From NCBI RefSeq assembly GCF_004698125.1, contig NZ_ML214297.1, forward strand, positions 806,001 to 870,000: a DNA stretch of 64,000 bases, written 5' to 3'. The first letter of the stretch is position 1; the number at the start of each line of letters is the position of its first letter. The notes beneath the pieces are model-generated. The model was given only the letters and a program-made list of their open reading frames with translations. It did no database searches and was not told the origin of the DNA. Both the position numbers and the translations under genes were made by a program. This document shows, one piece after another, positions 1 through 64,000 of the stretch. The DNA is from Halosimplex halophilum (GTDB lineage Archaea; Halobacteriota; Halobacteria; Halobacteriales; Haloarculaceae).

Positions 1-71
1 CCGACCGAATCCCGTGACGCGCCCGCACACCGCCCGAAGACACTTCGGCCCGCCGCCGGTACGCCCCGGCG

Positions 72-980
72 ATGACGACCGGCGAGCGGACGGGGGAGGG
101 GACCGACTGGGAACCGACCCACGAGATCGTCTCCACGGGCGACCTCGCCGACGAGGTCGCGGCCGACACGCGCCTGGTCGCCGTCGCCTGTGAGCTCGGC
201 GATCGGGCGTTCCTGACGATGGCGACCGACGACGTGGGCGACCGGAGCCCCCACACCCAGCGGATACTCGACGGGCGACTCGACCGGGTGGACGACGACG
301 CGGACCGCGACCGGGTAGACGACGGGGCAGACCTCGACCGGGCGGACGCCACGTTCGGCGGCCCGACCTGGCGAGCGACACTTCCGGACGAGGCCGACGC
401 GCTGGTACGCGCCCTGACGGTCGCGGACCCCGAGGCCGACGGCCCGCTCGGCGAAGCGCACTGGCGCCGCTGGGACGTACAGCGAGTCGCGGTTCACCGC
501 GACGGGCGGCCGGTCTATCGCTCGGTCCCGCACCACTCGCGGTTCGAACTCGACGCGGCGGAACTGCCTGCGTTCACCGACCGGGCGCGCGAGCGCCTCG
601 CCGACCTGCCCTGTGCCGTCGTCCCGACGGGCCCGGTCGCCACCTGGGGCGACGACGGCGAGGTCAACCACCGGGCGATCCGGTTCGAGACCGGATCGGG
701 CGTCTCGCTGGAGCACGTGCGCCGCGTCGCCGTCGACCGCGACCGCCGAGAACTCGTCGTCGACTGGGAACCCGTCGGCGAGCGCGTCGAACGCGAGCCC
801 AGCCGGGTGCTCCGCGGCGTGTTGCGGGCGTTCGCGTGGGCGGTCGACCGCCTCGGCGGCTCGGCGGACCCGCCCCGGCGGCTGTCGTTCGCCGACGGCG
901 ACGAGTTCCGACGGGCGGTCGCGGGGATCGAGACCGCCCGCGAGCGGGTGGGGTACGACTTCGAGGTCGTCGAGATGTGA
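72..980 (+). CDS. Conserved haloarchaeal hypothetical protein
   Basis: A 302-residue acidic soluble protein with no motif I recognise and no signal peptide or membrane segment. Codon third positions are almost all G or C, so the reading frame is convincing. Around residues 70-95 there is a low-complexity acidic insert in which a unit like DRVDDxADxDR occurs twice, which looks like an internal tandem duplication. The C-terminal half (about 190-302) looks like a folded alpha/beta domain. The ATG lies about 33 nt after a 'gacactt' element that may be the core promoter. Function unknown. Confidence 0.75.
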   Translation: MTTGERTGEGTDWEPTHEIVSTGDLADEVAADTRLVAVACELGDRAFLTMATDDVGDRSPHTQRILDGRLDRVDDDADRDRVDDGADLDRADATFGGPTWRATLPDEADALVRALTVADPEADGPLGEAHWRRWDVQRVAVHRDGRPVYRSVPHHSRFELDAAELPAFTDRARERLADLPCAVVPTGPVATWGDDGEVNHRAIRFETGSGVSLEHVRRVAVDRDRRELVVDWEPVGERVEREPSRVLRGVLRAFAWAVDRLGGSADPPRRLSFADGDEFRRAVAGIETARERVGYDFEVVEM

Positions 981-1025
981 CGGGATGGCGCCAGTCTTTA
1001 CAACCGGAGCCGCCCGAGTAGCCGC

Positions 1026-1664
1026 ATGGTCAACGTCAGGGATCCGGAGTCGCTCCGGGACGAGCCGGGGGTCGACTTCCGCGAGCAGGAGCAGGTCGTC
1101 GACGCCGAGGAGTTCGAGCAGGCCGTCGAGGGCGCGGAGAACCAGAGCGGCCTCGTCGTCGTCGCGGTCACCGACGACCGCGAGCGGCTGTTGCTGGTCG
1201 ACTCCGAGTGGGTCGACGGGTGGACGCTCCCCAACGGCCCGGTCGGCGCCGACGAGGACTGGGCGGTCGCCGCCGACCGCTGGAGCGAGGACGCGCTCAG
1301 TTTCCCCGTCCAGATCGAACAGCCCGAACTGGTCATCCGCACGGAGACGCGCGCCGAGGGCGGGTCCGAGAGCGTCGTCGGCTACACGGTCGCGTTCACC
1401 GGCTCGCTGATCCCCGCGATGGGCGGCCCGGGCGGCATGGGCCCCGGCGGCCCGCCGCCGGGCGTCGGTCCCGACGGGAAGAAAGCCCCGGACGGCGAGG
1501 AGGCTCCGGAGGGTCAGGGCCCGCCAGCGGGCGGCCCCAGCGGGCCGCCCGGCGGCCCCGGCGCCGGTCCCATCGCCTCGAACCCCAACCTCGACTGGTT
1601 CGACGGGGTTCCCGAGGAGGTCGCACCGGGCCACGACGCGCTCGTGCGGTACTTCCTCGGCTGA
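1026..1664 (+). CDS. NUDIX-like haloarchaeal protein with degenerate box
   Basis: A 212-residue protein. Residues about 40-140 resemble the beta sheet of a NUDIX fold: a LVVVAVTDDRERLLLV strand, then GWTLPNGPVGADEDW where a NUDIX protein has its 'W.LPGG' segment. The catalytic REUXEEXGU signature is missing; the segment after the PNG turn reads roughly WAVAADRWSED, so hydrolase activity is doubtful. Residues about 143-185 form a Gly/Pro-rich linker (GGPGGMGPGG type) before a short conserved-looking tail. A 'tctttaca' promoter-like stretch lies about 30 nt before the ATG. The fold assignment is an inference from pattern. Confidence 0.7.
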   Translation: MVNVRDPESLRDEPGVDFREQEQVVDAEEFEQAVEGAENQSGLVVVAVTDDRERLLLVDSEWVDGWTLPNGPVGADEDWAVAADRWSEDALSFPVQIEQPELVIRTETRAEGGSESVVGYTVAFTGSLIPAMGGPGGMGPGGPPPGVGPDGKKAPDGEEAPEGQGPPAGGPSGPPGGPGAGPIASNPNLDWFDGVPEEVAPGHDALVRYFLG

Positions 1665-1719
1665 CCGGTCGAGTGGACCCCGCCGGAAGACACTTGCCGT
1701 CGGTCGCCGACCCTGGGGT

Positions 1720-2652
1720 GTGCGGATCGACGCGACCGCGGCCGAACGGTTTCTCGCCTCCCTCGACGGCGAGGTCCCGCTGGAGCGGGTCTGGGAGCAC
1801 GACGCCTACGACGTGGTCCGCGAACACGCGGACCTGCTCGGTCGAGATATCGCGCGCGAGGACGTGGAGCGGGGGCTCTCCGGCGAGGACACCGCGTTCT
1901 CCGGGGTGGCGGACCTGCCGAAGAACCGCGACCGGGTCCGCAGCCTGCTGGAACGGGTCCGATCGAACGAGGCGGCCTGGACCGAGCGGATCGAGGCCGC
2001 TCTGAAACGGGTCGCCCCGGACGAAGACCACACGGACGTGACGGTGTTCCTCGGGATCGGCTACGACTACGGGACGGGGGTCGGCGGGGAACGTGGCGCC
2101 TACCTGAACCTGCACGCACCGCTGTTCCGCGGCGCGCCGCGGGAGGTGCTCTACACCGCGGCTCACGAGTGTTCGCACGTCCTTCACGAGCGGGTCCACC
2201 GCTCGCGGCGCGCGCTCGGCCCCGACTCGTTCGAGGACCCGGCCGGCCAGCGGACCGTCTTCGACACGGTCGTCCACACCGAGGCGTTCGCGACGTACAC
2301 GCCGATCCCACTGCGTCGCGCGGACAATGGCGCGGATGAGAGCGCGAGCGAGCACGACAACCCCGTCGCCGAGGACTACGCCGTGCTCTCCGACGACGAC
2401 CGGCTGGCCGAGCTCGTGGCGACCTACGACGCCCTGCGCGGATCGCTCGGGGAGTCCGCCGTCCCGCGGGACCGTCTGTTCACACACCTGTTCGGCGGGC
2501 AGCGGCTGCCCTATCGCGTCGGAACGGCGATCCTGACTGGCCTCGAAGCCGTCCGCGGGATCGAGGCGGTCCGCGAGGCGTTCTACTGCGACCCGACCGA
2601 GTTCACCACCGAGTACGACTGGGTGCTCGACGAGTACCGGTCCGACGCGTGA
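1720..2652 (+). CDS. HExxH putative zinc metallopeptidase-like protein
   Basis: A 310-residue protein starting at GTG. Residues near 145-155 contain AAHECSHVLHE, an HExxH zinc-binding motif (HECSH). A downstream HTEAFATYTPIP segment could supply the third glutamate ligand of a gluzincin. There is no signal peptide, so action in the cytoplasm is likely. I infer a zinc-dependent peptidase or a relative of the DUF2268/DUF5700-type families; substrate unknown. The GTG is preceded by 'gacacttgcc' 31 nt upstream, the same element at the same spacing as before the GTG-start gene at 62968. The gene converges on the dehydratase gene downstream. Confidence 0.7.
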   Translation: MRIDATAAERFLASLDGEVPLERVWEHDAYDVVREHADLLGRDIAREDVERGLSGEDTAFSGVADLPKNRDRVRSLLERVRSNEAAWTERIEAALKRVAPDEDHTDVTVFLGIGYDYGTGVGGERGAYLNLHAPLFRGAPREVLYTAAHECSHVLHERVHRSRRALGPDSFEDPAGQRTVFDTVVHTEAFATYTPIPLRRADNGADESASEHDNPVAEDYAVLSDDDRLAELVATYDALRGSLGESAVPRDRLFTHLFGGQRLPYRVGTAILTGLEAVRGIEAVREAFYCDPTEFTTEYDWVLDEYRSDA

Positions 2653-2706
2653 ACGTAGAATCCCGGAGGCGATCGAGTCCGACGAGCCTTACGCCTCGTC
2701 GAACAC

Positions 2707-2753
2707 TGCTGAGCGAAGCTCAGCAAGCCCGATCCGGCTCACTGAGCCGGATC
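2707..2753. terminator. Two adjacent perfect hairpins between convergent genes
   Basis: Positions 2707-2713 and 2719-2725 form a 7-bp stem with a 5-nt loop. Positions 2731-2741 and 2743-2753 form a perfect 11-bp inverted repeat around a single base. The second repeat contains the stop codon of the dehydratase gene. The position between two converging genes suggests a bidirectional transcript end, but there is no T-run, so termination is inferred. Confidence 0.45.
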
Positions 2754-3983
2754 GAACAGCGTCTCGCCTTCGACCATGTGCTCCTCGACGGTATCGAGGT
2801 CCAGCGTGACGCCGAGGCCGTTCTCCTCGGGCACCTTCATGTAGCCGTCCTCGATGAGGCCGTCCTCCTCGACGAGGTCCTCCCACCAGTCGAGTTCGTA
2901 GGAGTGGTACTCGACGGCCAGGGAGTTCGGCACCGAGGCGCCGACGTGGGCGCTCGCGACCGTTCCGACGGGCGAGGAGACGTTGTGCATCGCCACGGGG
3001 ACGTAGTACTGGTTGGCCACGTCGGCGATCTTCCGCGTCTCGCGCATCCCGCCGATCTTCGGCATGTCCGGCGCGACGATGTCGACGGCCTGTTCCTCGA
3101 TGAGCCGGCGGTGCTCGGTGACCCGGTAGCGGTTCTCCCCGACGGTGATGGGGGTGGTCGTCGAGTCGGTGACCTTCTCCTGGACTTCGAGGTTCTCCGG
3201 CGGGACGGGGTCTTCGAGCCACCACACGTCGTAGTCGTCGATGGCCTCGGCCAGCCGCTCGGCGGAGTTGCCCGAGAACGTCCAGTGGCAGTCGAAGGCC
3301 ACGTCGGCCCGATCCTTGACCCGCTCGGTCACCTTCTCGACGATCTCGGCCTTGTGGCGGATCTCGCCGGGCCGGAGGTGGCGGTTGGCCCGGTCTTTCT
3401 CGTGGCCCGAGGGCACGTCGAGGTCGAACTTCAGGGCGTCGTAGCCCAGCTCCTCGACGACGCGCTCGGCCTCGTCGGCGCAGGCGTCGGGGTCGGCCTC
3501 CTCCTCGGTGTGGCAGTCGCAGTAGACCCGCATCTCGTCGCGGTACTTGCCGCCGAGCAGCTGGTAGGCGGGCACCTCGATGATCTTGCCGGCGAGGTCG
3601 TGCAGCGCGACCTCGATGCCGGAGATGGCCGAGACGGTGACGCCCTCGACGGATCCCTCGCCGGACATCTTCTGGATGAGGTGCTCGTAGAGGCGGTCGA
3701 TATCGAGGGGGTTTTCGCCGATGAGGAACGGCGTCATCCGCTCGATCAGCTCGGGGATGCCCGCGCCCCAGTAGGCCTCGCCGGTGCCGACGAGCCCCGC
3801 GTCGGTGTACACCCGCACCAGCGTCCACGGGAAGTTCCCGTCGACCATCGTCGTCTGTACGTCCGTGATCTCCACGTCTCGGCCGCCGCCGCGTCTGGCC
3901 GTGGTACCCATCGTCTCCGCGGACAGTTCCCGCATCGTGTACTCCGCGTTCGGGTCGTGGAGGTCTCTGTAGTCGCGTCCCAT
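2739..3983 (-). CDS. gnaD: Enolase-superfamily sugar-acid dehydratase, probably D-gluconate dehydratase
   Basis: A 414-residue member of the mandelate racemase/muconate lactonizing group. It probably dehydrates D-gluconate to 2-keto-3-deoxygluconate in the semi-phosphorylative Entner-Doudoroff pathway of haloarchaea. An N-terminal capping domain (about 37-150) precedes the barrel. The barrel shows the expected residues: Lys185 in ALKFDLD, Asp231 and His233 in FDCHW (metal ligand region), Glu257 in WWLEDP, Glu283 in VGENR and His333 in AMHNV. The length matches haloarchaeal gluconate dehydratases (about 412). Xylonate or galactonate dehydratase are the alternatives. A TATA-like 'ctttag' on the minus strand lies about 28 nt before the ATG. 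Confidence 0.85.
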   Translation of the reverse strand: MGRDYRDLHDPNAEYTMRELSAETMGTTARRGGGRDVEITDVQTTMVDGNFPWTLVRVYTDAGLVGTGEAYWGAGIPELIERMTPFLIGENPLDIDRLYEHLIQKMSGEGSVEGVTVSAISGIEVALHDLAGKIIEVPAYQLLGGKYRDEMRVYCDCHTEEEADPDACADEAERVVEELGYDALKFDLDVPSGHEKDRANRHLRPGEIRHKAEIVEKVTERVKDRADVAFDCHWTFSGNSAERLAEAIDDYDVWWLEDPVPPENLEVQEKVTDSTTTPITVGENRYRVTEHRRLIEEQAVDIVAPDMPKIGGMRETRKIADVANQYYVPVAMHNVSSPVGTVASAHVGASVPNSLAVEYHSYELDWWEDLVEEDGLIEDGYMKVPEENGLGVTLDLDTVEEHMVEGETLFDPAQ

Positions 3984-4145
3984 GTCGGCGGCTACTTGTG
4001 GACCCTACTAAAGTGTGGAGGAAACGCCGACGCTCCGTTCGGCTCTCCGAAACGAATCGGATCCCGGGTCGGCCGAACGGAACGCGGGTGCCGCCGGCTC
4101 GTCCGGACGGACCGCCTCGGGTCAGCCAGGCGGCCCCCGGCGCAG

Positions 4146-4682
4146 TCAGTCCTCGGCGTCGGGGTCGGCGCCGCCCTCGATCCGGCTCTCCAGGTCGTCG
4201 AGGCGGTCGAGCAGTCGCTGGTACTCCTCGCTGTCCTCGAGTTCGGCCGGGTTCTTCTCGACCCGGAGGGTGGCGACCTTCGCCGAGAGGGCGTGGTACT
4301 CCCGGACGACGGCGCGCTTGTCGAGCCGGTTGACCGTCTCGGCGACGACCGACTGCAGTTCCGGCCCCTCGACGGGCTTGAGCAGGTAGTCGTCGAACCC
4401 CATGTCGACGATGTCGAAGCCGGGGTCGACGGCTGTCACCATCACCACCCCGCAGTCGATGTCCCGGCCACGGATGCGTTCGAGGACCTCGCGCCCCGAC
4501 AGGCCGTGCATCCGGCGGTCGAGCAACACCACGTCCACCTCGTCGGTCACCAGTTCGAGCGCCGACTCGCCGTCGTAGGCGGTCAGCACGTCGTAGAACT
4601 CGCCCAGCTGGCTCGCGTACACGTCGGCGACCGCCTCGTCGTCGTCGACGACCAGCACGGTCGCTACCCCCCCTCGGACCAT
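4146..4682 (-). CDS. Response regulator with HalX domain
   Basis: A 178-residue two-component response regulator. Residues 8-120 are a receiver domain: acidic pocket VVDDDE near 13, phospho-acceptor Asp in VVLLDRRMHG near 55, and the conserved Lys in LLKPVEG near 104. The C-terminal part (about 120-175) is helical and matches the HalX domain found almost only in haloarchaea, whose output role is unclear. There is no obvious DNA-binding helix-turn-helix. No histidine kinase is adjacent, so its partner is unknown. A minus-strand TATA 'tataaag' (4720-4714) lies about 33 nt before the start. Confidence 0.9.
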   Translation of the reverse strand: MVRGGVATVLVVDDDEAVADVYASQLGEFYDVLTAYDGESALELVTDEVDVVLLDRRMHGLSGREVLERIRGRDIDCGVVMVTAVDPGFDIVDMGFDDYLLKPVEGPELQSVVAETVNRLDKRAVVREYHALSAKVATLRVEKNPAELEDSEEYQRLLDRLDDLESRIEGGADPDAED

Positions 4683-4713
4683 GTTTCGCAGTTGGCGGGT
4701 ACCCGATTTAGAA

Positions 4714-4720
4714 CTTTATA
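4714..4720 (-). promoter_or_regulatory. TATA box of the HalX response regulator gene
   Basis: TATAAAG on the minus strand, 32-38 nt before the ATG at 4682. This is one of the best TATA matches in the window and implies a very short leader. Confidence 0.6.
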
Positions 4721-4729
4721 TCCGACGGG

Positions 4730-4912
4730 TCAGCCGGTCCACTCCGCGCGGTGGGCCTCGCTGCAGAAGTGCGTCGTCTCGACCTGGCCGTCGTCGACGC
4801 GCGTGACGACCCGGTGGTCGGGGTCCTGTACCAGCGCCGCGCCGCAGACGGCGCACGTCGGCGCCTCCTCCTCGGATACGTCTTCGTTGAGATCGGACGT
4901 GGGGTCGACCAT
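4730..4912 (-). CDS. Small zinc-binding haloarchaeal protein
   Basis: A 60-residue protein with a treble-clef-like metal site: CAVCGAAL, then after about 20 residues HFCSEAHRAEW. This arrangement resembles the TRASH/MYM-type or DUF7576-like mini zinc fingers common in haloarchaea. The role is probably nucleic-acid or protein binding, unproven. An upstream in-frame ATG (4954) would add 14 residues. I chose 4912 because a 'gttaag' TATA-like element sits about 28 nt before it, fitting a leaderless message. It lies upstream of the HalX regulator on the same strand. Confidence 0.75.
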   Translation of the reverse strand: MVDPTSDLNEDVSEEEAPTCAVCGAALVQDPDHRVVTRVDDGQVETTHFCSEAHRAEWTG

Positions 4913-5023
4913 CGTGTCCGACCCGTGTGTACGGACCCACTTAACCGCATACATCGACGCCGGCCCGGAGAGCCACGCGGCGGGTCCGGCACACGCGCTC
5001 CGTTCCCGGGCCTACACCGCCGC

Positions 5024-6208
5024 TCAGCGGTCCCGCGTCACGGACTCGCCGGGCGTCGTCGTCGCGCCGGCGGAGAGTCGCACGCCGGGGTTGAGGCTCG
5101 TGTTGATCCCGGTCTTGACGCCGTCGCCGGCGACGACCCCGAACTTCCGGCGGCCGGTCGAGACGCGCTCGCCCTTGACGGTGAAGTACACGTCGCCGCC
5201 GTCGTGGCGGAGGTTCGCCACCTTCGTCCCCGCGCCGAAGTTCACGTCCCGGCCGAGCACGCTGTCGCCGACGTAGGAGTGGTGGGGGACGTGGGTGCCC
5301 GCCATTATCACGCTGTTTTTGACCTCCACGGCGTTGCCGACGTGTGTGTCCTCCCCGAGGAGCGTCGCGCCCCGGACGTAGGCGTTGGGCCCCACCTCGG
5401 CGCCCTCGCGGACCAGCGCCGGCCCCTCGACGACGACGCCCGCGTCGACGGTGGCGCCCTCCTCGACGACCACGTCGCCGCGGAGGTCTGCCGACTCGTG
5501 GACCTCCCCGCGCAGGTCGCGGTCGAGGTCGGCCAGTTTCCACTCGTTGGCCTCCAGCAGCTCCCAGGGGCGGCCACAGCCCAGCCAGCGCTCGACCTCG
5601 ACGGTGCGGACGGAGCGCTCGTCGATGACCCGCGCGAGCACGTCGGTGATCTCGTGTTCGCCGCGCTCGCTCATCGGCACGTCCAGCCACTCGCGGGCCT
5701 CGGCCGGGAACCGGTAGGCGCCGACGTTGACGAGGTCGGTGGGCGGGTCCGCCGGCTTCTCGACGATGCCGGTGACGACGCCGTCTTCGACCTCGAAGAC
5801 GCCGTAGCTGGTCGGGTCGTCGACGCGGTAGGTGCCGACGGCGGGGCCGTCGGCGTCGAGCAGCGCCGCGACGCTCCCGCGGTCGTAGAGGTCGTCGCCG
5901 TTGAGGACGACGAACGGCCCCTCCAGGTGCTCGCGCGCGCAGTCGACGGCGTGGGCGGTCCCGAGCTGCTCCTCCTGGACGGCGTACTCGACGGGGACGC
6001 CCCGGTACTCGTCGCCGAAGTACGCCCTGACCGCCTCGGCCTCGTAGCCGACCACGAGGACCAGCTCCGAGGCGCCGGCGTCGACGGCCGCGTCGGCGCC
6101 GTGGGCGACCAGCGGCCGGTCGGCGACCGGCAGCATCGGCTTGGGCAGCGACTCCGTCAGCGGACGCATCCGGGTACCCTCCCCGGCCGTCAGCAGGACG
6201 ACTTGCAT
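5024..6208 (-). CDS. glmU: Bifunctional sugar-1-phosphate nucleotidyltransferase / acetyltransferase (GlmU-like)
   Basis: A 394-residue protein with an N-terminal nucleotidyltransferase domain (1-230): LTAGEGTRMRPLT near 6-18, LPKPMLPV near 21-28, and GDDLYD metal site near 103. A C-terminal left-handed beta-helix of hexapeptide repeats follows (about 235-380). Archaeal proteins of this layout make UDP-N-acetylglucosamine from glucosamine-1-phosphate (uridylyl- plus acetyltransferase), feeding S-layer glycosylation and other glycans. A simple glucose-1-phosphate thymidylyl- or uridylyltransferase is possible, but the long beta-helix favours the bifunctional type. It is monocistronic and diverges from the gene at 6380. 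Confidence 0.85.
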   Translation of the reverse strand: MQVVLLTAGEGTRMRPLTESLPKPMLPVADRPLVAHGADAAVDAGASELVLVVGYEAEAVRAYFGDEYRGVPVEYAVQEEQLGTAHAVDCAREHLEGPFVVLNGDDLYDRGSVAALLDADGPAVGTYRVDDPTSYGVFEVEDGVVTGIVEKPADPPTDLVNVGAYRFPAEAREWLDVPMSERGEHEITDVLARVIDERSVRTVEVERWLGCGRPWELLEANEWKLADLDRDLRGEVHESADLRGDVVVEEGATVDAGVVVEGPALVREGAEVGPNAYVRGATLLGEDTHVGNAVEVKNSVIMAGTHVPHHSYVGDSVLGRDVNFGAGTKVANLRHDGGDVYFTVKGERVSTGRRKFGVVAGDGVKTGINTSLNPGVRLSAGATTTPGESVTRDR

Positions 6209-6379
6209 GTACGGAGTCGGTCGCCCGGACGGCCCATAGTGGTATCGACCGTCCCCGGAGCCGCGCCGGGTTCAGGCGCCGTATAACGACGTGGCTGCCC
6301 GTTCCGGGCCAGATTGTTGCGGTATGCTACCGCGACACATACTAAAGCGGGCAGCGCGTACGATCCGGGTCGAACGACC

Positions 6380-6853
6380 ATGGTACGATCCGACGGCGCC
6401 GACGGCGACACGGAGGGGGCGACACCGGCGACAGACGGCGGTGAAACGGGTGATTCCACGGCGAGGGACGACACTGATCGACTCCCAGCGTCGGCGGTCG
6501 CGGACCTGCGCGCGAGCGAGCGGCGGCGGCGGGCGCTGGACTGTCTCGCCGAGCGGGCCGACCCGATCCCGGTTTCGGACCTGGCCAGACACGTCGTCGC
6601 CGTCGAGCGCGAAGAACCGGCCGACGCGGTCCCGGACGAGGCCGTCGACGAGGCCCGGCGGGACCTGTTCCAGCAGCACCTCCCGAAGCTGACCGCGACC
6701 GGCGTCGTGCGGTACGACTCGCTGGTCGGCACGGTCGAGCTGGCGGCGGCGGACCCGAGAGTCCTCGGCGACGACGGGGACGACGCCGACGAGGGCGATA
6801 CCGACGAAGGCGATGCCGACGGGCGTACCGACGACCGCGTCGCGCCGGAGTGA
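6380..6853 (+). CDS. Haloarchaeal winged-helix-like protein (DUF7344 type)
   Basis: A 157-residue protein. After an acidic disordered N-terminus, residues about 40-125 carry a pattern seen in DUF7344-type haloarchaeal proteins: RRRALDCLAE, then SDLARHVVAVE, then a helix with QQHLPKLTATGVVRYD. This looks like a winged helix with recognition helix and wing, so DNA binding is likely but inferred. The tail is again very acidic (DDADEGDTDEGDADG). I start at the ATG at 6380 because 'actaaa' at 6341-6346 would place the transcription start downstream of the earlier in-frame ATG (6314). It diverges from the glmU-like gene. Confidence 0.8.
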   Translation: MVRSDGADGDTEGATPATDGGETGDSTARDDTDRLPASAVADLRASERRRRALDCLAERADPIPVSDLARHVVAVEREEPADAVPDEAVDEARRDLFQQHLPKLTATGVVRYDSLVGTVELAAADPRVLGDDGDDADEGDTDEGDADGRTDDRVAPE

Positions 6854-6955
6854 GGCCCCAGCGGGACCACCGGCGCGGCTCGCTCCGACACGGCGCCGCA
6901 CACGCGCGGCCGAACGGAAAGAGCAATACAGGCAGCTACCCAACCGGCGGGTACT

Positions 6956-7744
6956 GTGACGAACACGCAGGTAACGCACGTCCAGATCGACAACTACGGC
7001 CCCTGGACCGTCACGCCCGAGCCCCGGCGGGAGGTCGACCTCCAGACGCTGCAGTCGCGGCTGTACGCCGACCTCTCGCAGCTGGTCGGCAACCGCGGCG
7101 GCTACGTCTTCTTCTCGCGGTTCGACAACATGATCGCCGTCACGAACGGCCTCGACGAGGACGACCACGCGCTCATCCAGGAGTCCGTCGCCAACCGCTA
7201 CCCGGTCACGATGAGCCTCAGCGTCGCCACGGGGACGACGCCCGCCGAGGCGCTCGGGACCGCCACGGAGGCCCTTCAGGAGGCCGGCAGCGCACAGGAC
7301 AAGTCCCGCCGGGAGATCCTGCGCGGGCGCACTATCGACCAGGAGTTCCGGACCGACGAGGACGTGCAGATCGCCCACTTCGACGTGAACGACGCGACCG
7401 GCAAGTACACCGACGAGCTCAACGAGTTCGACACGTTCATCCAGATCGAACAGGGCTACGCCGAGCTGATGCGGTACATGCGGCGGGCCTACGACTCGCT
7501 GTCCTTCTTCGTCGGCGGCGACAACGTCATCGCCGTCTGCTCGGAGATGGACCCCGCGGAGTACCAGGACGCGGTCGACCACGTCCGCGAGGCGGTCGAC
7601 GTGGAGCTCAAGGTCGGCGTCGGCCGCGGGGAACTCGCCCAGGAGGCGGGGATGGCCGCCAAACACGCGCTGGAGGAGTGTCGCGCGACCGGCGAGGACG
7701 TGCACGTCGACTGGGCCGCCGACGAGCCCGACCCCGCCGCCTGA
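6956..7744 (+). CDS. arfA: GTP cyclohydrolase III (ArfA)
   Basis: A 262-residue archaeal GTP cyclohydrolase IIa/III. The enzyme converts GTP to the formylamino-pyrimidine FAPy, the first archaeal step towards riboflavin and F420. The family is two related domains. Here the pairs GGYVFFSRFDNMIAVTNG (about 48-65) and SLSFFVGGDNVIAVCSE (about 180-196) are the two copies of the palm-like core, and the middle contains the family-typical DEDVQIAHFDVND. Full length with GTG start; a 'caataca' promoter-like element lies about 30 nt upstream. Confidence 0.92.
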   Translation: MTNTQVTHVQIDNYGPWTVTPEPRREVDLQTLQSRLYADLSQLVGNRGGYVFFSRFDNMIAVTNGLDEDDHALIQESVANRYPVTMSLSVATGTTPAEALGTATEALQEAGSAQDKSRREILRGRTIDQEFRTDEDVQIAHFDVNDATGKYTDELNEFDTFIQIEQGYAELMRYMRRAYDSLSFFVGGDNVIAVCSEMDPAEYQDAVDHVREAVDVELKVGVGRGELAQEAGMAAKHALEECRATGEDVHVDWAADEPDPAA

Positions 7745-7823
7745 CCGGTCGATCCGGAGTCCTCGCTCGCCGGAACCGACCGCCGAAGTACGTCGCGTGC
7801 CGTCTTAAGCGTGGTGCAGGTAG

Positions 7824-7830
7824 CTTTTAG
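7824..7830 (+). promoter_or_regulatory. TATA box of the CBS-domain gene
   Basis: 'cttttag', 25-31 nt before the ATG at 7855. The same heptamer precedes the OsmC gene at 62448-62454. Confidence 0.5.
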
Positions 7831-7854
7831 ACGCAGTGTGGTAAACGTCCGCAC

Positions 7855-8448
7855 ATGCAACGAGACGCGAGCGTCCGGGAGGTGATGGACCGCGAGTTCG
7901 TCGGGGTCAGCGAGGGCGACGACCTCGGGGAGACGGCCGAGTTGATGCTGGAGGAGGGGGTCGACAGCGCCGTCGTCCTGCGGGGAACGGACCCCGTCGG
8001 GGTCGTCACCGAGCGGGACGCGCTGGCGGCGTTCGTCGACCGCGAGGGCGACCCGCCGACCGCCGCGGAGGCGATGACCGACGAGGTGCCGACGGTCCCG
8101 CCGGACCTGACCATCGCCGAGGCGGCCGACCGGCTGTCCGCGGGGTCGACCCAGCGCGTGCTCGTCTCCGACGGCGACGAACCGCTCGGCGTCCTGACCG
8201 AGCGGGACCTGCTGACCGCCTCGCCGTTCGCACCGACCGCGAGCGAGGCCGCGCCGACCGACCGCGAGCGGGCGGTCGCCGGCGTCACCCAGGGCCGGGG
8301 CGAGCAGGGGGTCGAGCCGGCGGACTCGCGACGGGGCGACGACTCGCGCTTCGAGGACCAGTCGCTGTGCGAGGCCTGCGGGTCGCTCTCGCGGGAGCTG
8401 TCGACGTTCAACGGTCAGCTGCTCTGCCCGGACTGTCGGGATATCTGA
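7855..8448 (+). CDS. Paired CBS domain protein with C-terminal zinc ribbon
   Basis: A 197-residue cytoplasmic protein. Two CBS motifs (about 5-60 and 70-125) form one Bateman module, each with the typical strand-turn 'GVVTERDAL' / 'GVLTERDLL'. Such modules bind adenosine nucleotides or S-adenosylmethionine and act as energy or metabolite sensors. After a charged linker, residues 170-195 carry LCEACG and LLCPDCR, a CxxC...CxxC zinc ribbon. The fusion suggests a sensor coupled to nucleic-acid or protein binding; the target is unknown. Confidence 0.88.
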   Translation: MQRDASVREVMDREFVGVSEGDDLGETAELMLEEGVDSAVVLRGTDPVGVVTERDALAAFVDREGDPPTAAEAMTDEVPTVPPDLTIAEAADRLSAGSTQRVLVSDGDEPLGVLTERDLLTASPFAPTASEAAPTDRERAVAGVTQGRGEQGVEPADSRRGDDSRFEDQSLCEACGSLSRELSTFNGQLLCPDCRDI

Positions 8449-8645
8449 CGCGGCCGCCCCCGGACGAACGTGGCGCGGCCACCCGCCTGGGGCGCCCTCG
8501 GCGGGTAAGCGCACGTTACATGAGCGTTTTCTGGTACCTTCGACGCCCGCAGATCGACCGGGCGACTTTCGCGTATCTTCCAGCGGTGTGACGGACGTTT
8601 CCGACGCTCGCAACCCGGCTGGAACGTGACAGGTCGTGGGACACC

Positions 8646-8651
8646 TTTATA
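8646..8651 (+). promoter_or_regulatory. TATA box of the ABC substrate-binding protein gene
   Basis: 'tttata' 29-34 nt before the ATG at 8680, in a comparatively AT-rich stretch. It gives the binding protein its own promoter, separate from the permease genes on the other strand. Confidence 0.6.
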
Positions 8652-8679
8652 GTGACTGGTTGACAAGGCACACAGTGAG

Positions 8680-10059
8680 ATGTCTCGCAAGATACGTCGA
8701 CGGAAGGTGCTCAGGGGACTGGGTGTCGCGGGTGTCGCGGGCCTGGCCGGGTGTGCGCAGGCGGGCGAGGACACCCCGACGGAGGGTGACGACGGCGACG
8801 GCGGTGACGGCGGTGACGGCGGCGACGGCGGTGACACGCCGGAGTCGACCCCGACCGAGACGCCCGAACCGGAGGAGACGGAAGCCACGGGCGGCGACGG
8901 CGGGGACGGCCCCGAGTCCCGGACGATCAGGCTGGGGATCCTGATGGGCGTGACCGGCCAGCTGTCGGACCTGGGCCCGCCGATCCGTCAGGCCGCGGAG
9001 CTGGCGGCCGACTACATGGACGAGGAGAGCGACACGTTCGCGGTCGACTACCAGTTCGAGGACACCGCGACGGACCCGAACACGGGGATCTCGGCCGCCG
9101 AGTCGCTCGTCTCGGCGGGCTATCCGATGATCGCCGGCGCGCTGTCCTCGACGGTGACCATCCAGACGGCCAACAACGTGGCGGTCCCGAACGGCGTCGT
9201 GGAGTGTTCGCCCGCGAGCACGTCGCCGGCGATCACGGACCTGGAGGACAACGGCTACCTCTACCGGACGACCCCGACGGACGCGCTGCAGGCCGAGGTG
9301 ATGACCCAGATCGGCCGCGAACGGCTGGAGGCGTCGACGACATCGACGCTCGCGCTCAACAACGACTACGGACAGGGGCTGGCCGACGCCTACGTCTCCG
9401 CCTGGGAGGACGCCGGCGGCACCGTCCAGCAGGAGGTCAGCTTCGAGCCGGGCGCGGGGTCGTACACCTCGCAGCTGAGTTCGGCGCTGCAGGACCAGCC
9501 GGACCTGCTGATGATCGTCGGCTACCCGGACAGCGGGGTCCAGATCTTCCGGGACTTCTACAACGACTACTCGCAGGACTTCTGCGACGTCATCGTCCCG
9601 GACGGTCTCCAGAGCGGGAGCCTGCCGGGCGACGTGGGCAACTCGATGCGCAACGTCTGGGGGACGGCCCCGACCTCGACCGGTCCCGGCCGGGAGACGT
9701 TCGACTCGCTCTACCAGGAGGCCTACGACAGCGACCCCTCGGAGAGCCCGTTCACCGGCCAGTCGTTCGACGCCGTCGCCGTGCTCGCGCTCGCCAACGC
9801 CGCGGCCGGCGAGAACAGCGGCGAGGCGATCCGCGACCAGATGCAGGCGGTCGCCAACGAGGGCGGCGAGGAGGTCACGCCGGAGAACCTCGCCGAGGGG
9901 CTGGAGATGGCCGCCAGCGGCACCGAGGTCAACTACCAGGGCGCCTCCAGCGCCATCGAGTTCGACGACGTGGGCGACATCGCCGCCGCCACCTACCAGT
10001 TCTACCGCTACCAGGAGGGCGGCTTCGAGGTCATCGAGAACATCGACTACTCCGCCTGA
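8680..10059 (+). CDS. livK: ABC transporter substrate-binding lipoprotein, branched-chain amino acid type
   Basis: A 459-residue periplasmic-binding-protein-like receptor (type 1 fold, Leu/Ile/Val family). The N-terminus has a Tat motif (RRRKVLRG, 6-13) and a lipobox LAGC with Cys25, so it is exported folded and lipid-anchored. A Gly/Asp/Thr-rich linker (about 30-80) follows, as in other haloarchaeal surface lipoproteins. The ligand domain starts near 84 with IRLGILMGVTG and includes NDYGQGLADAYVSAW. Ligand could be branched-chain amino acids, amides or urea. The permease and ATPase genes livHMGF lie directly downstream on the opposite strand; stops are only about 33 bp apart. Confidence 0.9.
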   Translation: MSRKIRRRKVLRGLGVAGVAGLAGCAQAGEDTPTEGDDGDGGDGGDGGDGGDTPESTPTETPEPEETEATGGDGGDGPESRTIRLGILMGVTGQLSDLGPPIRQAAELAADYMDEESDTFAVDYQFEDTATDPNTGISAAESLVSAGYPMIAGALSSTVTIQTANNVAVPNGVVECSPASTSPAITDLEDNGYLYRTTPTDALQAEVMTQIGRERLEASTTSTLALNNDYGQGLADAYVSAWEDAGGTVQQEVSFEPGAGSYTSQLSSALQDQPDLLMIVGYPDSGVQIFRDFYNDYSQDFCDVIVPDGLQSGSLPGDVGNSMRNVWGTAPTSTGPGRETFDSLYQEAYDSDPSESPFTGQSFDAVAVLALANAAAGENSGEAIRDQMQAVANEGGEEVTPENLAEGLEMAASGTEVNYQGASSAIEFDDVGDIAAATYQFYRYQEGGFEVIENIDYSA

Positions 10060-10092
10060 CGCGGCGGTCGCCGCCCCCGCTTTTCGCGCCGC

Positions 10093-10899
10093 TCACCCGC
10101 CGAGGAACTGCTGGCGCACGCTCTCGTCGGCCAGCAGCGCCTCGCCCGAGTCGACGAAGCGGTTCTCCCCCTGGACGAGGACGTACCCGCGGTCGCAGCG
10201 GCGCAGCGCCTCCTTGGCGTTCTGCTCGACCATCAGGACCGCCGTCCCCGCCTCGTTGATCGCGTCGATGCGGTCGAACAGGTCCTCGACCAGGTCCGGC
10301 GCGAGCCCCGCGGAGGGCTCGTCGAGGAGGAGGAGGTCGGGGTCGAGCATCAGCGCCCGGCCCATCGCGAGCATCTGCTGCTGGCCGCCCGACAGCGTCC
10401 CCGCCCGCTGGTCCTCTCGCTCCTCGAGGATCGGGAACCGGTCGTAGACCGCGTCCAGCGCCGCCTCGGGGAACTCGTCGCGGATGTACGCGCCCATCTC
10501 CAGGTTCTCCCGGACGGACAGGCCCGCGAAGACGTTCTCGCTCTGGGGGACGTACCCCAGGCCGTGGTGGACCATCGACTCCGGCGGCTCGTCGGTGATG
10601 TCCGCGCCGTCGAAGGTGACCGACCCGCCGAAGACGTTGGTCAGCCCGAAGACGGACTTCATCACCGTCGACTTGCCGGCGCCGTTCGGGCCGACGACGG
10701 TGACGTACTCGCCGTCGTCGACGTCCAGGTCCACGTCGGTCAGGATCTGCAGGTCGCCGTAGCCGGCGTCGAGCCCTCTGACCGCAAGCAGCGGGTCGTC
10801 GAGCGTCGCCGCCTCCTCCGCGCTCGTCGCGGTCGCGTCGCTCGCCCCCGACCCGGCCGCGAGGCCGTCGCCGTCGCCGCGATCCCCGGCGCCGCTCAT
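10093..10899 (-). CDS. livF: Branched-chain amino acid ABC transporter ATP-binding protein LivF
   Basis: A 268-residue ABC ATPase, last gene of livHMGF. Walker A GPNGAGKST (near 70), Q-loop GYVPQSENVF, signature LSGGQQQM, Walker B LLLLDEPSAGLAP and the downstream HN-type segment VLMVEQN mark the LivF subtype. About 35 extra N-terminal residues are acidic and low-complexity. I chose the ATG at 10899 because it overlaps the livG stop codon (ATGA); longer in-frame extension is only a shadow of livG. It energises uptake together with LivG. Confidence 0.92.
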   Translation of the reverse strand: MSGAGDRGDGDGLAAGSGASDATATSAEEAATLDDPLLAVRGLDAGYGDLQILTDVDLDVDDGEYVTVVGPNGAGKSTVMKSVFGLTNVFGGSVTFDGADITDEPPESMVHHGLGYVPQSENVFAGLSVRENLEMGAYIRDEFPEAALDAVYDRFPILEEREDQRAGTLSGGQQQMLAMGRALMLDPDLLLLDEPSAGLAPDLVEDLFDRIDAINEAGTAVLMVEQNAKEALRRCDRGYVLVQGENRFVDSGEALLADESVRQQFLGG

Positions 10900-11819
10900 A
10901 TGTCCTCCCCCAGGTAAGCGTCGACGACGCGTTCGTTCGTGCGGATCTCGGCGGGCGTCCCCTCGGCGAGGACCCGGCCCTGGTGCATGACGATGACGTG
11001 TTCGCAGTGTTCCATGATGAGGTCCATGTCGTGTTCGACCAGCAGGAAGGTCAGTCCCTCCTCGCGCAGCTCGTGGACGCGGTCGAGCAGCTTCTCCTCC
11101 AGCGTCGGGTTGACGCCGGCGAAGGGCTCGTCCAGCAGTAGCATCGACGGGTCGAGCATCAGCGCCCGCGCGAGCTCCAGCAGCTTCCGCTGGCCGCCGC
11201 TGAGGTTGCCGGCGTACTCCTCGGCGAGGTGGTCGATCTCGAACAGCTCCAGGGTCTCCCACACCGCCTCGCGCAGCTCCCGTTCCTCCTCGCGGACCCG
11301 CCCGCGCAGGCCGGGCGCGACCGCGTTGACCAGCTTCTCGCCCGACTGGTCCCGCGGGGCGAGCATCAGGTTCTCCAGCACGGTCATCTCCTCCAGCTCG
11401 CGGGCGATCTGGAAGGTCCGGACGAGCCCCTTGTCGGCGATCTCGGCCGTCCGGCGGCCGGTGATCTCCCGTCCTTCGAACGCCACCCGCCCGCCGTCGG
11501 GGTCGTGGACGCCGGTGACCAGGTCGAACGTCGTCGACTTACCCGCGCCGTTCGGCCCGATGAGCCCCGTCAGCGTACCGCGTTCGACGGAGAAGGAGGC
11601 CCCGTCGACGGCGTCGATGCCGCCGAAGCGCTTCGAGAGGTCCTCGACGACCAGCGAGGCGTCCGCCGGGTCGAGCCCGTCGCGCTCGGCGCTCTCGGGC
11701 GTCGCCGACTCGGCGTCTCCGGTGTCGGCGTCCGCGGCGGCCCCGTCGGTCCCCGCGGCAGTGCCACCGGACGCCTCCGCCGTCTCGGCCGCGTCGGCGG
11801 TCGGGCGGTCGTCACTCAT
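10896..11819 (-). CDS. livG: Branched-chain amino acid ABC transporter ATP-binding protein LivG
   Basis: A 307-residue ABC ATPase. Motifs in order: Walker A GPNGAGKST, Q-loop LVRTFQIARELEEM, signature LSGGQRKLLELARAL, Walker B MLLLDEPFAGVNP, H-loop LLVEHDMDLIM. An acidic, Ala/Asp-rich 55-residue N-terminal extension precedes the catalytic core. The ATG at 11819 overlaps the end of livM by 8 bp, and the stop overlaps the livF start, so translation of the operon is probably coupled. Upstream in-frame codons lie inside livM and were discarded. Confidence 0.92.
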   Translation of the reverse strand: MSDDRPTADAAETAEASGGTAAGTDGAAADADTGDAESATPESAERDGLDPADASLVVEDLSKRFGGIDAVDGASFSVERGTLTGLIGPNGAGKSTTFDLVTGVHDPDGGRVAFEGREITGRRTAEIADKGLVRTFQIARELEEMTVLENLMLAPRDQSGEKLVNAVAPGLRGRVREEERELREAVWETLELFEIDHLAEEYAGNLSGGQRKLLELARALMLDPSMLLLDEPFAGVNPTLEEKLLDRVHELREEGLTFLLVEHDMDLIMEHCEHVIVMHQGRVLAEGTPAEIRTNERVVDAYLGEDI

Positions 11820-13278
11820 CCCCCTCACCTCCGCTGGAGCCGTCGTCCCTCTCGCCGGTTGGTTCGCCTCCATCGTCCAGTCCACCGCCGTCGGCCGCGG
11901 GCCGGGCGGCCTCGCCGCCGGGTCGGCCGCCGCGGTCGGCGAGGTCGACGCTCGCGGCGACCTCCTTGCGGTGGCCGAGCAGGCCGGTCGGCCGCCGCTG
12001 CATCAGGACGATCAGGACGACGCCGACGAGGACGAACCGCAGCGACGGGACGTTCTGGACCGTGTAGGCGAAGAGTGGTCCGAAGTCCAGCGACCCGACC
12101 GGGCCGAGGGCGCCGGCGAACGTGCTCGGCGCGTCGCCGCCGACGAAGTACTTCGTGAAGACGGCGGCGACCTGCTGGGGGCCCAGAAAGAGCAGGCTGG
12201 CGAAGAGGGCGCCGCCGAGGACGCTCCCGGTGTTCGAGCCGGCGCCGCCGATCATCAGCGCGATGAAGATGTAGAACGTCTGGATCGGCAGGAACGTCGT
12301 CGACGTGGGGTCGGTGAAGCCCTTCTGGGTCTCCCAGAGGATCCCGCCGAGGCCCATCAGCGCGCAGCCGACCATGAACACCTTCACCTTGAACAGCCGG
12401 GTGTCCTTGCCCAGCGAGTTGGCGACGAGTTCGTCCTCGCGGATGGCCTTCAGGACCCGGCCGAACGGCGAGTTGCCGATCCGGCGGAGCAGCCAGTAGA
12501 ACAGGGCGACGAACGCGAGCAGGACGGCGGTGTACGCCAGCGAGACGACGACGGTCTCCCTGACGCCGGCGGCCCCGAACGCCGAGATGACGGCCTCGCC
12601 GAGGGCCGTCCGCCCCCCGCTGGCCGGGTTCGTCGGGTTCGTGTAGAACAGCGACTTGACCGGGATCGTCGGGTTGATCGGGATGTTGATCCCGCGGCCG
12701 GCGCCGCTGCCCAGCGGAACCTCGGGGAGGAAGGGGACGTTCGCGAACAGGGTGAACTGCTGGAACGTCGTCGACAGCAGCGACAGGCGGACGATCTCGG
12801 AGAACGCGACCGTGACGATGGCGAGGTAGTCCGCCCGGAGGCGCAGCGCCGGCAGGGAGACGACGGCGCCGGCGACGGCGGCCGCCAGCATCCCGCCGAC
12901 GACGCCGATCCACAGCGGGAGACCGAGGCCCGGCGGATTTCCGCCGGTCGGGGCTGTGATCGCGGCGAACGTGTAGACGCCGACGGCCATGAAGCCCGCG
13001 ACGCCGATGTTGAACAGGCCGGCGTAGCCCCAGTGGAGGTTCAGGGCGAGGACGAGCATCGCGTACAGCGCCGTCCAGAAGGTGACCCGCTGGAGCACGG
13101 CGACGACGCCGCCCACGCCCTGGGAGGGGCCGAGGATAGCGAACACCGTGAACAGCACGTAGATGCCGGCCATGACGAGGGCGATCAGCCCGGCGTCGCC
13201 CTCGCGCAGTTCGGCCCTGAGGCGGTCGACTGCGCCCGCTCCCGCGGTCGCGGTCGACGCGCCGTCCGTCCCGCTCAT
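11812..13278 (-). CDS. livM: Branched-chain amino acid ABC transporter permease LivM
   Basis: A 488-residue integral membrane permease with about ten hydrophobic segments (first near 30-50) and the family segment LNLHWGYAGLFNIGVAGFMAVG. The EAA-like cytoplasmic loop is near 300 (FGRVLKAIREDELVANSLGKD). The C-terminal 50 residues form an acidic Gly-rich tail after MQRRPTGLLG, which is the usual end of LivM. The ATG at 13278 overlaps the livH stop (ATGA). Confidence 0.92.
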   Translation of the reverse strand: MSGTDGASTATAGAGAVDRLRAELREGDAGLIALVMAGIYVLFTVFAILGPSQGVGGVVAVLQRVTFWTALYAMLVLALNLHWGYAGLFNIGVAGFMAVGVYTFAAITAPTGGNPPGLGLPLWIGVVGGMLAAAVAGAVVSLPALRLRADYLAIVTVAFSEIVRLSLLSTTFQQFTLFANVPFLPEVPLGSGAGRGINIPINPTIPVKSLFYTNPTNPASGGRTALGEAVISAFGAAGVRETVVVSLAYTAVLLAFVALFYWLLRRIGNSPFGRVLKAIREDELVANSLGKDTRLFKVKVFMVGCALMGLGGILWETQKGFTDPTSTTFLPIQTFYIFIALMIGGAGSNTGSVLGGALFASLLFLGPQQVAAVFTKYFVGGDAPSTFAGALGPVGSLDFGPLFAYTVQNVPSLRFVLVGVVLIVLMQRRPTGLLGHRKEVAASVDLADRGGRPGGEAARPAADGGGLDDGGEPTGERDDGSSGGEGDE

Positions 13279-14549
13279 GCGGTGGTCACCCCCCCGAAGA
13301 GGCCGTCCGGCCGTATCACGAGCACGAGGATCATGATCGCGAACGCCGCCGCCGTCGAGAACGACGACGGGATCCACACCAGCGAGACGGACTGGGTGAG
13401 CCCGATGAGCAGGCCGCCGACGATCGCGCCGTAGATCGACCCGATCCCGCCGAGGATGACGGCGGCGAAGATCAACAGCAGCAGCACCCAGCCGAGGTTG
13501 TACGACAGCGTCCCCTGTTCCAGCGCCATCAGGTAGCCGGCGGCGCCCGCGAGGCCGCCGCCGATGATCCACGTCGCGCGGACGACGCGTTCGGTCGGAA
13601 TGCCCGTGACGCGCGCCAGGTCCTCGTTGTCGGCCATCGCGCGCATCGCCTTGCCGAGTTTCGTCCGCTGGAGCGTGAGGTGCAGCGCGACCATCAGCGC
13701 CAGCGACGTGGCGACCAGCGTCGCCTCGGCGCTGGTGACCGAGAGGATCTCGGCGGTGTAGCTGCCGAACGCCGGTCCCGGCAGTTCGACGTAGAAGGCG
13801 TCCGCTGGCGGACCGCCGTCGCTCGCGAGGATGATCGTCGACCGCTCGGTCGCCAGCGCGAGCTTTCCGCTCACCCCCGCGAGGATCAGTTTCGGGCCGC
13901 CGGCGGTCAGCCCGCGGTTGCTCGCGCCGAAGACGAAGACGATCAGGTACCGCAGCGCCAGCGCGACGCCGATGCTCGCGATCAGCACGGCGATCCCGCT
14001 CTGGTCGCGCATCGGCCGGAAGACCAGTCGGTCGAGGACGAGCGAGACGGCGACCGTCACGACCACCGCGACGACGAGCCCGCCGACCACCGCCAGCGGG
14101 TTGCCCACCGCGTTGACCGACAGGTCCGCGGCGCTGGGGCCCTCGGGGCCGAACCCGACCGTCGCGAGGTAGAGGAAGTTGCCGTCGAGGACGCCGGCGC
14201 CGAGCCCGGCGACCACCCACGCGACGGCCCAGCCGGCGAACGCGCCGGTCGTGATGTAGTCGCCGTGGGCGAAGTTCGCGAAGCTCAGGATGCTGTAGGT
14301 CATCGACAGGCCGATCCCCGCCAGCCCGATCCCCAGGCCGACGACGACGCCGTCCCAGACCAGCGTCACCAGCCGGCTCGCGGCCAGCGTCCCCCCGAGG
14401 AGTTTCACCGACCCGACCGCCACCTCCACCCCGAAGACCTTCAGCAGGAGGTCGACGCCGAGCCCGACGAGGAACAGCCCGAACAGCGCCGTCTTCGGCC
14501 GCTCGGCGACCTCCAGCCGGAGGGCGGCGACGCGCTCAGCGGTCGCCAT
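13275..14549 (-). CDS. livH: Branched-chain amino acid ABC transporter permease LivH
   Basis: A 424-residue membrane permease, first annotated gene of livHMGF. It shows the LivH hallmark GLSMTYSILSFANFAHGDYITTGAF split over two helices, and KLGKAMRAMADNEDLARVTGI as the cytoplasmic EAA loop. It is longer than bacterial LivH (about 300) because of an N-terminal extension with an extra hydrophobic segment and a loop near 230-270. The ATG at 14549 is favoured. An in-frame TTG at 14705 would add 52 Arg/Pro-rich residues that do not look like protein. A possible upstream ORF overlaps this start (see 14536-14709). Confidence 0.88.
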   Translation of the reverse strand: MATAERVAALRLEVAERPKTALFGLFLVGLGVDLLLKVFGVEVAVGSVKLLGGTLAASRLVTLVWDGVVVGLGIGLAGIGLSMTYSILSFANFAHGDYITTGAFAGWAVAWVVAGLGAGVLDGNFLYLATVGFGPEGPSAADLSVNAVGNPLAVVGGLVVAVVVTVAVSLVLDRLVFRPMRDQSGIAVLIASIGVALALRYLIVFVFGASNRGLTAGGPKLILAGVSGKLALATERSTIILASDGGPPADAFYVELPGPAFGSYTAEILSVTSAEATLVATSLALMVALHLTLQRTKLGKAMRAMADNEDLARVTGIPTERVVRATWIIGGGLAGAAGYLMALEQGTLSYNLGWVLLLLIFAAVILGGIGSIYGAIVGGLLIGLTQSVSLVWIPSSFSTAAAFAIMILVLVIRPDGLFGGVTTA

Positions 14550-14709
14550 GGCTCGACTGTGGCGTCCCCCGCCCGGTCGTCTTCCGCTCGGTCGTCTCCC
14601 GCCCGGCCGGTCCCCGTTCGCGCGACGGACGCGACGCCGCGGCTCCCTCGGCTCCCACCAGCCGTTCCCGACCCGAACCCGAGTCCCGGATCGTGTGGTT
14701 AGCAAACAT
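14536..14709 (-). CDS. Possible leaderless upstream ORF overlapping the livH start
   Basis: A 57-codon frame (MFANHTIRDSGSG...SSHGDR) starts with ATG at 14709, about 30 nt downstream of the minus-strand TATA 'gttttat' (14745-14739), the spacing of a leaderless gene. It ends with TGA 12-14 nt inside livH, a coupling-type overlap. About 79% of third positions are G or C, below neighbouring genes but higher than the alternative livH-frame extension. The peptide is Arg/Gly/Ser-rich with no known motif. It could be a coupling or leader peptide, or chance in GC-rich DNA. Confidence 0.25.
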   Translation of the reverse strand: MFANHTIRDSGSGRERLVGAEGAAASRPSRERGPAGRETTERKTTGRGTPQSSHGDR

Positions 14710-14738
14710 ACCTTACAGGCAGTGGAGACGCGGAGGGG

Positions 14739-14745
14739 ATAAAAC
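14739..14745 (-). promoter_or_regulatory. TATA box upstream of the livH operon
   Basis: 'gttttat' on the minus strand, the clearest TATA between the divergent livH and GNAT genes. It sits about 190 nt before the livH ATG but only about 30 nt before the ATG of the upstream ORF, so either the liv mRNA has a 160-nt leader or the upstream ORF is translated. Confidence 0.5.
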
Positions 14746-14804
14746 TCTTCGACGCCTGCCGGCCGAAAACCTTAGTCGGTCGCCCTCCACCACCCGACCA
14801 CCGG

Positions 14805-15287
14805 ATGGAGATCGAGCTCGCCTCGGTGGCACAGGCCGAGACCGTCACCGACCTGTGGGTCGCCCTCGCCGAGGAGCAGACCCAGCACGACTCGCACGTC
14901 CTCGGGGAGCGCAACCGGAGTTCGGTCGCCGACGAGCTGGCCCGCCACGCCGTCACCGACCGCCTCGTCGTCGCCACCGACGACGGCGCCGTCGTCGGCT
15001 TCGTCATGTTCACGCTCGACCGCGGCAGCTACGAGATGGACGTGACCCAGGGCGTCGTCGAGAACCTCTACGTCGTCCCCGAGCGCCGCGACGAGGGGAT
15101 CGGCGGCGAGTTGCTCGACACCGCCGAGCGGCGGCTCGGATCGCTCGGCGCCGACACGGTCACGCTGGAGGCGATGGCCGACAACCTCGCCGCCCGGCGG
15201 TTCTACCGCCGCCACGGCTACGACAGCCACCGCGTCCAGCTGGAGAAACCGCTGGAAACCGATACCCACTCAAAGGAGGGCGAGTAA
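14805..15287 (+). CDS. GNAT family N-acetyltransferase
   Basis: A 160-residue Gcn5-related acetyltransferase using acetyl-CoA. Motif A is VENLYVVPERRDEGIGGELLDTAERRL (near 86-112, split here for description) with the pyrophosphate-binding R-x-x-G-I-G; motif B follows at AARRFYRRHGYDSH. Residues 60-80 form the preceding beta strands. Substrate unknown; protein, antibiotic or small amine are all possible. Stand-alone gene, followed within 12 nt by tRNA-Thr. Confidence 0.88.
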   Translation: MEIELASVAQAETVTDLWVALAEEQTQHDSHVLGERNRSSVADELARHAVTDRLVVATDDGAVVGFVMFTLDRGSYEMDVTQGVVENLYVVPERRDEGIGGELLDTAERRLGSLGADTVTLEAMADNLAARRFYRRHGYDSHRVQLEKPLETDTHSKEGE

Positions 15288-15298
15288 GTCCCACCCGC

Positions 15299-15372
15299 GC
15301 CAGGGGAGCTTGGGTGGTTCAAGCACTCGACTTGTAATCGAGACTCCCGGGGTTCAAATCCCTGCCCTGGCT
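15299..15372 (+). tRNA. tRNA-Thr (UGU anticodon)
   Basis: A full 74-nt cloverleaf. The acceptor stem pairs GCCAGGG with CCCTGGC, with T as discriminator. The D arm is GCTT/AAGC around a GGGTGGTTC loop. The anticodon stem CTCGA/TCGAG encloses CTTGTAA, giving anticodon TGT. The T arm has loop TTCAAAT. There is no intron and no encoded CCA. It starts only 12 nt after the GNAT gene on the same strand, so it may be read from the same transcript. Confidence 0.97.
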
Positions 15373-15425
15373 TCTCCCGTTCCGACGAAAACCGGCGAAC
15401 GGCCGCTACCGATCGAACCGACCGT

Positions 15426-15611
15426 TCAGGCGCCCTCTTCGAGCGGGTTGTACGCGCCGTTGATGTCCCACTCGTGGAGGCAGTAGGGGTCGCCGGTGAG
15501 GCGCTCGCCGTTTTCCTCGACGACCGTCCAGGTGCCGGAGTCGTCGTCCCAGGTGTCGGTTCGGCCGCATCGCTCGCACTCGCGTTCCCTCGGGGGGACG
15601 ATGGTTGTCAT
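15426..15611 (-). CDS. HEWD family small zinc protein
   Basis: A 61-residue haloarchaeal protein. It has RECERCGRTDTW near the N-terminus (CxxC pair), later PYCLHEWDINGAYNPLE, and thus the HEWD signature that names the family. The Cys and His residues suggest one bound zinc. Function is not known. A TATA-like 'gattcatt' lies about 28 nt before the ATG on the minus strand. Confidence 0.85.
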   Translation of the reverse strand: MTTIVPPRERECERCGRTDTWDDDSGTWTVVEENGERLTGDPYCLHEWDINGAYNPLEEGA

Positions 15612-15765
15612 ACACCACTCTCTGTCGTGGGGGGTAATGAATCTCGTGGGCTCGGACCGGATCCCGGAGTCGGCGACACCGCGATCGGATCGCGGGCTGC
15701 TGACCGCTGGTGCCGTCGAGGGCCGACTGCGATACGTGACTGGACGGATGCGACCCTGAAACGGA

Positions 15766-15771
15766 ATTATA
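15766..15771 (+). promoter_or_regulatory. TATA box of the small rubrerythrin-like gene
   Basis: 'attata', with a purine-rich 'acgga' BRE-like stretch just upstream. The expected transcription start falls near 15795, on the palindrome described at 15781-15795. Confidence 0.5.
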
Positions 15772-15780
15772 CTCCTAGAA

Positions 15781-15795
15781 GTTCCTTCCAGGAAC
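15781..15795. promoter_or_regulatory. Perfect palindrome at the predicted transcription start
   Basis: GTTCCT-TCC-AGGAAC, a 6-3-6 perfect inverted repeat 10 nt downstream of the TATA box of the gene at 15827. A dimeric regulator bound here would block initiation, so I read it as a candidate operator. No regulator is adjacent. Confidence 0.4.
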
Positions 15796-15826
15796 GCTTT
15801 TCGTGACGAGCGTTCACATATTTCGT

Positions 15827-15970
15827 ATGTTCAGTGAGGATCCGTACACAGCGGAGAAGTCCCGATACGAGTGCGTCGAGTGTCTGCACAGGGTGACGAC
15901 CGACGGGACCGTCGGCGCCTGCCCGGAGTGTGGCGGCCGGATGAGGAACGTCGCGGTCCCGCGGGAGTGA
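15827..15970 (+). CDS. Rubrerythrin-like / rubredoxin-type zinc-ribbon miniprotein
   Basis: A 47-residue protein beginning MFSEDPYTAEKSRYECVECL. Two CxxC knuckles, YECVECLHR and ACPECGGR, form a rubredoxin-like metal site, matching the very small 'rubrerythrin-like domain' proteins common in haloarchaea. It could bind zinc or iron. It has its own TATA box and a candidate operator, implying regulated expression. The leader of about 32 nt is longer than usual for this genome. Confidence 0.75.
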   Translation: MFSEDPYTAEKSRYECVECLHRVTTDGTVGACPECGGRMRNVAVPRE

Positions 15971-16006
15971 AACCGGACGGACGGGGCGGACCGGGCGCGC
16001 TGTGAG

Positions 16007-16468
16007 CTACTCCTCGAAGTCGGGGAGGTCGTCGGGGGCCTCGTACTCGGTCTCCCACTCGATGTAGTCGTCCTTGAGCACGTCGCAGACCTCCTGGCCG
16101 AGTTCGGTCAGCCCGGCGTTGATGGCCGAGACGGTCCCCCACGAGTCCAGGTCCGGGTGGATGTCCATCTGCTTCCAGTCCTCCGGGAGCCCGGGGGCGT
16201 GGTAGCCGACCCGCTCGGCGTAGGAGTCCCAGAAGAAGTCGAACCGCTCGAACAGGTCCAGGTCGGCGACGATCTGATAGTCCCCGGCGCTCATCGACGC
16301 GTCGGCGGCCCAGTTCTCGAAGGCCCGCTCCCAGGCGCCCTCGCGGAGGTACTCCTCGATCTCGTCGCGGCGGTAGTCGGTGTCGTCGACCACCTGCGCG
16401 TCCTCGTACTCGTTGGGGTCGATGGTCTCCAGTTCCGGCGGGTCCGGCGGGTCGACGTCGAGAGTCAT
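16007..16468 (-). CDS. Conserved haloarchaeal hypothetical protein
   Basis: A 153-residue very acidic, aromatic-rich soluble protein with no motif I can name. It is mostly helical in appearance, with segments like YREDEIEEYLREGAWERAFENWA and FDFFWDSYAERVGYH (each shortened here). No cysteine pair, signal peptide or membrane segment. A minus-strand 'acttatcc' TATA-like element about 25 nt before the ATG supports the start. Likely a lineage-specific family; function unknown. Confidence 0.75.
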   Translation of the reverse strand: MTLDVDPPDPPELETIDPNEYEDAQVVDDTDYRRDEIEEYLREGAWERAFENWAADASMSAGDYQIVADLDLFERFDFFWDSYAERVGYHAPGLPEDWKQMDIHPDLDSWGTVSAINAGLTELGQEVCDVLKDDYIEWETEYEAPDDLPDFEE

Positions 16469-16585
16469 GCTCCGGGATAGGCGGGGCCGGCGGATAAGTC
16501 CACGTGCATCGGCGGATCGGGTCGACCTGCAGTCGTCGACGCCACCCGGGCGCCGTCGTCGGTAGACCGTCGCAACCGGGGCGAC

Positions 16586-17038
16586 TCAGGCCGTGCTGTC
16601 CTTGTTGTCGCCGTTGAGCGCCTCCTCCCGGAGTCGCCGGCCCTCGTCGGTGGCGACGGTGAGGTCGGGCACTTCGACGGGCTCGCGGTCGTCGTCGATG
16701 GCGACGTAGACGGAGAAGGATTCGGTGGTGAGTTCGCGCTCGCCCGAGCGGGGGTTCTCGCGGAAGACGCGCAGGCGGACGCGGACGCTGGAGCGGCCGG
16801 TCTCGTAGACGTAGGCCTCGACGAGGGCCGTCTCGCCGACGGGGATGGGCTGTTTGAAGTCGACCTGGTCCATCCGGGCGGTGACGCAGTCGCGGCCGGC
16901 GAAGCGCATGGCGGCCATCGCACCCACCTCGTCCATCCACTTGAGCACGTTCCCGCCGTGGGTGGTCCCCAGGGAGTTGGCGTGGTTGGGCTGGACCATC
17001 CAGCGGTTCTCCAGAAACGTGTCCATCAGGTCTGGCAT
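16586..17038 (-). CDS. Hotdog-fold acyl-CoA thioesterase
   Basis: A 150-residue thioesterase of the YciA/BACH type, hydrolysing acyl-CoA to free acid and CoA. Residues 8-30 hold the family segment MVQPNHANSLGTTHGG with the catalytic Asn and the His/Gly turn, followed by VLKWMDEVGAMAA, the long hotdog helix. The strand FKQPIPVGETALVEAYV follows. The ATG at 17038 is chosen because a minus-strand 'ccatatgg' TATA-like element lies about 28 nt upstream and the preceding codons do not look like protein. It diverges from the flavoprotein gene at 17171, which may act in lipid metabolism too. Confidence 0.88.
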   Translation of the reverse strand: MPDLMDTFLENRWMVQPNHANSLGTTHGGNVLKWMDEVGAMAAMRFAGRDCVTARMDQVDFKQPIPVGETALVEAYVYETGRSSVRVRLRVFRENPRSGERELTTESFSVYVAIDDDREPVEVPDLTVATDEGRRLREEALNGDNKDSTA

Positions 17039-17140
17039 CGACGGCGGTTGGACGGGCGGCCCCATATGGCTGGCCTTTCCCGCGATCCGCCCGCGTGTGA
17101 CCACCCGCGACCGGCTGGGGCCGGCCCGAACCCAGGGGGA

Positions 17141-17147
17141 TTTATAC
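17141..17147 (+). promoter_or_regulatory. TATA box of the geranylgeranyl-reductase-type gene
   Basis: 'tttatac', 24-30 nt before the ATG at 17171, a leaderless-type spacing. It decides the start against longer in-frame codons. Confidence 0.6.
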
Positions 17148-17170
17148 TCCGGCGAGGCAGGGGTAGGCGT

Positions 17171-18532
17171 ATGGACCGCGCAGACGTTGCGATCGTCGGC
17201 GGCGGCCCGGCCGGCACCGCGGCGGCGTGGGCGGCCGCCGACGAGGGGGCCGACGCCGTCGTCGTCGAGAAGGGCGTCCCGCGGGCGGACCGCGACCGCC
17301 TCGGCCCCGACTCGACGGACGCCGCCGGGATGCTCGACTACTGGCTGGAGATCATGGACGTTCCGGCCGAGGAGATCCCCGACGACGTGATCCTGAGCGT
17401 CCTCGACGGCGCCGAGTTCATCGGCCCCTCCGAGTCCGTGACGCTGGAATCGACCGGGATCGACGCCTCGTACGACCACTTCGGGTTCGCCTTCCACCGC
17501 GCGAAGTTCGACGACTGGCTGCGCGACCGCGCCGAGGAAGCGGGCGGCCGGTACCGCGTCGGCACGAGCGTCAGCGCCGTCGAGACCGACCTGTCGGGCG
17601 ACCCCCGCCACACCCTTGAACTCGCGGACGGCGAGCAGATCGGGGCCGACTACCTCATCCTCGCGGACGGCCCCCAGCGGACGGTCACGACGGGCGTTCT
17701 CGACCAGTTCCTCCCCGGCGACCGGAGCGTCTCGGAGTACCTCTCGCCGGACCAGGCCAACCACATCGCCTACCAGGAGCACCGACGGATCCCCGAGGAG
17801 CTGTTCGACCCCGCCCACATCAAGTTCTGGTGGGGCGTCATCCCGGGCCACACCGCCTACCCGTGGATCTTCCCGAACGACGACAACGTCGCCCGCGTCG
17901 GCCTGACGATGCCGATCGGGATGGACCTGGACGACGTGGCGGATCCCGAATCGTACGCCCTCCTCGAACCGGACGACGAACAGATTCCTTCGGGCGCGGT
18001 CTACCTCCGGCGGCTACTCGAACGGGAGTATCCGGGCTACGACCTCGACGACTTCCCGCTGGTCGAAGACAGGGGCAAACAGCGCGGCACCGAGGCCTAC
18101 CCCATCTCCTCGACGCGGCCGATCGACTCGCCCACGAGCGCGGGCATCGCGGTCGTCGGCGGCGCGATGGGCACCACGTCGGCGTTCCACGAGGGCGGCG
18201 ACCACGTGGCCGTCCGCACGGGCAAGATCGCCGGCGAACTCGCCGCCAACGACCAGCTGTTGCGGTACAACGGCCGCTGGAAGCAGGCGATCGGCGAGGA
18301 GGTCCTCCGGAACGTCACCTTCGCCGAGGTCGTCCGCGGCTGGGAGCCGGCCGACTGGGACCGCGTCTTCGCCGCGACCCGGGCGATGAAAAACCGGGGC
18401 GGCTACGACTGGGCCGGCGCGCTGAAGTCGGGGACGACGGCGCTGAAGCTCGTCGCCGACTACAGGTGGACCAAGCGCGGCTTCGGCAACGGGAAGTACG
18501 TGCAGTTGCGACAGGACGAGTACGAAGTGTAG
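17171..18532 (+). CDS. FAD-dependent oxidoreductase, geranylgeranyl reductase family
   Basis: A 453-residue flavoprotein. The N-terminal dinucleotide fold reads VAIVGGGPAGTAAAWAAA with the acidic strand end VVVEKG. The conserved C-terminal FAD motif appears as GIAVVGGAMGTTSAFHEGG near 325. Architecture and size fit digeranylgeranylglycerophospholipid reductases, which saturate archaeal lipid side chains, and FixC-like electron-transfer flavoproteins. Choosing between these needs comparison with characterised members. It has its own TATA box and lies back to back with an acyl-CoA thioesterase. Confidence 0.82.
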   Translation: MDRADVAIVGGGPAGTAAAWAAADEGADAVVVEKGVPRADRDRLGPDSTDAAGMLDYWLEIMDVPAEEIPDDVILSVLDGAEFIGPSESVTLESTGIDASYDHFGFAFHRAKFDDWLRDRAEEAGGRYRVGTSVSAVETDLSGDPRHTLELADGEQIGADYLILADGPQRTVTTGVLDQFLPGDRSVSEYLSPDQANHIAYQEHRRIPEELFDPAHIKFWWGVIPGHTAYPWIFPNDDNVARVGLTMPIGMDLDDVADPESYALLEPDDEQIPSGAVYLRRLLEREYPGYDLDDFPLVEDRGKQRGTEAYPISSTRPIDSPTSAGIAVVGGAMGTTSAFHEGGDHVAVRTGKIAGELAANDQLLRYNGRWKQAIGEEVLRNVTFAEVVRGWEPADWDRVFAATRAMKNRGGYDWAGALKSGTTALKLVADYRWTKRGFGNGKYVQLRQDEYEV

Positions 18533-18560
18533 GCTCGCGGTCGGACCGTTCTCGGCGAGT

Positions 18561-18920
18561 TTAGCAGGGTACGACCTCGTCACCGCTCACCCGCGTCTCG
18601 CTCTCGGCGGTGACGCGGTAGACGGCCTCCGAGGCGCCGTCGACCTCGTCGCTCTCGGTCCCGTACGAATACGGATGCTTGACTTCCACGTAGACCTCGT
18701 GGGCAGTCTGGTTGACGACCGAACTCTCCTCCTCGACGACCGGACTGTAGACCTCCCAGCTCTCGACGCAGGGGGCGTTCTCGAATCCCGCTGAGAGATA
18801 CGCTTCCTCGGCGTCGAGAGCTCTTCGCTCCGCGTCGATACCGAACGGATAGGCGGCGACGAGCGCAGAGAGGAGCAGGCAGACGCACAGCAGCGTCGTC
18901 GTTCGATCCGGCGGGGTCAC
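18561..18920 (-). CDS. Small membrane-anchored or secreted hypothetical protein
   Basis: A 119-residue protein with one N-terminal hydrophobic segment (TTTLLCVCLLLSALVAAYPF, about 7-26) acting as signal or anchor, then an exported domain of about 90 residues with two Cys (NAPCVESW and the C-terminal VVPC) that could form a disulfide. Translation starts with GTG overlapping the TGA of the FAH gene (GTGA), so the two are an operon and probably coupled. The longer open frame upstream is a shadow of the FAH gene. Function unknown. Confidence 0.7.
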   Translation of the reverse strand: MTPPDRTTTLLCVCLLLSALVAAYPFGIDAERRALDAEEAYLSAGFENAPCVESWEVYSPVVEEESSVVNQTAHEVYVEVKHPYSYGTESDEVDGASEAVYRVTAESETRVSGDEVVPC

Positions 18921-19696
18921 GCGTCCGGGAACCGCACGGAGTGTCGCAGCGTCCCCACGTCGTCGATCTCGATCTCGACTTCGTCGCCGTCGGAGAGGGG
19001 GCCGACGCCCTCGGGGGTGCCGGTGGCGATCACGTCGCCCGGTTCGAGAGTCATGTAGGTCGTGATCTCCTCGATGAGCTCGGGGATGGAGAAGATCATC
19101 TTGTCGATCGATTCGGACTGGCGGACCTCGCCGTTGACGCGGGCCTCGACGGTGGCGTCGTCGGCGAGGTGTTCGGGCGTGGCGATGACCGGGCCCATCG
19201 GGGCGGCGCCGTCGAAGGCCTTGCCGCGGACCCAGTTCTGCTCGCGGTCCTGGTCGTCGCGATTCGAGAGGTCGTTGAACGGCGTGTAGCCGGCGATCAC
19301 GTCCTCGGCGTTGACGGCGTCGACGTTGCGACAGCGCTCGCCGATGACGACGCCGAGTTCCGCCTCGTGTTCGATCCGCTCCTTGCCGGCGGGGAGCGTG
19401 ACGGTGCTGTTGTGGGTGGCGACGGTGTTGGGCGTCTTGAGAAAGAGCAGCGGGCGGTCGGGGATCTCCTCGTCGCGCTCGTCGGCGTGGTCGGCGTAGT
19501 TGCGGCCGACGCAGACGATCTTGGTCGGTTCGCAGGGGGCGAGCACGTCCACCTCTTCGGGGTCGAACGTCTCGTCGCCGAAGGCGATGCGCCCGTACGG
19601 GCCCGCGGCGGCGGTGACCACCTCCTCCCCGTCCCTGACGGTCCACCGACCGCCGCGGACGTTGCCGGCAGAATCGCGAAAGCGGACGCGTCTCAT
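18917..19696 (-). CDS. Fumarylacetoacetate hydrolase family protein
   Basis: A 259-residue FAH-fold enzyme. The family core is visible: KIVCVGRNYADHADE near 58-72, the metal-binding acidic residues in RIEHEAELGVVIGE (E..E), and the terminal loop PGDVIATGTPEGVGPLSDGD. Members cleave carbon-carbon bonds in acylpyruvates or decarboxylate oxaloacetate; 2-hydroxyhepta-2,4-diene-1,7-dioate isomerase-type activity is another option. A paralogue is at 25432-26151. First gene of a two-gene unit with a membrane protein. Confidence 0.88.
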   Translation of the reverse strand: MRRVRFRDSAGNVRGGRWTVRDGEEVVTAAAGPYGRIAFGDETFDPEEVDVLAPCEPTKIVCVGRNYADHADERDEEIPDRPLLFLKTPNTVATHNSTVTLPAGKERIEHEAELGVVIGERCRNVDAVNAEDVIAGYTPFNDLSNRDDQDREQNWVRGKAFDGAAPMGPVIATPEHLADDATVEARVNGEVRQSESIDKMIFSIPELIEEITTYMTLEPGDVIATGTPEGVGPLSDGDEVEIEIDDVGTLRHSVRFPDA

Positions 19697-19813
19697 GGTC
19701 CGGATATCTGCGGGCGGACTGATAAGCGTTTTCAGAATGGGATGTGTTGGCACGGCCCGGTCGCGAGTGGCCGTTCCGAACGGCTTTTGAGACGGGCCAC
19801 AGTAGCCGGGCGC

Positions 19814-20653
19814 ATGAACCTGCTCGTGGTCGGCGCCGGCGAGATGGGGCGGTGGTTCGCCCGGACGGTCGCCGCCGGGACCCCCGACCCGCCGGCGGTC
19901 GCGTTCACCGACACCGACCCGAGCGCCGCCCGCGAGGCCGCCGACGCCCTCGACGAGTCGGGCGACGGGGTGTCCGCCCGGGCCGTCCCGACGGACACCG
20001 ACGAGGCGTTCGACGTGGTCTGTTTCGCGGTGCCGATCCCGGCGCTCGACGCCGTCGTCCCGGGGTACGCCGACCGGGCCGACCGGGCGCTGGTCGACGT
20101 GGCCGGCGTGATGGGCCCCGCCGTCGACGCGATGGCGGCGGCCGGCCCGGACCTCGAACGGGTGAGCTTCCACCCGCTGTTCGCCGCGGCCAGGGCGCCC
20201 GGCAACGTCGCCGTCGTCGCCGACGCGCCCGGCCCCGTGACCGACGAGATCCGCGCGGCGCTGGCCGACGCCGGCAACCACTGTTTCGAGACCACCGCCC
20301 GGGAGCACGACCGGGCGATGGAGACCGTTCAGGCGCGCGCCCACGCGGCGGTCCTCGCCTTCGGCCTCGCCGCCGAACCCGTGGCCGACGAGTTCGAGAC
20401 CCCGGTCTCCGAGGCGCTGTTCGACGTGCTCGGGACCGTCACCGGCAACGACCCCGGCGTCTACGCCGACATCCAGGAGGCCTTCGACGGCGCGGAGAGC
20501 GTCGCCGACGCCGCCCGGGAGGTGGCCGAGGCCGACCGGGAGACGTTCGAGGAACTGTACCGCGACGCGGGGACGGCACTGCCGCCGAGCGCGGGCGAGG
20601 GCGGGAGCGCAGACGGGGACAGAAGCGATGGCGCGGACGGGGAGAGATTATGA
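19814..20653 (+). CDS. tyrA: Prephenate dehydrogenase (TyrA)
   Basis: A 279-residue NAD(P)-dependent dehydrogenase converting prephenate to 4-hydroxyphenylpyruvate in tyrosine synthesis. The Rossmann motif is LVVGAGEMGRWFARTV (4-19). The segment VCFAVPIPALDAVVPGYA, then DVAGVMGP and SFHPLFAAAR are the TyrA substrate-site regions (the His in SFHP). The C-terminal helical dimerisation domain follows, with an acidic low-complexity tail. The stop overlaps the start of the next gene (ATGA). Arogenate as substrate cannot be excluded. Confidence 0.88.
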   Translation: MNLLVVGAGEMGRWFARTVAAGTPDPPAVAFTDTDPSAAREAADALDESGDGVSARAVPTDTDEAFDVVCFAVPIPALDAVVPGYADRADRALVDVAGVMGPAVDAMAAAGPDLERVSFHPLFAAARAPGNVAVVADAPGPVTDEIRAALADAGNHCFETTAREHDRAMETVQARAHAAVLAFGLAAEPVADEFETPVSEALFDVLGTVTGNDPGVYADIQEAFDGAESVADAAREVAEADRETFEELYRDAGTALPPSAGEGGSADGDRSDGADGERL

Positions 20654-22140
20654 ACGCGGACCAGCGCGAACAGGTCCGCTCGAACGCGAAGTACCTCCGG
20701 CAGGTCAGGCCGGTCGACCCGGAGGAGATCTACGAGTACGTCGACGGCCAGCCTCACCCGGCCGCCGTCGCGCAGGTGCTCCGCGAGTCCGCGGTCGACC
20801 TGGGACTCGTCGAGCGCGAGGACGGCACTTTCGAACCCGTCGAGGCGGAACCGCTGTCCGTCTCGTTCCACGGCGTCGAGGCGTTCCCGGTCGAGTACGG
20901 GCGCGTGCTGGAGGACCGGCTCGTGGCCGAGTACGGCCCGGGGTGGCCCGACGGCGACTCGGGCGACCGCCTGCGCGAGCGGATCCGCTCGTTCAAGGAC
21001 GACTACTACAACCAGCGCGCCGTCGAGTACGACGCCGAGACGGCGCTGGCGTACGCGCTCTATCACCTCCCCGACTACTACGCCGTCGCCCAGTACGTCC
21101 TCGCGGACCTCGCCCGCGAGGGACTGGTCCCGAAGCGCCTCCGCGTCCTCGACGTGGGCGCCGGCGTCGGCGGGCCGGCGCTCGGCCTGCACGACCTCGT
21201 GCCGGACGACGCGCTCGTCGACTACCACGCCGTCGAACCGAGCGACGCCGCCGACGTGCTGGCGGCGCTGCTCGACGAGACCGGCCGGAACTTCCACCAC
21301 ACGGTTCACCGCGAGACGGCCGAGGCGTTCGAGCCCGACGGGGTCGCCGGCGTAACCGACTCGGACAGCTCTGGCGACGGCGACTCCGACGACGGCGACG
21401 CCGGCTTCGACCTGATCCTCTTCTCGAACGTACTCAGCGAACTGGACGACCCCGAAGCGGTCGTCCGCCGCTACGCCGACGCGCTCGCCGACGGCGGGAC
21501 CATCGTCGGGCTGGCGCCGGCGGACCGCAACACGGCCATCGGCCTCCGGGAGGTCGAGCGGGCCGTCGCCGACCGCGGGCCGCTCACCGTCTACGGGCCC
21601 GATGTCCGGCTCTGGCCGGGCGAGACCCCCGACGACGACTGCTGGTCGTTCGAGGTGCAGCCCGACATCGAGGTGCCCGTCTTCCAGCGCCGACTCGACG
21701 ACGGCGCCCCCGGCGAGTCCGGGCTCGACGGCCCCGAACGTCGGGACGGCGAGTTCGAGAACGCCGACGTGCAGTACGCCTACACCTACCTCCGGACGGA
21801 CGGTCGGCGGCGCGTCGACTTCACGCCGGACGACGCCCGGGTCGCCAGGCTGGCCGACACCGACGACCTGATCACCGAGCGGGCGAACGTCTACTTCGCG
21901 AAGCTCAGCCGGGACCTCTCCGACGACGGCCATCCCCTCTTCCGCGTCGGCGATGGCAGCCAGCAGGTCGACCACTTCGCCGTGCTCACCGACGAGTCGA
22001 CGCTCAACCGGGACCTCCTGACCGCCGAGTACGGCGACGTGCTCTCCGTCGAGAACGCCCTCGTCCTCTGGAACGACGACGAGGACGCCGTCAACCTCGT
22101 GATCGACGGCGAGACGGTCGTCGACCGGATCCCCGTCTGA
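20650..22140 (+). CDS. Rsm22-like class I SAM-dependent methyltransferase
   Basis: A 496-residue protein whose central part (about 115-330) is a Rossmann-type methyltransferase: motif I VLDVGAGVGGPALGL near 165-180, and the LILFSNVLSEL strand near 252-262. An N-terminal helical region with KDDYYNQRAVEYDAETALAYALYHLP precedes it, a layout resembling Rsm22/Mtt-type ribosomal small-subunit methyltransferases. The C-terminal 130 residues are beta-rich and contain VQYAYTYLRTDGRR. A variable acidic loop (SDSSGDGDSDDGD) interrupts the fold. Substrate is probably rRNA, by inference. Translation is coupled to tyrA. Confidence 0.75.
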   Translation: MNADQREQVRSNAKYLRQVRPVDPEEIYEYVDGQPHPAAVAQVLRESAVDLGLVEREDGTFEPVEAEPLSVSFHGVEAFPVEYGRVLEDRLVAEYGPGWPDGDSGDRLRERIRSFKDDYYNQRAVEYDAETALAYALYHLPDYYAVAQYVLADLAREGLVPKRLRVLDVGAGVGGPALGLHDLVPDDALVDYHAVEPSDAADVLAALLDETGRNFHHTVHRETAEAFEPDGVAGVTDSDSSGDGDSDDGDAGFDLILFSNVLSELDDPEAVVRRYADALADGGTIVGLAPADRNTAIGLREVERAVADRGPLTVYGPDVRLWPGETPDDDCWSFEVQPDIEVPVFQRRLDDGAPGESGLDGPERRDGEFENADVQYAYTYLRTDGRRRVDFTPDDARVARLADTDDLITERANVYFAKLSRDLSDDGHPLFRVGDGSQQVDHFAVLTDESTLNRDLLTAEYGDVLSVENALVLWNDDEDAVNLVIDGETVVDRIPV

Positions 22141-22227
22141 GGCCGCCGGTGGGTCGGCGCCCGTGTCGACTCCGGGCGACGGGAGTGTTCTGCGAGGTGG
22201 GGGAAATCAGCGGTGCGGTCGGCGTGC

Positions 22228-22255
22228 GCTGTCGCGAGTCCCGTCTCGCGACAGC
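22228..22255. repeat. Perfect 11-bp hairpin downstream of the methyltransferase gene
   Basis: 22228-22238 and 22245-22255 are exact inverted repeats with a 6-nt loop. A second weaker hairpin (22274-22279 with 22288-22293) follows. It starts 88 nt after the stop at 22140, so it may shape or protect the 3' end of the tyrA transcript; there is no T-run. Confidence 0.5.
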
Positions 22256-22530
22256 ATCGCGCGAGGTCTTCGCGAGCCTGCGAGCGAAGGCTCGTCAGCG
22301 CGTGCTCTGACGGTGGATGAGCATCGCGGCCTGCGAGAAGCGCAATCGGCTGGGGAGGTTCGTGGCCGTCTGCGGTGCTGTGCGGTCGCTGTGCGGTTGC
22401 GGTGTCGTGCGGTCGAGGTGCTGTGCCTGGTGGACTGAACGGGCGAGGCGCGCTCGCGTTTATGCAGTCGCCTGAGCGACCCCTACCCGAAGCGGCCGCA
22501 GGCCGCGAGGGTATGTCGCTCAGCGACCGC
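22256..22530. other. Gene-free stretch rich in short repeats
   Basis: Apart from the small hairpin at 22274-22293, this holds repeats of 'gtgctgtgcggt' and 'gcgagcg' type. No frame has convincing codon use, so I see no gene here. Confidence 0.4.
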
Positions 22531-22650
22531 GAGCGCGCCGAGGGCTTTCAGCGCTTGCTGTCGACTGCGATCGAGTCGAGTGCGGTAGCGACTCCAGCTA
22601 GCGAGCGCGTCGAGGGCTTTCGTCGCTTGCTGTCGAGTGCGGTCGAGTCG
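22531..22650. repeat. Two-copy 72-bp imperfect tandem repeat
   Basis: The unit starting 'gagcgcgccgagggctttc' at 22531 recurs at 22603 as 'gagcgcgtcgagggctttc'. The copies stay similar through 'gcttgctgtcga' and 'gatcgagtcga'/'ggtcgagtcga'. The period is a multiple of three, so chance open frames run through it, but base use is unlike genes. It lies just upstream of the promoter of the gene at 22752. Confidence 0.6.
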
Positions 22651-22751
22651 ACGAGGTCCCGAACAGCACCGTCGGTTCGATGGTCAATACATTTACCAGC
22701 GGAGCCCGAATCGGGGGTAGAGTGGTCGCGACCGATGGAGTGGATGGGACG

Positions 22752-23099
22752 GTGACGCGCTACGAGACCCACGTCGAGGAGGGGACCGTCTACGTCGGCG
22801 CGCCCGACGGGCCGCTGGAGATCGGCCCGCTCGACGCGGTGATCGACGCCGTGGGCGGCCCGTCGTGGACGATCAGCTACTCCCCCGCCGAGCGCGAGCG
22901 CCACCCCGAGATGGACACCTCCGACGCCGGGCTGACGGTCGACGTGGTCGACATGATGCACACCATGACCTTCGGCGAGCGGTTCGTCGAGACGATGGCC
23001 GCCCACCCCGTGGAGACCCCCGAGAACGACGAGCTGTCCCCGCGGATGGGGCTGTTCGTCGGCAAACTCCTCGAAAATCTGGAGAACGGCGTCGACTGA
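22752..23099 (+). CDS. Conserved haloarchaeal hypothetical protein
   Basis: A 115-residue soluble acidic protein with an N-terminal beta-rich half (YETHVEEGTVYVGAPDG) and a C-terminal helical half (MMHTMTFGERFVETMAAHP). No catalytic motif recognised. I start at GTG 22752: codon third positions are only about half G/C before it and nearly all G/C after it, and a TATA-like 'atacattta' at 22685-22693 would put the transcript start near 22716. An in-frame ATG at 22680 and GTGs at 22722 and 22740 are alternatives. Confidence 0.65.
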   Translation: MTRYETHVEEGTVYVGAPDGPLEIGPLDAVIDAVGGPSWTISYSPAERERHPEMDTSDAGLTVDVVDMMHTMTFGERFVETMAAHPVETPENDELSPRMGLFVGKLLENLENGVD

Positions 23100-23178
23100 C
23101 GAGCTGGACGGGCCAGCGTCGACCGGCCGGCGAGTGTCGGCCACGGTCCTTTCCGCCCGAATCGACTACCCCCGTTCG

Positions 23179-23976
23179 ATGGACCACTTCGAGCGGAGCG
23201 GCCCCGTCCGCGCCCCGGGTACCGCCGCGCTCGCCGGTCGGACCGTCGCCGTCGCGGTCGTCGTCCTCCTGGGCGTCGCAGCCGCGGTCGGCCTGGGAGT
23301 GGTCGCGCTCGGCGGGGAACCGGGCGCCGCGGTCGAGGCGCCGAACGCCACCGCGTCACCGACCGACGACCGGCCCGCGGACGCGCCCGCGACCGGGTCG
23401 GACGGGACGGTCGTCGGCGGTGCCGAGCCGGTCGCGCTGACCGACGACGCGGGGTCGTCCCCCGCCGACAGCCCCGACTCGGACGCGTCCGGCGAGATCA
23501 ACACGACGCTGATCGAGCGGGCGATCCACGACCGGGTCAACGAGATCCGCCGCGATCGGGACCTCCCGGCGCTGGCCTACGACGCGGAGCTGGCCGAGAT
23601 CGCCACCTACTACAGCCGCCGGATGGCGACCGAGGAGTTCTTCGCCCACACCGGCCCCGACGGGCAGACGCTGCTCGACCGCTACGACCGGTTCGGCTAC
23701 GACTGCCGGGTCGACACCGGGGGCCAGCGGTACGTGACCGGCGGCGAGAACCTCGCGTACACCTACGCGTACACGCCCGTCGAGACCGAGGACGGCGTCG
23801 TGAGCTACGACGGCAACGAGACGCGGATCGCCCGCGGTATCGTCGAGGGGTGGATGAACTCCCCCGGGCACCGCGAGAACCTCCTGCGGCCCTACTGGAA
23901 CCGGGAGGGCGTCGGCGTCGTCCTCGACCCCGAGAACGGCAAGACGCAGGTGGTCGCCACGCAGAACTTCTGTTGA
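23179..23976 (+). CDS. Secreted or membrane-anchored CAP (SCP/PR1-like) domain protein
   Basis: A 265-residue protein. A hydrophobic segment (about 20-46, Val/Ala/Leu-rich) anchors or exports it. A low-complexity Asp/Ser/Thr/Pro linker (about 55-110) leads to a CAP domain (about 115-265). CAP signatures: HDRVNEIRRDRDLPAL, the FFAHTGPDGQ histidine, GENLAYTYAY, GWMNSPGHRENLL with the second histidine, and GVGVV strand. The role of CAP proteins in haloarchaea is unclear; extracellular protease-like or lipid-binding functions are proposed for the family. Confidence 0.88.
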   Translation: MDHFERSGPVRAPGTAALAGRTVAVAVVVLLGVAAAVGLGVVALGGEPGAAVEAPNATASPTDDRPADAPATGSDGTVVGGAEPVALTDDAGSSPADSPDSDASGEINTTLIERAIHDRVNEIRRDRDLPALAYDAELAEIATYYSRRMATEEFFAHTGPDGQTLLDRYDRFGYDCRVDTGGQRYVTGGENLAYTYAYTPVETEDGVVSYDGNETRIARGIVEGWMNSPGHRENLLRPYWNREGVGVVLDPENGKTQVVATQNFC

Positions 23977-24011
23977 CGGGCGAGGGGCCGTCGGCCCGAG
24001 CGACCGGCCGG

Positions 24012-25325
24012 TCAGTCGGCTCGGTGGGCCAGCACGAGCCCGATCAGCGACCCGACGGCGGCGATGCCGGCCAGCGTGAGGAACAAGACGGTCGCGTCCG
24101 CGACGGCGAGGATGCCGCCGGCGATGGTGCCGCCGAGGGCGCCGACGCCGAACACGCCGAGGTAGGTGAACCCGTAGGAGAGCCCGCGGGTCCCAGACGG
24201 CGTGTACTCGGCGACGGTCGCCTGGTACATCGGCTGGACGACGAACAGGAAGGCACCGAGCAGCGCGCCCAGCACCATCAGCGGGCCGAGTCCCGCCTCG
24301 GAGACCGGGACGAACAGGACCGCCAGGACCGCGAGCACGCCGAACGACCCCGCGAGCCCGTACTCGACGGGGATCCGGTCCGTGAGCTTCCCGCCGGCGT
24401 ACTGGCCGACGACACCGACGAGGAGGAGCCCGGAGTAGAAGTACCGCTGGGGCTCGATCCGCCGGCCCGCGCCCGACTCGACGCCGAGGGCGGACCTGAC
24501 GGACTCGGGGACGAGCGCGTCAGCCGGGATCGGGTCGAAGCCCGGCAGGCCCCGGAGCAGTTCCGGCAGGAAGGTGAGGACGCCGCGGTAGTACAGCCCC
24601 GAGCACATCACGACGACGAACACGAGGACGAACCCGCCGGCGAGCAGGCGGCGCGACTCCGCGAGGAACTCGCCGAGGTCGTCGACGCCGCTGGTGGCCT
24701 TGGATCCGCCGTCCGCGGCGGCCTCGCTCTCCGCGACGGCGGCGGTCTCGTCGAAGTCCGCGCGGGCGGCGTAGGCGGCGGCGAGGACGGCCGGTGCCCC
24801 GAGGACGAGCGCGACGGTGCGCCACTCGACGAACAGCAGCATGACCGTGGCGGCCAGCGGGCCGAGCCCGATGCCGAGGTTACCGGCGATACCGTGGTAC
24901 GCGAGACCGGTACCGCGCTCCTCGACGCCCTTGCTGATGAGCGAGAGGCCCGCGGGGTGGTAGACGCTGGCCGCGATCCCCCACAGCACCAGCGCCGCGG
25001 CGACGACGAGCATGTTCGGTGCGAGGCCGAGCAGGACGTACGAGAGGCCCATCCCGAGCAGGCAGGCGCTGATGAGCCGCCGCGAGCCCACGCGGTCGAC
25101 GAGGACCCCGCCGGGGAGCGCGCCGAGACCGAACAGGCCGTAGCCCAGCGTGACGACCACGCCGACGGTCGCCGTCGTCACGTCGACGCTCGCGACGCCG
25201 AGCGGGATCGCGTCGAACTCGGTCAGCCAGACGACGACGAACAGCGGGACCGTCATCTCGTAGGTGTGGACCGCGCCGTGGGCCAGCGACGCGAGCGCCG
25301 TGATCGCCCTGTCGTTGCTGTTCAC
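24012..25325 (-). CDS. MFS transporter
   Basis: A 437-residue major facilitator with about 12 hydrophobic segments in two halves. The loop between helices 2 and 3 reads GGVLVDRVGSRR, the MFS signature G-x-x-x-D-R-x-G-x-R-R. An acidic and charged cytoplasmic loop near 200-225 (ADFDETAAVAESEAAADGG) separates the halves. Two consecutive segments around 275-320 hold an extra-long loop. Substrate unknown; FsrR/fosmidomycin-type efflux is one possibility. A minus-strand TATA 'gataaag' precedes it by about 26-32 nt. Confidence 0.88.
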   Translation of the reverse strand: MNSNDRAITALASLAHGAVHTYEMTVPLFVVVWLTEFDAIPLGVASVDVTTATVGVVVTLGYGLFGLGALPGGVLVDRVGSRRLISACLLGMGLSYVLLGLAPNMLVVAAALVLWGIAASVYHPAGLSLISKGVEERGTGLAYHGIAGNLGIGLGPLAATVMLLFVEWRTVALVLGAPAVLAAAYAARADFDETAAVAESEAAADGGSKATSGVDDLGEFLAESRRLLAGGFVLVFVVVMCSGLYYRGVLTFLPELLRGLPGFDPIPADALVPESVRSALGVESGAGRRIEPQRYFYSGLLLVGVVGQYAGGKLTDRIPVEYGLAGSFGVLAVLAVLFVPVSEAGLGPLMVLGALLGAFLFVVQPMYQATVAEYTPSGTRGLSYGFTYLGVFGVGALGGTIAGGILAVADATVLFLTLAGIAAVGSLIGLVLAHRAD

Positions 25326-25350
25326 TGGCCGTCCGTACCCCGTCGAACGC

Positions 25351-25357
25351 CTTTATC
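25351..25357 (-). promoter_or_regulatory. TATA box of the MFS transporter gene
   Basis: 'gataaag' on the minus strand, 26-32 nt before the ATG at 25325. Confidence 0.5.
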
Positions 25358-25431
25358 CCGACGGTCGCGGAAGGCGGTCCTGACCGGGCCGGTGTCCATG
25401 CTGGACAGTCTCGCGCACCACCGCCCGCCGG

Positions 25432-26151
25432 TCACTCCGCCTCGACGACCTCGTTCCGCAGCGTCCCGACGCCCTCGTAGGTGATCTCGACGGTCTCGCC
25501 CGGTTCGACCGTTCCCGGGTTCGCCGGGCTCCCGAACGCGACGCAGTCCCCGGGCCGGAACGTGAACCGCCGCGAGAGGTAGGAGACGACCTCGTAGGGG
25601 TCGAACAGCATCAGCTCGGTGCTGGCGTCCTGCCGGACCTCGCCGCCCACGGTTGTCTCGATGTCCAGGCCGGTCGGGTCCACGTCCGTCTCGATCCACG
25701 GCCCCAGCGGCGCCGAGGTGTCGAACGCCTTCCGGGCGGTGCGACCCTGCTGGTCGAGCGCGTCCACGTCGTCGAGGATCGTGTACCCGCGGACGACCTC
25801 GGGCACTTCCTCGGGGCTCACGTCACGGCACCGCTCGTCGATGACGGCGACGAGTTCGCCGGCGTAGGTGAGTTCGTCGGTCCACTCGGGGTAGTAGACG
25901 GGGTCGTCGGGCCCCACGAGCGAAGCGGGGGGTTTGATGAAGAAGTCCGGTTCCTCGGGGCGCTCGTAGTCCATCTGGTCGAGCGTCTCGGCGTAGTTGC
26001 GGCCGACGCAGTACAGCGCCGACGGCGAACACGGGTAGGTCAACTCGCCGTCGCGGCCGACGACGTACTCGCCGTCCTCGGCGACGACGGTCCCGTCCTC
26101 GTAGCGCCCGCTGACGACGCCCTCCGGGGTCTGCAGTCGTGCCAGTCGCAT
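25432..26151 (-). CDS. Fumarylacetoacetate hydrolase family protein (second copy)
   Basis: A 239-residue FAH-fold protein, shorter than the one at 18917-19696 and clearly divergent from it. It keeps LYCVGRNYAETLDQ, ELTYAGELVAVIDE with acidic residues, and FRPGDCVAFGSPANPGTVEPG. The usual first metal-site pattern HEAELG is replaced by TYAGELV, so one ligand (Glu) may be missing and activity may differ. It is transcribed alone, downstream of dinB and upstream of the MFS gene. Confidence 0.85.
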   Translation of the reverse strand: MRLARLQTPEGVVSGRYEDGTVVAEDGEYVVGRDGELTYPCSPSALYCVGRNYAETLDQMDYERPEEPDFFIKPPASLVGPDDPVYYPEWTDELTYAGELVAVIDERCRDVSPEEVPEVVRGYTILDDVDALDQQGRTARKAFDTSAPLGPWIETDVDPTGLDIETTVGGEVRQDASTELMLFDPYEVVSYLSRRFTFRPGDCVAFGSPANPGTVEPGETVEITYEGVGTLRNEVVEAE

Positions 26152-26202
26152 GGCTCGCCCGTTGGACGCTCTCCGATAACAATCCCCGGTATCGGCCCCG
26201 CG

Positions 26203-27519
26203 CTACTCGTAGTCCCGCAGCGAGCGCTGGCCGTCGTGGGCGTCGTCGCCGGCGGCCCCGCCCGTGACATCGCGGCTGCCGGATCCCTCCGAAGCGTCGC
26301 GGCTGCCGGACCCGTCCGAGGACTCCGGCTCGCCCGAGCCGTCCGCTCCGCCGTCCCCGCCGTTCGACCCCTCGAATCCGGCGAGGCTAGCCTGGTCGCT
26401 CTCCGCGAAGTCGAGCTTCGAGACGCGGACGCCGAGCTTGCGGACCCGGTCGTCGTCGAACTCCTCCAGGAGGTCGAGTGCCGTCGACTCCAGCAGGTCG
26501 GGATCGTCGACGGGGCCGGGTAGCGACTCGGCGCGCGTGTTCACGTCGTAGGGCGGCGTGACCACCTTGATCCCGATGGTCCGGTACAGCGCGCCCTCGC
26601 GCTGCGCGCGCTCGGCCACGTCGGCGGCCAGCGCGCGGACCTTCTCGCGCTTGCGCTCGGTGTCGTCGGTCGGCTCGGTGAACGCCGACTCCCGCGAGAG
26701 GCTCTTCGGCTCGCCGACGGGCGTCACCTCGCGGGGGTCCTCGCCGCGGGCGAACCGGCGGACCTCCAGTCCGCGCTCGCCGAACGTCTCCCGGACGCGC
26801 TCGGGGTCGGCCGCCGCCAGGTCGCCCGCGGTCTCGATGCCCATCTCGCGCAACTGGCGGGCGGTGACCGGCCCGACGTTGTGGATCTCGGCCACGTCCA
26901 GCGGCGCGAGAAACTCCCGCACCTCGCCGGGTTCGACGACGACCAGCCCCTCGGGTTTGTCGTAGTCGCTGGCGATCTTCGCCGCGCTCATCGTCGGCGC
27001 GACGCCGACGCTCGCGGCGACGCCCACCTCCTCGTCGATGCGTTCCCTCAGCTCCGCCGCGAACGCCTCGACCTCGTCCCAGTCGACCCGGTCGGTCACG
27101 TCGAGATACGCCTCGTCGATGCTGACCTCCCGGACCACGTCGGCGGCGTCGTGGAGGATCGCCTTCACGTCCGCGGCGACCTCGTCGTAGAAATCGAGGT
27201 CGACCGGCCGGTAGAAGCCCGCCTCCTCGACGTCGAGTTCCGGGTCGCGTGCGGCCTCGACCTTCCGGGGGAGCCGTTCGAGCGCCTCGGAGATGGCCAT
27301 CGCGCTCTCGACGCCGAACTCGCGGGCCTCGTAGCTGGCGGTGGCGACCGCGCCGTGGGTCTGCTCGGACTCGTAGCCCATCCCGACGACGAGCGGCTGG
27401 CCCTCCAGCGCCGGCTCCCGGAGTCGCTCGCAGGCCGCGTAGAAACAGTCCATGTCGACGTGACAGACCACCTGGTCGGGCGTCGCGTCGGCCCCCAGGC
27501 TCCCGAGGTCGCCGCTCAT
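26203..27519 (-). CDS. dinB: DNA polymerase IV (Y-family, DinB)
   Basis: A 438-residue translesion polymerase. The palm has HVDMDCFYAACER near 19-31 and the catalytic SIDEAYLDVTD near 125-135. YESEQTHGAVATASYEAREFG is the fingers region (split in description), a helix-hairpin-helix thumb follows (EIHNVGPVTARQLREMGI), then the little-finger domain. After about residue 385 there is a disordered Gly/Ser/Asp tail with repeated GSGSRD units, ending in GQRSLRDYE, which resembles a PCNA-interacting peptide (Q-x-x-L-x-x-Y). The ATG at 27519 gives the normal N-terminus; longer frames are non-coding. Confidence 0.95.
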   Translation of the reverse strand: MSGDLGSLGADATPDQVVCHVDMDCFYAACERLREPALEGQPLVVGMGYESEQTHGAVATASYEAREFGVESAMAISEALERLPRKVEAARDPELDVEEAGFYRPVDLDFYDEVAADVKAILHDAADVVREVSIDEAYLDVTDRVDWDEVEAFAAELRERIDEEVGVAASVGVAPTMSAAKIASDYDKPEGLVVVEPGEVREFLAPLDVAEIHNVGPVTARQLREMGIETAGDLAAADPERVRETFGERGLEVRRFARGEDPREVTPVGEPKSLSRESAFTEPTDDTERKREKVRALAADVAERAQREGALYRTIGIKVVTPPYDVNTRAESLPGPVDDPDLLESTALDLLEEFDDDRVRKLGVRVSKLDFAESDQASLAGFEGSNGGDGGADGSGEPESSDGSGSRDASEGSGSRDVTGGAAGDDAHDGQRSLRDYE

Positions 27520-27634
27520 GGCCGCCCTCCGGCCGTCGGCTTCCCGCGTACCGGATCGCCGCGCTCGCTCGCGGGCATCGTCTCTGTCGGACTTCTGGCG
27601 CCGCGCGTCAAGAACCCCTCGCCACACTCGCCGG

Positions 27635-28369
27635 TCATCCGCCCGCGGGCGTCGGGGCCAGCGTCTCCGCGCCCGTCGGGGTGTCGGCGCCGGTCGGGGC
27701 AGCTGTCGCCGTTCCCGACGGCGTCTCCGCCCCACCGTCGTCCGTTCCAGTCGGCGCGGCGGTCCCGTTCGGTGCAGCGGTCCCGGTCGGTCCGGCAGTG
27801 CTGTTCGGTCCCGGCGTGACCGTCCCGTTCGGTGTTGTGGTACCCTCCGTCGGCGTCCCGATGTCCGGTGTCGAGGTCGGCGTTGGCGTCGGGGTCGCCG
27901 TGGGTGTGGCCGTCGGCGTCGGCGTGGGACTCGGCGTCGCAGTCGGGGTGGGCGAGGGCGTCGGGTCCGCGGGCCGGCGGTCGAGGATCAGCCGGTCGCC
28001 GGCCGACCCGTCCCACACGACGTAGAGCGGTTCGTAGGCCGCACCGGGGACCCGGCACTCGCTGCCGCGGGTGACGTTCTCGACCGGCGTCGCGCAGGCG
28101 CTGTCGGTGCCGGCGAATGCGCCGAGTCGGCCGCGAGTCGCCGACTCGACGTGGACGTGCGAGCCGTTGAGCCGGTCGCCGCCGTAGTGGGTGACGACCA
28201 CGTCGGTCCCGTCGGTCTCGAAGACGAAACTCGCCCGCGGCCGGTCGGGCTCGGCCGGGCCGCCCGAGATGGACGTGACCAGCGACATCGCCAGCAACAC
28301 CGCCGCCAGCGCCATCGCCAGGAGGATGACGTTCTCCGAGAGCCCGCGAGCGCCCCAGCGTCCGTTCAC
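27635..28369 (-). CDS. Type IV pilin-like protein with Thr/Pro-rich stalk
   Basis: A 244-residue surface protein. The N-terminus carries a class III-type pilin signal: a short charged stretch, then GLSENVILLAMALAAVLLAMS, in which cleavage before the hydrophobic segment is expected. A small domain follows (about 45-135, two Cys in DSACATP and SECRVP). The last 110 residues are almost pure TPTPTP/GTAAP/Thr-Pro repeats, a likely glycosylated stalk. GTG start, with a TATA-like 'actctattg' on the minus strand about 30 nt upstream. It may be a pilus subunit or a pseudopilin-anchored adhesin. Confidence 0.8.
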   Translation of the reverse strand: MNGRWGARGLSENVILLAMALAAVLLAMSLVTSISGGPAEPDRPRASFVFETDGTDVVVTHYGGDRLNGSHVHVESATRGRLGAFAGTDSACATPVENVTRGSECRVPGAAYEPLYVVWDGSAGDRLILDRRPADPTPSPTPTATPSPTPTPTATPTATPTPTPTSTPDIGTPTEGTTTPNGTVTPGPNSTAGPTGTAAPNGTAAPTGTDDGGAETPSGTATAAPTGADTPTGAETLAPTPAGG

Positions 28370-28522
28370 ACACTCCCGTTTCCGCCCTCCCCAATAGAGT
28401 TACTGGCCGACGGGTTCGAACGGTCATCCGGTGGGTCTTCGCAGGAGTGGTCGGAGCGGACACGGGCACCGATTCCGAGATGGCGATACCCGCCACGACT
28501 GCCCACCGACTCGTGCCCGCGA
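28370..28522. other. Intergenic region upstream of the inverted-repeat element
   Basis: Contains the promoter of the pilin gene near 28394-28403. Beyond that I see no gene or repeat. Confidence 0.4.
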
Positions 28523-28827
28523 ACAGCGTGAAAGCTCCGACCCGTTCGGCTCCCGGGCCTCGCTGTCTCCGGAAATCGGAGATTTCCGGGATGACGAGAG
28601 AGCTTCGCTCTCTCGAACCACGCTCCTCGGGCTTCGCCCTGCGGTGCTTGCGTCGTCCGGGTTCGCCGAACGGGTCGCCCCTTTCATTCCCGCCCGTACA
28701 GACTGACCGACCAGCCGATGCGGGCGGGAATGAAAGGGGCCGCTCGCTCCGGGAAGACGGGCGACGCAAGCACTGCAACGAGCGCAGCGAGCCCCTCGAC
28801 CGGAGCGAGCGGGGGCTTTCACGCTGT
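28523..28827. repeat. Nested inverted-repeat element, about 305 bp
   Basis: Three co-axial pairs of perfect arms: 28523-28535 with 28815-28827 (13 bp), 28644-28655 with 28762-28773 (12 bp), and 28677-28696 with 28721-28740 (20 bp) around a 24-nt loop. The left half also holds local hairpins 28569-28589 (9-bp stem, 3-nt loop) and 28595-28615 (8-bp stem, 5-nt loop). The whole could fold into one long interrupted hairpin. No transposase and no credible frame are inside. It looks like a non-autonomous dispersed element of the kind found between haloarchaeal genes. Confidence 0.7.
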
Positions 28828-29097
28828 CGGCAGTCGCCCACTCGTCCACGATCATCCGTTCGTCTGCGGTCGCGGACTCGCCACTGCGCGCGCACTCGCC
28901 GGACTCGTCCGAGAACGCGGTATCTGCCGCTCTCGCCCAGTTGCGTCGATAAAAACCTCGAGGTGCGACGGGGTGGCCAGGACCCGTCGCGGTTCGCCCG
29001 CTCGTTCGTGCACGGTGCCAATATTCCGGGAGTTCACGACGCTGGTTCACGTCGGGAGCCCCGTATGGCTCCACCTGCATGTTATTGCCACGCACAC
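28828..29097. other. Gene-free stretch between repeat element and small-protein operon
   Basis: No frame has convincing codon use. There is a TATA-like 'gataaaaa' near 28948 on + without a following good ORF, and a 6-bp hairpin at 29055-29072 that could end the minus-strand operon whose last stop is at 29098. Confidence 0.4.
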
Positions 29098-29301
29098 TTA
29101 GTCTTTCGCGTTGCGGTACGGTTTGCAGGCGTCGGGCTCGGACCGTCGGTCGACCAGCTCGCTGGCGTGGTAGGACTCCCGGCAGCTCCGGCAGTAGGCG
29201 CTGGGCGTCGTCGCGGCGGGTTTCAGCGCCGTGTGGCCGTTCGGGCAGGCCACCCGGTAGGGGTCCGCCAGCAGGTCCGCCAGCTCCTCAGGGGCCACCA
29301 T
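29098..29301 (-). CDS. Mini zinc-ribbon protein, third gene of a small-protein operon
   Basis: A 67-residue protein: a short helix (PEELADLLADP), then YRVACPNGHTAL and SAYCRSCRESYHASEL, so metal ligands C-x-x-x-H / C-x-x-C with a nearby His. The ATG at 29301 lies inside the preceding gene (14-bp overlap), which indicates translational coupling. Likely a zinc-binding regulatory or nucleic-acid-binding miniprotein; no named family assigned. Confidence 0.75.
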   Translation of the reverse strand: MVAPEELADLLADPYRVACPNGHTALKPAATTPSAYCRSCRESYHASELVDRRSEPDACKPYRNAKD

Positions 29302-29455
29302 CCGTCGCCCCCGCCGTCGTCCCCGTCCGGTCGTGGTCGCCGATACAGCCACACCGCGGGCACGGCACCGCACCCGGGCTCCCGACGCCGAACGCGAACC
29401 CGCAGCCGCGACACCGGTAGACCACTCGCGCACCCGGCCGCCGCGCGTCAGCCAT
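29288..29455 (-). CDS. Mini zinc-ribbon protein, second gene of a small-protein operon
   Basis: A 55-residue zinc ribbon: RCRGCGFAFG and VPCPRCGCIGDHD supply two CxxC knuckles in about 20 residues, like the beta-ribbon of FmdB or rubredoxin-like proteins. The ATG at 29455 overlaps the first gene's end by 8 bp and its own end overlaps the third gene. No homologous function recognised. Confidence 0.75.
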   Translation of the reverse strand: MADARRPGARVVYRCRGCGFAFGVGSPGAVPCPRCGCIGDHDRTGTTAGATDGGP

Positions 29456-29768
29456 CGCGACCCCCTCGCCCGTTCGACGCCGTTGCTCCCGTCTCCACCG
29501 GGTCGCGCTCGCTGCCCTCACTCCCTCCGCGCCGGTCGCCGGTCCCGGCGATCCGCCGGCAGTACGCCGCGGCGGCGTCCGCCGCGGTGTCGCCGTGTCC
29601 CTCCGCGGCGACGCCGGTCTGGGTCGCCCGCCAGCCGCCGCCGCACTCCTCCAGTACGATCGTCGTCCAGCGCCGCCGGTGCCACGGCACTTCCTCGTCG
29701 TCCGCTCGCTCCGTCTGCGCCCGACGGTCGCCCGTCCGGCCGTCGCTCGCGTACTCGCTCGCCGTCAT
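29448..29768 (-). CDS. HicB-like fold protein, first gene of a small-protein operon
   Basis: A 106-residue protein. Residues about 28-75 (VPWHRRRWTTIVLEE, then GGGWRATQTGVAAEGHGDTAADAAAAY) follow the HicB antitoxin layout of a three-strand sheet with G-D-T-x-x-x-A leading into a helix. The N- and C-termini are charged and disordered. No HicA toxin (a small double-stranded RNA-binding protein with a catalytic His) is adjacent; instead two zinc ribbons follow. A 'cttttgt' TATA-like element about 25 nt upstream supports the ATG at 29768. The HicB assignment is an inference from pattern. Confidence 0.65.
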   Translation of the reverse strand: MTASEYASDGRTGDRRAQTERADDEEVPWHRRRWTTIVLEECGGGWRATQTGVAAEGHGDTAADAAAAYCRRIAGTGDRRGGSEGSERDPVETGATASNGRGGRDG

Positions 29769-30007
29769 ATCCGGGAGCAGTGACGCCGGTACAAAAGCCG
29801 TTAGCCGCACCTCCGCGGTGAAAGTGGAGACGGAATTCCGTGCCCGATCGCCGCGCCGTCTCGCGAATGACGGGCCGTTTTCGGCCGTGAAAGTGGTCGG
29901 CCACAGAGCGGGACGAATCCGTAGTCTTCTCGCAGTCGATCGAGGGCGAAGCGGCCGCGGACGGGTCGGACCGGGATCGTCGGGCCTCGCTGGCGACCGC
30001 GGGCCCC

Positions 30008-30616
30008 TCAGAGTGCCTTCATCGCGTAGTAGAACCGCTGGACGGCGGTGAAGTGGCCGACGACGGCGAAGAAGACGAGCAGCCACCCCACGATAGTCAG
30101 CCCCGAGAGCGGTTCCGTGACGAACGCGGCGACCGCGCCGACGGCGACGACCAGCGCCAGGCGGTCGGCGCGGCCGACGAGCCCGCCGTAGACGCGGTCG
30201 AGGCCGACCGCCTGGGCCTGGGTGCCGAGGTAGGAGGTCATCAGGACGCCGGTGACGGCGGCCAGGCCGAGGGCGTAGGCGTCGATGCCGGCCGCGAGCC
30301 CGGCGATCATCACGATGTCGGCGTAGCGGTCGAGGACGTGGTCGAGCAGGTCGCCGGCGTCGCTCCCGGTGCCCGTCTCGCGTGCGAGTTCGCCGTCGAC
30401 GAGGTCGAGCCAGCCGTTGAGCGCCACCGCGACGGCGCCGCCGAGATAGAGGAGGGGGTCGCGGCGCGGCGCGACGGCGAAGGCGGCGCCGCCGACGAGC
30501 GCGAGCGCCAGCGCGAGCACGCTCACCCCGTTGGGCGTCAGGCCGACGCGCTTCGCGAGCGTGACCGACGGCGCGACGGCGCCTTTCACCGCGGGGCGGA
30601 ACCGGTCCAGAGTCAT
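30008..30616 (-). CDS. CDP-alcohol phosphatidyltransferase, archaetidylinositol-phosphate-synthase type
   Basis: A 202-residue membrane enzyme that swaps the CMP of a CDP-activated lipid for a sugar or polyol phosphate in polar-lipid synthesis. The motif D-G-x-x-A-R-x8-G-x3-D-x3-D is present as DGELAR ... GDLLDHVLD near 68-94. Five to six hydrophobic helices follow. Head group could be inositol phosphate or glycerol phosphate. It sits 10 nt after the adenylate-kinase-like gene, the last gene of hisC-adk-this operon. Confidence 0.85.
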   Translation of the reverse strand: MTLDRFRPAVKGAVAPSVTLAKRVGLTPNGVSVLALALALVGGAAFAVAPRRDPLLYLGGAVAVALNGWLDLVDGELARETGTGSDAGDLLDHVLDRYADIVMIAGLAAGIDAYALGLAAVTGVLMTSYLGTQAQAVGLDRVYGGLVGRADRLALVVAVGAVAAFVTEPLSGLTIVGWLLVFFAVVGHFTAVQRFYYAMKAL

Positions 30617-30626
30617 CCGGATACGG

Positions 30627-31151
30627 TCATAGATAGTCCACGAACGAAACTGTACCGGCCTGGGGCTCGCGCTCGCCGGCGACGACTGCCTCGATGGCGG
30701 CCGCCACCTCGTCGGGGTCCATGTCGGTCGCGTCGACCTCGTAGACGGCCTCCTCGCCGTGGCGCTCGACGGCCTCGGCGAGGATCACGTCCAGCGCCTC
30801 CGACTCGGCGTTCTCCTCGGCCTTCGCCGCCGGTTCGCCCCGCTCGGTCAGCCGCCGCTCCAGCTCCTCGGGGTGACAGCGCAGGACGACCACGCGGTCG
30901 GCGTCGAAGTGGTGGGCGAGGTGGGACTCGAAGAGGGCGTCGTCGCGGCCGTCGAGGTAGTCGGCGACGGCGTCGATGTCGGCGACCGCCGAATCGCGCT
31001 CCTCGTCGTGTTCGACGACGAAGTCCTCCTCGCGGATCACGTCGTTGAGGTGGAGGGCGTCGAGGTCGGCGGCGGGCCCGTCCGCGTCCGCCAGCCGCTC
31101 GACGGCCGTCGTCTTCCCCGTCCCGGGGGTGCCGGTCACGGCGACGCGCAT
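30627..31151 (-). CDS. Adenylate-kinase-like NTPase of the AK6/Fap7 family
   Basis: A 174-residue P-loop protein: Walker A GTPGTGKTTAVERL near 7-20, a short LID, and the family segment VVVLRCHPEELERRLTERG. Fap7/AK6 proteins have adenylate kinase activity and assist maturation of the small ribosomal subunit with Rps11. Second in a likely hisC-led operon. The gap to hisC is 49 nt; the gap to the downstream lipid gene is 10 nt. Confidence 0.88.
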   Translation of the reverse strand: MRVAVTGTPGTGKTTAVERLADADGPAADLDALHLNDVIREEDFVVEHDEERDSAVADIDAVADYLDGRDDALFESHLAHHFDADRVVVLRCHPEELERRLTERGEPAAKAEENAESEALDVILAEAVERHGEEAVYEVDATDMDPDEVAAAIEAVVAGEREPQAGTVSFVDYL

Positions 31152-31200
31152 CAGGCGACCCCTCCCGCGGACCGGTCCGCGGGCGACCGCCGGGCGGGCG

Positions 31201-32283
31201 TCACGCCGACACCTCCGCGAGGACCTCGTTGATCGTCTCGACTGCCCGGCGGGTCTCGTCTTCCGTCCCGCAGGTGATCCGGATGCACTCGGGCAGGCCG
31301 AAACTGGTGCAGTCGCGGACGATGACCCCCTCGCGCTGGGCGGCGTCGGCGACGGCGCTCGCGTCGCCCACCTCGACGAGGACGAAGTTGCCGCCGCTCT
31401 CCCAGGTCTTCGCCTCCAGGCGCTCGTGCATGTACTCGCGGGCCCACTTCGCCGTCTCGACGGTCCGCTCGACGTGGTCGTCGTCGTCGAGCGCGGCCAG
31501 GCCGGCGCGACACGTCAACTCGGTCACGCCGAAGGGGGTGTTCACGCGGGCGTAGGCGTCGGCCCACTCCGCGGGCGCGACGGCGTAGCCCAGGCGCATC
31601 CCCGCCAGGCCGTAGGCCTTCGAGAACGTGCGGATCACGGCCACGTCCTCCCGGTCCTCGACGAGCTCGATCCCCGTGGGGGAGTCCGTGAAGTGGACGT
31701 ACGCCTCGTCGTAGACGACGAGCGTCTCCTCGTCGGTCGCCTCGGCGACCGTCCGCACGTCCGCCAGGCTCATCTCCGAGCCCGTCGGGTTGTGCGGGGA
31801 GGTGACGTAGACGATCCGGTGGCCGTCGTAGGCGTCGAGGACCGTCTCGGGCGTCTGTGCGAAGTCCTCGGCCTTCTCCAGGCGGTACTCGTCGACCTCG
31901 CCGTGGTGGTAGCGGGCCGACATCGGGTAGTAGGCGAATCCGGGTTTCGGGACGAGCACGCGGTCGCCGGGCTCGATGAACGCCCGGGCGACGTTGTCCA
32001 GCGCCGTGTCGCCGCTGGGGGTCAGCCAGATCTGTTCGGGGTCCAGGCCGTGACGGTCGGCGACCTTCTCGGTGAGGTCGGTGTGGGCCGACTTGGGGTA
32101 GCTGGAGACGCGGTCGGCGTGTTCGCGGACGGCCTCGACGGCCTCCGGGCTGGCGCCGAAGGGGTTCTCGTTGGAGGAGAGCTTCACGAGGTCGTCGGGG
32201 TCGAGCCCGAGGTCGCGGGCCACCTCCTCGATGCCCCTCCCGGCGCGGTAGACGGTGTGGTCGGAGAGGTCCCGTGGTTCCAT
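31201..32283 (-). CDS. hisC: Histidinol-phosphate aminotransferase (HisC)
   Basis: A 360-residue PLP-dependent aminotransferase of histidine synthesis, converting imidazole-acetol phosphate and glutamate to histidinol phosphate. Markers: KLSSNENPFGASP near 34-46, TSPHNPTGSEM near 158, VVYDEAYVHF near 190, and the PLP lysine in RTFSKAYGLAGMRLGYA near 222. The start at 32283 (MEPRDLSDHT) is chosen because 'cttaag' on the minus strand lies 25-30 nt upstream; an upstream ATG at 32322 would lie ahead of that promoter. Confidence 0.92.
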   Translation of the reverse strand: MEPRDLSDHTVYRAGRGIEEVARDLGLDPDDLVKLSSNENPFGASPEAVEAVREHADRVSSYPKSAHTDLTEKVADRHGLDPEQIWLTPSGDTALDNVARAFIEPGDRVLVPKPGFAYYPMSARYHHGEVDEYRLEKAEDFAQTPETVLDAYDGHRIVYVTSPHNPTGSEMSLADVRTVAEATDEETLVVYDEAYVHFTDSPTGIELVEDREDVAVIRTFSKAYGLAGMRLGYAVAPAEWADAYARVNTPFGVTELTCRAGLAALDDDDHVERTVETAKWAREYMHERLEAKTWESGGNFVLVEVGDASAVADAAQREGVIVRDCTSFGLPECIRITCGTEDETRRAVETINEVLAEVSA

Positions 32284-32307
32284 ATCGGAAGGGAACGCCG
32301 GCCGCGT

Positions 32308-32313
32308 CTTAAG
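32308..32313 (-). promoter_or_regulatory. TATA-like box of the hisC operon
   Basis: 'cttaag', 25-30 nt before the ATG at 32283; it decides the start of hisC. Confidence 0.45.
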
Positions 32314-32420
32314 CGTGCTCACACGCCGTGAGCCGGTGGCGGGAGACCCCCGTCGCCGGCGAGGACCGCGAACCGCCGGAAGTGGGTAGCTTCAAGGGAG
32401 TCGCGTCCTCCGGGACGCGT

Positions 32421-32885
32421 ATGTCAGCGCTGGACACGGCGATGTACGTGTTGCACCTCGTCTTCGGCGGGGTGTGGACCGGCAGCGTCGTCTTCGTCAC
32501 CCTCGGCGTCCTGCCCACCGCGCAGGACGGCACCGCCAACGCCGAACCGCTCCGGGCCGTCGTCGAGAAACTGCGGTGGGTCTCGCGGGCGAGCGCGCTC
32601 GCCCTGCTCGCCTCGGGCGGGCACCTCGCCGGCGGCACCGGTCGCTACACCGTCGAGTCGCTGACCGGGACCGGCCGCGGCCACCTCGTCCTCACGATGG
32701 TCGCGCTGTGGCTCGGCCTCGCCGCGCTCGTCGAAATCGGGTCGAGCAAACTCGCCGACGGGTTCGACCAGCGGAAGGTCCGCGAGCCCGCTCGCGAGGC
32801 CCGCCCGTTCTTCCTCGCGGCGTCGGTCGTCGCCGCCGCCCTCCTGGTCGTCGGCGGGCTGCTCGCCTCCCCGACGATCCTCTGA
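32421..32885 (+). CDS. CopD-like integral membrane protein
   Basis: A 154-residue protein with four hydrophobic segments (about 5-30, 55-75, 90-110, 130-150). The first contains LHLVFGGVWTGSVVFV, similar to the first helix of CopD/DUF2269-type haem-copper membrane proteins where a His and Trp are conserved. Function is uncertain: copper or haem related by analogy. Short promoter-like 'gcttcaag' lies about 30 nt upstream. It diverges from hisC. Confidence 0.75.
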   Translation: MSALDTAMYVLHLVFGGVWTGSVVFVTLGVLPTAQDGTANAEPLRAVVEKLRWVSRASALALLASGGHLAGGTGRYTVESLTGTGRGHLVLTMVALWLGLAALVEIGSSKLADGFDQRKVREPAREARPFFLAASVVAAALLVVGGLLASPTIL

Positions 32886-33061
32886 GCCGGTTTCGGTGCC
32901 GTCCTGTGGTCTCCCGTCGTTCCCGTCGGCGTCCCGGTCGGCGGTGCGGAGCGTTTAATCGTCCCGGCCGACTACTCGGAGTGCGTGCCTTCAGTCCCCG
33001 CCCGAGCGCACCCGTACGGGAGCGATGACCGCGCGGCGAACCCGGGCACGCGACACCGAGT
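32886..33061. other. Intergenic region upstream of the hairpin cluster
   Basis: No credible frame. A TATA-like 'gtttaat' at 32953-32959 on + has no ORF in position to use it, so it could drive a non-coding RNA starting near 32983 that would include the hairpins at 33062-33180. Confidence 0.35.
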
Positions 33062-33201
33062 GGCGCCGCAAGCGCCGACCGGCCGAGGGGTCGCGGTCGC
33101 CTCGGCACACTGGGAAACCTGACGGTTTCCCGCCGCAGCGGCGTCTGCCGGTGCGGCAGCCGGTGGCGCTACCCGCCACCCGCCCGGCACGAGGGTTTCC
33201 C
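33062..33201 (+). ncRNA. Candidate structured RNA: six consecutive hairpins
   Basis: Stems in order: 33062-33066/33072-33076, 33082-33088/33100-33106, 33112-33119/33124-33131 (8 bp, loop TGAC), 33132-33135/33139-33142, 33146-33150/33154-33158, 33162-33168/33174-33180. A copy of the third stem's 3' arm recurs at 33194-33201, so two folds compete for the same 5' arm. No CDS fits, and there is a promoter-like box at 32953. It does not show the conserved sequences of RNase P, SRP or tRNA. Strand is inferred from the promoter-like box. Confidence 0.35.
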
Positions 33202-33331
33202 GGCTGACCACGGCACGCCGCCTGGGATGATGTCGGTCGTTAGTGTTCCGGGCGACACCACCCGAACGGACAGCGACCGCGCCGTCGGAAGTCGCCCACC
33301 GTTAAGACACGTCGTTTCGAACGACGCACCC
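33202..33331. other. Promoter region of the membrane protein gene at 33332
   Basis: 'cgttaagac' at about 33300-33308 is the probable core promoter, about 30 nt before the ATG. A 7-bp inverted repeat 'cgtcgtttcgaacgacg' at 33311-33327 lies between it and the start and could be an operator. Confidence 0.4.
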
Positions 33332-33727
33332 ATGCCAGTCGACCCGGAGACCGCGGCCATCGCGGTCGTCTCGCTGCTGGGCGCGGGCGGGGTCGCGGTC
33401 GTCACGCGCCGCCACTACGAACCGCCGCCGCCGGAGGGCGAGGCGGAACCGCCCGAACCGGTGTTCGAGACGGTCGTGTTCTTCGCGCTGGCCGCGGGGC
33501 TGTTCGCCGGGCTCGGATTCGCCCTCGCCTGGGTCGGGCGGGAGTGGGGGGCGCTCGGGCGGGCAGCGACGATGGCGCTGTCGCTGGTCGGCCTCTACTC
33601 GGCGTGGGCGACGTACACCGGCCGGGTCGCCGCCGACGCCGACCGGGCGAGCGCGCTGATGGGCGTCGTCAGCGCGACGGTGCTCGGCGCGTATCCGCCG
33701 GTCCTCCTCGCGCTCTCCGCGCTGTAG
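33332..33727 (+). CDS. Small integral membrane protein, unknown function
   Basis: A 131-residue protein with four hydrophobic segments (about 5-25, 45-68, 75-93, 105-128) separated by a Pro/Glu-rich loop (EPPPPEGEAEPPEP). No functional motif. It ends 4 bp before the stop of the convergent CPBP protease gene. Confidence 0.7.
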   Translation: MPVDPETAAIAVVSLLGAGGVAVVTRRHYEPPPPEGEAEPPEPVFETVVFFALAAGLFAGLGFALAWVGREWGALGRAATMALSLVGLYSAWATYTGRVAADADRASALMGVVSATVLGAYPPVLLALSAL

Positions 33728-33731
33728 GGGG

Positions 33732-34571
33732 TCAGAGGAGCGCGATCGCCGCCGCGGCCACGTTCTGCTGGTCGGGCAGCTGGTCGCCGAAGGCCACAAC
33801 GACGTACAGCAGCGTGAACAGCGTCGCGTTGTAGATCCCGTGGATCAGCGAGGGCACGACGATGTTGTCGGTGAGCTCGTAGGCCGCCCCGAAGACCAGC
33901 GACGGGCCGACGAGCACCGCCAGCGCGACGAAGTTGCCGGCCGCGGAGCCGCCGGTCAGCGCGAACCAGTGGAGGCCCGCGAAGACGGTACTGGCGAGGA
34001 GGATGCCCGCAACGGGCCCGAGTACCTCGCGGAGCCGCCCCTGGACGACGCCGCGGAAGAGCAGTTCCTCGCCCGGGCCGATGACCAGGATCGACGCGGG
34101 GATCAGGATCAGCAGGACCTCGGGGTTCTCCATCCCGATCTCGGCGGCCTGGTTGGTGCCGGTGTCGACCTGAAGCAGCGTGACGAGGATCGACCCGGCG
34201 AAGGCGGCGCCGAGCGCGAGGACGTAGCCGCCGACGACGACGGCGACCGCACGGAGGTCCGGCAGGTCGGCGTCGATGTCGAACGGCCCGGGGACGCCGT
34301 CGAACCCGAGGAGCGACCTGACCTCGGGGCCGACGACGGGCCGGAGTTTCAGATACGCGAACGCGACGCCGGCACAGCCCACGCCCTGTACGAAGACGAG
34401 ACTCAGGACGATCACCGCGGCCGGCGAGATCTCGATACCGAGTCCGAGAGTCAGTACGGCGGCGGCGACGGAGGCGAGTACGAACCCGAACGCCAGCCCG
34501 CCGCCGCCGAGGCCGAGGGCGGAGACGAGCGCGACTACCGTTCGAAGCGGGGACCGTTCACTCGTTGCCAT
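33732..34571 (-). CDS. CPBP (CAAX protease/bacteriocin-processing) intramembrane metalloprotease
   Basis: A 279-residue membrane protein with about eight hydrophobic segments. The three ABI/CPBP motifs are present: GPGEELLFRGVVQGRL (motif 1 EE..R), FAGLHWFAL (motif 2 with His) and SLIHGIYNAT (motif 3 His/Asn). Members are intramembrane glutamate-type proteases of the Rce1 family; substrates in haloarchaea are unknown. The ATG at 34571 is preferred over a GTG 6 nt upstream. Confidence 0.88.
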   Translation of the reverse strand: MATSERSPLRTVVALVSALGLGGGGLAFGFVLASVAAAVLTLGLGIEISPAAVIVLSLVFVQGVGCAGVAFAYLKLRPVVGPEVRSLLGFDGVPGPFDIDADLPDLRAVAVVVGGYVLALGAAFAGSILVTLLQVDTGTNQAAEIGMENPEVLLILIPASILVIGPGEELLFRGVVQGRLREVLGPVAGILLASTVFAGLHWFALTGGSAAGNFVALAVLVGPSLVFGAAYELTDNIVVPSLIHGIYNATLFTLLYVVVAFGDQLPDQQNVAAAAIALL

Positions 34572-34725
34572 TCTCACCCGTCTATACGCCCGTCCGCGCC
34601 AAAAGGGATTCCCTCCTGTCGACCGGCGTCGAGCGATTGGACCGACCGCCCAGCGGCCGGCGGTCCACCCGATGTATAAGGTGATCTTACGGCTTCCCGG
34701 GCGTCGGTATCCGTTTCAGGGCAAG

Positions 34726-34731
34726 CTATAT
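34726..34731 (+). promoter_or_regulatory. TATA box of the small zinc protein gene at 34760
   Basis: 'ctatat', 29-34 nt before the ATG. Confidence 0.5.
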
Positions 34732-34759
34732 GTGAACGTCTCGCACACGTTCGGGTACG

Positions 34760-34951
34760 ATGGTAGAATGTGACCACTGCGGCGACGACGTGTTCCGCGC
34801 GTGGCGGCGCCGCGAGCGGACGGAGACGATGACCCACCGGACGGTAGCCTGGGTCTGCGAGGACTGCCACCCCGAACTGGGCGAGACCGGGCGGACGGCC
34901 GCGGCCGGGAGCCGCGCGGTCGCGGACGGGGGGAGACGGACCGAGACGTAG
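34760..34951 (+). CDS. Small zinc-ribbon protein
   Basis: A 63-residue protein. MVECDHCGDDVF and VAWVCEDCHPELG form two CxxC knuckles about 29 residues apart, a classic zinc ribbon; the C-terminal 20 residues are charged and disordered. Single gene with a clear TATA box. Probably nucleic-acid or protein binding. Confidence 0.78.
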   Translation: MVECDHCGDDVFRAWRRRERTETMTHRTVAWVCEDCHPELGETGRTAAAGSRAVADGGRRTET

Positions 34952-35092
34952 CGACCGCGGCCGACCGACCTGACGGGACGACCGCGCGAATTTCGTGACG
35001 AACCCGCGGATTTCGGGCCGTGACTCGGCTCTCCGGTAGCAAATTACTTGTAGGTGAAGTCGAAAGAACAGCCCGAAGCGGTCGCTGGGTGT

Positions 35093-36151
35093 ATGAACGG
35101 GACGTTCTACGGCGTCCTCGGGGTGGGACCCGACGCCGACGAGGAAGCGATCCGCGCCGCCTACCGCGAGCGCGTCAAGGAGCACCACCCGGACGTGAGC
35201 GCCGACCCCGACGCGGCCGACCGGTTCAGGCGCCTGACCGTCGCGAAGGAGACGCTGCTCGACGCGGCCGAGCGCGCGCGGTACGACCGGCTCGGCCACC
35301 GCGCGTACGTCGAATCGCACGCCGATCCGAGCCTCTGGACGACCGAGTCCTCGACGGATGCAACCGTCCCGTCCGCCGACGACCCGACCGACGGGGCGCG
35401 GGACGGTTCCGACGGCGCGGGCGACGGGGCGCGGGACGCTTCCGACGACCCGGCCGACGGGCCCGCCCGGAACGGGTCTACCGGGACGTGGGCCGGACGA
35501 ACGGCGGAGAGCCGCCGGTCGCCGTCCGCCCGGTCCTCGACCGCGACGGGGTCGGCTACCGAAGACCGCGCCCGCCGGACCACGACCGGAGCCACCGGCG
35601 CCGGATCGTCGGATCCGGGACCGGCGGGCTCGGGGTCCGGGAGTGCCTCGTCCGGTTCGACCGGGCCCAGCAGCGGTCGGGCGTCGAACGGCGACGGAGC
35701 GCCGAACGGCGGCGACGGAGCGCCGGGCGACGGCGGGACGACCGGCGGCGCCACGGCCACGGCGACAGCCGGCGGCGCGGCGGCGTCGGGGCCGAGGAGC
35801 CGGGAGTCCGCGACCGGTGACGCGGCGAGCGGGGCGCGGCGACGGACCCGGCGGCCGTCCGGGTCGTACGCGACGACCAGTTTCTGGGGGGCCGCCGAGA
35901 GCCGGTCGGGCGCCGGGCGGTCGTCGGACCCGGCGACGCGACGCGCCCTGACCGCGCTCCGCCGGCTCGGGCCGTGGATCCTGGTCCACGTCCTCTTCCT
36001 CTCGCTGGCGGTCGGAACCGGCTGGTACGTCTACGCGGTCGTCCTGCCGCCGGCCGAGCGGTCGGCCGCGCTGCTGTTCGTCCTGATCGGCGAGGTGGGG
36101 CTGGCGGTGGTTCTGTCGTCGTTGCACATACTCTCGCGGCTCTACCGGTAG
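35093..36151 (+). CDS. Membrane-anchored DnaJ-domain protein
   Basis: A 352-residue protein. Residues 2-62 are a J domain with the HPD triplet at 32-34 (KEHHPDVS), which stimulates Hsp70/DnaK ATPase. A low-complexity Gly/Ser/Thr/Asp linker runs from about 75 to 285. Two hydrophobic segments end the protein (about 292-316 PWILVHVLFLSLAVG and 324-346 LLFVLIGEVGLAVVL). The J domain therefore sits in the cytoplasm tethered to the membrane, where it could recruit DnaK to translocation or membrane-protein folding. The ATG at 35093 starts right at the J domain; a GTG at 35054 is possible. Confidence 0.85.
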   Translation: MNGTFYGVLGVGPDADEEAIRAAYRERVKEHHPDVSADPDAADRFRRLTVAKETLLDAAERARYDRLGHRAYVESHADPSLWTTESSTDATVPSADDPTDGARDGSDGAGDGARDASDDPADGPARNGSTGTWAGRTAESRRSPSARSSTATGSATEDRARRTTTGATGAGSSDPGPAGSGSGSASSGSTGPSSGRASNGDGAPNGGDGAPGDGGTTGGATATATAGGAAASGPRSRESATGDAASGARRRTRRPSGSYATTSFWGAAESRSGAGRSSDPATRRALTALRRLGPWILVHVLFLSLAVGTGWYVYAVVLPPAERSAALLFVLIGEVGLAVVLSSLHILSRLYR

Positions 36152-36238
36152 CCGGTGCTGACGGCTCCTGGGGCAGGTTCGAGCTTCAAACGCGTTTTTG
36201 TCTTTTGGGAAAGCCCATTACGGTCGGCCATCTGTGCT

Positions 36239-37435
36239 ATGGCAATGGGTCGTCTGCTGCCGTTCAAGTCGGAGCCGACGCGGACGCCCGACGAGCCGAA
36301 GGTCCTCGACCTCGACGACGAGGCGACCGAGGAGGCGCTGTCCGCGCTCTCGTCGGACACCGCACGGAAGATCCTGGCGACGCTGTACGAGGAGCCGAAG
36401 ACGCCGCCGGAGATCCGCGACGAGGTGGGGACCTCCCTCCAGAACGTCCACTACCACGTCGAGCGGCTGGAGGACGCCGACCTGATCCAGCCGGCGGGGG
36501 AGGGCTACTCCGAGAAGGGCACGGAGATGACCATCTACGCGCCGGCGAGCGAGGCGCTCGTGCTGTTCGCCGGCCAGGAGCACGACCGCTCGCGCCTGAA
36601 GACGGCGCTGACGCGGCTGCTGGGCTCGGTCGGCCTGCTGGCGGTCGCGAGCCTCGCCGTCCGGCGGCTGTTCGGCGAGTCCGGCGGACGGCTCGGCGAC
36701 TACGGAGTCTCCTTCGGGATGGGGTCGCAGTCCGGCGCCGACGGCGGCGACGCCGGGGACGGTAGCGCCGGCGGTGGGGACGGGGGCGGCGGCGACGGTA
36801 CTGCCGATGCCGACGGCGGCGACGGCGGAGACGCTGCCGACGGCGGAGACGGTGGGGGTGCCGACGCGGGAGCGGACGACGCCGCCGGGGAGGCCACGAC
36901 CACCGGCGACGGCGATGTCGGGGTGTTCGGCGGCGGGGAGACGGACGCCGGCGAGGCGACCCCGAGTCCGACGCCCGAGCCGGGAGCCGCGACGGAGGCC
37001 CCGTCCGCCACGCCCGCGGGGACCCCCTCGGCGACGCCCGCCGAGACCGCGTCGGCGACGCCGGCCGGTACCCCGTCACCGACGCCCGCGGGGACGCCCA
37101 CGCCGGCAGCGACGCCCTCGCCCACGGCCGCGCCGACCGAGACCCAGGCCGCGACGCCCGCACCGACCGCGACGCCCACCGCGACGGAGACGGCGACGCC
37201 CCGGTCGACCCCCACGCCGACGGACTCGCCGTCGCCGACGCCGACCGAGACGGGCATGGATTCGGGGACGATCACCCTCGACACCGAGACGCAGATCCCG
37301 GCCGAGACGGTCGACGGTGCCCGGCAGGTCGCCGGCGGCGGCGACTCGCTGCTGGCCGACCCGGCGGTCGCCTTCTTCCTCGGCGGGCTGTTCATGATCC
37401 TCGTCGTCACCGCCTGGTGGTACGTCCAGGGGTGA
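36239..37435 (+). CDS. Membrane-tethered winged-helix (ArsR-like) protein with mucin-like stalk
   Basis: A 398-residue protein. Residues about 25-95 form an ArsR-type winged helix: ALSSDTARKILATLYEEPKTPPEI, then TSLQNVHYHVERLEDADLI with the recognition helix. One hydrophobic segment (about 103-120, GSVGLLAVASLAVRRLF) follows, then a Gly/Asp-rich stretch (135-195) and over 120 residues of Thr/Pro/Ala repeats (ATPSPTPEPG type), and a last hydrophobic segment (about 375-396). The DNA-binding domain would be inside and the repeat region outside the cell. The start at 36239 follows an AT-rich promoter; earlier codons are not coding-like. Confidence 0.82.
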   Translation: MAMGRLLPFKSEPTRTPDEPKVLDLDDEATEEALSALSSDTARKILATLYEEPKTPPEIRDEVGTSLQNVHYHVERLEDADLIQPAGEGYSEKGTEMTIYAPASEALVLFAGQEHDRSRLKTALTRLLGSVGLLAVASLAVRRLFGESGGRLGDYGVSFGMGSQSGADGGDAGDGSAGGGDGGGGDGTADADGGDGGDAADGGDGGGADAGADDAAGEATTTGDGDVGVFGGGETDAGEATPSPTPEPGAATEAPSATPAGTPSATPAETASATPAGTPSPTPAGTPTPAATPSPTAAPTETQAATPAPTATPTATETATPRSTPTPTDSPSPTPTETGMDSGTITLDTETQIPAETVDGARQVAGGGDSLLADPAVAFFLGGLFMILVVTAWWYVQG

Positions 37436-37535
37436 CCCCGGGGGCTCCGCGACCGTCGCCGCCCTCGTGACCGTCCGCCGCCCGTTGCCGGTCGCGATAG
37501 CAAGTCGTATGGGTCAGTCGCGGCAAGGACGCAGC

Positions 37536-38885
37536 ATGAACGTGCGACGGGTGGACGAGCTGGGTCCCGACGAGCGGGCGGCGCTGTTCGACCGCGACGC
37601 CGGGGTCGAGGCCGTCCGCGACGACGCCCGCGAGATCGTCGACCGCGTGCGGTCGGAGGGCGACGCGGCCCTGCGGACCCTCTCGCGTGAGATCGACGGC
37701 GTCGAGGTCGGCAACCTCGACGTGACCGACCGCGTCGAGCGTGCCTACGACGAGATCGACGCGGAGACCCGCGCGGCCATCGAGGACGCGGCGGCCAACG
37801 TCCGCGAGTTCCACGAGCGCCAGCTGCCCGAGGACTGGACCGAGGACTTCGCCGGCCGCGAACTCGGCCGGCGCTTCCGGCCGCTCGACACGGTCGGCGT
37901 CTACGCCCCGGGCGGGACGGCCGCCTACCCCTCCAGCGTGCTGATGGGCGTGATCCCGGCGGTCGTCGCGGGCGTCGAACACGTCGCCGTGGCGACCCCG
38001 CCGGCCGAGGAGATCAACCCGGTGACGCTGGCGGCCATCGAGGTCGCCGGCGCCGACGCGGTCTACCAGGTCGGCGGCGCGCAGGCGGTCGCCGCGCTCG
38101 CCTACGGCACCGAGACGATAAACGCCGTCCAGAAGGTCGTCGGGCCCGGCAACCAGTGGGTCACCGCCGCCAAGGCCGAGGTCCGGGGCGACGTGGAGAT
38201 CGACTTCCTCGCGGGGCCGAGCGAGGTGCTGGTCGTCGCCGACGAGACGGCGGATCCGTCGCTCGTGGCGGCGGACCTGGTCGCCCAGGCCGAACACGGC
38301 GAGACGAGCTCCGTCGTCGCCGTCACCGACGACGAGGACACGGCCGAGGCGGTCGCCGCGGCCGTCGACGACCACGCCGCGGGCCGCGACCGCGAGGAGA
38401 CGATCCGCGCGGCGCTCGACCGGGACGCCAGCGGCGTCTTCCTCGCCCGGTCGATGCCCGAGGCCGTGCTGTTCGCCGAGGAGTACGCCCCCGAGCACCT
38501 CTCGATCCAGGCCGACGACGCCGAGGCGCTGCTTGACCGGGTCCCCAGCGCCGGCAGCGCCTTCCTCGGCCCCTACAGCCCCGTCGCCGCCGGCGACTAC
38601 GCGACCGGCACGAACCACGTCCTCCCGACCAACGGCAAGGCCCGGGTGACCGGCGGGCTCTCCGTCGACACCTTCCTCCGGTCGACGACGGTCCAGCGCC
38701 TCTCCGCGGACGCGCTCGGCGACCTGCGCGACACCGTCACGACCCTGGCGGACGCCGAAGGGCTGGAGGCCCACGCACACAGCGTCGACGCGCGCTTCGA
38801 GCGCGACGCGTCCGGCGAGGGCGGCGACGAGACCGGCGAAGCCGGCGACGACACTGACACGGACGCCGAGCGGGCCGACGAGTAG
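37536..38885 (+). CDS. hisD: Histidinol dehydrogenase (HisD)
   Basis: A 449-residue enzyme, last two oxidation steps of histidine synthesis (histidinol to histidine, NAD and zinc). Typical segments: [20 protein letters not shown] near 123-142, [15 protein letters not shown] near 203, [13 protein letters not shown] near 222, [13 protein letters not shown] near 315 with the catalytic Glu-His, and [17 protein letters not shown] near 365. An acidic tail of about 25 residues ([16 protein letters not shown]) is extra to the family. The ATG at 37536 begins the usual [10 protein letters not shown]; hisC is 5 kb away on the other strand. Confidence 0.95.
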
Positions 38886-38965
38886 CGCGGGGTTACCGGG
38901 CCTGTCCCGGGTCGGACGCGCCGCGGGTCGTCAGGTCTTTCCGGCGCAACGTCGTTCGGTCGGGC

Positions 38966-39469
38966 ATGACAGAGGACGTGCGCTATCGGCCGGCGAACGC
39001 CGGCGACGTGGCCGGGGTCCAGCGGGTCGCCGCCGACGCGTGGCACACAGCCTACGACGACATCCTCGGCGAGGAGACGGTCGAGACGATGCTCGACGAG
39101 TGGTACGAGGACGACGCCATCGAGGCCGGCGTCGAGCACGAGGCACAGGACTTCTTCGTCGCCGTCGTCGACGGCGAGGTCGTCGGCTACGCCCACGCCG
39201 GACCGCACCCGCCCCGGCGCGTCCACCAGGTCTACCGCCTGTACGTCGACCCCGACCACTGGCGCGAGGGGATCGGCCGCAACCTCGTCGCGGAGGTCGA
39301 GCAGGCGCTGTACGACCGCGACGTGACCGCCTACGAGGCGGAGGTGCTGGCCGGCAACGACCGCGCCGTCGCCTTCTACGAGGCGGTCGGCTTCGAGCGC
39401 GTCGACGAGCAGGAGACCGACTTCGCGGGCACCACCGCGACCGAATACGTCTTCCAGAAGCGCCTGTAG
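38966..39469 (+). CDS. GNAT family N-acetyltransferase
   Basis: A 167-residue acetyltransferase. The acetyl-CoA binding motif A is YRLYVDPDHWREGIGRNLVAEVEQ (split: LYVDPDHW then REGIGRNL) and the motif B is NDRAVAFYEAVGFERV. The N-terminal VRYRPANAGDVAGVQRVAADAW is typical of the family. Acceptor unknown. Single gene. Confidence 0.9.
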   Translation: MTEDVRYRPANAGDVAGVQRVAADAWHTAYDDILGEETVETMLDEWYEDDAIEAGVEHEAQDFFVAVVDGEVVGYAHAGPHPPRRVHQVYRLYVDPDHWREGIGRNLVAEVEQALYDRDVTAYEAEVLAGNDRAVAFYEAVGFERVDEQETDFAGTTATEYVFQKRL

Positions 39470-39553
39470 CGAGCCGGGACGGCGGCGGCCGCGAGCCGGC
39501 GCGGCCGTCGCCCCGCCGTCAGGGTTAACACGTTCGGGGCGAAACTCAAGGGT

Positions 39554-39925
39554 ATGAGTTCCACGACGGAGCCCGAGCCCGACCCGGACCGGCAGGGCAT
39601 CGAGGTCACGGAGGCGGCCGCCGAGGAGGCCGTCTCGCTCCTCGAGGACGAGGACATGGATACCGACGTGGCGGGGCTGCGCCTGTTCGTCCAGCAGGGC
39701 GGCTGCGCGGGGCTGTCCTACGGGATGCGCTTCGAGTTCGAGCCCGAGGACGACGACACCGTCCACGAACATCACGGGCTGCGCGTGTTCGTCGACCCGG
39801 CGAGCATCGACTACGTGGAGGGGTCGGTGCTCGACTTCGAGGGCGGGCTCCAGGGCGAGGGGTTCCACGTCCGGAACCCCAACGTCGTCAGCGAGTGCGG
39901 CTGCGGCGAGAGCTTCCGTACCTAG
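39554..39925 (+). CDS. HesB/IscA-family iron-sulfur cluster assembly protein
   Basis: A 123-residue A-type carrier. The three conserved cysteines are there: [12 protein letters not shown] and the C-terminal SECGCGESF (CxC). It delivers Fe-S clusters to apoproteins. A 20-residue acidic N-terminal extension is extra. A 'gttaac' promoter-like element lies about 35 nt upstream. Its stop codon overlaps the dodecin stop codon on the other strand (39922-39925), leaving no spacer between the two messages. Confidence 0.92.
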
Positions 39926-40122
39926 TCTTCCAGTTCGAACGCCACCTCGACTTCGGCCTGGTACTCCCGACCCTCGACGCTGGCCACCTCGACGCCCATC
40001 TCCTCGACCTCGACCCACTTGACGTTCTGCAGGGTCTCCTCCGCGCGGTCGACCGCGTCGTCGACCGCCTCGTCGAAGCTCTCGCTGCTCGTCCCGATCA
40101 GTGTGATCTTCTTGAATACCAT
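39922..40122 (-). CDS. Dodecin (flavin-binding)
   Basis: A 66-residue protein: [23 protein letters not shown], then [19 protein letters not shown], then [13 protein letters not shown]. The strand-helix-strand-strand layout and the conserved Trp are those of dodecin, a dodecameric store that sequesters riboflavin and lumichrome and protects from photodamage, characterised in Halobacterium. ATG at 40122; upstream longer frames are shadows. Confidence 0.95.
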
Positions 40123-40238
40123 CGCGCTGTGTGGTACGCCCCCACGGTACAAAAGGTTCGGCCGGGCGACAGAGCGAGGTGGCGCGTCGACCGACGGGCG
40201 TTCGCCCCGGCGGGCGCGGCCGACGGGTCCGCGCTCGC

Positions 40239-40892
40239 TCACGCGGCCCGCTCGTCGAGGCGGTCCCGGATGTAGTGGGAGACGTCGTTGAGATGGGCGG
40301 TGCCCCAGATCGCGACGACGACGGCGCCGAGCGTGTTGTAGACGAGGTCCCACAGCGAGTCCTCCAGGCCGTACTGGGTCAGGATCGTCTCGGTCCCGGC
40401 CATCGAGGCGACCACGCCGATCGTGAACTCGATGATCTCCCAGAAGACGCCGTAGGCGAGGACGAACATGAGGATGAAGACGAAGACGAACCGCGGCGGC
40501 AGGTTGATCTGGTCGGAGTGCTCGTCGAGCGCGCGGACGGTGGCGTAGCCGACGCCGGCGACGACCGACGACGACAGCGCGTGGGTCATGTGGTCCCACC
40601 AGGGGATCGAGACGTAGAAGCTCTCGCCGCCGGTGCCGATGGTCCCGAAGGCGTGGAGGAAGACGGCGCTGGTGATCCACAGCGTCAGCCCGGCGTCGAG
40701 CGGGACGCCGTAGTCGCGTTCCAGTACCGGGACGAGTTGCGCGATCAGCAGCGCCACGCCGGCGTTGGCGATGATCTTCACGTTCAGCCTCCAGACGCCG
40801 TAGAGGAAGACGCCGAGCATGACCAGCTCCATCAGCCAGGTGAGCCGGCGCTGCTGCCGGGTCGAGATCCCGAGGCGGTCGCGGATCCTCAC
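40239..40892 (-). CDS. DUF2238/YjdF-like membrane protein
   Basis: A 217-residue protein with six or so hydrophobic segments. The hallmark [20 protein letters not shown] (near 98-117) and [12 protein letters not shown] (near 150) fit the DUF2238/YjdF family; the Asp, His and Glu within helices are conserved in that family. Function unknown. Start overlaps the stop of the upstream membrane protein gene (ATGA), so the two are an operon. Confidence 0.8.
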
Positions 40893-41527
40893 GCCGTCTC
40901 ACCCCGGGCCCGGCCCTCGACGACGGCCCGCCGCTTGACGTAGAACCGGAAGACGAGCCCGGCGACCAGGCCGGCGATCCCCGAGCCGACGAACTCGACC
41001 ATCAGTTCGTGTTCGATGGTTTCGAGGTCGGCGTCGGAGAGCACGCCGTCGGGTCCGGGGTCGAGCAGGAGCGTGGTCCCGAGGTGGACGTCCGACCCCC
41101 AGCGCGCGAGCGCCCACAGGCCCGCCGCGCCCAGCGTCGTGACGACGACGAACAGGACGGCGAAGCCGACGCTCATCTCGACGGGGGTGAACAGGTGGAG
41201 GTTGACCGCGACCAGCAGCGCGAACGCGGCGATCGAGAGGTAGGTCGCGACGGTGCTGGTCACCTGCAGCGTGGCGACGGCGCGCCCGACGACCGGCAGG
41301 CCCGCGAGCAGGACGACCTCGGCGGGCGGCATCGCGCGCGGGTTCCGCCGCACCAGCGCCGGCAGCGCGACCACGACCCCGACGGTCGCGGCGAACGCCG
41401 CCCACAGGAGGTCGCCCGTGGCGACGCTCTCGATACAGACCAGGCCGACGACGCCGACCAGCACCCACGCGGCGCCGGCGTTGACCCGGGTGTCGGTCAG
41501 CAGCTCGCCGAGGTCCCGTTGTGCCAT
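40889..41527 (-). CDS. Integral membrane protein, first gene of a two-gene operon
   Basis: A 212-residue protein with six hydrophobic segments, and near the C-terminus an amphipathic stretch [23 protein letters not shown] before the last helix and a basic end [15 protein letters not shown]. No family motif recognised. Its stop overlaps the start of the DUF2238-type gene, so the proteins may act together in the membrane. Confidence 0.72.
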
Positions 41528-41619
41528 GCTACCCACAGGGATTCGGCTCCACCAAGGAAACGCTAACGGCTCCCCGGGATCGCCGTGCGGGAGAACAGCG
41601 TCGAGGCGCCGGCGAGCGG

Positions 41620-41928
41620 TCAGGCCGCGTTGCGGTGACAGGCGACCTCGTAGTCGCCGTCCTCGTCGACACCCATGATCGCCCACTCGTAGTCCGGGTC
41701 GGCGGTCTCCAGGCGGCGTTCGAGCTCGGGCACGTCCTCGGACCACGCGACGAAACACCGGTACTCCCCCGAGTCGGGCGTCTCGTCGAACTCCTCGGCC
41801 GGTGTGACGTGAACGACACGCCACTTCCGTTCGGCCAGGTACTCGCCGCCGCTGTCGGTCACCGTGTATCCGAGGTCTGCGAAGATCGACCGGGCCTTCT
41901 CGTCGAGGTGCTTGGTAACAGCCCTCAT
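41620..41928 (-). CDS. Conserved haloarchaeal hypothetical protein
   Basis: A 102-residue soluble protein: VTKHLDEKARSIFADLGYTV, then EYLAERKWRVVHVTPAEE, then YRCFVAWSEDVPELERRL. The alternating helix and strand order resembles a small alpha/beta domain. No catalytic motif. DUF7116-like naming is possible but unverified. ATG at 41928; a TATA-like 'acttatcc' lies about 30 nt upstream on the minus strand. Confidence 0.72.
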   Translation of the reverse strand: MRAVTKHLDEKARSIFADLGYTVTDSGGEYLAERKWRVVHVTPAEEFDETPDSGEYRCFVAWSEDVPELERRLETADPDYEWAIMGVDEDGDYEVACHRNAA

Positions 41929-42086
41929 TCGTGTGCAGTTACCACGGGATCCGGGATAAGTGTTCCTACGGTTCACAGTCGACGGGAGTGCGGACCTGTC
42001 CCCCTCGACCGGTAGCGCCTCGTTACGCGGGGCCGAACGGGGGCAGCGTGGCGCCACCTCGACATCGGCGTGGCCTCGCAGCCGCG

Positions 42087-42326
42087 TCACTCGTGGGCGG
42101 CGTCCCACTCGTCGGGTTTCTTGAGGTTGCCGCAGTCGTTGCACTTGATCCGCCCCATCGAGTCCATCGCCGTCCGGAAGGAGTCGCAGTTGCCGCAGAA
42201 GTACCCCCAGCGGCGCTCGCGGTCGGGCGTCCGGTAGACGACGAAGAAGGGGCCCTCCGCCCCGCGCTCGGCGTCCTCGGTGTCGACGTACAGCGTCTCC
42301 GCGTCGGGACCGGTCTTCGTCTCCAT
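42087..42326 (-). CDS. Small zinc-ribbon protein (DUF5816-like)
   Basis: A 79-residue protein: an N-terminal strand region (FFVVYRTPDRERRWGYFCGNC) and RIKCNDCGNLKKPDEWD. Two CxxC pairs 20 residues apart form a zinc ribbon, matching haloarchaeal DUF5816-type proteins. I begin at METKTGPDAE (42326). Function unknown. Confidence 0.78.
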   Translation of the reverse strand: METKTGPDAETLYVDTEDAERGAEGPFFVVYRTPDRERRWGYFCGNCDSFRTAMDSMGRIKCNDCGNLKKPDEWDAAHE

Positions 42327-42498
42327 ATCCGAGGTGAGGGCCACGCCGCCCAAAGTCCTTCCGTCCGTGGCAGGAACCGGCGGCCGGGCCGGACTCCGCC
42401 CCCTCGTGGGGGCCGACGCCGGCGGTCGGATCCCGGCGTGTGACCGGCCGACCGGCCACCGAAGACGATATGGGCCCGTGGCGACTGCGATACGACGG

Positions 42499-43854
42499 AT
42501 GTCGCCCCGCCTCCTCCACTACTCCGACGTCGAGAACGCCTACGACACGCCCGAGCGGGTCGCCCGCGTGGCCGGTCTGCTGGCCGACCGGCGCGGACCG
42601 GACGCGCTCGTCGCGGGCTCGGGCGACAACACCGGCCCCGGCGTGCTCTCGCTGGTCACCGACGGCCGCCAGTCGCTGGACTTCTTCGAGGCGGTCGACC
42701 CCCACGTCGAGACGGTCGGCAACCACGACTTCGACCACGGGTTCGACGCCCTCCGGGCGGTGATCGCCGACGCGCCCCAGCGGTGGACGCTCGCCAACGT
42801 CGACCTGGACGGCGAGCGGTTCGGCGCCGACGCGGGCGTCGAGCCCCGCGTCCTCGTCGACGTGGCGGACGCGACCGTCGGCGTCGTCGGCGTCCTCGAC
42901 CCGGCGACCACGGAGATGACGCCAGGCACCGAGCCGCTGGAGTTCGGCGACCCCGTCGAGGCGGTCGCCCGGGAGACCCCACGGCTCCGCGAGGCGGGCG
43001 CCGACCACGTGGTCGCGCTCGCCCACACGAACGACGAGGACGCCCGCGCGATCGCCGCGGAGACCGGCGTCGACGCCGTGCTCGCGGGCCACTCGCACCA
43101 CCAGCACGCCACCGCGGTCGACGGCACGCCGTTCACCCGGCCGGGCGCGACCGGGGCGTACGTCTACGAGATCGACCTCGACACCGGAGCGGTCACCTGC
43201 CACGACACGCAGGCGGCGGAGCCCGATCCCGCCGTCGCGGCCGCGCTCCGCGACCGGATCGCCGCCAACGACCTCGACGAGGTGGTCGCGCACGTCGACG
43301 AGCCGGTCTCCCGGGACCGCGAGCGGCGCCTCGGCGGCGAGTGGCGGCTGGGCAACTTCGTCGCCGACGCCTACCGCTGGAAGACGGGCGCCGACGCCGC
43401 CATCCAGAACGGCGGCGGGATCCGCGAGGGGCCGCCCCTCTCCGGCGACGTGACGGTCGCGGACCTGATCAGCGTCAGCCCGTTCGAGGAGCCGGTCGTC
43501 GTCACCTCGGTCACCGGCGGGGAGCTCCGGTCGGTCGTGGCGGAGGCGGACGGCCGGGCCGTCGACGGCCTCGACGACTACTGGTACGGCCACGTCAGCG
43601 GCATGCGCGTCGCCGCCGAGGACGGCGGCTACGAGCCGTACGTCGACGGTCGGCCGGTCGGCGACGACGAGCGCTACACGCTCGCGGTGCCGAACTACCT
43701 GCTCGTCACCGACCTGGAGTTCCCGACGCTGACCGAGGACCACGCGGTCGAGCGCCACGGCCTCCAGTACGAGGTCATCGTCGAGTACGCCCGGGAACAC
43801 GGGCTCGACGCCCCGCTGGAGGGGCGGATCCCCGACGCCGTGGGCGCCGACTGA
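42499..43854 (+). CDS. 5'-nucleotidase / metallophosphoesterase with variant metal motif
   Basis: A 451-residue two-domain protein. The metallophosphoesterase half (1-210) has GSGDNTGPG near 41, VGNHDFDHGFDALRA near 73, VVALAHTND and VLAGHSHHQHA near 195 (GHxH). The first motif, usually D-x-H, reads HYSDVENAYD, so the His is replaced by Glu. The C-terminal substrate domain (about 250-451) has NGGGIREG and GNFVADAYRWKTGADAAIQ, as in UshA-type enzymes. No signal peptide, so it is likely intracellular and acts on nucleotides or other phosphates. Confidence 0.85.
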   Translation: MSPRLLHYSDVENAYDTPERVARVAGLLADRRGPDALVAGSGDNTGPGVLSLVTDGRQSLDFFEAVDPHVETVGNHDFDHGFDALRAVIADAPQRWTLANVDLDGERFGADAGVEPRVLVDVADATVGVVGVLDPATTEMTPGTEPLEFGDPVEAVARETPRLREAGADHVVALAHTNDEDARAIAAETGVDAVLAGHSHHQHATAVDGTPFTRPGATGAYVYEIDLDTGAVTCHDTQAAEPDPAVAAALRDRIAANDLDEVVAHVDEPVSRDRERRLGGEWRLGNFVADAYRWKTGADAAIQNGGGIREGPPLSGDVTVADLISVSPFEEPVVVTSVTGGELRSVVAEADGRAVDGLDDYWYGHVSGMRVAAEDGGYEPYVDGRPVGDDERYTLAVPNYLLVTDLEFPTLTEDHAVERHGLQYEVIVEYAREHGLDAPLEGRIPDAVGAD

Positions 43855-43932
43855 ACCTTCGCCGGGGGCCACTCCGAGACCCGGCGTTCCCAATGGAAAG
43901 TTTCACGCGGTGGGGCGGAGAACTTCCGGTCG

Positions 43933-44334
43933 ATGACGCAGGTCGTCGTCCCGGTCCGCTACCCGCTCTCGGAACACTCCAGGGCGACGCTCGCCCGGGC
44001 CATCGAGATCGTCGAAGAGCGCGGCGGCCAGCTCACCGTGCTCCACGTCAACCAGTACCAGGACAACCACCAGCCGACCCGCCGCGACCTGAAAGACGCC
44101 GTCGAGCGCGAGTTCGGTCGGCTGCCCGACGCCCGCTACGTCGTCCGCCAGGGGCTGCTCGTCGAGGAGACGCTGCTCGACGAGATCGTCGCCGAGGACG
44201 CCGACATCGTCGTCATCGGCAAGAAGCAGGCCGGCCGCTGGCGGCGGATGATCCGCCGGCTGGTCGACGACCCGGACATCGAGACGTTCCTGCGCGACGA
44301 ACTGGACTGCGACGTGGTCACCGCCGAGCGCTGA
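43933..44334 (+). CDS. Universal stress protein (UspA) family protein
   Basis: A 133-residue UspA-like domain. Strand 1 TQVVVPVRYPLSEHS, the helix-2 segment LLDEIVAEDADIVVIGKK and the typical ATP-loop position read IVVIGKKQAGRWRRMIRR; the canonical G-x-x-G-x(9)-G-S/T is not conserved, so it may not bind ATP. A 'aaagttt' promoter-like element lies about 35 nt upstream. The neighbour on the other strand is an MscS channel. Confidence 0.82.
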   Translation: MTQVVVPVRYPLSEHSRATLARAIEIVEERGGQLTVLHVNQYQDNHQPTRRDLKDAVEREFGRLPDARYVVRQGLLVEETLLDEIVAEDADIVVIGKKQAGRWRRMIRRLVDDPDIETFLRDELDCDVVTAER

Positions 44335-44353
44335 CGGGCGACCCGGTTGCCGC

Positions 44354-45466
44354 TCAGGGCCGCTCGTCGTCGCCGTCCCCGTCACTCTCGGCGGACGGGT
44401 CGGGCGGTCGCTCCGAGGGGTCGTCGCTCCCAGTCCGGGCCGGTCGTCCGCGGTCCGGCCGTTCCGGGCGGTCGGCCGCGGGCCTGTCGCGGACGCCGAC
44501 CTGCATCTCGCCGCTCGTCTCGTCGAAGACGAGGTGCTGGTGGGGGTAGGCGATCTCCACGTCCTCCCCGGCGATGGCCTCGTCGAAGGCGGTCTGGATC
44601 GCCGAGCGGACCCGCAGCAACCAGTACGGTTCCTCGACCCAGTAGCGCAGCCGCAGGTTGATCCCGTGGTCGCCGAACTCGTCGACGTAGCAGGTCGGCC
44701 CCGCGGGATAGCGGGCCGCGCCGACCCGGATCCGGGGGCCCCCGCCGACCACGCCGTCGACGTTGCGGGCCGCGTCCTCGGCGAGCTGTCGGGCGCGGGC
44801 CAGGTCGCTCTCGTAGGTGACCAGGATGTCCAGCGACTGCCGCGTGCGGGTGTCCTCGGCGGAGTAGTTGACCACGTCGCGGTCGCGCATCGTCCCGTTC
44901 GGGATGACGAGGAAGGTGTTGTCGAGCGTGAAGATCTTCGTGTAGCGGAGCGTGATGTCCTCGACGAACCCGCGCTGGTTGCGGTCGGCGAGCTCGATCA
45001 TGTCGCCGATCTCGTAGGGCTGGTCGGCCAGCAGGAAGACGCCGCTGATGACGCTGCCGACGATGGGCGCGAGGATGACACCGACCACCGCCGAGAAGAC
45101 GGCGACAGAGAGCGTCAGGTCGGCGAGGCCGTAGCCGTAGATGCCCATGACCGTGAACGCCGCGAACAGGAAGACGACCCCCCGGATGCCCCGCAGCGCC
45201 GTCCGGGTGAGGCTCGGCCGGCGGAACCGGCGGGCGATCCGGCGCCCGAGCAACCGGACGAGTAGCTGCGAGACGCCGTAGGCGAGGGCGATGACGACCA
45301 GCGACTGGGCGAGCTGGATCACCGGCGTCGGCGTGGCGTCGAGGACGCGCACCAGCCCGTCGGGCAGCCACGACGGCGCTTCGCCGCCGGCGGGCGTCGA
45401 GGTGCCGCCGTCCTGGCCGCCCGTCTGGGCGACCGGGCCCGCCAGCGCCCGCAGCCACTGGACCAT
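44354..45466 (-). CDS. MscS-family mechanosensitive channel
   Basis: A 370-residue protein. Three hydrophobic segments (about 48-68, 92-110, 118-148), the last being the pore helix VAVFSAVVGVILAPIVGSVISGV with small residues. The beta domain follows with PYEIGDMIELADRNQRGFVEDITLRYTKI and FLVIPNGTM, and then a C-terminal alpha/beta vestibule to about 325. The final 45 residues are Arg/Asp/Pro-rich and disordered. It releases solutes on osmotic downshock. Confidence 0.9.
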   Translation of the reverse strand: MVQWLRALAGPVAQTGGQDGGTSTPAGGEAPSWLPDGLVRVLDATPTPVIQLAQSLVVIALAYGVSQLLVRLLGRRIARRFRRPSLTRTALRGIRGVVFLFAAFTVMGIYGYGLADLTLSVAVFSAVVGVILAPIVGSVISGVFLLADQPYEIGDMIELADRNQRGFVEDITLRYTKIFTLDNTFLVIPNGTMRDRDVVNYSAEDTRTRQSLDILVTYESDLARARQLAEDAARNVDGVVGGGPRIRVGAARYPAGPTCYVDEFGDHGINLRLRYWVEEPYWLLRVRSAIQTAFDEAIAGEDVEIAYPHQHLVFDETSGEMQVGVRDRPAADRPERPDRGRPARTGSDDPSERPPDPSAESDGDGDDERP

Positions 45467-45626
45467 GGCGTGGTGTCCGTCCCACCCGGCAAAAGGGTTG
45501 TGTCACAGGCAGTCCGAGGCCACTCCCCCGACTGTTCGCGTCGCACGGCTTGCCGACCGTATCGGGTCCGTTTCCGCCCGACGGCGCTGTTCGTCTACGG
45601 CCCGCCCGGACCGGTCAGGGAACGGG

Positions 45627-46070
45627 TCACGGGGTCAACCACTCGGCATGGCTCAGATTCCGGTAGAACGAGTTCACGTCCGCTATCGGGCCCTCCTCGT
45701 CGAGCGCCGAATCCTCGGCGTCCAGGTCCTCGATCAGTCGGTCGAACCGGTCGTTCAGCGACTCGATCTCCGTCACGACGTCCTGGTTCTCCTGCTGCCA
45801 CTCTGATAGTTTCTCGTTGCCCGTCACGGTCCAGAGCGTGACCTCGCCGTCCTCGGTGACCTCCTCCACCGCGCGCTCGATCTCGGCGCTGATATCGCGG
45901 TAGTCGGAACAGATCGCCTCGAACCGCTCGACCAGTTCCGAAGTATCGCCGTCGACGGTCACGGAGTCGGAGTCGACGAGCGCTTCGAACGCGGACACCG
46001 TCTCCTGGTAATCGACGGTGTAGTCGGGTCCGCTGCTCTCGCTGAACCGCTCCCGAAGCCGTTCCAGCAT
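45627..46070 (-). CDS. Coiled-coil hypothetical protein
   Basis: A 147-residue acidic, almost wholly helical protein with heptad-like patterns (ERFEAICSDYRDISAEIERAVEEV and VVTEIESLNDRFDRLIEDL). Residues about 15-105 predict a coiled coil. No cysteine clusters or signal peptide. GC content is lower than the surrounding genes. A minus-strand 'aaaagaactaac' is the likely promoter. Function unknown. Confidence 0.7.
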   Translation of the reverse strand: MLERLRERFSESSGPDYTVDYQETVSAFEALVDSDSVTVDGDTSELVERFEAICSDYRDISAEIERAVEEVTEDGEVTLWTVTGNEKLSEWQQENQDVVTEIESLNDRFDRLIEDLDAEDSALDEEGPIADVNSFYRNLSHAEWLTP

Positions 46071-46127
46071 ACGTTCCGGTTTCGATCCCTCCGGGTTAGT
46101 TCTTTTCCAGTACCACGACCCGTCGGT

Positions 46128-46175
46128 TCAGAACTGGCAGACCTGATCGGCGGTGATCGCAGCGTCGAACAGGAG
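46128..46175 (-). pseudogene. Decayed copy of an eIF2B-like gene 3' end
   Basis: On the minus strand this reads LLFDAAITADQVCQF-stop, matching LLDAAITDEQVHEF-stop of the intact gene at 47068-47919. About 38 of 46 bases agree. No frame continues upstream in a coding manner, so only the end remains. Together with the intact copy it forms a direct repeat flanking the PAC2 gene about 940 bp apart. Confidence 0.6.
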
Positions 46176-46271
46176 AGCGGTGCCGGCGACAGCCCCGACG
46201 GGTCGGTCGCCGCGACCGGACGCCGTCCGCGCTCGGAAAACCGATTTGTGGCTCCTGGCCGTACCGCCGCT

Positions 46272-47018
46272 ATGGAGCCACAGCAGGCGGCCGAGGCGAC
46301 GTTCGAGATCCGCGAGACGGGCGACACCGAGGGGGAAGCGCTGATCGCCGGGTTCTCCGAGTTCGGCCTCGCCGGACTGACTGCGGCGGACTACCTGGTC
46401 CAGCAGCTGGACCCGGAGGTCGTGGGGCACGTGACCGCCCCCGACCTGCCGACGATCACGCCGTTCGACGACGGGACGCCCCGCCACCCGGTTCGGCTGT
46501 TCTCGGCCGAGTCGGTCCCCGTCGTCGTCCTCGTGAGCGAACTGTTCGTCCCGGCGACCGCCGCGCGGTCGTTCAGCGACGCCCTGCTCTCGTGGACCGC
46601 CGACGCCGACATCTCGGAGACGGTCGTCCTCTCGGGCGTCCAGATGCCCCACGCCGAGGACGACCACCGGACGTTCTACGTCGCCACTGAGGACTACCGG
46701 CGGGCGCGCCTCGACGACGCCGACGTGCCCCCGATGGCCACCGGGTTCACCGACGGCGTCAAAGCCAGCGTGCTCGCCCGCGGGATCGACTCGCCGCTCC
46801 GGGCGTGCGTCTACGCGACGCCCGCCCACGCCCAGGCGCCCGACGCCGAGGCGGCGCTGCGGCTCGTCGAGACCGTCGACGACGTGTACGACCTCGGCGT
46901 CGACACCGGCCCGATGGAGTCGTTCGCCGCCGAGATACAGCGCCACTACCGGGACCTGGCCGACCGCATCGAACAGGCCCGCGAGGAACAGCAGCCCGAA
47001 GACCGGATGTATATGTGA
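46272..47018 (+). CDS. PAC2-family proteasome assembly chaperone homologue
   Basis: A 248-residue PAC2-fold protein (archaeal PbaB/C family). It opens with EATFEIRETGDTEGEALIAGFSEFGLAG, the family N-terminus, has LSGVQMPHAEDDHRTFYVA and the GSxY-like PMATGFTDGVKASVLARG, and ends with EDRMYM, a C-terminal aromatic motif reminiscent of the HbYX-type tail that docks on the 20S proteasome, though not exact. Start at 46272; upstream lies a decayed eIF2B-like gene end. It converges on the intact eIF2B-like gene. Confidence 0.85.
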   Translation: MEPQQAAEATFEIRETGDTEGEALIAGFSEFGLAGLTAADYLVQQLDPEVVGHVTAPDLPTITPFDDGTPRHPVRLFSAESVPVVVLVSELFVPATAARSFSDALLSWTADADISETVVLSGVQMPHAEDDHRTFYVATEDYRRARLDDADVPPMATGFTDGVKASVLARGIDSPLRACVYATPAHAQAPDAEAALRLVETVDDVYDLGVDTGPMESFAAEIQRHYRDLADRIEQAREEQQPEDRMYM

Positions 47019-47067
47019 CCGGCGGGGAGGGTGAACAGTCGCGCGCCCCCGTCCGTGACCCCCGGTC

Positions 47068-47919
47068 TCAGAACTCGTGGACCTGTTCGTCGGTGATAGC
47101 GGCGTCGAGCAGGCGGGTGGGCGTCGCGTCGTAGGCGGGGTTCTCGACGGCGAAGCCGTCGGCGGGTTCGCGGATCACCTCGCTGGCCGAGCGGTGTTCG
47201 TTCTCGAAGGCGAACCCGCCGGTGACGACCTTCGCCTCCGCGCCGACGACCCGGACGGGCACGCCCGCGTCGCTCGCCGTGGCGGCCAGCGGGTAGGTGC
47301 CGATGCGGTTGTAGAGGGTGTCCTCGACGATGCAGTCCATGCCGACGACGACCTGGTCGATCTCCGGGAGGAAGTGGCCCGCCGCCCCGTCGACGATGAG
47401 GTGGGCGTCGACGCCGTCGAGGTCCGAGAGGGTCCGCACCATCTTCCGGCCCAGGTAGCGCGGGCGCGCCTCGGTGCAGTACACCTCCAGGTCGGTCCCC
47501 GCATCGACGGTCCGCTCGATGGCTTCGAGGACGGTCGAGGAGTAGTCGTGGGTCAGCAGCGTCGGCCCGCCCTCGAGGTACTCGACGGCGCGTTCGGCGG
47601 CCCGTTCCTTGGCCGACCGGACGCGGTCGACGACCGACTCGACGGCGTCGCGGGTCACCTCCTTGGCCGCGTCGACGGAGTCTGCGTCGGCGTCCTCGAC
47701 GGTCGAGAGGACCTCCCGCTGGGTCGTCTGCAGGGAGGCGTGGGAGGGGTTGGCCCGCCGGAGCGCGTGGCTGTTGCGTTCGAGCGTCCGGACGTACTCC
47801 TCGACGGTCGGGTACTCCCGATCGGTCAGCGAGAGCAGCGCCTCCGCCGCCTTCACCGCGACGACGGACGAACTGTGCGTCTGCATGTCCGCGATCTCCT
47901 CGACCGTCTCGTCTATCAT
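47068..47919 (-). CDS. eIF-2B alpha-like / ribose-1,5-bisphosphate isomerase family protein
   Basis: A 283-residue protein of the eIF2B-alpha/R15P isomerase/MtnA superfamily. Segments LTHDYSSTVLEAIE near 135, CTEARPRYLGRKM near 160, GMDCIVEDTLYNRIGTYPLA near 203, VVGAEAKVV near 228 and the end LLDAAITDEQVHEF are typical. The N-terminal 110 residues are helical. Haloarchaeal members may act as R15P isomerases of the pentose-bisphosphate pathway or have an unknown role. The start at 47919 follows a TATA-like 'gcctttgag'. A partial copy of its 3' end lies at 46128. Confidence 0.85.
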   Translation of the reverse strand: MIDETVEEIADMQTHSSSVVAVKAAEALLSLTDREYPTVEEYVRTLERNSHALRRANPSHASLQTTQREVLSTVEDADADSVDAAKEVTRDAVESVVDRVRSAKERAAERAVEYLEGGPTLLTHDYSSTVLEAIERTVDAGTDLEVYCTEARPRYLGRKMVRTLSDLDGVDAHLIVDGAAGHFLPEIDQVVVGMDCIVEDTLYNRIGTYPLAATASDAGVPVRVVGAEAKVVTGGFAFENEHRSASEVIREPADGFAVENPAYDATPTRLLDAAITDEQVHEF

Positions 47920-48042
47920 GCTAGAACCGTCGCCGCTCGCGCTCAAAGGCTTTCCCCCTGGCGATCCCGCCCGTCGAACCGCCTCCCCGAGTGCGGAGCG
48001 TCCGCCCGGTCCTATCGATTCTGATACTCCCGCCGAAGCTGG

Positions 48043-48048
48043 TTTAGT
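48043..48048 (+). promoter_or_regulatory. TATA box of the pilin gene at 48073
   Basis: 'tttagt', 25-30 nt before the ATG. Confidence 0.5.
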
Positions 48049-48072
48049 GTCCGCTCGCGCTATCGGGAGTAC

Positions 48073-48525
48073 ATGACGGGTGACAGCCGGGGACGCGAGC
48101 GAGCGGGCAGGGGCGACCGCGGCGTCTCTGAGTTCGCCGGCGTCGCGATCCTCGTCGGGATCACCCTGCTCGTGACGGGGTCGGTCGGCCTCTACGTGCT
48201 CGCCGACCCCGCGTCCGAGGCCGCGGGACCGAACGCGAACTTCACCTTCGAGCACATCGACAGCGCGTCGGTGCTCATCGTCACCCACGACCGCGGGGAC
48301 AACTTCACGGCCGGCAACCTCACGGTCCGGAGCGGCGAGGCGGCGGTGACGTGGAGCCAGCTCGCCAACTCGTCGGCGAACGAGACGGTCTCGCCGGGAG
48401 CCACCGTCCAGCTCAGCCGCCGGAACGCCTACGGCCGCCCGGTCGGCGCGAGCGACCGGATCGCCGTCGTCTACACCCCGCCGGCTCGCAACGAGACGGT
48501 GCTCGACCGCTGGAACGACGGCTGA
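48073..48525 (+). CDS. Type IV pilin-like protein
   Basis: A 150-residue protein with a haloarchaeal pilin N-terminus: charged leader MTGDSRGRERAGRGDRG, then VSEFAGVAILVGITLLVTGSVGLYV, where prepilin peptidase would cut before the hydrophobic segment. The C-terminal domain (about 55-150) is beta-rich with many Asn-x-Ser/Thr sites (NFTF, NFTAG, NLTV, NSSAN, NETV) that fit N-glycosylation at the cell surface. Probably a pilus or pseudopilus subunit. Confidence 0.85.
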   Translation: MTGDSRGRERAGRGDRGVSEFAGVAILVGITLLVTGSVGLYVLADPASEAAGPNANFTFEHIDSASVLIVTHDRGDNFTAGNLTVRSGEAAVTWSQLANSSANETVSPGATVQLSRRNAYGRPVGASDRIAVVYTPPARNETVLDRWNDG

Positions 48526-48621
48526 TACCGGCGGCCGCCCCGGCAACGCCCACCGGTCTCGTCCGGTCGCGGCCGGGCAGTCACCGATTCCGCTCGGTCC
48601 CCGGTCGACCGACGCGCCCCG

Positions 48622-50085
48622 TCAACCCTTGATGTTGCAGACGGGGAACGTGCGGGCGACGCGGTCGCCGATGCCCAGCGCGTCCGAGACGCGGACGACC
48701 TCGTCGACGTCCTTGTAGACGCCCGGCGCCTCCTCGGCGACGGTCGCGCCGCTCTGGGCCTTGACGTAGACGTGGTCCTGCTCGCGCAGGTCGTCCTGCA
48801 CGTCGCCGCCCCAGAACTCCTGTTTGGCCTGCGTGCGGCTCATCAGCCGACCCGCGCCGTGGGCCGTCGACCCGAACGTCTCCGACAGCGACTGCTCGCC
48901 GCCGCGCAGGACGTAGCTTCCGGCGCCCATGCTCCCCGGGATGAGGATCGGCTGGCCCACGTCCCGGTACGCGGGCGGCACCTCGGGACGGCCCGCGGGG
49001 AACGCCCGCGTCGCGCCCTTCCGGTGGACGTACACCTCCCGTTCCTCGCCGTCCTCGACCTCGTGGACCTCCTTCTTCGCGATGTTGTGAGCCACGTCGT
49101 ACAGCAGGTCCATCTCCATCTCCTCCCACGACCGGTCGAACACCTTCTCGAAGACCTGCCGCGTGCGGTGCATGATGAGCTGGCGGTTCACCCACGCGAA
49201 GTTGATGGCCGCGCACATCGCGCCGTAGTAGTCCTCCGCGAGCTGCGACCCCGCGGGCGCCGCTGCCAGTTCCTTGTCCGGCAGCTGCGAGAGCAGTCCC
49301 TGGTGGGCCTGCTCGATGTCCCGCAGGTAGTCCGTACAGACCTGGTGGCCCAGCCCGCGCGAGCCGCAGTGGATCAGCACGACGATCTGGTCGGGTTCCA
49401 GCCCGAAGTCGGCGGCCACGTCCTCGCGGTACACGTCTGTCACCCGCTGGACTTCGAGGAAGTGGTTGCCGCTGCCGAGGCTGCCCACCTGGTTCTTCCC
49501 GCGGTCCTTGGCCTTCTTCGAGACCTTGCTCGGGTCCGAGTCCGTCCGGACGCCCTCGTCCTCGCAGTGTTCGAGGTCCTCGGGGACGGCGAAGCCCTCC
49601 TCCAGCGCCCACTCCATCCCGCGGTCGAGGATCGCCTCCACGTCGTCCATCGACCCCTCGTAGACGCCGCCGCCGCCCAGCCCCGACGGGACGTTCGCGA
49701 ACAGCGCGTCGACGAGTTCCTCCTCGCGGCCCTGCACGTCCGCGTAGGTGAGGTTCGTCGTCATCATGCGGACGCCGCAGTTGATGTCGTAGCCCACTGC
49801 TCCCGGCGAAATACAGCCGTTCTCCGCGTCGATGCCGGCGACGCCGCCGACCGGGAAGCCGTAGCCCTGGTGGCCGTCGGGCATGCAGACGGCGTACTTG
49901 CGGACGCCGGGGAGGTGCGTCGCGTTCTTGAGCTGCTGGAGCGTCTTGTCCTCGCTGATCTCGTCGAGCAGGTCCTCGCTGGCGAGCACCCGCGCGGGGA
50001 CGTTCATCTCCCCTTCCTGCGGGATCTCCCAGACGTAGTCCCTGACCTTCTCCAGGGTGATGCCGTCGGCGTCGTAGGTGGTCAT
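48622..50085 (-). CDS. rtcB: RtcB RNA-splicing ligase
   Basis: A 487-residue GTP- and Mn-dependent RNA ligase joining 3'-phosphate and 5'-OH ends during tRNA splicing. Metal ligands: CMPDGHQGYGFPVGGV (Asp70, His72), GYDINCGVR with Cys103, LGSGNHFLEVQ and LIHCGSRGLGH; the guanylylated His409 lies in STAHGAGRLMSR. Full length, ending NIKG as usual. It has no intein. Archease, the RtcB activator, is at 51497-51919, with a DoxX-type gene between. ATG at 50085; longer frames upstream run into a repeat element. Confidence 0.97.
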   Translation of the reverse strand: MTTYDADGITLEKVRDYVWEIPQEGEMNVPARVLASEDLLDEISEDKTLQQLKNATHLPGVRKYAVCMPDGHQGYGFPVGGVAGIDAENGCISPGAVGYDINCGVRMMTTNLTYADVQGREEELVDALFANVPSGLGGGGVYEGSMDDVEAILDRGMEWALEEGFAVPEDLEHCEDEGVRTDSDPSKVSKKAKDRGKNQVGSLGSGNHFLEVQRVTDVYREDVAADFGLEPDQIVVLIHCGSRGLGHQVCTDYLRDIEQAHQGLLSQLPDKELAAAPAGSQLAEDYYGAMCAAINFAWVNRQLIMHRTRQVFEKVFDRSWEEMEMDLLYDVAHNIAKKEVHEVEDGEEREVYVHRKGATRAFPAGRPEVPPAYRDVGQPILIPGSMGAGSYVLRGGEQSLSETFGSTAHGAGRLMSRTQAKQEFWGGDVQDDLREQDHVYVKAQSGATVAEEAPGVYKDVDEVVRVSDALGIGDRVARTFPVCNIKG

Positions 50086-50173
50086 ACGCGAACGTCCGCC
50101 CGGCGCGCCGAAATCGGTTTCGCTGTTCCGTGATGGTGTGTTCGGTACGTCGTGCGTACTTACCGTCGGCATC

Positions 50174-50305
50174 CGCGCGCCTGTGGCGCGCGGTTCGACC
50201 ACCGGAGCCGTCGGAGACGGCGGAGGTGGCCTTTTTCACCCATGTTTTTGCCGGCGGGGTTCCCCGCAGGGATCGGAGCGACCGAGGAAACCCCGCCGGG
50301 AAAAA
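50174..50305. repeat. Inverted-repeat element between rtcB and the DoxX gene
   Basis: A perfect 8-bp hairpin at 50174-50192 is followed by two nearly complementary arms, 50245-50263 and 50286-50305, each with a run of five T or A at the outer end. Read on the minus strand, they end in T-run-like 'ttttt' after a GC-rich stem, so the element could terminate the DoxX-gene transcript. It does not code for protein. It lies just upstream of the rtcB start. Confidence 0.55.
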
Positions 50306-50336
50306 GATGGCCTGTACTGAACACCGTCTACGAGAA

Positions 50337-51428
50337 TCAGTCAGCAGTCGGGACGGCGTCGCGGCCCCGGTCGCGGTCCTCGGCGGCGGTCAGCCGGGCG
50401 TCGAGCGAGAGCGGGCCGCCGCCGAGCGTGAAGATAGCGGAGATCATGCCGAACAGCGTGATGTGAGCGAGCACGGGGTCGTCTGGAAGGCCGAACAGCG
50501 TGAGCACGAGCATCGTGAACGCGACGGCGGCCGCGCCGCGGGTGTAGTAGCCGACGACCAGCAGCAGGCCGACGCCGATCTCCGTGAGGCCGGCGCCGAG
50601 CACCCAGAGCCCGGGGTCGACCGGGACGACGGCCGTCAGGTCGTACTTGTCGACGACCTGGACCGCCCGGGAGGGGTTGGCCAGCTTCTCGACGAGCCCG
50701 AGGTAGGCGAACGCGAGGCCGACGCCCACCCTGAGGACGGTCGCAACGTACCGCTCGTAGGGGGCGACCCGCTCGGCGAACCGCTCGGCGACGCCGCCGA
50801 CGGGGTCGATCCGGCCGTAGTAGGTCCCGGCGGTGCCCGCGACCACGCTCAGCATGTGGTCGGCGCTGGGGCGCCCGCCGCCGACGAGGACGATGGCGAC
50901 GAACCCGGGGACGTACTCGACCCCGAGCACGAGCTCCGGATAGGCGGCGAGCGCCGCGAGGTAGGTCAGGAGGCCGGCCGCGGCGACCGCCCGCGTCGCC
51001 AGGCCGAAGAGCAGGAGAAAGCCGAGGCCGACCTGGAGCAGTCGGGCCTGGACCTGGACGGCCGGGCTGAAGAGATACCCCGTGAACCCGGCGCCGACGA
51101 GCGGCAGCCCGAGGCTCAGCCGCAGCATCCACGGGACGTACTCCCGGTAGGACGCGAGCGCGGTTCGCAACGCGTCGATATCGGGCACCGTCGGCCGCAC
51201 GACAAAGAGCGCCGTCAGCAGCCCGACCACGCCGACCGTGCCCCCCGCGACGAGCGCGAGGTTCAGCGGGTCGGAGAGCACCTCGACGGCGAACTCGACC
51301 GCGTCCCGCGTCGCCGTCGGCGCGTCGGTCACGTAGTCGACGTGTGCGCTGGCCCGCCCGGCGAGCGTCGCGAGCGCGACGCCGACCAGCAACAGGCTCG
51401 AACCCGACCGCACGCCCGGTCTGTCCAT
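50337..51428 (-). CDS. DoxX-family membrane protein with signal peptide
   Basis: A 363-residue protein. A hydrophobic N-terminus (LLLVGVALATLAGRASA, about 11-28) is followed by HVDYVTDAPTA. Then about nine hydrophobic segments in two DoxX-like repeats (VPWMLRLSLGLPLVGAGFTGYLF near 95 and YVATVLRVGVGLAFAYLGLVEKLANP near 230). DoxX proteins are linked to quinone or thiosulfate metabolism and redox homeostasis. It separates rtcB and archease here; the spacing (about 250 bp to rtcB) suggests its own transcript. Confidence 0.82.
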   Translation of the reverse strand: MDRPGVRSGSSLLLVGVALATLAGRASAHVDYVTDAPTATRDAVEFAVEVLSDPLNLALVAGGTVGVVGLLTALFVVRPTVPDIDALRTALASYREYVPWMLRLSLGLPLVGAGFTGYLFSPAVQVQARLLQVGLGFLLLFGLATRAVAAAGLLTYLAALAAYPELVLGVEYVPGFVAIVLVGGGRPSADHMLSVVAGTAGTYYGRIDPVGGVAERFAERVAPYERYVATVLRVGVGLAFAYLGLVEKLANPSRAVQVVDKYDLTAVVPVDPGLWVLGAGLTEIGVGLLLVVGYYTRGAAAVAFTMLVLTLFGLPDDPVLAHITLFGMISAIFTLGGGPLSLDARLTAAEDRDRGRDAVPTAD

Positions 51429-51496
51429 GGCCGGCGGTTGGCGTCGATGCGCCATAAGTGGCGGCTTCTCGGCCCGGGCGGCGTCGGGACGGGCGG

Positions 51497-51919
51497 CTAC
51501 ACGTCGAAGACGACGTAGGCGTGCCAGCCGTCCGTGGTCTCCGAGAGGTCCATCTCCGAGTAGGTGACCGCCTTCAGGTCCCGCGCCTCGACGTCGGCGA
51601 GGGGGATCCCCCGCGCCGACCCGGAGAGGTGCCACTCGCCGTCGGCTGACGAGGGCGCTGTCACCGCGGCCTCATTGTCGACCGGGAGGACGCCGCGCAC
51701 GTCGCGCTCGTAGATGAGTTCGTCGAGGTAGTCGAACAGCAGCGCCTCGCGGCCCTCGGCCGTGACGGACAGTTCGAAGCGCTCGCCGCCCTCCGCGGGG
51801 ATCTCGTCGCACATCGCCGCGGCCATGCCGTCGGCGACGGCGCCGAAGACGGCGTCCAGCGACTCCCCGCTGGCCTCGACGGCCACGTCGGCGGTGTGGT
51901 CCCGGAGCGCGAAACTCAC
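51497..51919 (-). CDS. Archease (RtcB activator)
   Basis: A 140-residue archease. Motifs: ALRDHTADVAVEASGESL with the conserved H-T-A-D metal site, FDYLDELIYERDV, and the strand end VKAVTYSEMDL-type (here LKAVTYSEMDL), then WHAYVVFDV. Archease speeds GMP transfer to RtcB and widens its NTP use. GTG start overlaps the stop of the DUF502 gene (GTGA), so it is translated with it. Asp/Glu ligands appear intact. Confidence 0.95.
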   Translation of the reverse strand: MSFALRDHTADVAVEASGESLDAVFGAVADGMAAAMCDEIPAEGGERFELSVTAEGREALLFDYLDELIYERDVRGVLPVDNEAAVTAPSSADGEWHLSGSARGIPLADVEARDLKAVTYSEMDLSETTDGWHAYVVFDV

Positions 51920-52944
51920 GCGTCGCCCCCCGTGGCGTCCCTGTCGGGCGACGCGTCGCCGGATCCATCGGCCGCGTCGCCGGGTCCGTCGGCCGCGTCG
52001 TCCAGTTCGTCGGTCCCGTCGCCGGTCTGTTCGAGCATGTAGTGGCGGACGGCCTCCTCGTCGTCGACCTCGGACTCGTCGATGTCGGGGTGGATCGCGG
52101 CGAACTCCCGGCGGGCCTGTTCGCGCAGGTCGTCGGCCGCGTCGCCGGTCAGGTCGCTCAGGTCGTCGACGGTGCGTGTCCCCCACGCGCTCAGGTCGTC
52201 GACGCCGTCGCGGGCCTGCTTCCGGATCGTATCGAGGTCGACGAGCTCCTCCGGCGGGTCCTCGTCGGTCCGGTCGCCGGTGGCCACGCCGCTGGTGACG
52301 ATCGAGCGGATCCCCTCCTCGACGGTCAGGTCCACGTCGTACACCCGGTCGTCGGAGACGTGGACGACGTACCCGCCCATCACGGGGTTGGGCGCCAGCG
52401 GCATGAACAGCGTCGTCACGTCGTCGTGGCCGGTGGTGTCGCCGATGGTCGGCGGCGCGTCCGCGGTGACGAACGCCAGCGAATACGAGCCCTCGCGGGG
52501 GAACTCGACGAGCTTCACCTCGCGGAAGCTCTCGGCGTCGTTCGACAGGAGCAGCTCGGTCATCTCGTTGAAGCTCGTGTAGAGCGAGCCGATCCCGGGG
52601 ATGCGAGCCATGAGCGTGTCGAACACGCGTTCGAAGCCGTTGCCCGAGCGGGTCTCGGCGACGAGCCCGATCACGAAGATGAGCGTGACGAACGTCAGGA
52701 CCGCGAGCAGCTCCATCACGAGCGGCGAGAGGTCCGACCCGATACCGTAGTTCTCGCTGAGGAAGGCGACGACCGGGCTGATCGCCTGGAGGATGAAGTT
52801 GACGACGAACGCGAGGATCATCACCGTGATCAGGAGGGGGATCGTCAGCGCGGCGCCGGAGAGGAACACCTGCCGGACCTTCCGGGAGAGGGTCGTCCAC
52901 GAGGGGCCCGCGTCGGTGACGGACCCGGACGAGAGCAGTACCAT
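51916..52944 (-). CDS. DUF502 family membrane protein
   Basis: A 342-residue protein. Two hydrophobic segments (about 25-60 and 78-98) flank the family segment; then RSGNGFERVFDTLMARIPGIGSLYTSF, and FPREGSYSLAFVT, PLAPNPVMGGYVVHV typical of DUF502. The last 120 residues are acidic and helical with a disordered Asp/Gly end. DUF502 proteins are cell-envelope proteins of unknown role. Overlap with archease (4 bp) suggests co-expression. Confidence 0.88.
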   Translation of the reverse strand: MVLLSSGSVTDAGPSWTTLSRKVRQVFLSGAALTIPLLITVMILAFVVNFILQAISPVVAFLSENYGIGSDLSPLVMELLAVLTFVTLIFVIGLVAETRSGNGFERVFDTLMARIPGIGSLYTSFNEMTELLLSNDAESFREVKLVEFPREGSYSLAFVTADAPPTIGDTTGHDDVTTLFMPLAPNPVMGGYVVHVSDDRVYDVDLTVEEGIRSIVTSGVATGDRTDEDPPEELVDLDTIRKQARDGVDDLSAWGTRTVDDLSDLTGDAADDLREQARREFAAIHPDIDESEVDDEEAVRHYMLEQTGDGTDELDDAADGPGDAADGSGDASPDRDATGGDA

Positions 52945-53017
52945 ACGCTCACCTGCGCCCGACTCGCCGAAAGGTTTGCGACCGTCCGCGTCCCGCGACC
53001 CGTCCGACGCCGATGGA

Positions 53018-53024
53018 ATTATAG
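53018..53024 (+). promoter_or_regulatory. TATA box of the RimI-like gene
   Basis: 'attatag', 26-32 nt before the GTG at 53050. It fixes the start as leaderless; the long open frame upstream is non-coding. Confidence 0.6.
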
Positions 53025-53049
53025 TGGCTTACACGCTACAGCCCGGATA

Positions 53050-53535
53050 GTGAGCGTCAACGTCGAGCGACGGGTTGTCGACCCGGGGGACGCCGACTAC
53101 GTCGAGCAGGCCTGGCAACTCAAAGAGCGGATCCGCGCGGACGAGGGCGTCCTCCGCCAGCGACGCGGCTTCTTCGAGAACGCCTACCGCCGCTCGACGG
53201 TCTACCTGTTCGTCGACCGGAGCGACCGCGACGCGCTCGTCGGGTTCGCCGCCGTCCGCCGGGACGGCTACATCCTCTTTCTCGCCGTCGACGCCGACTA
53301 CCGCGGCGAGGGCTTCGGCGAGGCGCTGGTCGCCCGCGTCGCCGAGGACTACAGCTCCGTGACCTGCCACGCCCGCACGACCAACCGCGAGGCGATCAAC
53401 TTCTACCAGCACATCGGCTTCACCATCGAGCGCCGCATCGACGACTACTACGAGGACGGCGGCGACGCCTACTACCTCAAGCTCGGCGAGGACGAGGGGC
53501 TCGCCGACCGCCTCTCGAAACTGCTCGGCGGGTAG
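53050..53535 (+). CDS. GNAT acetyltransferase, RimI-like
   Basis: A 161-residue acetyltransferase. Strands GFAAVRRDGYILFLAVDADYRGEGFGEALV contain motif A (R-G-E-G-F-G), then CHARTTNREAINFYQHIGFTI is motif B. This matches RimI-type N-terminal protein acetyltransferases, which modify ribosomal proteins or nascent N-termini. GTG start with a TATA box 26-32 nt upstream. Confidence 0.88.
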   Translation: MSVNVERRVVDPGDADYVEQAWQLKERIRADEGVLRQRRGFFENAYRRSTVYLFVDRSDRDALVGFAAVRRDGYILFLAVDADYRGEGFGEALVARVAEDYSSVTCHARTTNREAINFYQHIGFTIERRIDDYYEDGGDAYYLKLGEDEGLADRLSKLLGG

Positions 53536-53622
53536 CGGGACCGCTATCGGGGAGACGGTCTTCCCAGCCGCGGTCGGCGGTGAGCGAAACCGCTTTCACG
53601 AACGGTCCGAAACCGGGTAGCC

Positions 53623-54783
53623 GTGCAGGAACAGACGCGGGCGTACCTCCGGGGGCGGTTCGGCGACCACTACCGCCGGACGGACCTCTCGCCGCCGCCC
53701 GAGGCCAACGAGCGCGAGTGGGGCTACGTCCCCTGGACCGACGGCCCCGGCGAGACGATGGTGCGCCACCGCTCGCTGCTCGACATGGGCAACCTCGACG
53801 ACTTCCTCGCCCGCGAACGGCCGAAACACGTCTACTTCTCGGCCGGCCGCTACGAGAGCCCCGGCGCGAGCTCGATGGGCGAGAAGACCTGGCGCTCCTC
53901 CGATCTCGTCTTCGACCTGGACGCCGACCACCTGCCCTCGGTGACCCTCGGCGAGGACAGCTACGCCGAGATGCTCGCGAAGTGCAAGGACGCGCTGCGG
54001 CGCCTGCTGGACTTCCTCGACGACGACTTCGGCTTCGAGGACATGACGGTCGTCTTCTCAGGCGGCCGGGGCTACCACGTCCACGTCCGCGACGAGACGG
54101 TGCAGGAGCTGGGGAGCGACGCGCGCCGGGAGATCGTCGACTACGTGCGCGGCATCGGGCTGGACCAGGAGTACGTCCAGACCAGCGAGATGCGCGGCGG
54201 CGTCAGCCGGCGAGTCGTCCGGACCGAGGGCGGCTGGGGTCGACGGGTCCACGAACACCTCCTCGAATTCGTCGACGACCTGCTCGCGATGGACGACGAC
54301 GAGGCGAAGGCCCGGCTGCAGGAGCTGGACGGCATCGGCGAGGGCCGCGCCGAGACCGTCTACGGCGCCCTGGAGAACAACGCCGAGGCGCTGGAGGCGG
54401 GCAACGTCGAACTCGGCGGCGTCGGGCTGCGGACGCTGCTCGACGCGTTCGTCGCCGAGGTCGTCGAACAGCAGAACGCACCCATCGACGAGCCGGTGAC
54501 GACCGACGTGAACAGGCTGATCCGGCTGCCGGGCAGCCTCCACGGCGGCAGCGCGCTGGCGGTGCGACGCATCGACCGGGCGGACCTGGACGCGTTCGAC
54601 CCGCTGGTCGACGCCGTCCCGGAGACGTTCGTCGGCCACGAGATCAGCGTCGAGGTGACCGACCCCGGCACCGTGGAACTGCGTGGCGATACCTTTAATC
54701 TCCAGGCGGGCGAGTCGTCCGTTCCGGAGTACCTCGGCGCGTTCCTGATGGCCAGAGGCCGCGCCGAGAAGGCACCAGAATGA
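53623..54783 (+). CDS. priS: DNA primase small subunit PriS
   Basis: A 386-residue archaeo-eukaryotic primase catalytic subunit. It makes short primers for replication with PriL. Motif I DLVFDLDADH near 93 gives the metal-binding aspartates; motif II VFSGGRGYHVHVRDE near 143 gives the SGGRGxH signature; motif III RLIRLPGSLHGGSAL near 290. GTG start with 'cgctttcac' promoter-like sequence about 30 nt upstream. It is 13 nt ahead of the GINS gene, the standard archaeal pair. Confidence 0.96.
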   Translation: MQEQTRAYLRGRFGDHYRRTDLSPPPEANEREWGYVPWTDGPGETMVRHRSLLDMGNLDDFLARERPKHVYFSAGRYESPGASSMGEKTWRSSDLVFDLDADHLPSVTLGEDSYAEMLAKCKDALRRLLDFLDDDFGFEDMTVVFSGGRGYHVHVRDETVQELGSDARREIVDYVRGIGLDQEYVQTSEMRGGVSRRVVRTEGGWGRRVHEHLLEFVDDLLAMDDDEAKARLQELDGIGEGRAETVYGALENNAEALEAGNVELGGVGLRTLLDAFVAEVVEQQNAPIDEPVTTDVNRLIRLPGSLHGGSALAVRRIDRADLDAFDPLVDAVPETFVGHEISVEVTDPGTVELRGDTFNLQAGESSVPEYLGAFLMARGRAEKAPE

Positions 54784-54796
54784 GAGGCAACCCGCG

Positions 54797-55969
54797 ATGA
54801 TGGACCTGGACGAACTGCGCTCGGTACAGAGCCGCGAACGACAGACCGACAGCCTCCAGCAGCTGCGGGAGTCGTTCTACCGGGACGCCGGGGAGTTCAT
54901 CCAGCAGCTGCACCGCGAGCGCGAGCGCGCCGCCGAGGAGGCAGACGACCCCTGGGACGCCCCGGAGGTCAACCGCCTCAGCGACGACATCGACACGGCC
55001 GAGGGGACGGTCGAGGCCATCTACGAGCGCCGCGTCGGCAAGATCGTCAAGATGGCGTCGCTCGCCGCCGCGGACATGCCGACCGAGGACGAGGGACTCA
55101 CCGCCGAGGAGCGCAGCCTCTTCGAGACGCTCGTCGGCGCGATCGAGGAGAACCGCGCGCGCGTCGAGGCGGTCATCGACGGGGAGAACCCCGCCGCCGC
55201 GGCCGCCGACGTGGAGACGGGCGTCGAAACCGCCGCGGGAGCCGACCCGGCGACCGGCGGGGCGGACGAACCCGCTCCCCCGGCCGACACGGGCGCGTCG
55301 GGCGAGGCGCCCGCCGATCACCCGCCGGATTCGCCGACGAGCGACCCGGACGCGAGCGGCTCGCCCGGCGCCGATCCGTCCGCCGCCGGCCCGACACGCG
55401 ACTCCGCCGGCGGGGACGGCGAGCGCGGCGAGGTGCCGAGCGATCCCGCGGACCTCGGCGACGCCCCGGCCGCGTCCGGCGCCGGCGGCGAGCCGACCCC
55501 GAGCCCGCCCGGGGACGAACCGGCCGGGGCCTCGGGCGTCGACGCCGCCGACCTGATGGGCGACGGCTCGGAGACGGCCGACGCAGGGGACGCGACGGAC
55601 GACACCGGCCCGGCCGCGCCGCCGGAGGAGTCGGACGACGGGGGCCGCGACCACCCCCCGCAGGCCGACGGGGGCGCCGGTGCGGTCGACGCCGGGGGGA
55701 GTCCCGAGTCCGGTCGCGAGACCGGCCCGGCGGTCCCGGCGGGCGACGGCGCCACGACCGAATCCGCGTCGCCTTCGCCCGACGAGGCGACGGGCGGCGC
55801 GGAGGACGCGTCGGTCGACCGCGCGACCGTGAGGATCACCAGCGACGTGGGCGAGATCTTCGGCGTCGACCAGCGGGCCTACGACCTCACCGCCGAGGAC
55901 GTGGTGACGCTGCCCGAGGCCAACGCCGGGCCGCTCGTCGAGCGCGACGCCGCCGAGCGGCTGGACTGA
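54797..55969 (+). CDS. GINS complex subunit (Gins51-type) with long disordered insert
   Basis: A 390-residue protein. Residues 1-125 are the helical A-domain (VQSRERQTDSLQQLRESFY, YERRVGKIVKMASL, EERSLFETLVGAIEENRARV). The C-terminal 50 residues (VRITSDVGEIFGVDQRAYDL...DVVTLPEANAGPLVE) form the small beta B-domain. Between them is an almost 200-residue acidic Gly/Pro/Ala/Asp linker, far longer than in other archaea. GINS links Cdc45/GAN and MCM in the replisome. Operon with priS. Confidence 0.9.
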   Translation: MMDLDELRSVQSRERQTDSLQQLRESFYRDAGEFIQQLHRERERAAEEADDPWDAPEVNRLSDDIDTAEGTVEAIYERRVGKIVKMASLAAADMPTEDEGLTAEERSLFETLVGAIEENRARVEAVIDGENPAAAAADVETGVETAAGADPATGGADEPAPPADTGASGEAPADHPPDSPTSDPDASGSPGADPSAAGPTRDSAGGDGERGEVPSDPADLGDAPAASGAGGEPTPSPPGDEPAGASGVDAADLMGDGSETADAGDATDDTGPAAPPEESDDGGRDHPPQADGGAGAVDAGGSPESGRETGPAVPAGDGATTESASPSPDEATGGAEDASVDRATVRITSDVGEIFGVDQRAYDLTAEDVVTLPEANAGPLVERDAAERLD

Positions 55970-56060
55970 CCCCGTATCTCCCGGCGAGAAAGTGACCGTC
56001 GAGCCGCGGCTTCGGTTTCGATTCGTGGCCGGTGAATCGGTGTGAGTCGGATCCGACCCG

Positions 56061-57224
56061 TCAGGTCGGGTCGGGACGGGACCCGAGCGTGAGTTCGACG
56101 GTCCGTTCATCGCCGTCGCGGAGGACGGTCACGTCGATGGTGTCGCCGGGGCTGGTCTCCAGCGCGAGGAAGCTGGCGAGCGTCTCCCTGGTAGGGATCG
56201 CGGTTCCGTCCATCGAGACGACCACGTCGCCGCCGGTCCCGACGCCGGGCTGGCCGGCCACGGTCGTCTCGCCGGTGGACCCCTGGAGGACCCCGTCAGA
56301 GGGGCCGCCGTCGCGGACGAGGTCGATGTAGACGCCGACGCGCTCGTCCACGTCGTTGGCCTCGGCGTGCAGCGGGTCGACCGTCTGGAGGCGGACGCCC
56401 ATGTAGGAGTGTTCGTACTCGCCGTCTTCGAGCAGTGCGGGGACCACTCTGCGGGTGAGCGGCGCGGAGATGCCGAAGCCGATGTTGTCGCCGCCGCCCG
56501 AGTTGATGACGCCCGCGACGACCCCGTCGAGCGTGACCAGCGGGCCGCCGGAGTTGCCGGGGTTGACCGGCGCGTCCGTCTGGATCGCGTCGGGGATGCT
56601 GAAGTTGTTGGGCGCGGGGAGCGTCCGGTTGACGCCGCTGACGATCCCGGCCGAGACGGACCCGGAGTAGCCGAAGGGGTTGCCGATGGCGATGACTTCC
56701 GTCCCCACGTCGGGGTCTGACTCGCGCAGCGCCAGCGGCTCGGCGCTCTCGGGCAGCTCCTCGACGGAGAGGACCGCGAGGTCGCTGTACACGTCCGTCC
56801 CCTCGACGGTGGCGTCGAGCCAGCCGCTGTCGCTGAACCGGAGGTAGATCGTCTCGGCCCCCTCGACGACGTGCTGGTTCGTGACGACGTGGCCGTCGCT
56901 GTAGACGAAGCCGGTGCCCTGTGAGGGGCTCGGTGCCCCGGTGTACACCTGGATCTGGGCGACCGACGGGACGGTCGAGCGGTACACCTCGGCGTAGGTG
57001 CTCTCCCCGTCGGCGTCGAACTGCTCGAAGTCGCCGGCGGCGCCGTCCGCGCCGCCGTTCCCGTCCGCCGGACCGGAGCCCGGCGTCGACGGATCGGGGT
57101 CGACCGGCGTCGTGTCCTCGGCCTCGCCGCCGAGGATCGAGTCGGAACAGCCCGCGACGCCCGCCGACAGCGCCGTGCCGCAGGCCGCGAGGAACCGTCG
57201 CCGCGACGAGTCGGAGTCGTCCAT
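56061..57224 (-). CDS. HtrA/DegP-type serine protease, Tat lipoprotein with PDZ domain
   Basis: A 387-residue protein. Tat motif SSRRRFLAACG (6-16) and lipobox GVAGC with Cys26 send it folded to the outside, lipid-anchored. An Asp/Gly/Pro linker (27-70) leads to a trypsin-like domain with the triad His118 (TNQHVVEG), Asp148 (YSDLAVL) and Ser225 (NPGNSGGP). A PDZ domain ends the protein (about 285-385, GDVVVSMDGTAIPT). It degrades or refolds damaged exported proteins. The ATG at 57224 lies 25-31 nt after 'ttttatt'. Confidence 0.93.
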   Translation of the reverse strand: MDDSDSSRRRFLAACGTALSAGVAGCSDSILGGEAEDTTPVDPDPSTPGSGPADGNGGADGAAGDFEQFDADGESTYAEVYRSTVPSVAQIQVYTGAPSPSQGTGFVYSDGHVVTNQHVVEGAETIYLRFSDSGWLDATVEGTDVYSDLAVLSVEELPESAEPLALRESDPDVGTEVIAIGNPFGYSGSVSAGIVSGVNRTLPAPNNFSIPDAIQTDAPVNPGNSGGPLVTLDGVVAGVINSGGGDNIGFGISAPLTRRVVPALLEDGEYEHSYMGVRLQTVDPLHAEANDVDERVGVYIDLVRDGGPSDGVLQGSTGETTVAGQPGVGTGGDVVVSMDGTAIPTRETLASFLALETSPGDTIDVTVLRDGDERTVELTLGSRPDPT

Positions 57225-57248
57225 ACCGGGACTGTAGGACACCAGCCG

Positions 57249-57255
57249 AATAAAA
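57249..57255 (-). promoter_or_regulatory. TATA box of the HtrA gene
   Basis: 'ttttatt' on the minus strand, 25-31 nt before the ATG at 57224; it favours that start over a GTG at 57242. Confidence 0.6.
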
Positions 57256-57374
57256 CCGCGGACGCACCGGGCCGGACCGACCGGGGCCGGAGCCGGGGGC
57301 CGGCGGCAGGTTCCAGAGAGTCTCTCCCCCTGAGTCGGGTTTTTGAGCGCGAGCGGTCAAGCGGTGGCGACCGA

Positions 57375-59306
57375 ATGGCACGTCCCGACCCACACGGCAG
57401 TTTCGACGAGATCCGCGAGGAAGTCGACGGCCGCCCGATGCTCAGCCTGTTCCGCTACGCGACCCCCTACTGGGCGCCGCTGGCGCTCGGCGTCGTCTCG
57501 ACGATGGTCAACCGCGTCGCGCGCCTGTTCCCGGCGCTGCTCATCGCGGCCGCCATCGACCTCGCGGTCAACCCCTCCGGCACCGCCAGCAGCGTCCTCT
57601 CGGCGGTGGGCATCGTCCCGGCCGAACCCGTCCCGCTCGACGACACCGCCGCCAGACTCGACCTGCTGTACTACCTCGGCGCGCTCGCGGCGGGCGCCTA
57701 CGTCGTCCAGTCGGTCAGTCACTTCGGGTCGCGCTACTTCTTCCAGACGACCGCCCAGCGCATCCAGCACGACCTGCGGCTGGACACCTACGACCACATG
57801 CAGCGGCTGTCGCTGGACTTCTTCAACAACCACCAGACCGGCGGCATGATGTCGATCCTCAACAGCGACATCAACCGGCTGGAGGACTTCTTCAACGCCG
57901 AGATCCGCGAGATCACGCGGGCGATCATGATCTTCACGCTCGTCGGCGGGTGGATGATCTACACGGCGCCGTGGCTCGGGTTCCTCGTGCTCGTGCCGGT
58001 GCCGATCATCGCGCTGATCACCGCGAAGTTCATCATCTGGATCGAGCCGAAGTACAAGCGGATCCGCGAGCTGGTCGCGCGGATGAACACCCGGCTGTCG
58101 AACAACCTCGGGGGCGCGGCCATCGTCAAATCGTTCGACCGCTACGACGTGGAGCGGGACCGCGTCGCCGAGCAGTCCGGCGGCTACCGCGACGAGAAGA
58201 TCGACGCCATCACCGTCCGGAAGGCCTTCTTCGCCTCGCTGCGGCTGCTCGTCGGCGCGATGTTCGTGACCATCCTCGTCCTCGGCGGCCGCGACGCCGT
58301 CACCGCGGGCGGCCTGACCGCCGGCGCCTTCGTCACCTACTTCATGTTCCTGCGCTACCTCGACGGCCCGATGACCCGCATCGGGAAGACCGCCAACAAC
58401 TACCAGAAGGCCAAATCGAGCGCCGAGCGCGTCTTCGGCGTCCTCGGCTACACCGCCGACGTGACGACCGCCGAGGACGGCCACGCCCCCGACTCGGTCG
58501 ACGGCCGCGTCGCGTTCGACGACGTGGACTTCAGCTACGCCGAGGGCGGCGAACAGATCCTCGACGGCGTCGACCTCGAAGTCGAGGCCGGAGAGACGGT
58601 CGGGTTCGCCGGCACGAGCGGGTCGGGGAAGTCCACCCTGCTCAAGCTCCCGCCGCGGTTCTACGACGTGGACTCCGGGGCCGTCCGGATCGACGGGACG
58701 GACGTTCGCGAGTTCGACCTGCAGACGCTGCGCAACCGGATCGGCGTCGTCGAGCAGGACCCGTACATGTTCTCCGGGACCATCCGCGAGAACGTCGCCT
58801 ACGGTGACGCCGAGCTGTTCCGCTCGGTGCTGGCCAACTACGACGACATCCCGGCGGAGGTCGACCGGCGCGTCCGCGAGGCCGCGGAGGCGGCCGGCGC
58901 CCACGAGTTCGTCACCGACCTCCCGGACGGCTACGACACGATGGTCGGCGAGCGCGGCGTCAAGCTCTCCGGCGGCCAGCGCCAGCGCGTCTCCATCGCC
59001 CGCACGCTGCTCAACGACCCCGACGTGATAATCCTGGACGAGGCGACCTCGGACGTGGACACGGAGACGGAGGAGCTCATCCAGCGCAACCTGGAGGCGC
59101 TGACGGCCGACCGGACCGCGTTCGTCATCGCCCACCGGCTGTCGACCATCCAGGACGCGGACCGCATCGTCGTCATGGACGACGGCGAGGTGATCGAGAC
59201 GGGCACCCACGAGGAACTCGTCGACGAGGGCGGCGCCTACGCGGGCCTGTGGGCCTCCCAGACCGACGAGAACGCCGCGAAGAGCCCCGTCGGGGCAGAC
59301 GACTGA
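57375..59306 (+). CDS. ABC exporter (fused permease and ATPase)
   Basis: A 643-residue half-transporter. The membrane domain (about 25-345) has six helices with the type I exporter segments [30 protein letters not shown] and RVFGVLGY at its end. The ATPase has Walker [31 protein letters not shown], signature [16 protein letters not shown], Walker [13 protein letters not shown] and the H-loop IAHRLST. Works as a homodimer or with a partner; substrate may be lipid, peptide or drug. A 'gggtttttg' promoter-like element is about 32 nt upstream. Confidence 0.93.
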
Positions 59307-59359
59307 CGGAGCCACCGGCCGGGACAAACTACAACACGGAGTTGCCCGAAGGGGCGGGC

Positions 59360-59707
59360 ATGAGCCGATGGGTCGTGACGGACGAGTCGGGCCGCCCGGA
59401 CTGGCGCCGGCCGGCGCTCCGGGTCGGGCTGGAGATCAGCCTGGTCGCGCTCGTCGCGGGCTACGTCGCGGTCCACCTCTCCTCGCCGCTCGTCGTCGCG
59501 GCCGTCGTCGTCGCGGCCGTCGTCGGGTCGGCCGCGCTCCTGTTCCGCGCGCTCGACCGGCAGGCCTACGCGTGGGTCCGCTACGCGAGCGAGCGCGCCC
59601 GGGAGAGCCAGCGGAAACAGCGGCGGGAGCGCGCCCAGCGCCGACAGCGCCGCCAGCAGGGGAGCGAGCCGAACCAGCCGCGACAGAGTTCCGACGCCGA
59701 GGAGTGA
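59360..59707 (+). CDS. Small membrane protein with basic C-terminal tail
   Basis: A 115-residue protein: an N-terminal cytoplasmic stretch ([18 protein letters not shown]), two hydrophobic segments (about 25-45 and 47-67) and an Arg/Gln-rich helical tail ([17 protein letters not shown]). The tail could bind RNA, DNA or membrane lipids. Function unknown. It is 53 nt after the ABC exporter on the same strand and may be co-transcribed. Confidence 0.7.
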
Positions 59708-59748
59708 CCGAGAGGACAGCCGCGTCGGCTCCGCCGGCCCGCTCCGAC

Positions 59749-60105
59749 TCAGCCGAGCAACCCGACCAGGGCGGTGAGCAGGATCGCCTGGACGCCGATC
59801 CCGGTGAGCAGGAACCCGAGCGGGACGAGTGCGGAGCCGAGCGACGCGGTCGCGCGCTGGCGGGTGTCGGCGTCCAGCGTCACGCCCGCGTTCGAGGCGG
59901 CGCCGACCTCGGCCATGCCCGACTCGCCCCAGCCGAGGATCACCGCCCCCGGCGTGAGACAGACGAACGCCAGCCCGAGCGTCGTTGCGACCACGTCGTC
60001 GTACGTCGCGCCGCCGAGCCAGAGCCCGCCGTAGACGAGCAGCGTCACGGCGCCGGCGGTCCTGACGCCCCAGCGGTACGCACAGCGGAGGGCATCGTCG
60101 GACAC
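59749..60105 (-). CDS. Small integral membrane protein
   Basis: A 118-residue protein with three hydrophobic segments (about 17-37, 42-62, 95-115) and the amphipathic stretch [22 protein letters not shown] between. No motif recognised. GTG at 60105 is preferred; a TTG at 60132 is less likely because an AT-rich promoter-like 'attttt' lies between the two. Confidence 0.65.
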
Positions 60106-60213
60106 GACCGGTTCGTCACAGCGAGGCGACAAAAATCGGTCGGCTCCGCGCCCGGCGACGACCTGCCGGTGGTCGTGGCATTAAGTGTGTCTGCCACGTA
60201 CCGTCGACCGACT

Positions 60214-60948
60214 ATGGAGCTGACCTGGCACGGCCACTCGACGTGGCACGTGACGGTGGGAGGTACCGATCTGCTGATCGACCCCTTCTTCGACAACCCG
60301 AAGACCGACCTGTCGCCGGAGGACGTCGACGACCCCGACTACGTCCTGCTGACCCACGGGCACGACGACCACGTCGCCCACGCCGGGGCGTTCACGGACG
60401 CGACGCTCGTCGGCACCCCCGAGGTGACCAACCACGTCGCCGGCGAGGCGGGCTTCGACGAGGACGACGTGATCGGGATGAACCTCGGCGGGACCGTCGA
60501 GGCCGGCGACGCGTTCGTGACGATGCACCGCGCCGACCACACGAACGGGGTCGGGGCCGGCTTCGAGGTGCCCAGCGCCGGGTCGGCCGCGGGATACGTG
60601 ATCTCCGACACGAAGCCGACGCAGGTCGAGGACGCGGAGAGCGAGACGTTCTACCACGCCGGCGACACCGGACTCATGACGGAGATGCGCGACGTGATCG
60701 GGCCGTTCCTCGAACCGGACGCCGCGGCGCTGCCGGTCGGCGACCACTTCACGATGGGTCCGATGCAGGCCGCGGTCGCCGCCGACTGGCTCGACGTCGA
60801 CCACGTCCTCCCGATGCACTACGACACGTTCCCGCCGATCGAGATCGACCCGCAGGACGTCGTCGACGAGGTGGCCGCGACCGGCTCCGACGCCGAGGTC
60901 CACGTCCTCGACGGCGACGAGACGTTCGACCTCTCCGAGGGCTACTGA
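60214..60948 (+). CDS. Metal-dependent hydrolase, UPF0173 / beta-lactamase fold
   Basis: A 244-residue metallo-beta-lactamase fold protein. WHGHSTWHV near 5-13, [23 protein letters not shown] near 46-61 (the HxHxDH metal motif), HRADHTNG near 110, [13 protein letters not shown] near 148 and PMHYDTFPP near 205 complete the zinc site. Substrate unknown in the UPF0173 family. 'attaagtg' about 34 nt upstream is the promoter-like element. Confidence 0.9.
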
Positions 60949-60951
60949 CGC

Positions 60952-62352
60952 TCAGTCCGCGTCCGGTCCGTCGACGCCCTCGACGGTGAACCGGGCGCCC
61001 CCTTCGTCTCTGTTCTCGGCGCGGAGCCGCCAGCCGTGGTCGGCGGCGATCCGCTGGGCGACGTAGAGGCCGAACCCGTCGCCGTCGTCGGCGGCGAACC
61101 CCGCGTCGAACACGCGGTCGGTCGGCTCGGCGCCGATCCCCGGGCCGTCGTCCGCGACCGCGAAGCCCTCGCCGGTCCAGCGGAGCGTGACCGTCACGTC
61201 GCGGCCCCCGTGTTCGACGGCGTTCGACAGCAGGATCTCGAAGAGGATCCGCAGCGACTCGGGGTCGGCCCGGATCCGCGCGTCCTCGGCGACGACCAGC
61301 TCCGCCTCGGGCGCCTCGCGGGACGCCCACACCTCGCGAGCGACCGTCGAGAGCCACACCGTCCGTTCCTCGCCGCCGACCCGCTCGCGGGTGGCCAGCC
61401 GGACGATGTCGTCGACAGTCGCGGCGAGCCGCGCGTGCGACGCCGCGACCGCGTCGACGTGGGGCGTGTCGTCGGGGACCGCCTCCAGGCGGCCGCTGGC
61501 GACCTGGAGCTCGTTGCGCAGCTCGTGGGCCGCGACCAGCGCGACCTTCGCGAGGCGCTCGTTCTGCCGGCGCAGCTCCTGCTCGCGGCGCTTGCGCTCG
61601 GTGATGTCCCGCGTGATGCCGACCAGCCCGACCACGTCCCCGTCGGGACCGTACCACGGTACCTTCGTCGTCAGGGCGTACTCGTCGTCCTCGCCGGCGG
61701 TGTACTCCTCGGCCTCAACCAGGGGGGACTCGTCGTCGATCACGCGTCTGTCGTCCGCACGCGAGCGACGGGTGCGGTCCGGCGGCCCGTCGGTCAACAC
61801 CTCGTCGGTCCGCCCGATCACGTCCGCGAGGTCGACGGTCGCGCCGGTCGCGAGCGCGTGTCGCGCCGACTCGTCTTTGGCGTAGAGGTGCATCGGGAAC
61901 CCGTCGACCATCGACAGCAGCAGCGTCTCAAGCCGCGAGGGCGGACGGGCGGCGGCCGAGTCGGTGTCCCCCTCCAGCGCCGCGGCGACCGCGCCGGCCG
62001 CTTCGGCGTCCGCTAGCGAGTCCGCCTCGACGCGGGTCGTCCGCGGGTCGTCGGACCCGTCCGCCGAACTCCAGTCGGACCCCCCCGTCGAACGATCGCC
62101 GTCGCCGACAAGCACGACCGGCAGGTCGGGGTACAGCGCCCGGACGCCGCGTTGGACGTGCGAGGGCGCGACCGGCGCCCCCTCGGCGGGGACGACCAGA
62201 CAGTCGACCGTGTCGTAACAGAGCGCCTCGAACAGGTCGGGCAGCGACCCGACCGACTCGACCGAGGCCGCGACTCCGGCGCGGTCGAGCGCCGCCGCGA
62301 GCGCCGACGCGTCGGCCCGGTCGGCGGAGACGACGAGAACGTGGTCGGCCAT
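60952..62352 (-). CDS. PAS-containing histidine kinase with degenerate receiver
   Basis: A 466-residue cytoplasmic kinase. Residues 3-105 have receiver topology (HVLVVSADRADASALAAAL, then DCLVVPAEG), but the phospho-acceptor Asp position is replaced by Pro, so it is probably a pseudo-receiver. A PAS domain (about 145-265) ends in VGLVGITRDITERKRREQEL. The HisKA helix has VALVAAHELRNELQV with the phospho-His. The HATPase has LLSNAVEHGG, DDGPGIG and FGLYVAQRIAADHGW. No response regulator is next to it. Confidence 0.9.
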   Translation of the reverse strand: MADHVLVVSADRADASALAAALDRAGVAASVESVGSLPDLFEALCYDTVDCLVVPAEGAPVAPSHVQRGVRALYPDLPVVLVGDGDRSTGGSDWSSADGSDDPRTTRVEADSLADAEAAGAVAAALEGDTDSAAARPPSRLETLLLSMVDGFPMHLYAKDESARHALATGATVDLADVIGRTDEVLTDGPPDRTRRSRADDRRVIDDESPLVEAEEYTAGEDDEYALTTKVPWYGPDGDVVGLVGITRDITERKRREQELRRQNERLAKVALVAAHELRNELQVASGRLEAVPDDTPHVDAVAASHARLAATVDDIVRLATRERVGGEERTVWLSTVAREVWASREAPEAELVVAEDARIRADPESLRILFEILLSNAVEHGGRDVTVTLRWTGEGFAVADDGPGIGAEPTDRVFDAGFAADDGDGFGLYVAQRIAADHGWRLRAENRDEGGARFTVEGVDGPDAD

Positions 62353-62447
62353 CGGGGTCCGTAGTTGCCAATTGGGATCACTGCAATTGAGTGTTTCCCC
62401 GGTCCGCCGCCCCGGCCGTCTCCGGCCCGCTCGTCTCGCTTGGGCAC

Positions 62448-62454
62448 CTTTTAG
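62448..62454 (+). promoter_or_regulatory. TATA box of the OsmC gene
   Basis: 'cttttag', 27-33 nt before the ATG at 62481; same heptamer as before the CBS gene at 7824. Confidence 0.5.
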
Positions 62455-62480
62455 AAGGGGGCGGTCGAACGTCTTCGTGT

Positions 62481-62879
62481 ATGTCCGACATCGAAGTCAC
62501 CAGCGTCTGCGAGGAAGGGTACACGGTCGAAAACGAGATCGACGGCGAGTGGTCGCTGGTCGTCGACGCCCTGAAGGAGGACGGCCCCGACGCGAACCAG
62601 GTCCTGGCGGCCGACTACGCCTCCTGTTACATCCCCGCGTTCCGCGTCGCCGCCGACCAGACCGGCTACGACGACGTCGGCCACGTCGAGATCGAGGTCG
62701 AGGCGGACCTCGACGAGGACGACGACCTCGAGTCCATGGAGTGGACGCTGAAGGTCGAGGCCGCCCTCGGCGAGGACGGCCAGGAGATCGTCGAGCTCGG
62801 CGAGGAGATCTGCCACGTCCACTCGGCGCTGCGCGAGGGCCTCCACGCCGACATCACGCTCGAAGACGACGCGTTCTAG
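62481..62879 (+). CDS. OsmC/Ohr-family peroxide-reducing protein
   Basis: A 132-residue protein. ADYASCYIPAFRVAADQTG near 48-66 has the peroxidatic-type Cys; the second Cys is in EEICHVHSALREG near 107, giving the two-cysteine pattern. The Arg of the site precedes (FRVAA). Members reduce organic hydroperoxides. An acidic loop EVEADLDEDDDLE reflects halophily. The TATA box sets the ATG at 62481. Confidence 0.85.
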   Translation: MSDIEVTSVCEEGYTVENEIDGEWSLVVDALKEDGPDANQVLAADYASCYIPAFRVAADQTGYDDVGHVEIEVEADLDEDDDLESMEWTLKVEAALGEDGQEIVELGEEICHVHSALREGLHADITLEDDAF

Positions 62880-62967
62880 CGGGGACGCCGCGCCACCGCT
62901 TCGCCGCTTCGCTTTCTCACCCGGGTTCCGGGACAGGACACTTGCCGGAGATCGCCGAGTAGTCGCC

Positions 62968-63153
62968 GTGACGCGACTGACGGGAGGCCCCGTGGCGCTC
63001 GTCGTCGAGACCGACGACGGGTTCGAAGCCGTCTACACGGCGGGGACCAGGGGGTCGTCGGTCGAGCGGCCGGCGGTCGAACGGGCGACAGAAGCGATAT
63101 CGGTGGTGGTCGGGATCGCCGTACTCCGTCGACGGTGGCGCGGGGCGGGCTGA
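62968..63153 (+). CDS. Small hypothetical protein
   Basis: A 61-residue protein starting at GTG, with strands VALVVETDDGFEAVYTAG and a hydrophobic helix AISVVVGIAVLRRRW near the end. Third codon positions are mostly G or C, which supports coding. The same 'gacacttgcc' element 31 nt upstream is found before the GTG gene at 1720. It converges on the PRC-barrel gene (stops 4 bp apart). Function unknown. Confidence 0.55.
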   Translation: MTRLTGGPVALVVETDDGFEAVYTAGTRGSSVERPAVERATEAISVVVGIAVLRRRWRGAG

Positions 63154-63156
63154 GAC

Positions 63157-63456
63157 TCAGGCCGCGACTTCCTCTTCGGCTTCGTCGTCGCCGTGGACGC
63201 GCTCGACCACGTCGTTGACGATGACGATGTCGCCGACCGCCTGGACCCAGCGGTAGGGCACGATGACGCCCCGGGACTGGGTGGCCTCGGAGCCGAACAG
63301 CTCCGTGTTGATCTGGTGGAGCGCGAGGCCGGTCACCTGCTCGACGTCCAGGTCGAGCCGCAGGTCCTCGACCTCGCCCACGAACACGCCGTTTTTGGTG
63401 TAGACTTCCCGCCCCACGAGCGTCGTGATCTCCTGTGGCGCCGTCTCGGGATTCAT
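63157..63456 (-). CDS. PRC-barrel domain protein
   Basis: A 99-residue protein: EITTLVGREVYTKNGVFVGEVEDLRLDL is the PRC-barrel core (strand-turn-strand), followed by TGLALHQIN and RGVIVPYRWVQAVGDIVIV. Archaeal PRC-barrel proteins include CdpB-type factors in cell division (CdpB1/CdpB2 in Haloferax are of this size and domain), so a division role is plausible but unproven here. 'aatttaag' on the minus strand at 63488-63481 is its TATA box. Confidence 0.85.
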   Translation of the reverse strand: MNPETAPQEITTLVGREVYTKNGVFVGEVEDLRLDLDVEQVTGLALHQINTELFGSEATQSRGVIVPYRWVQAVGDIVIVNDVVERVHGDDEAEEEVAA

Positions 63457-63480
63457 ATGCCGTAACTCGGCTGGCGGGGT

Positions 63481-63488
63481 CTTAAATT
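63481..63488 (-). promoter_or_regulatory. TATA box of the PRC-barrel gene
   Basis: 'aatttaag' on the minus strand, 25-32 nt before the ATG at 63456. Confidence 0.55.
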
Positions 63489-63569
63489 CTTGTTCTGTGT
63501 CTGACGCCGTCCCCGAAATTCCGTCCGTCGGCCGTCGTCCGTGCGTCCGACGGACACGACGCCGTGGCG

Positions 63570-63576
63570 GTTAAAC
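63570..63576 (+). promoter_or_regulatory. TATA-like box of the thioredoxin gene
   Basis: 'gttaaac', 25-31 nt before the ATG at 63601. Confidence 0.45.
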
Positions 63577-63600
63577 GGGCGCGTCCCCTACGTGGCGGCG

Positions 63601-64000
63601 ATGAGCGAAGCCAGCGACGAAGCCGGTGACGACCCGACCGACGAGGAGCTCGAACGGATCCGCGAGCGCAAGAAGGAACGGCTTAAGTCCGGCGAGGGGT
63701 CGACGCTCTCGGACGACGCGGGCGACGGCAACGCGGCCGACACCGACGCCGCGGACGCCCCTGACGAGCCGGTCCACGTCGACGGCCAGGCCGACTTCGA
63801 GTCGGTCGTCGCCGACGGCGTCGTGCTGGTCGACTTCCACGCCGACTGGTGTGGCCCCTGCAAGATGCTCGAACCGGTCGTCGCGGACATCGCCGAGACG
63901 ACCGCGGCGACCGTCGCGAAGGTCGACGTGGACGCCCACCAGGGGCTGGCCCGCGAGTACGGCGTCCAGGGCGTCCCGACCCTGCTGCTGTTCGTCGACG
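63601..64000 (+). CDS. Thioredoxin domain protein with charged N-terminal extension (truncated at window end)
   Basis: The visible 133 residues lack the C-terminus because the window ends. An acidic, partly helical extension of about 60 residues (EELERIRERKKERLKSGEG) precedes the thioredoxin fold. The fold shows VVLVDFHADWCGPCKMLEPVV with the redox pair CGPC and the cis-proline region GVQGVPTLLLFVD. It reduces disulfides in the cytoplasm. The extension is longer than in plain thioredoxins. Confidence 0.9.
   Translation, partial: MSEASDEAGDDPTDEELERIRERKKERLKSGEGSTLSDDAGDGNAADTDAADAPDEPVHVDGQADFESVVADGVVLVDFHADWCGPCKMLEPVVADIAETTAATVAKVDVDAHQGLAREYGVQGVPTLLLFVD

Follow-up and report, generated by a model that had tools for sequence, protein, structure and literature searches.

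The window, by which we mean the whole stretch of 64,000 nucleotides of the Halosimplex halophilum genome, contains an intergenic region of 446 nt within which a cluster of hairpins had been reported at 33062-33201. Near it, frames resembling HisC (31201-32322, reverse strand), a CPBP protease (33732-34577, reverse strand) and HisD (37467-38885, forward strand) were recognized by eye. The hairpins are real, and inspection by eye yields six local stems of about 5-8 bp between 33062 and 33180, but the boundary given to them by the sequence-only reading has to be shifted to approximately 32980-33257. They are the middle part, or spacer, of a larger element on the forward strand. The parts of this element, as we read them, are:

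32953..32959, forward strand: TATA-like promoter element GTTTAAT, putative in its promoter role (sequence; loci L001-L007 have an A+T-rich hexamer 26-28 nt upstream of the HP1 block)
32980..33055, forward strand: HP1, H/ACA hairpin (55-locus alignment, pair counts, target fit)
32983-32989 with 33045-33051, forward strand: HP1 lower stem
32993-32996 (AGTC) and 33039-33043 (AACCC), forward strand: HP1 pocket arms
33004-33005 and 33024-33028, forward strand: HP1 putative K-turn strands
33053-33055, forward strand: HP1 ACA box
33056..33177, forward strand: spacer, hairpin array (folding and comparison)
33112-33119: GGGAAACC, 5' arm of the competing pair (sequence)
33124-33131 and again 33194-33201: GGTTTCCC, two identical 3' arms (sequence)
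33178..33257, forward strand: HP2, H/ACA hairpin (56-locus alignment, pair counts, covariance model match of 98.8 bits, target fit)
33181-33187 with 33248-33254, forward strand: HP2 lower stem
33191-33196 (GAGGGT) and 33241-33244 (TAGT), forward strand: HP2 pocket arms
33206-33207 and 33226-33230, forward strand: HP2 putative K-turn strands
33255-33257, forward strand: HP2 ACA box
33241..33254, forward strand: TAGTGTTCCGGGCG, the core that recurs in the cassette repeats of relatives, an empty site in the window

The 140-nt stretch as first reported folds at -84.5 kcal/mol, compared with -71.3 kcal/mol (sd 3.95) for shuffled sequences (z -3.33), and none of 200 shuffles was equally stable. The minimum-energy fold of these 140 nt alone nests some of the local stems; the drawing with six stems is not that minimum. 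The whole intergenic region has a match in 34 of the 40 genomes searched as relatives, and G033, one of the six misses, was recovered by a covariance model of HP2. Many relatives match as two separate blocks, at approximately 32981-33056 and 33175-33257 of the window, and the reported hairpins make up the variable part between them. A sequence-pattern search for the element gave 68 matches, of which 56 were left without identical copies, one of these lacking HP1. The alignment of HP2 (56 rows, 53 distinct) has 99.5% of its cells paired and 8 of its 16 pairs changed on both sides, while that of HP1 (55 rows, 54 distinct) has 94.7% of cells paired and 11 of 17 pairs changed on both sides. For HP1 and HP2 alike the pairing values and the covariation score were reached by none of 500 shuffles, these being tests which ignore relatedness, are inflated by related sequences and concern structures picked after the alignments had been viewed. 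Pairing was lost in both hairpins when the partner was shifted by 1-3 columns. The weak pairs of HP1 are 25-55, broken in 12 rows, and 29-46, broken in 9 rows. The measure of further pair types was equalled by 5 (HP2) and 25 (HP1) of the 500 shuffles, and the fold of the single HP2 sequence was not better than shuffled (z -0.46). Among 147 genomes of the phylum the HP2 covariance model had exactly one match per genome in 49, 25 of which belong to the order and 24 lie outside it. Ten model alignments were viewed, nine of which concern genomes beyond the order; most retain the arms GAGGGU and GUUAG while the stems vary. By the model matches HP2 has homologues beyond haloarchaea.

The two flanking hairpins possess the lower stem, internal pocket and upper stem of H/ACA guides, as seen from the pair counts at 55 and 56 loci. 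ACA or AUA follows HP1 and ACA follows HP2 in all aligned rows, a conservation that is partly due to construction since the search patterns demanded A-C/T-A. The GA and UGA strands of a putative K-turn in the upper stem are conserved in both alignments. Counted on the alignments, the first nucleotide of the 3' arm lies 14 nt before the ACA in both window hairpins; the archaeal rule, as given in the relevant passages of PMC2584109, puts the ACA 13-16 nt from the target position. No 23S rRNA gene was found by family or pattern search on any contig of the assembly of the window genome (G000), although this assembly is rated 99.87% complete, and targets were therefore taken from relatives. The gene was present in all 16 relatives tried, and four of these 16 loci were scanned for target fit. 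The HP1 arms AGTC/AACCC fit best to GGGUU[UA]GACC and the HP2 arms GAGGGT/TAGT to ACUA[UG]ACCCUC in all four, sites which we take to be U2586 and U1917, respectively, of Escherichia coli. This numbering agrees with PMC2584109, and the best-fit sites coincide with those reported for the RNA of Haloferax. Two other choices of HP2 arms, GAGGGTT/AGTGTT and GAGGGT/TTAGT, were rejected as they did not rank helix 69 first.

Grosjean et al. (2008) describe, in the passages concerned, two conserved predicted H/ACA hairpins in Haloferax and other halobacteria with a "long spacer" between them, HP1 being directed to the equivalent of E. coli position 2586 and HP2 to 1915 and 1917 (PMC2584109). The corresponding part of Toffano-Nioche et al. 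(2015) treats the same hairpins as Hvo1 and Hvo2 (PMC4652768). Compared by description, the Haloferax volcanii RNA agrees with ours in hairpin order, 23S targets and long spacer; it differs in belonging to another organism, and the passages on it in both papers contain neither a hairpin-array spacer nor cassettes. Likeness extends to Pf7/Pab40 and Afu4 of Thermococcales and Archaeoglobus, since HP1 and HP2 are equated there with stems II and III of Pf7, and our HP2 model matches also reach outside the haloarchaeal order, whereas those RNAs have three adjacent hairpins (passages of PMC2584109). From all this the element is almost certainly the box H/ACA guide RNA of haloarchaea with two hairpins, called HP1/HP2 by Grosjean et al. 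and Hvo1/Hvo2 by Toffano-Nioche et al., with the reported hairpins as its spacer. The guide RNA of the window is thus an ordinary one, known in kind and predicted before.

The suggestion that the hairpins belong to a non-coding RNA is supported by the compensatory changes in the two conserved hairpins on either side and by a TATA-like box about 26-28 nt upstream at the seven loci of the genus that were examined, the box which had been noted at 32953 being indeed GTTTAAT at 32953-32959, upstream of the RNA element. The earlier statements of what it is not also hold: a search with family models gave no tRNA here, and an identity with RNase P RNA or SRP RNA was rejected as both genes were found at other places in the genome. 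A search of the element against Rfam 15 matched no family, and a relaxed threshold gave two matches far under the cut-off. A conserved ribosomal guide RNA without any matching Rfam 15 family was hence a gap in annotation, which is filled here. Its name is presumably sR-h45, for which no paper was found in the open-access literature searched. H/ACA hairpins bind Cbf5, Nop10 and Gar1, plus L7Ae via the K-turn. In Halosimplex halophilum the TATA-like box at 32953 would serve as the promoter of the RNA, HP1 and HP2 would each assemble an RNP with these four proteins, and the pocket of HP1 would offer U2586, and that of HP2 U1917 and, through a published alternative pairing, U1915, of 23S rRNA (E. 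coli numbering) for pseudouridylation. The spacer would link the two guide units and may hold two bulky RNPs apart or expose processing sites.

The spacer is between 1 and 258 nt long over 55 loci, with only 1-26 nt in some species, and even among L001-L007, the loci of the genus, its length spans 21 to 258 nt and apparently varies by whole hairpins. Among the 48 spacers of at least 40 nt, 39 have a folding z below -2 (mean z -4.2), and together these 48 contain 69 perfect hairpins, whereas 50 shuffled sets had on average 4.2 and at most 10. These 69 hairpins comprise 57 different stems. Spacers are hairpin arrays conserved in form rather than in sequence, a clear example of structure retained through turnover of sequence and length. 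No third H/ACA unit was seen in the spacer by eye. The hairpin structure is new relative to the passages of PMC2584109 on this RNA, which mention the long spacer without hairpins.

It was stated beforehand that without compensatory changes the stretch would be a GC-rich repeat remnant, and for the flanking hairpins this is excluded, as both covary. High GC content and many chance open frames across the region do speak for a repeat remnant or a chance structure in a gene-free gap, but compensatory changes, largely invariant pocket arms and the conservation of two hairpins throughout the order leave this explanation with practically no credibility. The competing arm had also suggested a cis-acting switch. 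In the window 33112-33119 is complementary over 8 of 8 nt to both 33124-33131 and 33194-33201, so the two mutually exclusive pairings exist as described and are both perfect, and 33194-33201 falls in the 5' pocket region of HP2 (guide arm at 33191-33196). GGGAAACC at 33112 would then pair either with its neighbour or with 33194-33201, masking the 5' guide region of HP2 and so toggling it, and for the window genome such a complement was found in just 3% of shuffled spacers. An exact complement of at least 8 nt to the HP2 5' arm is, however, present in only two of 55 spacers, and the longest complement averages 4.9 nt, which is not higher than the 5.2 nt in shuffles. The neighbour hairpin is, moreover, local and stable, while the whole RNA in its minimum-energy fold lacks the far pairing. 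Hardly any genome besides that of the window has the competing pairing, and since the arm is not conserved the switch is not supported; we regard it as very improbable.

A more serious proposal, to which we give somewhat less than an even chance, is that the spacer is functionless, its hairpins coming and going by copying errors at such structures and any folded sequence that stays out of the way being tolerated. The range of lengths over the 55 loci, the diversity of stems, the changes by whole hairpins within the genus and the species that manage with 1-26 nt are all in accordance with it, but folding as strong and widespread as in the 39 spacers with z below -2 suggests that structure is kept, if only against misfolding with the guides. 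This proposal covers the spacer alone and is compatible with the reading of the element as a guide RNA.

The genomes of relatives have further copies of the HP2 3' strand, downstream and in the same orientation, each inside a longer repeat of about 55 bp, which contains the HP2 3' core and has the consensus TTTCACTTCCACCGAGCCTACTAGTAGATTCTCGCCCGGTAGTGTTCCGGGCGTACATTTC (89 copies). In a collection of named genomes the exact core pattern was found in 20 stretches, of which 19 are haloarchaeal and come from about a dozen genera; the remaining match, to a Prevotellaceae contig, is probably due to chance. The exact core was absent from viral contigs, and the genome of the window lacks the repeat core even with up to two mismatches. 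A pattern common to HP2 and the repeat is present in 106 of 243 genomes of the order, and the matches listed comprise 150 rows from 73 genomes. Among these, 59 rows are HP2-like, although one of them, in G169, reads as a repeat on closer view; the other 91 divide into 60 that lie downstream of a same-strand HP2-like row at a distance of at most 15 kb, from 29 genomes, and 31 not so placed, most of which are two-mismatch matches. Two of these 31, on contigs of G231 other than the one with HP2 (C42:77561 and C43:229699), possibly reflect assembly ends or other sites. Compared over ten core letters, these repeats among the matches listed are identical to HP2 of their own genome in 48 of 60 cases, the 60 being those downstream of an HP2-like row; the per-genome sum is 23.7 of 29, compared with a mean of 9.8 when genomes were permuted, and was reached in none of 10000 permutations, which ignore relatedness within genera. 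The differences in core letters from one lineage to another are the compensatory changes in the lower stem of HP2.

The repeats delimit cassettes, each of which has a repeat at its end. Fifty loci were examined; apart from two duplicates and eight loci in which the pattern found no repeat, 40 remained, with 83 closed cassettes. In these 40 loci the arrays consist of short cassettes with one repeat each, all in the same orientation and starting from a fixed anchor; tandem cassettes downstream of HP2 are found, for example, at L050, L051, L055, L065, L084 and L091. Cassettes are mostly 0.7-1.1 kb long, with one group at about 0.2 kb and some of up to 8.5 kb, and those near 8.5 kb may hide a missed element or carry several genes. 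As cassette ORFs were called by a custom composition score, genes may be missed or invented. Recurrent modules are a Fic protein (PF02661) with a 46-aa protein, UPF0175 with DUF3368, DUF433 with DUF5615, and a helix-turn-helix protein with a partner that is either PemK-like below the Pfam cut-off (E 0.0014) or matchless, and these are probably toxin-antitoxin-like pairs. DUF7387 proteins also recur, and other cargo occurs, for example an HbpS-like protein. Plasmid relatives exist for two cassette modules, those of the Fic protein carrying the annotation death-on-curing toxin, and since the two records examined (L099 and L100) have no repeat, genes of this sort occur independently of it as well. 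A phage collection contained no DNA resembling one cassette in its entirety. Within the genus the site is empty in G000 and G003 and filled in G007 and G006; when filled and empty sites are compared, the flank splits after TAGTGTTCCGGGCG and the same downstream gene then resumes. A tyrosine integrase (PF00589) was found within 30 kb of the array in none of 12 array genomes, the contig of G007 ending about 12 kb from its array, and the nearest PF00589 match lies about 32 kb from the array, in G117.

The HP2 3' strand with its ACA box thus appears, by comparison of sequences, to be the attachment point of small-cassette arrays in relatives. It seems to us likely that in haloarchaea an integron-like system uses the 3' end of the H/ACA guide RNA gene as its fixed docking site, and that cassettes of one or two genes, many of them toxin-antitoxin-like, insert in one direction at TAGTGTTCCGGGCG and restore the guide RNA. 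Every inserting cassette would carry its own ACA box, and so the guide RNA would be rebuilt. Insertion would leave the repeat of about 55 bp, and the core of this repeat would equal the 3' strand of the HP2 already in place, the compensatory changes of its lineage included. Such movement would require a recombinase in trans; homologous recombination between repeats could be an alternative way of shuffling cassettes after the first landing. Should this be correct, toxin-antitoxin-like modules form a mobile reservoir that is anchored, across haloarchaeal genera, at the gene of a pseudouridine guide RNA, and it can be asked experimentally which recombinase moves the cassettes and whether restoration of the guide RNA decides which of them land.

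Integrons, including the archaeal ones described in PMC9668308, resemble the arrays of relatives in their short cassettes with one site each, single orientation and fixed anchor, and toxin-antitoxin systems are mentioned there as well, whereas the arrays have no adjacent integrase, another site sequence and a guide RNA gene as anchor. The passages on archaeal integrons in that paper do not mention haloarchaea. Archaeal elements that integrate in tRNA genes are similar in that they rebuild the 3' end of the target gene and leave its core at the far end (PMC8371274, in the part on integration), but the arrays target an H/ACA RNA gene, no integrase was found in their cassettes and these stack in tandem. 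Integration targets named for archaeal elements in the same part are tRNA genes, intergenic regions and protein genes (PMC8371274). No description of cassette arrays at an H/ACA gene was found in the titles and abstracts of the literature searched.

Two minor observations concern single types of cassettes. One cassette contains an ORF pair resembling a DDE transposase (L072:1074-2289), probably a later insertion. Cassettes of about 0.2 kb in which the composition score shows no ORF recur at L079, L083, L087, L091, L055, L058, L066, L069 and L070; some of them start with CGACCTTTT, and the type as a whole is perhaps a minimal or RNA-coding cassette.
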